Positions 1 to 36,446 of a DNA stretch of 36,446 nucleotides are shown here, in pieces. The position numbers and the translations under genes were made by a program. The stretch lies in contig JBBHKE010001707.1 in NCBI GenBank assembly GCA_037447655.1, positions 79,727 to 116,172 of the forward strand, written 5' to 3'. Under the pieces are notes generated by a model, which was not told where the DNA came from, searched no databases, and worked only from the letters and a program-made list of their open reading frames with translations. Every line of letters begins with the position of its first letter. Position 1 is the stretch's first letter. Source of the stretch: Zygnema cylindricum. Taxonomy: Eukaryota; Streptophyta; Zygnematophyceae; Zygnematales; Zygnemataceae.

Positions 1-44
1 CTACTATTTGATATAAGTGTGAATTGCTCGCTTTGTTGCCTCAC

Positions 45-102
45 ATTTAAGTTTTGTTAAGCCATCATCGAACTCCGGCATTTGGGAATTCTCAATTTGA
101 TC
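45..102 (-). CDS. Tentative further exon of the glycosyltransferase-like gene
   Basis: On the minus strand an acceptor (TTCTTAG) at 103-104 is followed by an open, coding-looking stretch starting DQIENSQMPEFDDGLTKL. Its frame fits the phase-0 donor of the exon at 307-363. A GTGAGG donor lies at 39-44. No conserved motif is visible, so this is inferred only from splice signals and phase. If the donor is not used, the frame runs to two TAG codons at the window edge. The rest of the gene would lie beyond base 1. Confidence 0.28.
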
Positions 103-306
103 CTAAGAATTGATCTTCATGAAGAAATTAAATGCAGTCAATGGAGTAAACGGAGTACTAAAAGGTTCACAACTTCAGATGTTAACAATGCGAACTAAAA
201 TCAAGTTAATATGTCGAGGGCTTTGAATCGACATATTATACATCTAAGAATTTGAATAGTTCTAAAATAAAATTGCAAAAAGTGATAGCTGAAATGAGAT
301 GCCTAC

Positions 307-1444
307 TTGTACGAACTCGTCGGTATCCGTAAACAACATCCAGGTGTCCTTGTTTCGACGACCCTGTAAAATATGAAAAAACAAATTTCCATTTAGATGG
401 TATACAAAACACAATAAAAGCACATTCGTCAGAAAAAGTGAAAGAATGTAGCAAGCTTAAACCAAAAGATTTCACAATCGCAAGAAACAGACGAAACTTT
501 ACTAAAACATAGTCTAATCGTATCACGCATAATTGTCTGGCTTGGATTTTCCAATCAATTTTGCAAGTTTGTGAAATATACAATATTTCATTTATTTTAA
601 TCATAGTTTTCTGTCCCAAAAGTCGTTTTGAGAATTTGATCATATGCAGCCGGGAAACTGCCAAATAAAAAGTGAAGATGATTGTTAACAATGGTTATTC
701 CAATAAAATAACTCACTCAAGGAGAACATCATAATGATTTCAATGTTAAAAATTACATCTTCGTCAGCAGTATCGACAAATTCAAAATTGTCCACATTGT
801 CAAAATTAATAAATTTCGACGTTTATCAGCATTATATCAATGTCACCAAACGTTGAACTTATAAAATTCATAAAAAGTATACACATAATTAAAAAAGCAC
901 AGGCATTCTTGGTACCCAGAAGAAATAATCCAATATGCTGACGGTCAACAAAAGGTAAACTTACTCGTACGGAGTCACCGATCTGTTAAAAAACCAACCC
1001 TTCCGATAAAACACTTCCGACCAGATGGGAAATGGGAAAAAGAGGACGAGACCACGGTGAATGTATGGCTGTATTAATAAAAAACAAACAAATCACACAT
1101 TAAAATTTCAACAGACACATTTTTCTATAAACAAAAAAAAAACAGCAAACATTAATACAAAAACAAGAAATTACCCAAGAGAGTCCACATAAAACCCACT
1201 CAATAGCAAAAGTCGAACCTGTAAGAATTTTAAGAACAACATTTTGAACCACAAATTGAAAAGTTGGAAGTCATTAAAATACTTTTTTTTGTTTTTTTAC
1301 GAAATTTGAACTCAAATGTTGCTCACCTGTAGATCATTTTGCATGTCATTCCCATAACGATCGTAGAAGTAAAATCTGGAAACACCGATAAGTAAATGAT
1401 AATCCAAGAACTCCAGAAGTTTTTTGGTGCTTTTTGCTCCCTTA
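307..1444 (-). CDS. Catalytic exons of a GT92/DUF23-like glycosyltransferase (four exons, partial gene)
   Basis: Four minus-strand exons are joined by GT-AG introns with matching phases: 1327-1444, 965-1068, 503-536 (a 34-nt exon) and 307-363. The first encodes LLEFLDYHLLIGVSRFYFYD, the typical E-x-x-x-YH-x-x-x-GV-x-x-F-x-x-YD motif near the start of the catalytic domain. The second continues with PYIHRGLVLFFPFPIWSEV. The last contains TWMLFTDTDEF, matching the W-x-x-F-x-D-x-DEF block with the presumed metal/nucleotide-sugar-binding acidic residues. Such enzymes are Golgi type II membrane proteins that transfer sugars to glycans or cell-wall polymers; the substrate cannot be inferred. The related Glyco_tranf_2_4 family is an alternative assignment. 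The exon at 1327-1444 needs two bases carried from an upstream exon. The 3' end of the gene is outside the window. No internal stop is seen in these exons. Confidence 0.6.
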
Positions 1445-1486
1445 CTGCAATGAATCAATTCCCAAATATACAGAATTAGAATGGAA

Positions 1487-3224
1487 GGGAGGGGAAAAAA
1501 GAGGTACTGGGAGAAAGAAAAGGAGGGAGAAAGGAAGAGAGAGAGGGGAAAGAGGAAGAAACGGATCAAGAAAGAGGGAGAGAAGGAGAGAGGGAGAAAG
1601 GGAGGGAAGAAAAGCTGCAAAGAGGGAGAGAGGGGGAGAGAGAAGGAGAGAGGGAGCTAGGGAGGGAGGTGAAGATACACAGAGCGAGAGAGGGGGAGAG
1701 GGAGAGAGAGGGAGAGGAAGAGAGGAAGAGGGGAGAGAGGGAGAGGGGAGAGAGGGAGAGAGGGAGAGAGGGAGGAGAGAGGGAGGAGAGAGTGAGGGAG
1801 GGAGAGATGGAGGGAGGGGGAGAGGGGGAGAGGGGGAGAAGGAGAGGGAGCGAGGAAGAGAGGGAGAGAGAGGGAGAGAGAAGGAGAGGGAGAGAGGGAG
1901 AGAGGGCGAGAGGGGGAGAGAGGGAGAGGGGGAGCGGGGGAGCGGGGGTGAGGGGGAAAGGGGGAAAGGGGGAGAGGGGGAGAGGGAGAGAGGGGGAGAG
2001 GAGGAAAGGGGGAGAGGGAGAGAGGGGGAGAGGGGAAGAGGGGGAGAGGGGAAGAGGGGGAGAGGGGGAGAAGGAGATGGAGCGAGGGAGAGACAGAGAG
2101 GGGAGAGAGGGAGGAATGGATTGAGAAAGAGGGAGAGAAGGAGAGAGAGAGAAAGGGAGAGAGGGAGAGGAAGAGAGGGAATGGGAAAAAAGAGTGGGTG
2201 AGAGAGAGGGAGAGAGAGAGAGAGGGAGAGAAAGAGAGAGGGAGAAAGGGAGGGAGGAGGAGATACAGAGAGGGAGAGGGGGAGAGGGAGAGAGAGGGAG
2301 AGGAGGAGAGGAATAGGGGAGAGAGGGAGAGGGGGAGAGAGGGAGAGAGGAGAGGGAGAGAGGGGGAGAGGGAGGAGAGAGGCAGGAGAGAGGGAGAGAT
2401 GGAGGGAGAGAGAAGGAGAGGGAGAGAGGGAGAGAGGGCGAGAGGGGGAGAGGGAGAGGGGGAGAGGGGGAGAAGGGGAGAGGGGGAGAGGGGGAGAGGG
2501 GGAGAAGGAGATGGAGCGAGGGAGAGAGAGAGAGGGGAGAGAGGAACGGATTGAGAAAGAGGGAGAGAAGGAGAGAAGGAGAGAGGGAGAACGGGAGGGA
2601 GGTAGAGTTGCAGAAAGGGAGAGGGGGAGAGAGGGAGAGAGGGAGAGAAAGAGAGGGAAAGGGAAAAGAAAGAGAGTTGGAGAGTGGGTGAGGGAGAGGG
2701 AGAGAAAGAGGGGGGGAGAGTGAGAGAGGGAGAGAAGGAGAGAGGGACAGTGGAAGAGTGGAAGAGAGGAAGAGAGGGAGAGAAGGAGAGATGGAGAGAG
2801 GAAGAGATGGAGGAGAGAAGGAGAGAGGGAGAGAGGGACAGAGGAAGAGCGAAAGAGAGGAAGAGAGGGAGAGAAGGAGAGATGGAGAGAGGGAGAGATG
2901 GAGGAGAGAAGGAGAGAGGTAGAGAGGGAGAGATGGAGGGAGGGGGAGAGGGGGAGAAGGGGAGAGGGGGAGAGAGGGAGAGGGGGAGAGGGGGAGAGGG
3001 GGAGAGGGGGAGAAGGGGAGAGGGGGATAGGGGGAGAAAGAGAATGAGCGAGGGAGAGAGGGAGATTGAGGGGAGAGAGGGAGGAACGGATTGAGAAAGA
3101 GGGAGAGAAGGAGAGAGGGAGAAAGGAAGAGATGCAGAGAGGGAGAGAGGGGAAGAGGGATAGAAGGCGAGGGGGAGAAAGGGAGGGAGGTAGAGATGCA
3201 GAGAGGGAGAGAGGAAGAGGGGGA
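1487..3224. repeat. GA-rich (GGGAGA)n microsatellite, left half
   Basis: About 1.7 kb of almost pure purine on the plus strand, built of degenerate GGGAGA/GAGAGG units with higher-order repetition (blocks around AGGAACGGATTGAGAAAGAGG recur near 1555, 2110, 2540 and 3090). It ends at the 3' boundary of Copia-1 and resumes on the other side at 9247. It lies in an intron of the minus-strand gene, where it reads as a polypyrimidine tract. The long reading frames in it on both strands are low-complexity artefacts. Confidence 0.95.
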
Positions 3225-3793
3225 TGAAAGGATCGATAATAAATTCCGATCTCACTAACAAATACTTATAGCAGCAGAAGCATTCAGAATATAAAACATT
3301 ACATCAACATTGAAGAGACATTTCAGAAAATTCTCGCATTAATAAAAAAACTGAAATTACAATTTCTTCTCTCTCTCTTCTATTACTCCATATAATCCTC
3401 CAATTCCTCATTTATTGATTAACACACAGTCATGGTGTCCCTTAAATACAATACCAGCCATGGCGTGACACGTGTGAGCGTGCGCCGCCAAGAAGCCTCT
3501 AGAAATCCGCCACCTGTCCGCAGATTAAGCTAGAACACTCTAAATTTCACTAAGGACTCAAACATAGCAAAAACGACAAACCAAAACGAAAGTACTAGAC
3601 AAAACTAGAATTACTATCGTACTAAACTAGACGTACGAAAATTCTAGACGCGAAACCAAACGACAAATTCATTTCGCGAAACCTACAGAACTTTCACGTA
3701 ACTGTACTTTTGATATATTCAAGAAAGTACAGTTTTCTTTCGCAAAATCAAACTGATTTCGCGTGCGTACGATTCTTTCAATGAATCGTAACA
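3225..3793 (-). repeat. Copia-1 3' LTR
   Basis: 569-bp direct repeat of 8677-9246, with TG...CA termini and next to the polypurine tract at 3794-3805. On the minus strand a TATTTAAG TATA-like box lies at 3441-3448. An inverted repeat with 11-bp arms AACTGTACTTT/AAAGTACAGTT occupies 3700-3734, and a second hairpin with arms TACGATTC/GAATCGTA lies at the extreme LTR end. Confidence 0.95.
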
Positions 3794-3805
3794 TTCCCCC
3801 TCTTC
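3794..3805 (-). other. Copia-1 polypurine tract
   Basis: Reads GAAGAGGGGGAA on the minus strand, directly abutting the TGTTACG start of the 3' LTR. This is the expected plus-strand primer site for reverse transcription. Confidence 0.85.
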
Positions 3806-3823
3806 ATTGAAGAATCGTCTACG

Positions 3824-5374
3824 TCACAATAATCCTAGTTTAGGTCTTCCTCTTAAAAGCACATCAAACGTCGCCGCCTTAGTAAGCATATCGGCAGCTT
3901 CCTCAAGTGTCGATACATACAAAAATTCCATTTCTTTTGCCGCTACCAAATCTCGTACGAAATGCCATTGAATCCGTATATGTTTAGTGCGCTTGTGAAA
4001 TACTGGATTTTTCACAAGTGCCATTGAACTCATACTATCCGTAAAAATTTTTTGGCATCCAATCGAAAACCCAAGTTCGCTTAACATTTCTTTTATCCAT
4101 ATTGATGCCTTGCTTGCGTGGCACGCCGCCATATACTCGACCTCCGTTGAACTTAGTGCCACGGTTGGTTGCAAACGCGAACTCCACGAAATCGCCGCTC
4201 CACCAAACACGAATGCGTATCCGGACGTTGATTTTCCCGAATCGAAATCTCCGCCCCAATCGGCGTCGCAATATCTGACGCATTCCAGCGATTCAATTTC
4301 AGATTTGAATACAAGACCGATATCTATAGTTCCCGCCAAGTATCGAAATATACGCTTGACGGCTTCCCAATGCGATTTCTTAGGCGCTTGACAATATCGA
4401 CTTACAATTGAAACGGCGGCCGAAATATCGGGCCGCGTACCAACACTTAGGTACATTAAACTTCCAATCGCTTCGCGATACGGTACATCTACCGTCGCTT
4501 CTTCCTCAAACTTTCGCAATTGACTTTTCGCGTCCATAGGCGTCGAAATTGGTTTTGCGTCAAGCATAGAAAACCGAGTTAATACCTCTTTACAATATTG
4601 TGCTTGACTTAACTTTATATCCCCGTTCTCATTACGAATCACTTCAATTCCCAAAATATATTTTACTTCGCCAAGATCTGTGACTTTGAAATGTTGTCGT
4701 AAGTACGCTTTCAATTCGCGTATACGTTCCAAACTATCCGACGTCATCAAGAAATCATCGACGTAAACCGAAAATATAATTTGATCTTTTCCTTGTCCTT
4801 TCACGTACACTCCAGAATCCGAGATCGTACGTGTGAAACCAAAATCCAAAAGTACTTTGTGTAGTCGTAAATACCAAGTGCGAGGCGCTTGCTTCAATCC
4901 GTAGAGCGATTTGCGAAGACGCCATACCATGCCTTCTCGTGATGTCACGCCTTCGGGTACCTTCATATAAACCTCTTCTTCTAAGTCTCCATTTAGGAAC
5001 GCGGTCTCCACATCCATTTGATGAACGTGTTTCTTCTTTGCAGCGGCAATCGCCATAATCATCCTTAAAGAGTCGAATTTCACAACGGGGGCATACGTCT
5101 CCGTGTAATCTGCCCCCTCTCTTTGCTGAAATCCTTTGCATACAAGTCTCGCCTTATATTTTACTACTTCACCCGATGCACCAGTTTTAGTTTTGAAGAC
5201 CCATTTCGCGTCAATCGCTTTCTTTCCTTCCGGTAATTTTACTTCCTCAAATGTCTGATTTTCCACAATTGATTTATACTCCTTCTCCCATGCCGGCTTC
5301 CACTTCGTTTCCCAATCACACGAGTTTCTCGCCTCCGCGTATGATTGAGGATCGCCGGCCAAATTCTCGCACAT
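3824..5374 (-). CDS. Copia-1 reverse transcriptase and RNase H
   Basis: An uninterrupted 516-residue open frame containing the whole copia-type reverse transcriptase and RNase H. Visible blocks are KARLVCKGFQQREG near residue 75, QMDVETAFLNGDLEEEVYMK near 120, the active-site motif YVDDFLM near 205, and GSLMYLSVGTRPDI near 305. The RNase H part follows, with CDADWGGDFDSGKSTSGY, SSTEVEYMA and TDSMSSMAL. It makes cDNA from element RNA and removes the RNA template. Translation is expected from the upstream polyprotein: this frame is exactly in phase with 5381-5932 and separated from it only by one UAG, followed by CAA UUA AUG. The ATG at 5374 is therefore probably not an independent start. It terminates in UGA. 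Confidence 0.93.
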   Translation of the reverse strand: MCENLAGDPQSYAEARNSCDWETKWKPAWEKEYKSIVENQTFEEVKLPEGKKAIDAKWVFKTKTGASGEVVKYKARLVCKGFQQREGADYTETYAPVVKFDSLRMIMAIAAAKKKHVHQMDVETAFLNGDLEEEVYMKVPEGVTSREGMVWRLRKSLYGLKQAPRTWYLRLHKVLLDFGFTRTISDSGVYVKGQGKDQIIFSVYVDDFLMTSDSLERIRELKAYLRQHFKVTDLGEVKYILGIEVIRNENGDIKLSQAQYCKEVLTRFSMLDAKPISTPMDAKSQLRKFEEEATVDVPYREAIGSLMYLSVGTRPDISAAVSIVSRYCQAPKKSHWEAVKRIFRYLAGTIDIGLVFKSEIESLECVRYCDADWGGDFDSGKSTSGYAFVFGGAAISWSSRLQPTVALSSTEVEYMAACHASKASIWIKEMLSELGFSIGCQKIFTDSMSSMALVKNPVFHKRTKHIRIQWHFVRDLVAAKEMEFLYVSTLEEAADMLTKAATFDVLLRGRPKLGLL

Positions 5375-5380
5375 TAATTG

Positions 5381-5932
5381 CTATAAAAGGAATTCCGTCT
5401 CCTTTGCATCGGAGACGAAATAATGGGAATTAGAATTCTCTCCACCAATTTTGTCATAAGAAAGCCGATTCGGTTTCTTTCCTCGATTCTCTCGAGTACT
5501 TCTTCTAAGGATTGGAACTTGTTCCACATTTTTCTCCTCCTCCATATTTGATAAACTCGATTTTGAGCTTGAGGATTTTTGACTTTCCGTCGACATTTTG
5601 GAATTTCGGCTCACATTACTCCGAACATCAATGTCCAATTTCTCCGAACTCGAATCAACATTCGATTTTCCCTTCTTGATGTTAACAATGGATTCTGGTT
5701 CCTCATCAGAATCCGAATCCTCAATTTCCGGGAAATTGGCAACATCGTCTACATCATAAAAATCAAGATTCTTTTTCAATTCCGCTGATTTTTCAATAAC
5801 CGATTTTAAGTATTCATGAAAATTAACATTTCGGGATTCTTCCACAATACGACGAACCGGGTCGAATACACGATAAAGATTTCCTTTCGTACTATAGCCC
5901 ACGAAAAATTCCGGGCCAACTTCTCGCCGCAA
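5381..5932 (-). CDS. Copia-1 integrase C-terminal part and linker, ending in a UAG
   Basis: Encodes the end of the integrase core region (EVGPEFFVGYSTKGNLYRVF and VRRIVEESRNVNFHE). A low-complexity acidic/serine linker follows, then the conserved RRSTRENRGKKPNRL and KETEFLL. It stops at UAG (5381-5383) followed by CAA UUA, then continues in the same frame into reverse transcriptase. The first codons overlap the preceding frame; the switch lies near 5925 and looks like a small indel. A homologous stop exists in Copia-2 at 27124-27126. Confidence 0.85.
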   Translation of the reverse strand: MRREVGPEFFVGYSTKGNLYRVFDPVRRIVEESRNVNFHEYLKSVIEKSAELKKNLDFYDVDDVANFPEIEDSDSDEEPESIVNIKKGKSNVDSSSEKLDIDVRSNVSRNSKMSTESQKSSSSKSSLSNMEEEKNVEQVPILRRSTRENRGKKPNRLSYDKIGGENSNSHYFVSDAKETEFLL

Positions 5933-6374
5933 ATTTCCCTTTCCTTTTCACTTGATCCACATACACCGTAGCACGACATCCCCAAATTCGGAGATGATGG
6001 AGAGCTGGTTTTCGCCCATAAAGTAATTCGAATGGTGTTTTATCACCGGAAACCGAAGTAAGTCTCCGATTACAAATATAATTGGCCGTGAGGATAGCAT
6101 CTCCCCATAATGAGATACTTTGACCGGCCGAATGCACCATCGCCCTCACCATTTCTTGTAAGGTCCTATTCTTCCTTTCGGCAACTCCATTTGATTCCGG
6201 AGAATAAGGTGAAGTAAATTGTTGGGTAATACCTTTCTCCTTACAATACCTCTCGAATGCGATAAATTCGCCTCCATTATCCGAACGAATGGCTTTCAAT
6301 TTCCGTTCGCATTGTCTTTCGGCAAATGCATGCCACTCAATAAAAGTTTGAAGAGCATCCGATTTTCTCTTCAA
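5892..6374 (-). CDS. Copia-1 integrase catalytic core
   Basis: Carries the second and third integrase catalytic regions: RSDNGGEFIAF (Asp) and YSPESNGVAERKNRTL (Glu), then WGDAILTANYICNRRL and LHHLRIWGCRATVYV. It catalyses insertion of element cDNA into the host chromosome. The frame differs from those on both sides; shifts near 6395 and 5925 separate it from the neighbours, so this copy cannot make a full polyprotein by simple translation. Confidence 0.88.
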   Translation of the reverse strand: MKRKSDALQTFIEWHAFAERQCERKLKAIRSDNGGEFIAFERYCKEKGITQQFTSPYSPESNGVAERKNRTLQEMVRAMVHSAGQSISLWGDAILTANYICNRRLTSVSGDKTPFELLYGRKPALHHLRIWGCRATVYVDQVKRKGKFAARSWPGIFRGL

Positions 6375-6955
6375 TAATCGAACCCACGAAAATCTTGAAT
6401 AATCACCATAATATATTGATTTCCTCCAAGGCTTTCCGGCTTAATTTGCCCACATAGATCGACGTGGACAAGCTCCAAAGGATGTTGAGCCCGAAATTTC
6501 ACATCCTTCGTTGGATGTGATTTCCGAATTTGTCGTCCTTGACTACATCCATCACACCCATTTACTTTTTCGCCGGTAGCAAGATCTAATCCTCTCACAC
6601 ATGCCGTTTTTATCATTTTCCTCAAATTTCCTTCGGATGTATGACACATCCGATGGTGCCATAACGTTAAATCTCCTTTTAATTTCGAGATTTGATTTAG
6701 AATGCCCGTGGAAGAAGCATTCTTCCTTGGTCGCCTCCATAAAAGTCGACTATGCATCGAATTGTTGACTTCGCCTTCGCCGATTAATTTGCCGTCGGCG
6801 CGATATATACGAATCACCGAATCACCTCTCGCGACTACGCTCCCACCGGCTCGCTGAATTTGAGGTACGCTTAATAGATTCACTGAACCATCAGGAATAT
6901 ATAGGACATTCAATAGACGCGCCTCCGAAATAGTTTCATTCCAAAACGGTCCCAT
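6371..6955 (-). CDS. Copia-1 pre-integrase and integrase zinc-binding region
   Basis: Contains the GAG-pre-integrase motif (LYIPDGSVNLLSVPQIQ), then the HHCC zinc-binding part (LTLWHHRMCHTSEGNL ... CDGCSQGRQ) and the first catalytic Asp in LELVHVDLCGQI. The frame ends prematurely near 6371-6400, where the frame used by the rest of integrase takes over. At residue position GGNQY, Copia-2 has a UAG in place of the Gln codon. Confidence 0.88.
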   Translation of the reverse strand: MGPFWNETISEARLLNVLYIPDGSVNLLSVPQIQRAGGSVVARGDSVIRIYRADGKLIGEGEVNNSMHSRLLWRRPRKNASSTGILNQISKLKGDLTLWHHRMCHTSEGNLRKMIKTACVRGLDLATGEKVNGCDGCSQGRQIRKSHPTKDVKFRAQHPLELVHVDLCGQIKPESLGGNQYIMVIIQDFRGFDY

Positions 6956-7590
6956 GTGGGTAAATTTAATCGAACGGTACCCACGGTACCAACCGTAATA
7001 GTTTGTCCACTTGCGACCGTAATAAGCTTTGGTACGGTAAGTGAACGCATGTCATCAAAAAGTGTAGCGTCCGTACACACGTGGTGAGACGCCCCCGTGT
7101 CAATTATCCATTCCTTTTCGCGTGCGTCACTTGGTTCACTTAATGAATCAATAGTGAGGTGAAGACAAGTGAACGTTTGTCCTCCTTCGTCTCCTTCAAA
7201 ATTTCCCGAATCAACAAAATTTCCATGGTTGCCGCCATGGCCGCCATAGCGTCCACGACCACGACCACTATCACGTCCGCGACCGCGACCTCCAAAACTG
7301 CGACCGCCTCTTACTCCTCCGTTACTAAACTTAGAGTAGCATTGTTTGCTCGTGTGGCCTAGTTTCCCACAATTGAAGCATTCTTTCTCCTTTTTCCGGA
7401 CACGACGCCGAAAAATGACCGAGCCGGTTGCAACGGAAACACAAGACGTTGCAATTATCATTCTGGACGAACCGAGGTCTCGAAATTTCGCTCCTATCAA
7501 GCCACTTTCCACGACCTCTCGGACCTCCTCCTTTTCCACCCCCTCTTCCACGGAAATAATATAAGTCCGCGAATTCGCGAGCGGACACAT
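6910..7590 (-). CDS. Copia-1 second zinc knuckle and aspartic protease
   Basis: In this frame the useful part begins near 7385 with the CCHC knuckle CFNCGKLGHTSKQC. A Gly/Arg-rich RNA-binding stretch and the protease motif EWIIDTGASHHVC follow. The protease cleaves the Gag-Pol polyprotein. Sequence before 7385 in this frame is unrelated to Gag. A further frame change near 6930 leads into the pre-integrase region. Confidence 0.87.
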   Translation of the reverse strand: MCPLANSRTYIISVEEGVEKEEVREVVESGLIGAKFRDLGSSRMIIATSCVSVATGSVIFRRRVRKKEKECFNCGKLGHTSKQCYSKFSNGGVRGGRSFGGRGRGRDSGRGRGRYGGHGGNHGNFVDSGNFEGDEGGQTFTCLHLTIDSLSEPSDAREKEWIIDTGASHHVCTDATLFDDMRSLTVPKLITVASGQTITVGTVGTVRLNLPTWDRFGMKLFRRRVY

Positions 7591-8398
7591 TCAAGGATCC
7601 CGTGTCCAAAGAGCCTTTTGAAGAGCTAACACGATTACTCTCCGCCATCTTTAAATAATTCACAATAAATTCGTAAGTATTATTTTCCCTCGCAAGTAAA
7701 ATCTCCTTGAGATGGATCCACTTATCCAGTAATGAATTCAAAAATCCGGTTACTTTGTCCTCCTCCGTGATCACTCTCCCATTGTTAAGAAGTTGCTCCA
7801 CAATAACCTTGAATCTCTTCACGGCATCGTCAAAGGATTCGTTGGATTTCATCTTGAATTGCAAAAAATCGGAAAACATATATTGGCCCTTGTTTCGGAT
7901 TCCCCTCTCAAATTGGGATTCCAACGCCTTCCAACATCCGTGTGCGGTGCTATGCGTGAGAAAATGATCATGCACGGAGACCGAACAAGTTTGCTTTAAT
8001 CCGGTGATGGCCGCAAGATTCTTTCGCTTCCACAAACAACGAGTCTTAACATCTCCAACCGGCATTTTCTCCTCTCCATTGACGACCTTCCAAAGGCCTC
8101 TCAAAATCAATTGAGCTCGAATATATTTCTTCCACAAAGGGTAATTCAATCCATTGAATACAACGGTCTTTCCGGGCATCTGAAACATTTCCACTCCTCC
8201 TTGATGATCTTCTTCTAAATCGGAATCGTCATCAAGCTTAAATTTCCCCCTCTTATCTTTCACTTTCTTTGCCTCCCCATCACTATCATCGGAATCATCT
8301 CCATCGGGATCGGGATCCGGATCATCGTGAGTTAATTCATCAAACCTCCTATCCACGACCGAGAACCTCTCATCAATCCGACGCATGAAATTCTCCAA
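7331..8398 (-). CDS. Copia-1 Gag (copia-type capsid) with first zinc knuckle
   Basis: Encodes the copia-type Gag: an acidic N-terminal stretch, VVFNGLNYPLWKKYIRAQLI, TAHGCWKALESQFERG, FDDAVKRFKVIVEQLLNNGR and the knuckle CFRCNRLGHFSASC. Gag packages the RNA in the virus-like particle. Homologous Copia-2 sequence joins two knuckles directly; here the frame shifts by one base at a GAAAAAGGAGAAAG run near 7385. Upstream the frame continues past a UAG at 8408-8410 to about 8555. Confidence 0.9.
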   Translation of the reverse strand: MENFMRRIDERFSVVDRRFDELTHDDPDPDPDGDDSDDSDGEAKKVKDKRGKFKLDDDSDLEEDHQGGVEMFQMPGKTVVFNGLNYPLWKKYIRAQLILRGLWKVVNGEEKMPVGDVKTRCLWKRKNLAAITGLKQTCSVSVHDHFLTHSTAHGCWKALESQFERGIRNKGQYMFSDFLQFKMKSNESFDDAVKRFKVIVEQLLNNGRVITEEDKVTGFLNSLLDKWIHLKEILLARENNTYEFIVNYLKMAESNRVSSSKGSLDTGSLNVSAREFADLYYFRGRGGGKGGGPRGRGKWLDRSEISRPRFVQNDNCNVLCFRCNRLGHFSASCPEKGERMLQLWETRPHEQTMLL

Positions 8399-8553
8399 AT
8401 ACTCTTGCTATTGATTGTCAGACATCGAACCACCGACGCCTCTATTTTGATCAAATGAATCCGTGGGGAATGATGACTCAAATGCGGCTCCGGTAAAACT
8501 GAACTCTTTCTCTTCTTTAGAAGGATCCTCGGGAGTCGGCAAATTTTCCCAAA

Positions 8554-8619
8554 ATTAGAAACGGGGGTAGCTGAAGAGAAGGGAGTGAAAGGGGACTTCT
8601 TTTTGTTCTTTCCCCCCAT
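8554..8619 (-). CDS. Copia-1 Gag N-terminus, frame-shifted fragment
   Basis: ATG at 8617-8619 begins MGGKNKKKSPFTPFSS, matching the start of Copia-2 Gag (MGRKKNRNTPSP). After roughly 22 codons the homologous sequence (KEEKEFSFTGAAFESS) continues in another frame; the change falls at an AATTTTGGGAAAATTT run near 8555. A UAG at 8408-8410, followed by CAA GAG, interrupts the continuing frame. Confidence 0.75.
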
Positions 8620-8662
8620 GCGCCAACACTAGACAAGGAGATACCACAATGGAGCTCTACCC

Positions 8663-8674
8663 GCTCCGATACCA
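8663..8674 (-). other. Copia-1 primer-binding site
   Basis: Reads TGGTATCGGAGC on the minus strand, two bases inside the 5' LTR. It matches the complement of the plant initiator-Met tRNA 3' end (TGGTATCAGAGC) except for one G. The identical variant and spacing occur in Copia-2. Confidence 0.88.
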
Positions 8675-8676
8675 AA

Positions 8677-9246
8677 TGAAAGGATCGATAATAAATTCCG
8701 ATCTCACTAACAAATACTTATAGCAGCAGAAGCATTCAGAATATAAAACATTACATCAACATTGAAGAGACATTTCAGAAAATTCTCGCATTAATAAAAA
8801 AACTGAAATTACAATTTCTTCTCTCTCTCTTCTATTACTCCATATAATCCTCCAATTCCTCATTTATTGATTAACACACAGTCATGGTGTCCCTTAAATA
8901 CAATACCAGCCATGGCGTGACACGTGTGAGCGTGCGCCGCCAAGAAGCCTCTAGAAATCCGCCACCTGTCCGCAGATTAAGCTAGAACACTCTAAATTTC
9001 ACTAAGGACTCAAACATAGCAAAAACGACAAACCAAAACGAAAGTACTAGACAAAACTAGAATTACTATCGTACTAAACTAGACGTACGAAAATTCTAGA
9101 CGCGAAACCAAACGACAAATTCATTTCGCGAAACCTACAGAACTTTTACGTAACTGTACTTTTGATATATTCAAGAAAGTACAGTTTTTCTTTCGCAAAA
9201 TCAAACTGATTTCGCGTGCGTACGATTCTTTCAATGAATCGTAACA
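8677..9246 (-). repeat. Copia-1 5' LTR
   Basis: 570-bp direct repeat of 3225-3793 with the same TATTTAAG box (8893-8900) and the same 11-bp-arm hairpin (9152-9186). It should carry the promoter for the element's genomic RNA. Confidence 0.95.
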
Positions 9247-9757
9247 GGGGAGAGAGAGGAAAAGAGGGAGAGAGGAGAGAGGGAGAGATGGAGGGAGAGG
9301 AGAGGGGGAGAAGGAGAGGGAGAGTGGGAGAGTGGGAGAGTAGGAGAGTGGGAGAACGATGAGGAGGTAAAGATGCAGAGAGAGAGAGCGGGAGAGAGGG
9401 AGAGAGGGAGAGGAAGAGAGGGAAAGGGAAAAGAAAAGTGGGAGAGTGAGTGAGAGAGAGGGAGAGAGAGAGGAGAGGGAGAGAGGGGGAGAGGGAGAGA
9501 GGAAGAGAGGGAGAGAGGGAGAGTGGGTGAGACGGGGAGAGGGAGAGAGGGCGAGAGAGAGAGAGGGACAGAGAGAGAGGGACAGAGAGAGAGGGACAGA
9601 GAGAGAGGGAAAGAGAGAGGGAGAGGGAGAGGGGGAGAGAGATAGGGCGGAGAGAGAGGGAGAGAAAGAGAGAGGGAAACAGAGAGAGGGGGAGAGAGAG
9701 AGAGGGAGAGAAGAGAGAGGGAGAGAGGGCAGAAGGAGAGAGCATCCTAGCAACAGA
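9247..9757. repeat. GA-rich microsatellite, right half
   Basis: Continuation of the purine tract interrupted by Copia-1; the first five bases are the target duplication GGGGA. It includes a short (GGGACAGAGAGA) tandem block near 9566-9605. From 9758 to about 10050 there is more degenerate GA sequence and no recognisable feature. Confidence 0.92.
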
Positions 9758-10050
9758 AACATTGACTCACCATTTAAGCAAGTCACTGAGAGTAAATGAA
9801 CACACAAAGGGGTCACGTTGTGAGAACTTGAAAAGGAGAGGCAGAGAACGAGAGGTCACCTTTGGAGTCGATGAGAGTGAGAGGGAGAGAGGAGGTTACC
9901 TTGTGTGAAACAGACTATGCGCGAATGCATATAGAAATCGATATGTCTCTTTTTTCATCGTTTTCTTTCGCTATTTGTATAGTGTTTGAATGAACATTGC
10001 CGGATGAAGATTCTGGGTAATCTAACAATTGAAGGGGAAATTGTTTCCAC

Positions 10051-10157
10051 GAGTTGTCTTTTAGTGAGGGGAGTGGACGGATTGATTTTTGCCGACAAAG
10101 TGGGAGAGGTTCTAAGTGAAGTATCGATTTTTCAGTGCGTTGTAATACCAATTCCAC
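10051..10157 (-). CDS. Tentative middle exon of the glycosyltransferase-like gene
   Basis: A strong acceptor (a long T run ending in CCAG) lies at 10158-10170 on the minus strand. The downstream frame starting VELVLQRTEKSILHLEPLPL is open. Using the donor at 10049-10050, the exon takes over phase 0 from the exon at 11330-11457 and leaves the two carried bases needed by the exon at 1327-1444. The phases fit but no family motif supports it, and the donor choice is a guess. Confidence 0.33.
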
Positions 10158-10639
10158 CTGGAAAAAAAAAAGGAAGCCGTTTCCTGTTAAAAGAATTGTA
10201 ATTTTTCACTCGGTCACTGAAATTATGTGGATTACACCATTTCTAAGTATAGATCTAGTTAATAGTTTTCACTTAAGCTTATAGATGAAAACCTTTTTAA
10301 CTCAAACCAAAAATGTCTGTGGACAATTTAATTTTGAACACGTCTCACCTGAAATTCCGAAATCTGAAAAAAAGATTTTTCTTCTTCTAAAGGACATCGA
10401 ATGTTAAAATGACCCGTCTTCGACCATTCTATAGAAGACAAAACGTGGGCAGCCACTTCATAAAGGGGATCTTGTCTGAATCGATCCGCTGGATTGTGAC
10501 CTGTTAATTATTAAACGAGGGATGAAATCAATTTGAAATAGATAATACGTCCAATGTCTAGTATGTCAAATGTGCGATTGCCAATTTCCAATCTGATCCA
10601 ATTAACAATATCCCATGTTCTTCCTGATACTTTATACCT

Positions 10640-10985
10640 AATCTAGTGTCCAAATTCTAATGTCCACTGTCCGATGTCCCACGTCCAATATCAAATACCG
10701 AATGTCTAATGTTCAATGCCCAATACCTAATGTCCAATGTCCAATATCCAATGTCAAATTTCTATTGTCCAATGTCAAAATTCCAATGCCCATTGTCTAA
10801 TTTCAGATGTCCAATGTCCACTGTCCAATGTCCATTGTCAAATTATCAATGTCCAAAGTCCAATTTCAAATGTCCAATGTCCAATCTCTAATTTTCAATT
10901 CCCAATACTTAAAGTCCTGCGTTCAATGTCAAATTTCCAATGTCCAAGAATTTTAAATGTCCAATGTCTAACATTCCATGTCAAA
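10640..10985. repeat. Minisatellite of TGTCCAATG-type units
   Basis: A degenerate short tandem array with the core TGTCCAATGTCCAAT, period about 9-15 bp, about 35 copies. It lies in the presumed intron between 10157 and 11330. The reading frames through it consist of repeated MSNVQCP-like words and are not genes. The flanks (10201-10640) show no recognisable feature. Confidence 0.9.
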
Positions 10986-11329
10986 TCCTTGAAAAAAAAT
11001 GAATAACGGTCGAGCCAAGAATTTCCACCTGCGTATATGCGACATCGGAGCTGGAGATTTTCCACAATTGGGTCCAAGGTCGCGGCTCCAAATCCCTACA
11101 AAAAAAATTTTGACATTGTCAAATGTTCTACTTTTTGAACCCTTTCTTCAAGGCTTTATTTGTATGGAATAAATATCCTGGACGTAACCTTCTCCTGACA
11201 AAAAATATGATTGGACAACATTTTAGGGAAAACTGATATTCCAATGTGTTTTTAACAAACTAGTCAAATGTAGGTTGCAGAACTTCACATAACATTGGGG
11301 TCAGAAGGATTTTGAGCTGTCTTTCTAAC

Positions 11330-11457
11330 CTGCCACTGCACATGTTCAATACTTTCACTCGATTCTAAAAATGCTAGTGCACTCAAAGTAGGAGGAGCCT
11401 GGTTCTCTTCTTTGAAGCCATCCGGTTTCACGTTGTGAAGAAGTTCCACATCAAAAA
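11330..11457 (-). CDS. Probable upstream exon of the glycosyltransferase-like gene
   Basis: Minus-strand acceptor GGCAG at 11458-11462 and donor CAG|GTTAGA at 11324-11332 bound a 128-nt open stretch encoding FDVELLHNVKPDGFKEENQA and a further 22 residues, ending EHVQWQ. The composition looks coding (mixed polar and charged, not repeat-derived). It needs one carried base, whereas the exon at 11921-12071 leaves two, so at least one exon between them is unresolved or one boundary is wrong. Assignment to the same gene rests on strand and order only. Confidence 0.42.
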
Positions 11458-11920
11458 CTGCCAAGTTGACATTGAAAACTATTAACAATTGAAGTAGAAT
11501 TCATGTTAGCAACTAAAGTAAAAGGTTGCACTTTTAACAAACAGTTGATTTTAAACAAACGACGGAACAAATGTTGCACTCAAGATAGGACGAACAAAAC
11601 CATCAGATCAATCGTCATTGTTCCAAATATATAGACTTTTGTTTTGTTTTAACAAATGCACCTATTATAACAGTGAATAATAGGGAACAATAACAAAAGT
11701 TTAAAAACACAACGAATGTAAAGAATCTTCCCTAACCGTAAAAAACAGCGTCTACCCTTACAAAATGGTAACGTCTACGCGAGGAAACAAAAGTAAGACA
11801 GCTCTTGTTTCAAGAAAGATGAGAAGAGAAAAAAGAGAGAAAGAAAGAAAAGGAACAAATGGGATCAATATAGTTTCAAACAAAAAAAATAGAAAGTGAA
11901 CCACATTTTTTTTCACGTAC

Positions 11921-12071
11921 CGGTGAGCCTTGCTAGACGGCCATGATGTAGCCACGTTCCTTGAACAAACGGAAAAGTTGAAATCGCCCTGGTACAAAGA
12001 CTCACATAGGAATGCGTTTGTTTTATTGACGATTGTACCGCCAAACTTCTCAATACCTGTCGGAGAACTTC
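11921..12071 (-). CDS. Probable upstream exon of the glycosyltransferase-like gene
   Basis: A 151-nt minus-strand exon candidate between acceptor TTTCAG (12072-12077) and donor CACCG|GTACGTG (11919-11920). It encodes SSPTGIEKFGGTIVNKTNAF, then LCESLYQGDFNFSVCSRN and PSSKAHR. The cysteines and mixed composition resemble the pre-catalytic stem region of a Golgi glycosyltransferase, but I do not recognise a named domain. Its entry phase (one carried base) fits the proposed first exon at 13336-13495. Confidence 0.45.
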
Positions 12072-13170
12072 CTGAAACGTACGGACAAACAAATTCTTTC
12101 ATTTTGTTTTTAAAGATGTTTTAGGGTAGGGCAGTTCTCCATACATGTCAATAAATTACTAAAACGTACAAAAAGAGAGCTCCTTCATGTTATTTCCAAA
12201 GATTTTTGGGCTATCTAAGAGTTTCCAGGTTTTTCCCCACGGTTTCTAAAGGTTATGCAAGGCTTCCTTAGAGTGTGTTATGGGTGCTTGCTTTTTCCCT
12301 TTTTTTTTTTTTTTTCTTTTGGGTTTTATACATGGAAAACATCGTTTTATTGAGATCTCAAGTTTGACATTAATCCCAAATTTTCAAAAATTCCACACTA
12401 ATTCCCAGAATCACAAACCCATTAAAGAACTGTACGGAACTGGATGGATTCAACAATAACAATTAATTATGACCTCTTTAATCCCATTTAAAGGAAACCC
12501 CACACCCCCTCAAATCCCTCAAAAACAATCTCAAAATTCAGAAAAACTCCCAAGCCAATTTTCTGAAAAGAGATAGGGAGAAAGGATAGAAGAGAGGGAG
12601 AGGGAAGGTAGAAGAGAGAGAGAGAAGAGACCAGAGAGAGGGAAAAGGTGAGGGAGAGGAGAGATGGGAGCTTGACGAAACTGAACATCAATAAAAATCA
12701 CACCTGAAGCCCCAAAAAAACCTCAGAAAATCTTAAAACCTACACTAATTCTGAAGCCAGAAAAATTCTCCTCAAGAAAAAAAAAAAAAAAAAAAAAAAA
12801 GACGACCCGGCGAGAACTCCAACAAAAAAGACTGACGTACTTCGACCGAAAACTTTCTACCCGATTTCTAAAAATTTCCCTAAAACAAGGAAAAAGCACA
12901 AGGAATTTACAAACTTCTACCCTCCCCAAATCCACTCTAATACGATTTTTTTTTGCGAGTTTCCCTAAAATAAGGAATCAGTAAAAAAGGTACGAACTTT
13001 TTCCCCTAATAAACGGAATTGGTGAAAATTACCACTTTCCCCAAGAAAAGGAATCGATACAACTAATGAGGAATCAATAAAACTAACAAGGAATAAATAA
13101 AAAATAAGACGGAATTAGTAAAATTCAATAAGGAACAAATAAGTTATTTGAATTGCCAGTTCATTTAATA
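12072..13170. other. No gene recognised: AT-rich DNA with homopolymer runs
   Basis: Contains T and A runs (12298-12317, 12774-12800), a GA-rich patch at 12567-12668 and short tandem words (AGGAAT...AATAAG) near 13030-13140. It could hold further exons of the minus-strand gene, but I see no supportable one. Confidence 0.6.
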
Positions 13171-13335
13171 CCTCTCTATGTCTCCTCTCCACCGTTATGG
13201 TCCCTCCTTCGTTCAGAAGTTCCTCCACTCTCGAAATCCAACGGTTCCCGGAGACGATCTCCTCTTCTTCGGCGACTTCTTCGGAACTATCTTATTGGAG
13301 GAGCTTCCTGCTCCTATGAGGGACGCTCTTCCCAC

Positions 13336-13495
13336 GTGTGAGGGGCTTAGGGAGGGATTTGAGGAGGGATCCTAGGGAGTCTGTAGTGAGAGACGAGTCG
13401 AGAGGGAGGCGAGAGGTGACAGGGAGGAGAAGGAGGGAGAGGAGGAGGAAGAGGGAGAGAGCGATGTGGACTAGGGGAGGGAATAGGGGACGCAT
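13336..13495 (-). CDS. Possible first exon with signal anchor
   Basis: Minus-strand ATG at 13493-13495 begins MRPLFPPLVHIALSLFLLLS, a strongly hydrophobic run of about 20 residues, followed by a polar stem with PLDSSLTTDSLGSLLKSLPK. A type II signal anchor would suit a Golgi glycosyltransferase. A donor C|GTGGGA at 13334-13335 leaves one base, as the exon at 11921-12071 requires. The caveat is that CT-rich microsatellite DNA here often yields leucine/serine-rich reading frames by chance. The same frame beyond the donor meets a TAA and then continues with an acidic, coding-looking stretch, so the exon end is uncertain. Confidence 0.38.
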
Positions 13496-13914
13496 GGTAG
13501 TGATTAGAGAGGGAGAGACGCGAGAGGGGAAGTGAAAGAAGGGAAAGGAACTGGGGAGGAAGGGGAAATGAGGGTCAAAGGATGGGAAGAGGGAGAAGGA
13601 AAGAGACAGAAAGTGGAGAGAGACGAAAAGGGTAAAAAAATACGAGACAAAGAGACAGGCGAGAGAGGAGTAGTGACGTGGGTATGAGAGAGAGAGAGGG
13701 AGAGAAATAGAGAGCAAGAGAGAGAACGAAGGAAAGAAAGAGGGAGGAAGTCAAATCTAGGATAGAATGGAGGGAGGAAATGAGGAAGAAGGAGAGGAAA
13801 TGGAACGGAGGAGGGAATGAAGTGGACAGGGGAGCTGGTGGATAATGGAATGGAGGAAAGGATAAGAAGATAAAGAGGGGAAGGAAGAGAGAAAGGGAGT
13901 GTGTGTGTTTGAGA

Positions 13915-13953
<39 letters not shown>

Positions 13954-14090
13954 TAAAGAAAGAGAGACAAGAGAGAGAGAAATCGAGGTATAAGGAGTGA
14001 CAGAGGGAAGGATAGGGAAAGAGAGAAAAGTCAAAGAACGGGAGAGGGAAAGGGAGAGGGAGAGGGAGAGGGAGTCAGGGAGAAAAGAAG
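13370..14090. repeat. GA-rich microsatellite
   Basis: Purine-rich plus strand with a pure (GA)n block near 13919-13950 and (GGGAGA)n near 14040-14075. It overlaps the region of the proposed first exon of the minus-strand gene, which makes that exon harder to judge. Confidence 0.9.
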
Positions 14091-15240
14091 AGACGTTGAT
14101 TGGAGCCGCGGTTCGCCAATGAAGGTACGGAAATACGAACTATGTACTTTATTTGCCCGACAAAGACGGCAGAAGGGGCAGCAGTACGGACGAAGCAGAA
14201 AACTAGAAAAGGTACGTACAAGACGTGTCGGATTTTTGTCGGCACCATATGCTGGAGATTTGGCAGTTTCTATGTCATTTGAAAATCCGTACATCGAATT
14301 GGTACGAAACTTATTGGAGTCTCGCTGGTATTGAAAAGGCCGTACGTTACATAATCATTCCGTAAGGTGTGCCGTACACCGCGAATCGCTATTTGATATA
14401 CACAGAAAACGCGGAGTAAATATTGATGCTAAGCATAGAGCTCGATTTAGTTTACCGTACCATTGAAAGTTCTGCGTAATTACTTTGAGAAATTGATCAT
14501 GGCAATGACTATTTTGGTTGCGCACAGTTACTTACGTCACTTTGTCAAAAATTGTACGTTTTAAGTACACATGGTACAATTAAAGTACCTTTGAGTTTAA
14601 TTTTGACGGTCAATCACTTAAAGCAGCTTTGACTTTCAAAATATTTGCGTTGTTCACACTTGAAAAAGGGGAAAAAGGTCGAAAATAACCGCGAAGGAAC
14701 TTTGGACATGCCCTTCATTTTTTTTTCCATCGGTTTTTTTTTTTTTTTACATTACGTGTTCTCTTATGTGATTGGTCCCCTGTTTGTTCATAAGTTTTGC
14801 GACGGAATGAATTCCTGTACGGTTCACGTCCGTGCGCTTCGTTTTCGAAATTCTTCAAAAACGAAAAAGTGCATTCCGAACATGATGTCCGATGGCGGAC
14901 GACAGTTGCCGTTTGCTTTACGCAGCTGTCGAGTTTTGACGCATAGAACTGCAGCTTTTGTCAGCCGCTACGCTCCAAAACGGTCGAAACCGACCGCCCC
15001 AACCGTCACCGTCGCGTTTTTTGTCATTTTATGAAATTTGGCGTACGGATCCTTATAATAATAATTTATGATATCGTTTTCCCATTTTTCCAAGTGTGAA
15101 CAACCGGTTAAAATTTTGCCGCGCTTGCGAACGTCGACCGTCATAATAAAATCAGCGTTTCACAAGGCCGTCCAAGGTTTACGGTAACATAACTGCGGCA
15201 GCCACATGCAAATAAAAGTGTTGCGCACAGTCACTTTCTG
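14091..15240. other. No gene recognised; lone MITE-like end
   Basis: AT-rich DNA rich in GTAC words. A lone copy of the MITE terminal motif TACACCGCGAATCGCTATT begins at 14375 with no partner end found. Short open frames (for example 14645-15034) show no family motif. Confidence 0.5.
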
Positions 15241-15861
15241 CTACACCGCGAATCGTAATTAGATTGAATTACTCTAATTCGGTTGCTCGAAATTTCGACT
15301 CTATGACATCAAATAGAGTAAACGATTCTAATTTTTTCATTATTCTAATTTAAGTGAGTTTAATTAGCGTAAAAAATTGTAATATAGGCTCTTTTTAAAT
15401 AGTGTGGAGTATAGACGACGTTCGACCGTGCAAAATTGTACTTTTTTAAGTAAAAAGGTACAAATAATGATTTAATAGAATCGCGCTCGCACGTGAAATC
15501 GCACTAAACGAAAAATCAATCACATCGAAAAAAAGCCGTTCGCATAACTCTCGTCCGTCAATAGCATCGTCGTCAGTGTGAACCTTAACTGACATTCAGC
15601 CAACAAATAATACTAGCGTCATAATGACGTCAAAACTATACGAGCTGACAGATTTTGTAGGTATATGTAATTTAGTGTTCATAATTTCAGCGCGGATAAT
15701 TAATGCCGACATAACCCAATATAGAGTACTTAAATAAATTAGAGTAAACTTCCTCTGTGAAAAAATTCCTATCACATAAATTAGAGTTCACTACTCTAAT
15801 TGTTTTTTTTTGTTTTTTTACTCTAATTTTTTCATTACTCGTATTACGATTCGCGGTGTAG
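15241..15861. mobile_element. MITE, 621 bp, 19-bp terminal inverted repeats
   Basis: Perfect inverted ends CTACACCGCGAATCGTAAT (15241-15259) and its complement (15843-15861). Internal sequence is AT-rich with repeated ACTCTAATT words and no coding potential. No clear target duplication is visible. The terminal motif recurs at 14375, 18591 and 33932. Confidence 0.75.
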
Positions 15862-16335
15862 TGTTGGGTATCGAAGACCTATTGCCGATATTCGATATAT
15901 ATCGAATTTTAGGTATCCGATAATCGATATATAGAATCCATGTACCGAGAAGCAGAGGTCGCAAAAGTCAAAATGTACATAACCGAAACCGACCGTTTTC
16001 TTTTTCAAAATATGAGTAATCGATGCCCGACCGGGTAATGTCACGCTCCAAAATTGTTAACCGTTAACCGACTGGCATTTTACGAAAATAAAATTTAACC
16101 GAAACTCGATTTCTCGCACCTAACAGTACCCGCCCGTAAACAAAAAAGTACAAAAAAAAATCTTAGTTTTTCCACGATGTATGAATAAGCCAATAATTAC
16201 GATTTGTCGCGTTCCCTAAGATTTGCAAAATGAAGTGTTACTACCGTGTCAGATTTGCAACGCTAAACATGATATCATGTACTTCCACGGATACCAAAGA
16301 GTACAAAGTACAATAATGTTGGATTGTATGGACAG
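15860..16335. mobile_element. Truncated hAT-like remnants
   Basis: 15860-15950 begins TAGTGTTGGGTATCG, resembling the end of the 17227-18113 element. From 15953 (CAGAGGTCGCAAAAGTC) the sequence follows the left half of the 18183-19207 element, including the GACGCCCGACCG-like and TTTGTCGCGTTCCCTAAG blocks, and homology ends near 16335. No right terminus was found, so these are partial copies. Confidence 0.6.
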
Positions 16336-17218
16336 TAAAAAATTCTAATTTTGTTATGTTTGAGGGCTTTCTGTATTTGGCACATTTATTAAACATTGTG
16401 TATGTTTTGTTGACCTTTGTTATGTGTAAACCTACGATATTCGTCAGGCCACGTCATAATTTAAATAGGACCATTTGATAATCTTATTTGAAACTTGTTG
16501 CATGTCATGCTTGTCCTCCGGATGTGATAATGTTTTTACGGTTTAGAAAGGCCAAAAGAAAATGCATACATGGCACGTCATACAACCCTTTGCACACGCT
16601 CAAAAGATAAAAGTTGGAAGGAGTTTTTAACTCCCCGACTCATGTTGGTTTTCGACGCACATCCATTAATATTTCTAGGAATTGTTTAATGAATGGTTCC
16701 CTCGAGAGGATTCACCTAAACATACAAGATTTACAATATCGGACCCCTTTTTATGAAGGTTAATTGCGATATGTGCTTTCTTGATGGTTAACGAGATAAG
16801 TTGAGTTTTGTAGGCTTTATTAACGTCTTTAATATGACTACTTTATTTTGATTTTCATAGGATTCCACATAAGCTTTTAACTACTCTGTTGTTCATGTCA
16901 ACTGTTTTTTTAAGTAGTTTTTGTCGTTTGATGTTACTTTGCCGATGAAGTTTCGTTCATGTACTCGGATAATTTACCATGGCACCGTTTTGATTAAGCT
17001 TATAATACTTAAGAAATATAGGCATGTCACCAATACCTTCAACAAGTATAATTGAGAGTACATCTGCATCGGTACTAATTGCACAACAATCTTATCAACA
17101 ATGAAAGGATCATAATAATAAAACACCAATTGTTGTTAGAGTTAAGGACTTATTTGTTATCATTTTATTATATGTACCTACAATAGATTGTGTTATGCCA
17201 CGTGGTTAATTTTACTGG
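16336..17218. other. No gene recognised
   Basis: AT-rich DNA without convincing coding potential, terminal repeats or RNA genes on either strand. Confidence 0.5.
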
Positions 17219-17226
17219 GTATTTTT

Positions 17227-18113
17227 TAGTGTTGTGTATCGGTAAAAACCTTATCGCGATAACACCGATACCGATAGTTATCGGTTATCGAACGGTCAGA
17301 GGTACCGATATATCGGTGCGAGACCAACAAATTCCATATCGGTGATAACTATAAATTATATAGTACGCATACTATATTACCTTATTTAATACTGTATTAT
17401 ATTATTTACATTATATAGCGTGGCATGCCACGTATACGAATCTGTTCCGTAACTATTTAACTGAAAATTATTACGGACAACGCAGCACAGAAAACGTTGG
17501 CCGGTTAACTGAACAAAATATTTTTACGGCGGCGTACGGAGTTTACAGACAAACTAGTGAACATGGAACGGAAAAAGGACGACGGACACAAAGTACAACA
17601 GACGCAAAATAATATTATGCGCGCCGCCGGAATCGAACGGACGACTTGGAATTAAAAAGTACGAGCGGACGGCCAGTGTGAGCGCTGGCATCCCGGAATG
17701 GCTCTTTTGAGCAGCTTACGCCAAAAAAGCTGACAGATTGACGCGTGGTAGGTGTCCAGTGGATCCCAAGGAATAAAGGGACAAAGCCATGGCGTCGGAT
17801 GTTAAAGGTACATCGTTTATATTGGATGTGTACCTAAACCGTACAGACGTCATAGCGGCTATTGTACTTTCTGCGCGTCCGGGGAATAAGACGTACAGCT
17901 GAGTGTAAATGCGGTACATTTATCTGTATAGACCGTACATTTATCGCCGTTTGTTATCGCTATCGGTGTTATCGCCGATAAGTACCCGATGTTATTGGTT
18001 ACTTATTGGCGATAAGACTGATAGCGATATATCGAACCAATATATCGATTATCGGGAACCCGAAAAAAGGTCCATATCGGTTATCGGTAAATGCTTACCG
18101 ATACACAACACTA
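17227..18113. mobile_element. Non-autonomous hAT-like element, 887 bp
   Basis: Perfect 19-bp terminal inverted repeats TAGTGTTGTGTATCGGTAA, flanked by an 8-bp target duplication GTATTTTT (17219-17226 and 18114-18121). An 8-bp duplication with TAG-type ends is characteristic of hAT transposons. No transposase is present. The sub-terminal regions are dense in TATCGG/CCGATA words. A diverged relative lies at 33523-33933. Confidence 0.85.
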
Positions 18114-18182
18114 GTATTTTTAATGTAATTGTGTATCTCATGTAAAGAATTCATAGGGATGTGGAGAGTACAATACCTACGC

Positions 18183-19207
18183 TAGAGGTCGCAAAAGTCA
18201 AAAAATTTTATACCCGAAACCGACGGTTTTTTTTTTTTCAAAATCTGAGTAACCGACGCCCGACCGAGTTTTGTCACGCTCCAAAATTGTTAACCATTAA
18301 CCGACCGTCGTTTACGAAAAAAAAAAAACCGAATCTTGATTTTTCGCGACTAACCGTGCCTGCCCGTAACCGAAAAAGTACAAAATTAATCAATGTACGA
18401 CGGAATAAGCCAATAATTACAATTTGTCGCGTTCCCTAAGATTTGCGAAATAAATAGTGTACTACTGTGTTAGATTTGCGACGCTTTGTCGCATTGCCTA
18501 AGATTTTCGAAATGAATAGTGTACTACCGAGTCAGATTTGCGACGCTTTGTCGCGTTCCCTTTGATTTGCGAAATAAATAACTTACTACAGTACACCGCC
18601 AATCGCTATTAGCGTGTACGTTTGATTAGCGTATACTATTATTTAGCGTGGTGTACGCTAATTGGGAATTTGGAAATTTTGGAAGAAATCGATTACTCTA
18701 ATTAGGAATTAGGGCTTTTTTTAAATAGCGTGGATAATTCTATTTGAGAATAGAAAACAAAAAAAAAGCGGGACGGGATTAGCGTACACAACGCTAATAG
18801 CGATTGGCGGTGTACCGTGTCTGATTTGCGACGCTAATCATGATGTCATGTACTTCCACGATGCCAAAGAGTACAAAGTACATGAATGTTGGATTATCTT
18901 TTTGTAAGATTAGCGAAATGAATAGTGCTAGTACCGTGTCAGATTTGCGACGCTAATCATGATGCCACGTACTTCCACGATACCAAAAGTACAAAGAACA
19001 ATAATGTTGGAAAAAAAAAGTACAATTTTTTCTTTTTTTTTGGTATTTTGTTTGACCGACCGTAACTGACCGTTTTTTTTTTCTTGGTGAGTCAACCGAC
19101 CGTAACCGCCCGACCCCCAAAATTTGGCAACCGAATCCGTTCCGGATCCGGCGCGGGCAGTTGGTTAACGGTCGGTCATGGTTTCGGTTGACCGTTTGCG
19201 ACCTCTG
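18183..19207. mobile_element. Non-autonomous hAT-like element, 1,025 bp, with nested MITE
   Basis: Ends TAGAGGTCGCAAA and TTTGCGACCTCTG are inverted over 12 bases and flanked by the 8-bp duplication ACCTACGC (18175-18182 and 19208-19215). Sub-terminal sequence repeats CCGAAACCGACCG on both sides. The interior has about five copies of a roughly 60-bp unit starting TTTGTCGCGTTCCCTAAG (18421-18960). One of these units is interrupted by the MITE at 18591-18815. No transposase frame. Confidence 0.87.
18591..18815. mobile_element. Nested MITE, 225 bp, 25-bp inverted repeats
   Basis: Perfect 25-bp terminal inverted repeats beginning GTACACCGCCAATCGCTATT. Comparison with neighbouring repeat units gives the empty site (TACTAC/CGTGTC), showing it inserted into a repeat of the surrounding hAT-like element. 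The duplication is short and ambiguous (C or TAC). Confidence 0.85.
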
Positions 19208-19215
19208 ACCTACGC

Positions 19216-20450
19216 GTTAATGAATTCTAAACATCTACATATCGGCTCACAAACATAATCGAGAGCGAAGCTGATTATTCCATGCCGACAGCTCCACACA
19301 ATAACCATACAGCTGCCGATACGCTAACTCTTCGATTATATCGTACGGAAATGGTTGTACTTGTGATTTTCTGTGCACTTTTATGATTTCTGTGAAGATC
19401 ACCTGCCAGCGTACATGAAAGCATGAAACTTACCAAAAATTTAGCCGTTGCTTCATAAACTCCGATCAGGTGCCAAAAGTGGTAATTTCAAGGTTTTTCA
19501 ATTATTTGTATATGACCGTCAGATTCCTGCGCTAATTCATATGGACGGTCGGATTTTCCCAATCTTTGAAACAAGCTATGAAATGACCACTTTTGGCCCC
19601 TGAAGGAGCGGAGCCCTTCGTTTATTTTCACCGGCGACGATTTGTTCTACGATGCGATAAATTCTCCGCATGTACGGAAAAATCGTTTCGTTAGCATCGT
19701 TGAACTACTTTGACTTTTGAGATTTAAATGTCCTTTTATAATTGCTTACGTGGACAAAGTCTGCTATTTTGGCAGAAAACTACATGGAGCGGTCAACAGT
19801 TTCCTGGGACTGTTCCTTTCCGTATTTAATTATTTTATTACTTTATTCTTGTTCAAAAACTTACCATGAGAACCTGAAATCATTACCTTTCCGCCACTCT
19901 GAATGGCTGCTTCTACAAATCTCCGTTTTTGTCGCTTGAACTTTCAGTACGTCAGATGTCTAAACCAGCTAAGCCCGACACTCTGTACGGATAATCGAAG
20001 AAAGTCGCGACGCCAGGAGATCAAAACAGCGAAAAGTCGCACCGACAAAGCGAGCATTGGCGCCGACATTTTGGACTCTTCGAATTTTCGTTGCGCGTGT
20101 TTCGACCGACGCCTGAGGAATTCCCTGTGACAGCCTGTCACAAAGCCAGCGCCTCAATAAAAGTCGCGAAGTCGACAATTCAAAAAATCATCACTTCGCT
20201 CTTTCCCTTCTCACTCCACTGTCCAGCTCTCTCTACCTCTCTCTCCTCCTCTCTCTCTCTCTCTCTACCTCTCACCTCTCCACTCTCACCTCTCTCTCTC
20301 TTTTATTTTTTCTTTCCTTTCACATACAAACTCTTATTTTCTGTCTTCAAAACCCACTTTCCCCTTTCTCCTTTGTCGAGTTTTTTTGACCCTTTTGGAG
20401 CTTATTCTCCTCCGTCGGATTCACTCTCCCCTCTTTCTCTCCCAGTACCG
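19216..20450. other. Upstream region of the FAS1 gene
   Basis: No gene recognised in 19216-20200. A near-perfect palindrome TGTGACAGCCTGTCACA lies at 20125-20141 and contains the TGACAG word bound by TALE homeodomain proteins in plants; function here is untested. From about 20210 the sequence is CT-rich and runs into the start codon, as in many plant leaders; no clear TATA box was identified. Confidence 0.4.
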
Positions 20451-20844
20451 ATGGCTCTCCTCCGCCTGGCTCCTCTCCTGGTCCTCTCTCTCTCCCTCTC
20501 CCTCTCCCTCCTCCTGGGCCCTGCGCACGCCCAGCCGCGCACCACCTCGGAGTTGATCTGGGCGATGCAGACGAGAATCAAGGCAAGCGAGAACTACGGG
20601 AACTTCCAGAAGTACTTCTACGCCTCCAGTGAGAACACCTCTCTCTCTCTCTCTCCCTCTCTCTCTCTCTCTCCAACTCTCTCTCACCCTCTCTCCCCCT
20701 CCCTTTCTTTCTCCCTCCCTCTCTGAAAATCTCCCTCTCACCTTCTTCCACTCTTTCTTTTTCTAAAACTATCTCTCTCTCTCGCTTGACTTTCCCTCAC
20801 CCTCTCTATCTTCCTCACTTGCCTTCTCTCTCGTTCCTCTCTCT

Positions 20845-20899
<55 letters not shown>

Positions 20900-22086
20900 C
20901 TCGCTGTTTAATTCTCCCATAGCAATATCATGGCAGGTAACTCTTATGTTTCCCCGTCTCCCTCATTCACATGGTAATATCCGATTTCATTCTCTTCTGA
21001 CTCCCTCTCTCTACACCTTATGGTGATCTCTAACTAGCTCTCTTTTTTGTCTCTCACTCTTCTTTTTACCCATGTTGTAACATTCTGCTATCCTTCCCTT
21101 AATAATAATATTTCATTACCCCTCTCTGCTCTTTCCCTCTTTCACTCCCACTTCCCAACCCTTAACTCCCTCCCTCTCCCTCTCCTTCTCCCTCTCCCTC
21201 TCCCTCACTCTCTCCCTCTCTCTCTCATCCGCCTGGTAATATTTGATTTCTTTCTCTTATCTTTCCCTCTCAATACCACGTGGTGATCTTCAGCTAGCTC
21301 TCTCTTTTCTCTCTCTTCCCTCTTATCCAGCCTTACTCTTAACAAAGATACCTCATTGCCTCTCACTCCCTCCACTCCCAAAACCCAACTCTTAACTCCC
21401 TCCCTAACCCACTCCCTCTCCTTCTCCCTCTCCCTCTCCCTCTCTCTCCCTCTCTCTCTCAGCCGCCCCTCTCGCCCTCTTCGACCTGATCGAGAGCGGC
21501 GTCTCCGTCACTGTCCTCGTCCCCTCCAACAAGGCCCTCGCAAAAATTCCCGAATCCGTCAAAACCCACAATGTCACTTTTGGCGCCATCGTTCTCTTCA
21601 ACTCCCTCAAGGGCCGAGTCACCATCCACGACCTCGCCAAGGCCCGGATCGGCGCCACGTGGAAGTCGCTGTACGCTAATGCTGACGTCACCAAAGTTGT
21701 CGCTTCCACAAAATCCAAATATGGGCTCAAGATTTCCGGCGCCACCAAATCCTCTGCCGTCGTGGACGTACGGAAGGGTAACTTTTTTAAGAACGGCAAA
21801 CTTTACTGCCATGGTGAGTGAGACAAAAACAATTCGTCACGGCCAGGCACGATTTGTCACAGTTTTTTGTCTTTCGTGGTGTCGTGTTTGGCACAATTAT
21901 GGTCTGTTATGTCGTCTGTACGGCTGTTCCATGTTGCAGTCTGTTCCAGTCCTGTCTTGCTTTTGCTCCGAGCTATTTTTTGCTCTATTCTGTTTTGAGG
22001 AAGATTTTAGGAGACTTTTTGACACGTGGCATTCGTTTTTGCATCTGCCAGGTGTCACCTCCTACTTGGTGCCTAAAGGGTTGTGA
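20451..22086 (+). CDS. Secreted single-FAS1-domain (fasciclin-like) protein, three exons
   Basis: Spliced model: exons 20451-20628, 21463-21813 and 22052-22086 (178+351+35 nt), giving 187 residues and a UGA stop. Introns have GT-AG ends: TCCA|GTGAGA...CTCTCAG|CC and CATG|GTGAGT...TGCCAG|GT, with phases agreeing throughout. Residues 1-27 are a signal peptide (MALLRLAPLLVLSLSLSLSL..., AHA|Q). The FAS1 domain fills the rest: H1-like TVLVPSNKALAKIP near residue 75, an FNSLKG block, and the H2-like end FFKNGKLYCHGVTSYLVP. FAS1 proteins act at the cell surface or wall in adhesion. There is one FAS1 domain and no proline-rich arabinogalactan segment or GPI signal, unlike classical FLAs; it resembles the small FLA20/21-like group. 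Intron 1 (834 bp) is full of CT repeats. The tiny last exon supplies the conserved end of the domain. Confidence 0.85.
20635..21462. repeat. CT-rich microsatellites in FAS1 intron 1
   Basis: Blocks of (CT)n/(CTCCCT)n at about 20640-20725, 20765-20900, 21120-21230 and 21395-21460. The sentence-like pair TGGTAATAT(C/T)...GATTTC recurs near 20970 and 21233, suggesting internal duplication of intron sequence. Confidence 0.85.
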
Positions 22087-22440
22087 TCCACAGTTTCTCT
22101 TGGAGCACTTTTGACAGATACGGGTTTCAAATTTATGGGTTTGGCCCCAATATTTTATCATCGGAGTTTGTTTCACTCGACAAATTGAATATATTCTACA
22201 TTGAGTTTTAGACAATAGGTGGATGGATAAATAACTGCTTGCAAAAATCAAATTCCTTGTTTTTAAATTTTCAGAGATGAGGCACAAATTTGACATAGGT
22301 TTCTGTTAGGGCATTGTAGGATAGCTTTTAGTGATATGAAAGCACCAAATGTGGTTTTATTTTGTATAGTACACAAAAAGAGTAACGGTATCTTCCAAAA
22401 TAGCTTGTAATAAAGAAGGTTTCAATAAAGAGATATTCAA
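22087..22440 (+). other. Probable 3' UTR of the FAS1 gene
   Basis: Follows the UGA stop. Two AATAAAG words (about 22409 and 22424) are candidate polyadenylation signals. No other feature is seen. Confidence 0.45.
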
Positions 22441-22559
22441 AGTTCACGTTTTCCTCTCCTTCATTTCCATGAATTTAATTTGTGGATGATTTTTGCAACT
22501 TGCATGTTTGTTTCAATGAATTTTCTTTTTAAGTACCTTGTGCATTCTGTATGCACCTG

Positions 22560-22658
22560 ATGGTTTTTTTCCGCTCCCCCCCTCCCTCCTTTATCTTCTC
22601 TGGATTCCTCCCCACCCGTCCAGTCTTCACTGCCTCTCCTGTTTTACATCTCTCCGTT

Positions 22659-22696
<38 letters not shown>

Positions 22697-23301
22697 TCTC
22701 TCTTTTTCTCTATACCACTCCTTAAATTTTCCCTTTTTTTTCTATTTCCCACTCCCTCTTTTTTCAATTTTGTTGCTATCCGTCTCTTGAACTTTTCCTT
22801 TTTCATCTTTCTCCCTCCGTCTTCTCTATCTCTTTCTCCCTCGCCTTCTCTATATCTTACCTAGTTTCAGTCTCTCTCCCTCCTTTCTTCCTCCTTTCCT
22901 CCCTATCTCTCATTCTCTCTCCCTCCTCCATCCCTCTATATCCCTCTCTCTCCCTCTCTCCCTCTTTCTCCCTCTCTATGTTCTTCTTTTATGTTACACT
23001 TTTACTTCTTCGGTTCAAACCAATTATGTATTAATCATTATTTTTTTTAACTATTCTTAGATCAATAAACGAAAATTTCACTTCAGAATGACGTTTTCAT
23101 CGATCCTTTGTTTTTTCTTCACAATCATTTTCCCGTCCTTTTTCTCTTTTTCCGTTCCTTTATCTCTTCCCGTTTCCTTTTCCTTTCCCGGTTTTCTTTT
23201 CCTTTTCCCATTTCCTTTTCCTTTCGCCTTTTCCTTTACCTTTTCCCGTTCCCTTTCCTGTTTCCTTTCTTTTTGTTTTCTTTCTCTTTTCCAGTTTCCT
23301 T
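22560..23301. repeat. CT-rich microsatellite and TTTCC minisatellite, left half
   Basis: 22560-22985 is (CT)n-rich with C and T runs. 23100-23301 is a degenerate array of CTTTTCCTTTCCCG-like units that is cut by Copia-2 and resumes at 29380. No gene is seen between 22440 and 23301. Confidence 0.9.
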
Positions 23302-23962
23302 TGTTGGATTATTGTCGTTTCGCGGTATTTCTGCGAAGCGTCATACCAACTTATATTTGTTTGACGCGAACTGTCGCGTCATCATACAAAAAAGTACGAT
23401 GTCGTTTCGCGACAGTACTTTTGTTGTTCGCGAACGAAACATACTATTTCGTTTCGCGTCACTCGTTTTGTTTCGTGCGCAGGTGTTTCAATTTGCGTGC
23501 AGGTGTGTTCGTGAAGCGACACGTGTTAAGTCAACGTTTGGAGTTTGTTGTTTCGAAGGAAGAAGCGTGTGCGCCTTCCTTCGTGGAACTTTCATTGAAG
23601 AGTGCACAGTCAGCTAGGGACAGACTTCGTCGCTACGTTAAGTTTTGCTTGTCTTATCTTGTTGTCTCTTAGTTGCGGAGTAGCGAGTATATATAGGCAG
23701 CAGTGTACATGTGCAGAGTAATCTATCAATTGTATCTTACATGATTGAATCATAGAGGATTTGATATTGGAGTAAGAGATTATTTAAAGAGGATAGAGAA
23801 GAGAGAGAAGAGAGAAGAGAGATGATGTAAAGAGGCTTCGGCCAAGAACACTTATAAATCTTTTTGGCTGAATATTCCTCTTGTCTTTATGAGCTTCCGC
23901 TGTGTAATGATTTATGTTTTATGAATTATTTTAAGTGAAACTCTTTGGCTTTAGATCCTACA
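23302..23962 (+). repeat. Copia-2 5' LTR
   Basis: 661 bp, TG...CA. TATA box TATATATA at 23688-23695. Two inverted repeats: AAAAGTA/TACTTTT with inner TGTCG/CGACA (23390-23422), and CGAAGGAAG/CTTCCTTCG (23554-23583). Confidence 0.95.
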
Positions 23963-23964
23963 AT

Positions 23965-23976
23965 TGGTATCGGAGC
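23965..23976 (+). other. Copia-2 primer-binding site
   Basis: TGGTATCGGAGC, two bases after the LTR, complementary to initiator-Met tRNA with one mismatch; same variant as in Copia-1. Confidence 0.88.
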
Positions 23977-24003
23977 TAGTGCTTCGAGATAGAGAGGGAG
24001 AGC

Positions 24004-24282
24004 ATGGGGAGGAAGAAGAATAGAAATACTCCTTCCCCCATGTCGACTTCGGAGAGAGCAAGAGAGTTCAGTTTTTCGGGTTCTCAATTTGAGGAGACTC
24101 GGAATACGGAGAGAAAATTTGAGGAGATGTTCGATACATTAATGAGATATGTAGATTCACGATTTCAAACTCAATCTAGTGAGAAAAGAGAATTTGCTTC
24201 ATTTCAGGCTGCCGATCCATTCAGTGGAGGAGCTAATGAGAGTGAGATAAAAGAGAGAATTAGAAAGGTAAAGCAAAGGTAG
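24004..24282 (+). CDS. Copia-2 Gag N-terminal fragment
   Basis: Starts MGRKKNRNTPSPMSTSERAR and includes REFSFSGSQFEET, both homologous to the broken start of Copia-1 Gag. The homologous frame (KVEEDSDFEEALDNEDDYN) continues in a different phase after about 24260; the rest of this frame up to the UAG at 24280 is out of phase. Confidence 0.8.
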   Translation: MGRKKNRNTPSPMSTSERAREFSFSGSQFEETRNTERKFEEMFDTLMRYVDSRFQTQSSEKREFASFQAADPFSGGANESEIKERIRKVKQR

Positions 24283-24308
24283 AGGAAGATTCAGATTTTG
24301 AAGAGGCA

Positions 24309-24958
24309 TTGGATAACGAAGATGATTATAATATGTCGGGGAAATCCATGGCCTTTAATGGCACCAATTATGCGGTTTGGAAGAAATTTATTTCAAATCA
24401 ACTTATTCTCAAGAGGCTTTGGAGGATTGTCAATGGAGGAGAAGATGCCAACGGAGAGCAAGGCACGTGCTCAATGGAGGTTGAAGGATATTGCGGCAAC
24501 AACCGGTTTGATGAAGAATTGCACTTCTTCGGTGCTTGATCATTTCCTCGCTCACCGGCACGGCCCATGAGTGTTGGCAAGTACTTGAGGAGCAATATGA
24601 GAAAGGCGTTGAGAACAAGGGTCAATATGTTTATACGGACTTTATGAATTTTAAAATCAAATCAAATGAAGTGATGGATGATGCCGTGAAGCGCTTCAAT
24701 ATTATACTCGAGCAATTACTCAACAATGGCCGAGTTATTTTGGATGCGGATAAATTAAGCGTGTTTGTTAACACTTTGCCGGATAAGCTTTCGCATCTTA
24801 AAGCTATTATACGAGCAAAGGCGGATAATACTTTCGGATTCACCGTTAATTTTATCAAAATGTCGGAGGGAACTCCATCGGCTTCTTCAAGTGGAGGAGG
24901 AGGAGTTCTAAACTCTACTAATCCCGAAACCCCGGATCTTAACTATGCCGGGTGGTAG
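24309..24958 (+). pseudogene. Copia-2 Gag capsid region, frame-shifted
   Basis: Three frames share one Gag homologue. 24309 to about 24450 carries SGKSMAFNGTNYAVWKKFIS and RLWRIVNGG. About 24450 to 24560 carries KDIAATTGLMKN and SSVLDHFLAH. About 24560 to 24950 carries TAHECWQVLEEQYEKG and MDDAVKRFNIILEQLLNNGR. All match the single-frame Gag of Copia-1. Gag would form the particle shell; this copy cannot encode it without the shifts. Confidence 0.85.
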
Positions 24959-25535
24959 AGGAGGTGGTAGAGGAGGTGGCCCGAGAGGTGGTGGTAGCGG
25001 CCGAGGCAACAAGAGGGAGCAAGGTCGTCCACCGAAGATCCCTTCGGATCTTTCCAATGTGACATGCTACCGGTGTAACCGGCTTGGACACTTGTCATCC
25101 TCTTGTCCGGATAAGGACAAGCAATGTCATTCTTGTGGTAAGTGGGGACATACGATTTCTCAATGTTATTCGAAGAGTCGAGATTCCGGAGGTGGAAGAG
25201 GAGCTAGAGGAGGTGATAGAGGCGCCCGAGGTGGCGCTCGAAGAGGAGGCCGCGGTGGTGGTCGTGGTTATGGTAATGCTAATTACTTCGACTATGGTAA
25301 TGAAACCGGTGATGTTTTTCCGGTTCTTAACCTTACCCTTGATTCGGTGAGTAGTGAAGGAAATTTAGAGAAGGAGTGGATTATTGATACGGGGGCATCT
25401 CACCATGTTTGCATGGATGCTACCTTGTTTGATGATATGAGGGAACTCACGGTTCCAAAGTTTATTACGGTTGCAAGCGGCCATGTCATTTCGGTTGGAA
25501 CGGTTGGCACAGTTCGGCTTGATCTTCTTTCATAG
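24945..25535 (+). CDS. Copia-2 nucleocapsid zinc knuckles and protease
   Basis: Gly/Arg-rich stretch, then two CCHC knuckles in one frame (CYRCNRLGHLSSSC and CHSCGKWGHTISQC), another RGG-rich stretch and the protease motif EWIIDTGASHHVC. The frame ends at UAG (25533-25535), directly followed in phase by DNDGKEKSTEYRVQN and the next segment. The Copia-1 residue at this UAG appears to be Trp, so a TGG-to-TAG change is one explanation. Confidence 0.88.
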   Translation: MPGGRGGGRGGGPRGGGSGRGNKREQGRPPKIPSDLSNVTCYRCNRLGHLSSSCPDKDKQCHSCGKWGHTISQCYSKSRDSGGGRGARGGDRGARGGARRGGRGGGRGYGNANYFDYGNETGDVFPVLNLTLDSVSSEGNLEKEWIIDTGASHHVCMDATLFDDMRELTVPKFITVASGHVISVGTVGTVRLDLLS

Positions 25536-25610
25536 GATAATGATGGGAAAGAAAAATCGACGGAGTATCGTGTTCAAAATACTCTTTACATTCCGGACGG
25601 TTCGGTCAAT

Positions 25611-26072
25611 TTGTTAAGCGTTCCACAAATCCAAAAGAGTGGTGGAAGCTTACTTGCGAGAGGTGATCAATCTATTGAGATTTGGAATGAGAAGGGGAAT
25701 GTAATTGGAGAAGGAGTTGTAACGGATGCGAATCATAGTCGGCTCTTATGGAGGAGGCCGAAATCTAAAGTTCCCACCAAGGGAATTTCACACGAAATTT
25801 CGGAGTTGAAAGGTGATCTTACCTTATGGCATCATCGAATGTGTCACACATCCGAGGTAAGTTTGAAGAAGATGATTCGTCATTCTTCGGTGAGGGGTTT
25901 GGACCTCGCATCCGGTGAGAAGGTGAATGGATGTGGAGGATGTAGCAAAGGACGTCAAGTTCGGAAATCTCATCCGAATAAAGACATCAAGCATCGAGCT
26001 CAAAGTCCTTTGGAGGTTGTTCACATCGATCTTTGTCGACATATTAAACCCGAGACAATTGGAGGTAACTAG
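25611..26072 (+). CDS. Copia-2 pre-integrase and zinc-binding region
   Basis: In phase with the preceding protease frame. Contains LTLWHHRMCHTSEVSLKK, CGGCSKGRQ and the first catalytic Asp in LEVVHIDLC. It is interrupted by UAG at 26070-26072 in GGN*YTLV, where Copia-1 has Gln (GGNQYIMV). The frame then continues into the catalytic core. Confidence 0.88.
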   Translation: MLSVPQIQKSGGSLLARGDQSIEIWNEKGNVIGEGVVTDANHSRLLWRRPKSKVPTKGISHEISELKGDLTLWHHRMCHTSEVSLKKMIRHSSVRGLDLASGEKVNGCGGCSKGRQVRKSHPNKDIKHRAQSPLEVVHIDLCRHIKPETIGGN

Positions 26073-26078
26073 TATACT

Positions 26079-26507
26079 TTGGTGATTGTTGATGACTTCT
26101 CTCGGAAGTCATGGGTGTATTTATTAAAAAATAAATCGGATGCATTTGAAAAACTTAAAGAATGGCATGTAATGGCCGAAAGGCAAATTGATAAGAAACT
26201 TAAATCCATTCGTTCGGATAATGGAGGGGAGTTTGTTGTTTTTGAGGGGTATTGTAAGGAGTGGGGGATAAGGCATCAATTCACGGCGTTTTATTCTCCG
26301 GAGTCAAATGGAGTGGCCGAGAGGAAGAATCGTACCTTACAAGATATGGTCCGTGCGATGGTCATAGCTCCGGACGAGAGATGTTTTTTTGGGGAGATGC
26401 GATTCTTACGGCGAATTATATTTGTAAGCGAAGACTCACTTCAGTTTCCGGAAGTAAAACACCGGAGGATTTATGGAGTGGTAGAAAGCCCACGGTTCAT
26501 CATTTGA
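26079..26507 (+). CDS. Copia-2 integrase core
   Basis: In phase with the previous segment across the UAG. Carries IVDDFSRKSWVYLLKNKSDA, IRSDNGGEFVVF (catalytic Asp) and YSPESNGVAERKNRTL (catalytic Glu). After about 26390 the homologous reading moves to the frame of 26261-26827, so the last 40 codons here are not integrase. Confidence 0.87.
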   Translation: MVIVDDFSRKSWVYLLKNKSDAFEKLKEWHVMAERQIDKKLKSIRSDNGGEFVVFEGYCKEWGIRHQFTAFYSPESNGVAERKNRTLQDMVRAMVIAPDERCFFGEMRFLRRIIFVSEDSLQFPEVKHRRIYGVVESPRFII

Positions 26508-26827
26508 GAATTTGGGGATGTCATGCTACGGCTTATGTGGAATCAATTAAGAGGAAAGGGATATTTGCACCAAGGAGTTGGCCCGGAATTTTTATTGGAT
26601 ATAGTGCGAAGGGGAGTTTATACCGAGTATATGATCCGGCTCGTCACACCGTGGAGGAATCTCGGAATGTAGATTTTCATGAGGATCTCAAATCCGCCAT
26701 GAATTCCGTTGGAAATGTAAAGAAAATTTGGATTTTTATGAGGAGAGTGAAATTGAGAGTTTTCCGTTCATTGGGGATTCGGAATCCGATGTGGAAGCGA
26801 ATGAGAAAACTAAGAAAAACAATTTGA
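26261..26827 (+). CDS. Copia-2 integrase C-terminal part
   Basis: The homologous section runs from about 26390 (WGDAILTANYICKRRLTSVS) through VHHLRIWGCHATAYV to YSAKGSLYRVYDPARHTVEE and NVDFHEDLKSAM. It leaves this frame near 26720, where 26728-27126 takes over. Confidence 0.83.
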   Translation: MGDKASIHGVLFSGVKWSGREEESYLTRYGPCDGHSSGREMFFWGDAILTANYICKRRLTSVSGSKTPEDLWSGRKPTVHHLRIWGCHATAYVESIKRKGIFAPRSWPGIFIGYSAKGSLYRVYDPARHTVEESRNVDFHEDLKSAMNSVGNVKKIWIFMRRVKLRVFRSLGIRNPMWKRMRKLRKTI

Positions 26828-27126
26828 AGAAATCGGTTGAAGTTGAATTTGAAAGTAAGAGTAATGGATCTTTGGATTCCCGAGTGCGTTCGAACATTCG
26901 GAAATCTCAAAGCTCTAAATCGAGTTCTAAATCGAGTGAGAAGGAAATTGAAATTGAATCCGAGGAAGAGAAAGAGGAAAAGGAGGAGGAGCAAGTTATT
27001 AGGAGGAGCTCTCGGATAACAAAGGGGAAGAAACCGGAGAAACTCATTTACGATCGAAAAGGGGAAAATACATCAAATTCGCATTATTTTCTTTCCGATG
27101 CTAAAGAGACGGAGTTTCTTTTGTAG
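26728..27126 (+). CDS. Copia-2 integrase/RT linker ending in a UAG
   Basis: Acidic, Ser/Lys-rich linker (SSKSSSKSSEKEIEIESEEE), then RRSSRITKGKKPEKL and KETEFLL, as in Copia-1. It stops at UAG 27124-27126 followed by CAA UCA, and continues in the same frame into reverse transcriptase. Both elements have UAG at exactly this point. Confidence 0.86.
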   Translation: MDFYEESEIESFPFIGDSESDVEANEKTKKNNLKKSVEVEFESKSNGSLDSRVRSNIRKSQSSKSSSKSSEKEIEIESEEEKEEKEEEQVIRRSSRITKGKKPEKLIYDRKGENTSNSHYFLSDAKETEFLL

Positions 27127-27144
27127 CAATCACTTACGGAGAAT

Positions 27145-27522
27145 ATGACCGGCGACCCTCAATCTTATGTCGAGGCTAGGAGGTCGGTTGATTGGGAGAG
27201 TAAGTGGAAACCGGCGTGGGAGAAAGAGTTTAAGTCAGTGGTTGATAATCAAACTTTTGAGGAAGTGAAATTACCGGAGGGGAAAAATGCGATTGATGCA
27301 AAGTGGGTCTTTAAAACCAAAACTGGAGCGTCGGGTGAAATAATTAAGTACAAGGCGAGGCTTGTGTGTAAGGGGTTCCAACAACGTGAGGAAATCGATT
27401 TTAAGGAGACTTATGCTCCCGTGGTGAAGTTCGACTCACTACGGATTATTATTGCAATTGCAGCAATAGGGAAGAAGCACGTCTATCAAATGGACGTTAA
27501 AAACCGCGTTATTAAATGGTGA
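27145..27522 (+). CDS. Copia-2 reverse transcriptase N-terminal part
   Basis: In phase with 26728-27126 across the UAG. Contains TGDPQSYVEARRSVDWESKW, AKWVFKTKTGASGE and KARLVCKGFQQREE. The frame is lost near 27500 within the QMDV-TAFLNGELEEEVY block, where one or two bases differ from Copia-1. Confidence 0.88.
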   Translation: MTGDPQSYVEARRSVDWESKWKPAWEKEFKSVVDNQTFEEVKLPEGKNAIDAKWVFKTKTGASGEIIKYKARLVCKGFQQREEIDFKETYAPVVKFDSLRIIIAIAAIGKKHVYQMDVKNRVIKW

Positions 27523-27523
27523 G

Positions 27524-27808
27524 TTGGAGGAAGAGGTATATATGAAGGTACCGGAAGGTGTCTCTCCTTTGCAGGAAGGAAATGTATGGCGTTTGCGAAA
27601 GTCATTATATGGTTTGAAACAAGCACCACGCACTTGGTATTTGAGACTTCATCAAGTACTATTGAAGTTTGGATTTGTACGGACTACGTCCGATTTTGGA
27701 GTTTATGTGAAAGGTGAAGGAGTTGACCAAATCATCTTTTCCGTTTATGTGGATGATTTCTTGATGGCATGCGACAAGTTGGAGCGCATTAGTGAGTTGA
27801 AACGTTAG
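27524..27808 (+). CDS. Copia-2 reverse transcriptase catalytic part
   Basis: LEEEVYMKVPEG-type block, WRLRKSLYGLKQAPRTWYLR and the catalytic FSVYVDDFLMA. It ends at UAG 27806-27808 (ELKR*FGLHFKV) and continues in the same frame. Copia-1 has Tyr at the aligned position, though alignment there is loose. Confidence 0.88.
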   Translation: MEEEVYMKVPEGVSPLQEGNVWRLRKSLYGLKQAPRTWYLRLHQVLLKFGFVRTTSDFGVYVKGEGVDQIIFSVYVDDFLMACDKLERISELKR

Positions 27809-27856
27809 TTTGGTTTACATTTCAAAGTAACAGATCTTGGAGAGGTACGATATATT

Positions 27857-28687
27857 TTGGGGATTGAAGTGATACGTGACAAAGAGGGGAACATTAAATT
27901 GAGTCAAACTCAATATTGTAAAGAGATTTTGGAGAGATTTGGTATGTGTGACGCGAAACCGCTTTCTACACCGTTGGATACAAACCTACACATTCGTAAG
28001 TTTGAAGAAGAGGATTATATCGACGTACCATATCAAGAGGCGGTTGGTTCACTTATGTACCTTAGCGTTGGTACTCGTCCAGATATTTTGGCCGCGGTTT
28101 CCATCGTCAGCCGTTATTGTCACGAGCCAAAGAAGGCACACTGGGAGGCCGTACGACGTATCCTTCGATACTTGGTTGGTACGATTGATCTTAGACTTTT
28201 GTTTACTTCTGACAAAAAATCTTTGGACTGTGTTGGGTATTGTGACGCGGATTGGGCCGGCGATTTTGATTCAAGTAAGTCCACGTCAGGATATGCATTT
28301 ATTTTTGGAGGAGCTGCGATTTCGTGGAGTTCAAGGCTACAGCCTACAGTTGCGTTGAGTTCCACAGAATCTGAGTATATGGCTGCGTGTCATGCAGCTA
28401 AGGCATCTATTTGGATTAAGGAGATGTTACGTGAGATAAGCATTCCAATTGGTTGTATGACGATTTATTCTGACAGCATGAGTTCAATGGCGTTGGCGAA
28501 AAAACCTGTGTTTCACAAGAGGACGAAACACATCAGGATCCAATGGCATTTTGTAAGAGATTTGGTTACGGCAAATGAGATTGTATTTTCGTACGTACCA
28601 ACAAAAGAGGAAGCGGCTGATTTGTTGACAAAGGCTGGTACACATGATGTGTTTGAGAGGGGACGACCGAAACTTGGATTATTTTGA
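27857..28687 (+). CDS. Copia-2 reverse transcriptase end and RNase H
   Basis: In phase with the preceding segment. GIEVIRDKEGNIKLSQTQYC, GSLMYLSVGTRPDI, then RNase H with CDADWAGDFDSSKSTSGYAF, SSTESEYMAACHA, SDSMSSMAL and KRTKHIRIQWHFVRD. It terminates in UGA, as Copia-1 does. Confidence 0.92.
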   Translation: MGIEVIRDKEGNIKLSQTQYCKEILERFGMCDAKPLSTPLDTNLHIRKFEEEDYIDVPYQEAVGSLMYLSVGTRPDILAAVSIVSRYCHEPKKAHWEAVRRILRYLVGTIDLRLLFTSDKKSLDCVGYCDADWAGDFDSSKSTSGYAFIFGGAAISWSSRLQPTVALSSTESEYMAACHAAKASIWIKEMLREISIPIGCMTIYSDSMSSMALAKKPVFHKRTKHIRIQWHFVRDLVTANEIVFSYVPTKEEAADLLTKAGTHDVFERGRPKLGLF

Positions 28688-28708
28688 AGAGTTTGGCGAT
28701 TTCGACAA

Positions 28709-28720
28709 TAAGAGGGGAAT
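28709..28720 (+). other. Copia-2 polypurine tract
   Basis: TAAGAGGGGAAT directly before the TGTTGG start of the 3' LTR; expected plus-strand primer. Confidence 0.8.
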
Positions 28721-29379
28721 TGTTGGATTATATTCGTTTCGCGGTATTTCCGCGAAGCGTCATACCAACTTGTATTTGTTTGACGCGAAATGTCGCATCA
28801 TCATACAAAAAGTACGATGTCGTTTCGCGACAGTACTTTTGTTGTTCGCGAATGAAACATACTATTTCGTTTCGCGTCACTTGTTTGTTTCGTGCGCAGG
28901 TGTTTCAATTTGTTTGCAGGTGTGTTCGTGAAGCAACACGTGTTAAGTCAACGTTTGGAGTTTGTTGTTTCGAAGGAAGAAGCGTGTGCGCCTTCCTTCG
29001 TGGAACTTTCATTGAAGAGTGCACAGTCAGCTAGGGACAGACTTCGTCGCTACGCTAAGTTTTGCTTGTCTTATCTTGTTGTCTCTTAGTGCAGAGTAGC
29101 GAGTATATATGGCAAGAGTATACATGTGCAGAGTAATCTATCAATTGTATCTTACATGATTGAATCATAGAGGATTTGATATTGGAGTAAGAGATTATTT
29201 AAAGAGGATAGAGTAGAGAGAGAAGAGAGAAGAGAGATGATGTAAAGAGGGCTTCGGCCAAGAACACTTATAAATCTTTTTGGCTGAATATTCCTCTTTT
29301 CTTTTATGAGTTTCCGCTGTGTAATGATTTATGTTTTATGAATTATTTTAAGTGAAACTCTTTTGCTTTAGATCCTACA
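28721..29379 (+). repeat. Copia-2 3' LTR
   Basis: 659-bp copy of 23302-23962 with scattered substitutions, many C/T or G/A, and a few one- or two-base indels. TATA box at 29104-29110. Confidence 0.95.
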
Positions 29380-29905
29380 TCCTTTCTCTTTTCCCGTCTC
29401 CTTTTCCTTTTCCTTTCCCCATTTCTTTTTCTTGTTTCTTTCTCGGGTTTCCTTTTCTTTTCCCCGTTTCCTTTTCCCATTTCCTTTCTATTTTCCCGTT
29501 TCCTATCTCTTTTCCCGTTTCCTTTCTCTTTTCACGTCTCTTTTTTTTTTTCCTTTCCCCGTTTCCTTTTCCCGTTTCCTTTTCCTGTTTCCTTTTCCTT
29601 TCCCCGTTTCCTTTTCCCATTTCCTTTACTTTTTCCCTTTTCCCATTTCCTTTCTCTTTTTCCGTTTCCTTTTCCTTTCCCCGTCTCTTTTTCCCATTTC
29701 CTTTTCCCGTCTCCTTTTCCTTTCCCCTTTTCCTTTTCTATTTCCCGTTTCCTTTCTCTTTTTCCGTTTCCTTTCTCTTTTCCGTTTCCTTTCTCTTTTC
29801 TCGTCTCGTTTCCTTTTCTTCTTTCCTTTTCTTTTTCACTTTCCCCTTTCCTTTTCTTTTTCCTCTTCCATCGCCTTTTTTTATGTTTTCTCTCATTTTT
29901 TTGTT
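29380..29905. repeat. TTTCC-rich minisatellite, right half
   Basis: Degenerate tandem units like CCTTTCTCTTTTCCCGTTT. The array continues the one at 23100-23301 and was split by Copia-2. Long frames through it (29352-30041 and 29432-30016) are phenylalanine-rich artefacts. Confidence 0.92.
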
Positions 29906-30760
29906 TCAGGAGGGGAGACTTTTGGCGCTAATCGAGGGAGTTTTGGCGGCATATATATTCGACTGGGGATCGAGAGCCTGCGTGGAGCTGTACAGCTACA
30001 AAATGTTAAAACCTAAAAGTACACAAATAAGAAAAAAGTGAAAACGATTGGAAATTTTTCCACAACATACTGAGGTAAAAGTTAAAAAAATTGAGAGGTG
30101 GACCTTAAAGCTCAGAAAGAATGAAACATGAAAAGAAACATAAAAGTCAAATTTAGCTGGTAATGCTTTAAAAAATACATAATTTTCCGCAAATCCGGAG
30201 CAGATAACAAAAATTTGTTGACGATGTCTAAACCTTATGCTCAAATTTTTTCCTTTTTTTTAACTTTCTTTTTCTTTTCTTCTTGTTTATCTGCAATCCT
30301 GAACAGATAACGGAAAGAATGTAGGAGTGGAAAACCATAGAAACATAAATTGTGGAAGCCATTCTGGCTACAAAAACCACCGTAAAAAGAAGACGCTGCA
30401 AGAAAAAAAAAATTGATGAAGAAAAGATGAAAAAAATGTGAGAACAGCCAGCTGATTAACAAAATTTTCCAAATTTTACAAAAGTTACATCATTTGCATC
30501 ATTTACATCATTTGCATCATCTACCTATAATCCTTAGGGTAAAATGGAAAAGAGATATCCAAAAATTTCCGTGACATAAACTACGACAAGGACATCAGAC
30601 TCCGGAGAGTTAAGGTGGAGGTGGGGGTACGGGTGGGGGGGGATGGAAGAGGAGGGGAAGAGAGGGGGCACGTTTGACCGTCTTATTGTTGTTTTGACAG
30701 TGTGGGTAATTTTCAATGCAATATCCATATACGGGGGAACTTTGTTTCCATAAATGGCAA
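29906..30760. other. No gene recognised
   Basis: AT-rich DNA. A short tandem array of ATTTGCATC/ATTTACATC words lies at 30486-30520, and a G-rich patch (GGTGGGGGTACGGGTGGGGGG) at about 30617-30640. Confidence 0.5.
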
Positions 30761-30808
30761 CCACTTGAGAGAGAGGGAAAAAGAGAGGGAGAGTGAGAGG
30801 GAGGGGGA
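30761..30808. repeat. GA-rich microsatellite flanking the TRIM
   Basis: Purine tract ending GAGGGGGA directly before the 5' LTR of the TRIM-like element. A similar tract (32517-32582) lies on the other side. Confidence 0.8.
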
Positions 30809-30932
30809 TGTTGGAGAACTGTCCACTATGGACTCCACACGTGTGTATTGCGGTGTAAGCTGGTTCACTAGTGCGCCGCTTATCGCCGTATAAATTTGGT
30901 ATTAGGCGCTTGCGTATACATCGGTCGGGTAG

Positions 30933-32082
30933 TGCAACTTTGAGACCTCCATAGGTCTGTAGGCAGCTCACACGAAGCCTCTAGGAAAACCCTGACCCCT
31001 TTGTGTTTCACCAAGAATGACCCCTTTGTGTTTCAGCAAGAATGACCCCTTTGTGTTTCAGCAAGAATAACTGTCATGACAGGCAGAAACTCTAACCACC
31101 TTGACACACAAAAAATTTGACCACCTTCACCCTTGTGAAGTCAAGACTCCGCTAGGTTGATAGAAAAAAGAATCTCTGAATTCCCCTAGGTTGATAGCAA
31201 AAAGAATCTCTGAATTTGCTACCCTGAGCAGTAAGTTATGGCTGGTCAAAGATGACCTTTATAGTTACAAGCTCTCTTAGAGAGAGGTACCTAAATATCA
31301 CTAAGTCTTGGTCTGCCTACTCGCGACTACCTACTACTAAACCCTAGTCCAATAGGAACACTATATAGTACAAGAAGGTACAATAGGAGATGTACAAATT
31401 GTACGTCCATTGTACGGCATAGTCTACAAGGTAACACCTCTCAAATTGGGAGCCATGGTTCCTCCTCCTATCTTCTCTGGTATCAAATAATGCGGCGCCA
31501 CGTGGCACCGCATGACGCTATCTCCGAATGCCGCCAAAAGCTCACTTCGGGTGGCGGCTACAATGTTGGGCGTCCGATCAAAACATATTTTACACGGTTC
31601 AGATTCGCGTACGTGCATGAATTGTTCCTCTTTGTTAGTTTGGTGTTAATTAGCTGTTGCATTAATCTTTATATATCTTTGGAATATATCACGTGTATCG
31701 AAAAAGCCTTAGTGGATAAAGCTAACGACTACATAGTGAACCATGGACCAAGGTTCAAATCCGGACTTAGGCATCATTTTGGTAAAACATCCTCTACTTC
31801 AAAATCTGCCAATTTCTAAATATGGCCACAGCCATGGCGTGCCTTTGATCATCACTCTCTCTCTTAAAGTATAACTAAAATAGAGAAGTGAACTATTAAT
31901 TACCTCTTTTCAACAACAACTGCCTGTCTCTCTCTGGACAGCACAGGCAACCATGGCTCTAGCTCCCTCTTCAAACTTCAGTGACTGCGACAAGTGTGGG
32001 AGCTTAAGATAGGAGTTAGAGGCTTCTTTTCTGCATTTTATTTTAAACCTAGAAAATACTAAAAGAACCATTAATTTCTACA
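30933..32082. mobile_element. 1,150-bp TG...CA insertion (solo-LTR-like) with its own tRNA-like unit
   Basis: Begins TGCAACTTTGAG, ends TTTCTACA and is flanked by the 5-bp duplication GGTAG (30928-30932 and 32083-32087). TG...CA with a 5-bp duplication suggests a solo LTR or a very reduced LTR element, but no internal direct repeat marking two LTRs was found. It carries three copies of a 25-bp unit at 30993-31067, a two-copy 35-bp repeat near 31148-31218, and a TATATAT box at 31670-31676, 36 bp upstream of a tRNA-like sequence. No convincing reading frame. Confidence 0.75.
31706..31773 (+). other. tRNA-like Pol III unit inside the nested insertion
   Basis: 68 bases with acceptor-like ends GCCTTAG/CTTAGGC (6 of 7 pairs), an A-box-like TAGTGGATAAAG, a perfect B box GGTTCAAATCC and TTTT four bases after the end (31777-31780). 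The T-stem and D-arm do not pair properly, so this is a tRNA-derived promoter unit rather than a working tRNA. Confidence 0.55.
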
Positions 32083-32149
32083 GGTAGCTCAGTTGGTAGA
32101 GCTAGTGTACGGTTCACACAGGTCCCGGGTTCGAACCCCGGCTTGGCCA
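32083..32149 (+). pseudogene. tRNA-like unit of the TRIM 5' LTR, 3' part
   Basis: Remaining part of the 5' LTR tRNA-like unit after insertion of the 1,150-bp element; its first ten bases are at 30923-30932. Sequence from the D-arm to the discriminator base is the same as in the intact copy except CTTGGCC instead of CTTAGCC in the acceptor stem, which pairs better. TTTT follows at 32150-32153. Confidence 0.7.
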
Positions 32150-32209
32150 TTTTCCAAAGTTAACACTTTGGCGCCCTTGCGATTAGTCGAATATCGCCGA
32201 TCCTCAATA

Positions 32210-32225
32210 TGGTATCAGAGCCAGG
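32210..32225 (+). other. TRIM primer-binding site
   Basis: TGGTATCAGAGCCAGG, complementary over 16 bases to the 3' end of plant initiator-Met tRNA as I remember it (including part of its T stem), three bases after the LTR. This longer, exact match contrasts with the one-mismatch site of the two copia elements. Confidence 0.85.
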
Positions 32226-32259
32226 GGGCGATGGCAAGCCACACGAGATGGAGAAAATT

Positions 32260-32270
32260 GTGAGGGGGCG
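32260..32270 (+). other. TRIM polypurine tract
   Basis: GTGAGGGGGCG directly before the TGTTGG start of the 3' LTR; a plausible plus-strand primer despite the interrupting pyrimidines. Confidence 0.65.
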
Positions 32271-32513
32271 TGTTGGAGAACTCTCAACTTTGGACTCCAC
32301 ACGTGTGTATCGCGCTGTAAGCTGGTTCGCTAGTGCGCGGCTAATCGCCGTATAAATTCGGTATTAGGCGCTTGCGTATACATCGGCCGGGTAGCTCAGT
32401 TGGTAGAGCTAGTGTACGGTTCACACAGGTCCCGGGTTCGAACCCCGGCTTAGCCATTTTCCAAAGATAACAGTTTGGCGCCCTTGCGATTAGTCGAATA
32501 TCGCCGATCCTCA
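32271..32513 (+). repeat. TRIM 3' LTR, intact
   Basis: 243 bp, TG...CA. Contains TATAAAT (32351-32357), the tRNA-like unit (32385-32456) and TTTT (32457-32460). A GA tract follows at 32517-32582. Confidence 0.87.
32385..32456 (+). tRNA. tRNA-like gene embedded in the TRIM LTR (formal anticodon GGT, no U33)
   Basis: 72 bases with tRNA geometry: acceptor GGCCGGG/CTTAGCC (two G-U pairs and one C-A mismatch), D stem GCTC/GAGC, anticodon stem AGTGT/ACACA (four of five pairs), T stem CCGGG/CCCGG with loop TTCGAAC, discriminator A. A box TAGCTCAGTTGG (32392-32403) and B box GGTTCGAACCC (32435-32445) are near consensus, and TTTT follows at once. The anticodon loop ACGGTTC would place GGT at 34-36, but position 33 is C rather than U, so decoding is unlikely. 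It probably serves as an internal Pol III promoter or a structural RNA of the element. Confidence 0.65.
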
Positions 32514-32612
32514 ATAGGAGAGAGGGAGGGAGAGAGAGGGAGAGAGGGAGAGAGAGGGAGAGAGAGGGAGAGAGAGAGAAAGCGGAACATCTAAAGGGAC
32601 GGCATTGAAACA

Positions 32613-32974
32613 TTGTTAAGAATCGCAAAAGTGCTCATAGAGATGCTCACATACGAAAATCTAATCCTACAATAGAAGCTTAAATAAACATATTCTTACA
32701 AATAAATAAAACACTCATAGCTCACAGAACACTGTATTGGACAAATATCAATATATTTAGCTGAAGAGCATTACAATACAAACTCTCTCCATCTCTACTT
32801 CTTACTCACTCTGACATATATCTGAAGTCTTACACTTCCTCCGTCCTCAGTTCTTCTCTCCTACACTTTGATGTGTCTCTCCTTCAAACACATGATGCAT
32901 TCTCTTCAAACACATCATGCCTCCTCTGTAAGATTGGATTTTCATATGTGAGCACTTTTGCGATCTTTAACAAA
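32613..32974. mobile_element. MITE with about 45-bp imperfect inverted repeats, Mutator-like
   Basis: Ends TTGTTAAGAATCGCAAAAG and the complement of GCGATCTTTAACAA, with further paired sequence (GTGCTCACATA, GAAAATCTAATC). It is flanked by a 10-bp duplication CATTGAAACA (32603-32612 and 32975-32984). A 9-11-bp duplication with long inverted repeats fits Mutator-like elements. The interior has tandem CAAACACAT(G/C)ATG words and no gene. Confidence 0.65.
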
Positions 32975-32984
32975 CATTGAAACA

Positions 32985-33520
32985 CGGCAACACTGGTATG
33001 AAATGAAAGAGCTTTTGAAAAGAACATTCTTAGCTACCTTTAGGCGTTGTTTGTTGGAAGGTCGAGTGATAAATGATGAAAGAAAAAATTAAGAAGCTAT
33101 GGCGGAAAGTCTTCGATTAAGTGACGTCGACGCTGTCAAAAGTGAGCATGACGTCACAATGTCATAAAACCATAGACGTTCACAATGCCACAAAAATCTA
33201 GATATCTATGGCCATCGCTATTTTTGTAGACGTCACCAATTGTTGCAAGTTTTGTAGGTCACAAGTTTTAGCCACGACTACAACAATCATATTTCAAGGT
33301 AACGATTTCATTTTTGCACACTAGAACGCTTTCAAAGTAGTATGAACAATTTTGCTAAAATATACTGTATCATTAATGTATTGGTAAAATGGACACACCC
33401 CCTAAAACTCGTTAGGTTATGATTTTTGTTAGAAGTTTGCGATCATCATCAAATTTGTTGATATTTTGCTCAATTCTTTAAGTATTTTAAACGGAAGGAT
33501 GGTGTTGCAATGAGGTAAAC
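32985..33520. other. No gene recognised
   Basis: AT-rich DNA with a TGACGTCA palindrome near 33150 and otherwise no recognisable feature. Confidence 0.45.
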
Positions 33521-33522
33521 AT

Positions 33523-33933
33523 TGTTGTGGTTGTGTTCCGTATCGAGTCGACTCTTATCACGATAAAACCGATAGCAATAATATCGGTTATCAAACTGTG
33601 AGGGGTCCCGGTATGTCGCTCCGGAACCAACAATTTTTTTGTGTATATATAAAAGTGTAAACACTATAGCACACTATGCCATAGTACTTTATACTATACT
33701 GTATTACATTTTACACATTATATAGTAGGGCATGTCATGTCATGGCGTTCGTTGACCGTACAACTATCACCGATAACTATCGAGCATGATATGTATTAGT
33801 ATTCCATCCCAATATATTGGTTTTTCATCGCGATAATTCCGTTACCGAAATACCGGACCAATATATCGCTATCAGGTAGTAAAAAAAATGTACATATCGG
33901 TCATGGGCAAATGGCTGCCTATACACAACACTA
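33523..33933. mobile_element. Diverged hAT-like relative of the 17227-18113 element
   Basis: The right end CACAACACTA and TATCGG/CGATAT-rich sub-terminal regions match the 17227-18113 element, as does an internal GGCATG(C/T)CA block next to TTATATAG. The left end is badly decayed and no target duplication remains. Confidence 0.55.
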
Positions 33934-34150
33934 TACCGTGAATCACTATTAGAGTTAATGTTTTTTGCCACTTAAAACATGTTTTCTCCGTACACACTTG
34001 ACGGATTATAGATTTGACAGTTTCGATTCAAAGGTATGATTCTCAACTTCCAATCGGCGGTCTCAAATCAAAAATCGCGCAAGTGTGTACGGAGGAAAAA
34101 TGTTTTAAGTGGCAAAAAAAATGTTAACACTAATAGCGATACACGGTGTA
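33932..34150. mobile_element. Foldback MITE, about 219 bp, about 70-bp inverted repeats
   Basis: The two arms (from TACCGTGAATCACTATTAG and from its counterpart ending ACACGGTGTA) pair over about 70 bases, including TTGCCACTTAAAACAT and CTCCGTACACACTTG, leaving a short unique centre. The terminal motif belongs to the same group as the MITEs at 15241 and 18591. It abuts the end of the hAT-like remnant. Confidence 0.75.
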
Positions 34151-35650
34151 TTGTACTTTAGTGTTGTAAGTGTCCAAATAACAATTCGCTTTGTTAAAAC
34201 CGGACTGCGGTATACCGGATGAACTTAGGTATGGAAAATGACACTACTTATACTGTTGAAATTTTATCCTCATTTTTCTGGGTAAGATCTCTCGTACGGT
34301 TTCCCATTAAATTGTACGGCTCAATTGCAATCCAAAGCCATTAATGGCAACAGAGTGATTAAGGGTCAAGTTCCATCATACGTTTTTTTAATCATATGGC
34401 CAACTCTACAGACCGGGTCGATTGAGGGTGAACCTCCATCAAGCGTTCCCAGTAACCGTACGGCCACGTTTAGTGGAAGTAATATTTGTATCATTTCTCC
34501 ATTAGGTCGTGCCAGTGAGGCAAAAAATAATTACGTGTTGGGTTGCGATTGGAACCACGTAGGATCCTGTTCAAGTGGCCGGGAATGTTGAAATATTCGA
34601 AAAGCACAAAATATGTACGGCATATGTACGGTCGAACACAGATTAAAATATCTATCAGCGCTACGCAAATGTACAATTTGTACGTTCTTGTCATTTCGTT
34701 GTACCAACCGTTTGGAAATCCTTTTCAGAATGAAAATTTGTACTTTATTGTTTGTCGTTTTGTTTTATACACAAAGTCCTTTCCACGAAGGAAAATTGTC
34801 GTCAGAAAGATATCATTCGGCAAAGATTTTTTCGTCGCTTTGAAATCCGTCCTATACGAAGGCACGTGGCCTTTGGCAATTGTGAGGTCGTCATCGCTCG
34901 TCCGTCGTGGATGAAACCTTTTTGTTTCCACGTGGACCAATAGACACGTCCAGTATGTGGCAAGTCTCTTCCCGAAGACAGTTGAGGAGACTCGCCAGAT
35001 ACTGGATAGAATGGGCGTTTGCGTCGAAAATTCAAAATAGGACAGTGGAATTTTTCGCCAAAAAGTTTGGAGAATCTTGAACCAATCTCCAGTAATCATG
35101 TTTAAAAAAAAAAAAAAGCAGTACGGCCATGTGCGAAAATGAGCTGGACCCATACTAAAATGCACTTTTTCCAGTAATGAACCTCACTTTTCGCCTGATG
35201 GCGGTTCACCCTGAGTCGATGTTCCATCGAGGTATATAAACCACGTTCTAAATTGATTGGCGCCACGCAAGCTGATCGATATTGAATATCTTTCAGATTT
35301 TGGCACCGACAAACTTAACTTCAAATCTTCACTTTTGTACCATGTCCTGCGTACTAAGTAATCATACGACAAAACTTTTATACTTTTTGCAGACGCTTGT
35401 CTATACGCCAGCTCATTTGTCCTTTGAGAGAAAAAGTGTGACGAACAAAAGTTACTGAAAATAGCGTGACGAATGAATGTTACGAAATTTCGTTTTTATT
35501 TCCGGTTGTATTTTGGAAACCGCGTGTCATGTGCAAATCTTAATATTTCTCGTTGGTTTTCCATCATGACACGTAGCTTAATCGTCCACCGTGTCACAAT
35601 TTTTTTTTTCTGTATCTTCCAACCATAGGCGTTTTTTGGTAGGCCTTTTG
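34151..35650. other. No gene recognised
   Basis: AT-rich DNA with short open frames lacking family motifs. Short diverged repeats around CTTTTCGCCTGATGG occur at 35189 and 36283, and related words in inverse orientation occur near 34365 and 34428. Confidence 0.45.
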
Positions 35651-35654
35651 TAGG

Positions 35655-35850
35655 TCGCCTTTAGCGTTAGTTGTGTTACTGGCTTTCCATGTGATCTTCT
35701 TAGATCGCTACTTTCATCAGCGACCGTCCGATCCAACGAATCTGACGATAGTCTTATCGTAAGTTGTGTTATGGGCTTTTCATGTGATCTTCTTAGATCG
35801 TTACTTTCATCAACGACCGTCAGATCGTCCAAATCTGACGGTTCAAATAA
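35655..35850. repeat. Two-copy tandem repeat of about 100 bp
   Basis: The block AGTTGTGTTA(C/T)...TTTTCATGTGATCTTCTTAGATCG...GACCGTC occurs twice. It makes the minus-strand frame at 35578-35862 look internally repetitive (DLRRSHEKPITQL and DLRRSHGKPVTQL). No protein family is recognised, so the repeat is favoured over a gene. Confidence 0.7.
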
Positions 35851-36070
35851 AAAGTTGCTCAAAACTCACAGAAAAAGATTTTTTTGTCCGCTTTTTTTTC
35901 AAATTTAGACATGACGTTTAATTCTCTGTCGATCCATGTGCAACTCAACCCTGTTACTATTTTATTTCATTTTGCGGCCAATACAATATGGGTCTTAAGG
36001 CCATATTGTATGTTTTTCATACAATAGGCATATTGTATGGGCGTACGGTCACCTACTTTTGAACTGCTTC

Positions 36071-36106
36071 CAACCCACCTCGAGCCCACCTCCTCGAGGT
36101 GGGTTG
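36071..36106. repeat. Perfect hairpin with 14-bp arms
   Basis: Arms CAACCCACCTCGAG and CTCGAGGTGGGTTG around an 8-base loop that repeats part of the arm (CCCACCTC). GC-rich in AT-rich surroundings; no T run follows. Confidence 0.8.
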
Positions 36107-36446
36107 ACAGTTACAGAGAAAAATGAAGCGAACTCTTCGCAGATTAACATCTGACGGCCATTATCACCTCCAAGACCTTCGAAGAGTATTGGCAAGATTC
36201 TCTGTAATGTTGTTTTTAGAATAAAAACAAAATAGGCGGTACGATCTGGTACGGAGAGTCGCAGATTTCTGTAAACTTCCCCACTTTTCGCCTGATGGAA
36301 CGTTACCCTTAGGGACCCTCCAGTTATTACCCTCGGGGACATTTCAAAGGTACGTTTCCGAATTTTTTAGGCCGTTAGATGTTAATCCGACGGTTAGATG
36401 TGGTTTAAGACTCTAGGTCTTAGGATACATCTTTTAGTACTTTGTG
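36107..36446. other. No gene recognised
   Basis: AT-rich DNA to the window end; contains a diverged CTTTTCGCCTGATGG repeat copy near 36283. Confidence 0.45.

Follow-up and report, generated by a model that had tools for sequence, protein, structure and literature searches.

A probable TRIM-type LTR retrotransposon of the Helenus design with a tRNA-like unit in each LTR

What kind of element carries a tRNA-like sequence in both of its long terminal repeats (LTRs), and is such a design new? This question was raised by a short locus in a stretch of DNA of 36,446 nucleotides, which was analysed as a whole and is called the window here. An earlier note on this DNA had proposed a non-coding LTR element with a predicted tRNA-type Pol III unit, that is, a tRNA counterpart of Cassandra, and the anatomy of the locus, as read from its sequence, supports that proposal. 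Repeat search and LTR alignment within the window revealed two LTRs in direct orientation, 246 bp each, which flank an interior of 61 bp, so that the element without a later insert measures 246 + 61 + 246 = 553 bp. The two LTRs are identical at 233 of 246 aligned positions and differ at 13, if the GGTAG duplication made by the insert is counted once. The interior (32210-32270) is too short to code; it opens with TGGTATCAGAGC and closes with GAGGGGGCG, and GTGAGGGGGCG, which is not pure purine, stands immediately upstream of 32271. The initiator-Met primer site and the purine tract that had been noted for the interior were both recovered, the former with every base of TGGTATCAGAGC complementary and the latter as a purine-rich end before the 3' LTR. 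The coordinates of all main features are collected in Table 1.

The paired LTRs of the earlier note stand, but its lengths of 243 bp for the LTR and 64 bp for the interior do not fit as well. In both LTRs the sequence ATA continues past the CA, and identity ends exactly after this ATA. Because ATA is common to both LTRs and identity stops there, the LTR ends are most likely TG..TA, which gives the sizes of 246 and 61 bp. Transversions account for 8 of the 13 differences between the LTRs, and recombination between copies is one possible cause of this transversion-rich pattern. The differences are spread without significant bias (9/114 in the first 114 LTR bases vs 4/132 in the rest, p = 0.15).

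Table 1 Coordinates of the main features in the window
Feature	Position	Strand	Details
5' LTR, left piece	30809..30932	+	U3 and first bases of tRNA-like unit; ends in GGTAG duplication; 114/124 identical to 32271-32394
Separate 1150-bp insert in 5' LTR	30933..32082		TG..CA ends; 5-bp duplication GGTAG at 30928-30932 and 32083-32087
5' LTR, right piece	32083..32209	+	A box 32085, B box 32128, TTTT 32150, U5; 124/127 identical to 32390-32516; RF00005 30.5 bits
Primer-binding site TGGTATCAGAGC	32210..32221	+	complementary to initiator-Met tRNA 3' end, 12/12
Purine tract before 3' LTR	32255..32270	+	AATTGTGAGGGGGCG region, core GAGGGGG; read from sequence
3' LTR, uninterrupted	32271..32516	+	TG..TA, 246 bp; LTR alignment
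TATAAAT	32351..32357	+	34 bases upstream of tRNA-like unit; putative Pol II TATA box or upstream Pol III element, role predicted
tRNA-like unit, 3' LTR	32385..32456	+	ARAGORN tRNA-Thr, anticodon GGT; RF00005 41.9 bits; A box 32392-32403, B box 32435-32445
TTTT, Pol III terminator-like	32457..32460	+	directly 3' of tRNA-like unit; sole run of at least 4 T in 3' LTR
Copia A	3225-9246	-	LTRs 99.65% identical; RVT_2 274.8 bits
Copia B	23302-29379	+	LTRs 96.1% identical; RVT_2 32.8 bits in one fragment

A separate insert, of which the earlier note made no mention, interrupts the 5' LTR. It lies within the tRNA-like part, just upstream of the A box, and since the GGTAG duplication keeps the A box whole on the right side, the tRNA model still matches the unit of this LTR. 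A repeat finder gave 34 nt as the longest direct repeat inside the insert, and because there is no longer one, a solo LTR is the simplest reading; the insert is probably the solo LTR of another element. Its flanks have purine fractions of 0.53 and 0.57, which means that it does not lie in a homopurine or homopyrimidine tract. The insert also contains a second, decayed tRNA-like stretch (31705-31780) with an exact B-box-like GGTTCAAATCC at 31752 and TTTT at 31777. This stretch had no Rfam match at E ≤ 1; it may be an old SINE or else another LTR that bears such a unit.

The tRNA-like unit begins 114 bases into each LTR. Covariance-model search of the window with Rfam assigned both units to RF00005 (gathering score 29), the 3' LTR unit with 41.9 bits (E 9.9e-06) and the 5' LTR unit, at 32081-32145, with 30.5 bits (E 0.013). 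ARAGORN, run on the window, called the 3' LTR unit as tRNA-Thr(GGT) and did not call the one in the 5' LTR. By the Rfam alignment marks, standard pairs make up 19/21 of the model stem pairs in the 3' LTR unit and 17/18 in the 5' LTR unit. Both LTRs carry the A box TAGCTCAGTTGG (32392 and 32085) and the B box GGTTCGAACCC (32435 and 32128), the latter one base off GGTTCGANTCC, the B-box consensus, and TTTT follows straight after each unit (32457 and 32150). So the tRNA-shaped unit with A and B boxes and then TTTT, as the earlier note had described it for each LTR, was confirmed. A third Rfam row, Six3os1_2 (28.2 bits, E 0.034, gathering score 80), was set aside as a chance hit in low-complexity sequence.

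The LTR alignment also reproduced the count of 2 of 13 differences in the tRNA-like part, from which constraint or homogenisation of this part had been suspected. However, 2/72 differences there vs 11/174 elsewhere in the LTR is not significant (Fisher p = 0.36), so this hint was not supported. The LTR pair is silent on selection at the family level, because both LTRs of a copy are identical at insertion and diverge by drift afterwards.

The earlier note knew of no described family of this design, but one had already been published. The name Helenus was given by Kojima 2024 (PMC10886601) to TRIMs that bear tRNA-like sequences in their LTRs, and this paper also proposes the name TRIMp3. The hosts given in this paper are Pucciniales, some Agaricomycetes, six animal phyla and one plant, Selaginella moellendorffii. 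It reports 5-bp target duplications in the plant and fungal families, ties the fungal families to Copia via their primer sites, and suggests that Helenus arose by SINE2 insertion into a TRIM LTR; Pol III function is expected there but not yet validated (PMC10886601). A 2026 meeting report cites Kojima 2024. No other description of this design was recognised by title or opening of the abstract among the matches listed, which came mostly from the open literature, and for TRIMp3 the matches besides Kojima 2024 were on unrelated subjects by title. Gao 2016 (PMC4717578) reports TRIMs in Selaginella and three algae, and the word tRNA does not occur in its main text.

Five of the eight Helenus features listed were found here, namely a short non-coding element, paired direct LTRs, tRNA-like boxes, a primer-binding site and a purine tract. 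The box motifs given for Helenus are TRGCY..YGG for the A box and a B box that contains GGTTC (PMC10886601); in both LTRs TAGCTCAGTTGG fits the former and GGTTCGAACCC holds the latter. The parts for copying in trans are also present (paired LTRs, initiator-Met primer site, purine tract). We therefore consider it likely that the element is a non-autonomous TRIM-type LTR retrotransposon of the Helenus design, which was probably moved in trans by Copia proteins. It is probably a new member of the Helenus type, with a predicted promoter function. No TRIM copies were found elsewhere in the window, and exact-pattern scans of viral contigs, an unlikely place, gave 0 matches for each of three pieces of 29-31 bases.

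How such an element could be transcribed can be modelled from its parts. The boxes and the terminator would fit Pol III, which may begin transcription at the unit in the 5' LTR. Part of the transcripts would pass the short TTTT there and end only at the one in the 3' LTR. Only two runs of at least 4 T occur in the LTRs and interior, each after a tRNA-like unit, so that in an uninterrupted copy an RNA that begins at the 5' unit and ends at the 3' terminator would have about 383 nt and a unit at both ends, which could act as the R region for strand transfer. The scarcity of T runs itself is uninformative, because 70% of shuffled sequences are equally poor in them. Copia reverse transcriptase and integrase would then copy and insert the TRIM RNA, and later another element would have jumped into the 5' LTR of the present copy. 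Self-priming by the LTR's own tRNA-like end was rejected, with matches at only 4/12 positions. Against this model, the first TTTT should halt Pol III within the 5' LTR; partial read-through is needed for the full RNA. A Pol II start is also possible, given the TATAAAT found 34 bases before the unit.

An alternative is an ordinary TRIM driven by Pol II. The tRNA-like unit would then be a passenger left by an old SINE or tRNA insertion, and the TATAAAT at 32351 would place the start of Pol II close to where the unit begins. The position of this motif and the TTTT right after the unit, which would end Pol III in the 5' LTR, both agree with such a passenger. However, TATA-like motifs also occur upstream of plant tRNA genes, and the unit has little decay (full match in the A box, one base off in the B box, 19/21 standard pairs), with the limit that a single copy can't show conservation. 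On this evidence we rate the passenger as a rather unlikely alternative to the Helenus design.

Within the Helenus design, the tRNA-like unit with its TTTT may be exactly the R region, where Pol III start and stop would set both RNA ends and the TATA box would let Pol II start at the same place. We hold this to be unlikely and offer it as a tentative idea. One LTR would then give two products, a short tRNA-like RNA that ends at the first TTTT and a genomic RNA made by read-through or by Pol II. If true, this would reconcile retrotransposition with a Pol III terminator inside the 5' LTR, a problem that Cassandra poses too.

Could the LTR instead bear a working, decoding tRNA-Thr gene that is spread by the element? 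The ARAGORN call and the 19/21 standard stem pairs are in favour of such a gene. But GGT is not known as a regular anticodon of nuclear tRNA-Thr in eukaryotes, the 3' LTR unit has one non-standard pair in the acceptor stem and one in the anticodon stem, and the RNAfold minimum of the unit is not a cloverleaf. Kojima 2024 (PMC10886601) states that a few Helenus families are able to encode tRNA-Thr, but rates Helenus as a less likely source of functional tRNAs. A decoding gene is therefore very improbable here. Also very improbable is that the repeats are no LTRs and that a tRNA gene was duplicated in tandem together with its flanks, which the earlier note had named as a reading that would undo its own. 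Two tRNA-like units do lie in direct repeats 307 bases apart, but the stretch between the repeats has an exact initiator-Met primer site on its left border and a purine tract on its right, the repeats start with TG, and the whole element splits a GA-rich tract; on these grounds the duplication was rejected.

The target site and two Copia elements in the window bear on the question of the helper. The TRIM splits a GA-rich tract, with 40-base flanks of 97% and 100% purine; its flanking GGGGA and GGAGA, a putative 5-bp duplication, agree at 4/5 positions, in GA-rich sequence where such a match means little. Copia A and Copia B have perfect 5-bp duplications (GGGGA and TCCTT, respectively), and both are inserted in homopurine or homopyrimidine tracts. 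Their primer site TGGTATCGGAGC matches the initiator-Met tRNA at 11/12 positions, a GAGGGG core precedes the 3' LTR in both, as in the purine tract of the TRIM, and the LTR of Copia B starts with TGTTGGA, as does the TRIM LTR. For the TRIM, Copia A and Copia B alike, both 40-base flanks have at least 90% or at most 10% purine, which holds for 2574/22303 background points (11.5%), with a threshold chosen after looking. Because the threshold is post hoc and such tracts abound in the window, a shared preference of the TRIM and the Copia elements for homopurine or homopyrimidine targets is suggestive only. Comparison of the TRIM LTR and interior with both Copia elements gave nothing shared except short chance-level matches and the primer site. 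Since the TRIM and both Copia elements have the type of primer and the core of the purine tract in common and all three sit in homopurine or homopyrimidine tracts, Copia is the likely helper, and Copia A and B are candidates for the helper class. Protein search with the Copia reverse transcriptase gave 7866 matches at E ≤ 0.001 among 8000 candidates scored; the best among the 120 matches listed was 64% identical, and the 13 of those listed with an organism name were from flowering plants.

Other features of the window were recorded as well. Next to the TRIM, 32603-32984 is MITE-like, with inverted arms at 32613-32671 and 32927-32973, and is bounded by a 10-bp direct repeat CATTGAAACA (32603-32612 and 32975-32984), a duplication length that we take to recall Mutator-like elements. 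An inverted repeat at 33958-34122 has 76-nt arms, 80% complementary and 13 nt apart, and is possibly a MITE or hairpin. A probable host gene lies at 20451-21821; its intron is filled with CT repeats, and its fasciclin-like exon scored 21.5 bits, just below the Pfam cut-off of 22. In a protein search no relative reached E 0.001, whether this exon was used alone or joined to the preceding one.

If the host is a plant, which the relatives of the Copia reverse transcriptase suggest, the element adds a Helenus family where Kojima 2024 lists a single plant species. For annotation, tRNA-like LTRs yield tRNA-gene calls, of which ARAGORN made one here, and such calls may be mistaken for real tRNA genes.

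Compared with known systems, the element shares with SINE2, the tRNA-derived SINEs, a tRNA-like sequence with internal A and B boxes, but SINEs have no LTRs, primer-binding site or purine tract. A free-standing SINE2 with its tRNA-like head at the start was rejected, because the unit here sits 114 bases inside each of two LTRs. Cassandra is described as an exception that is transcribed by Pol III (PMC12786077), and its primer site is TGGTATCAGAGC (PMC7215508), identical to that found here. Both have a Pol III-type small RNA gene with a terminator in each LTR, which is 5S rRNA in Cassandra and the tRNA-like unit in this element; Rfam gave tRNA and no 5S rRNA match in the element, so membership in Cassandra was rejected. 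The closest design is Helenus, with two LTRs that each have tRNA-like A and B boxes, a primer-binding site and purine tract in a short interior, and a short non-coding element of 311-1263 bp (PMC10886601), as compared with 553 bp here without the insert. Most fungal Helenus families prime at the tRNA anticodon loop (PMC10886601), whereas the primer site here corresponds to the initiator-Met tRNA 3' end. Helenus-1_SMo of Selaginella moellendorffii, compared by its published description, has an LTR of 120 bp, an interior of 85 bp and 5-bp duplications (PMC10886601), in contrast to the LTR of 246 bp and interior of 61 bp found here. The element thus looks like a further example of a known design and not a new kind of element.
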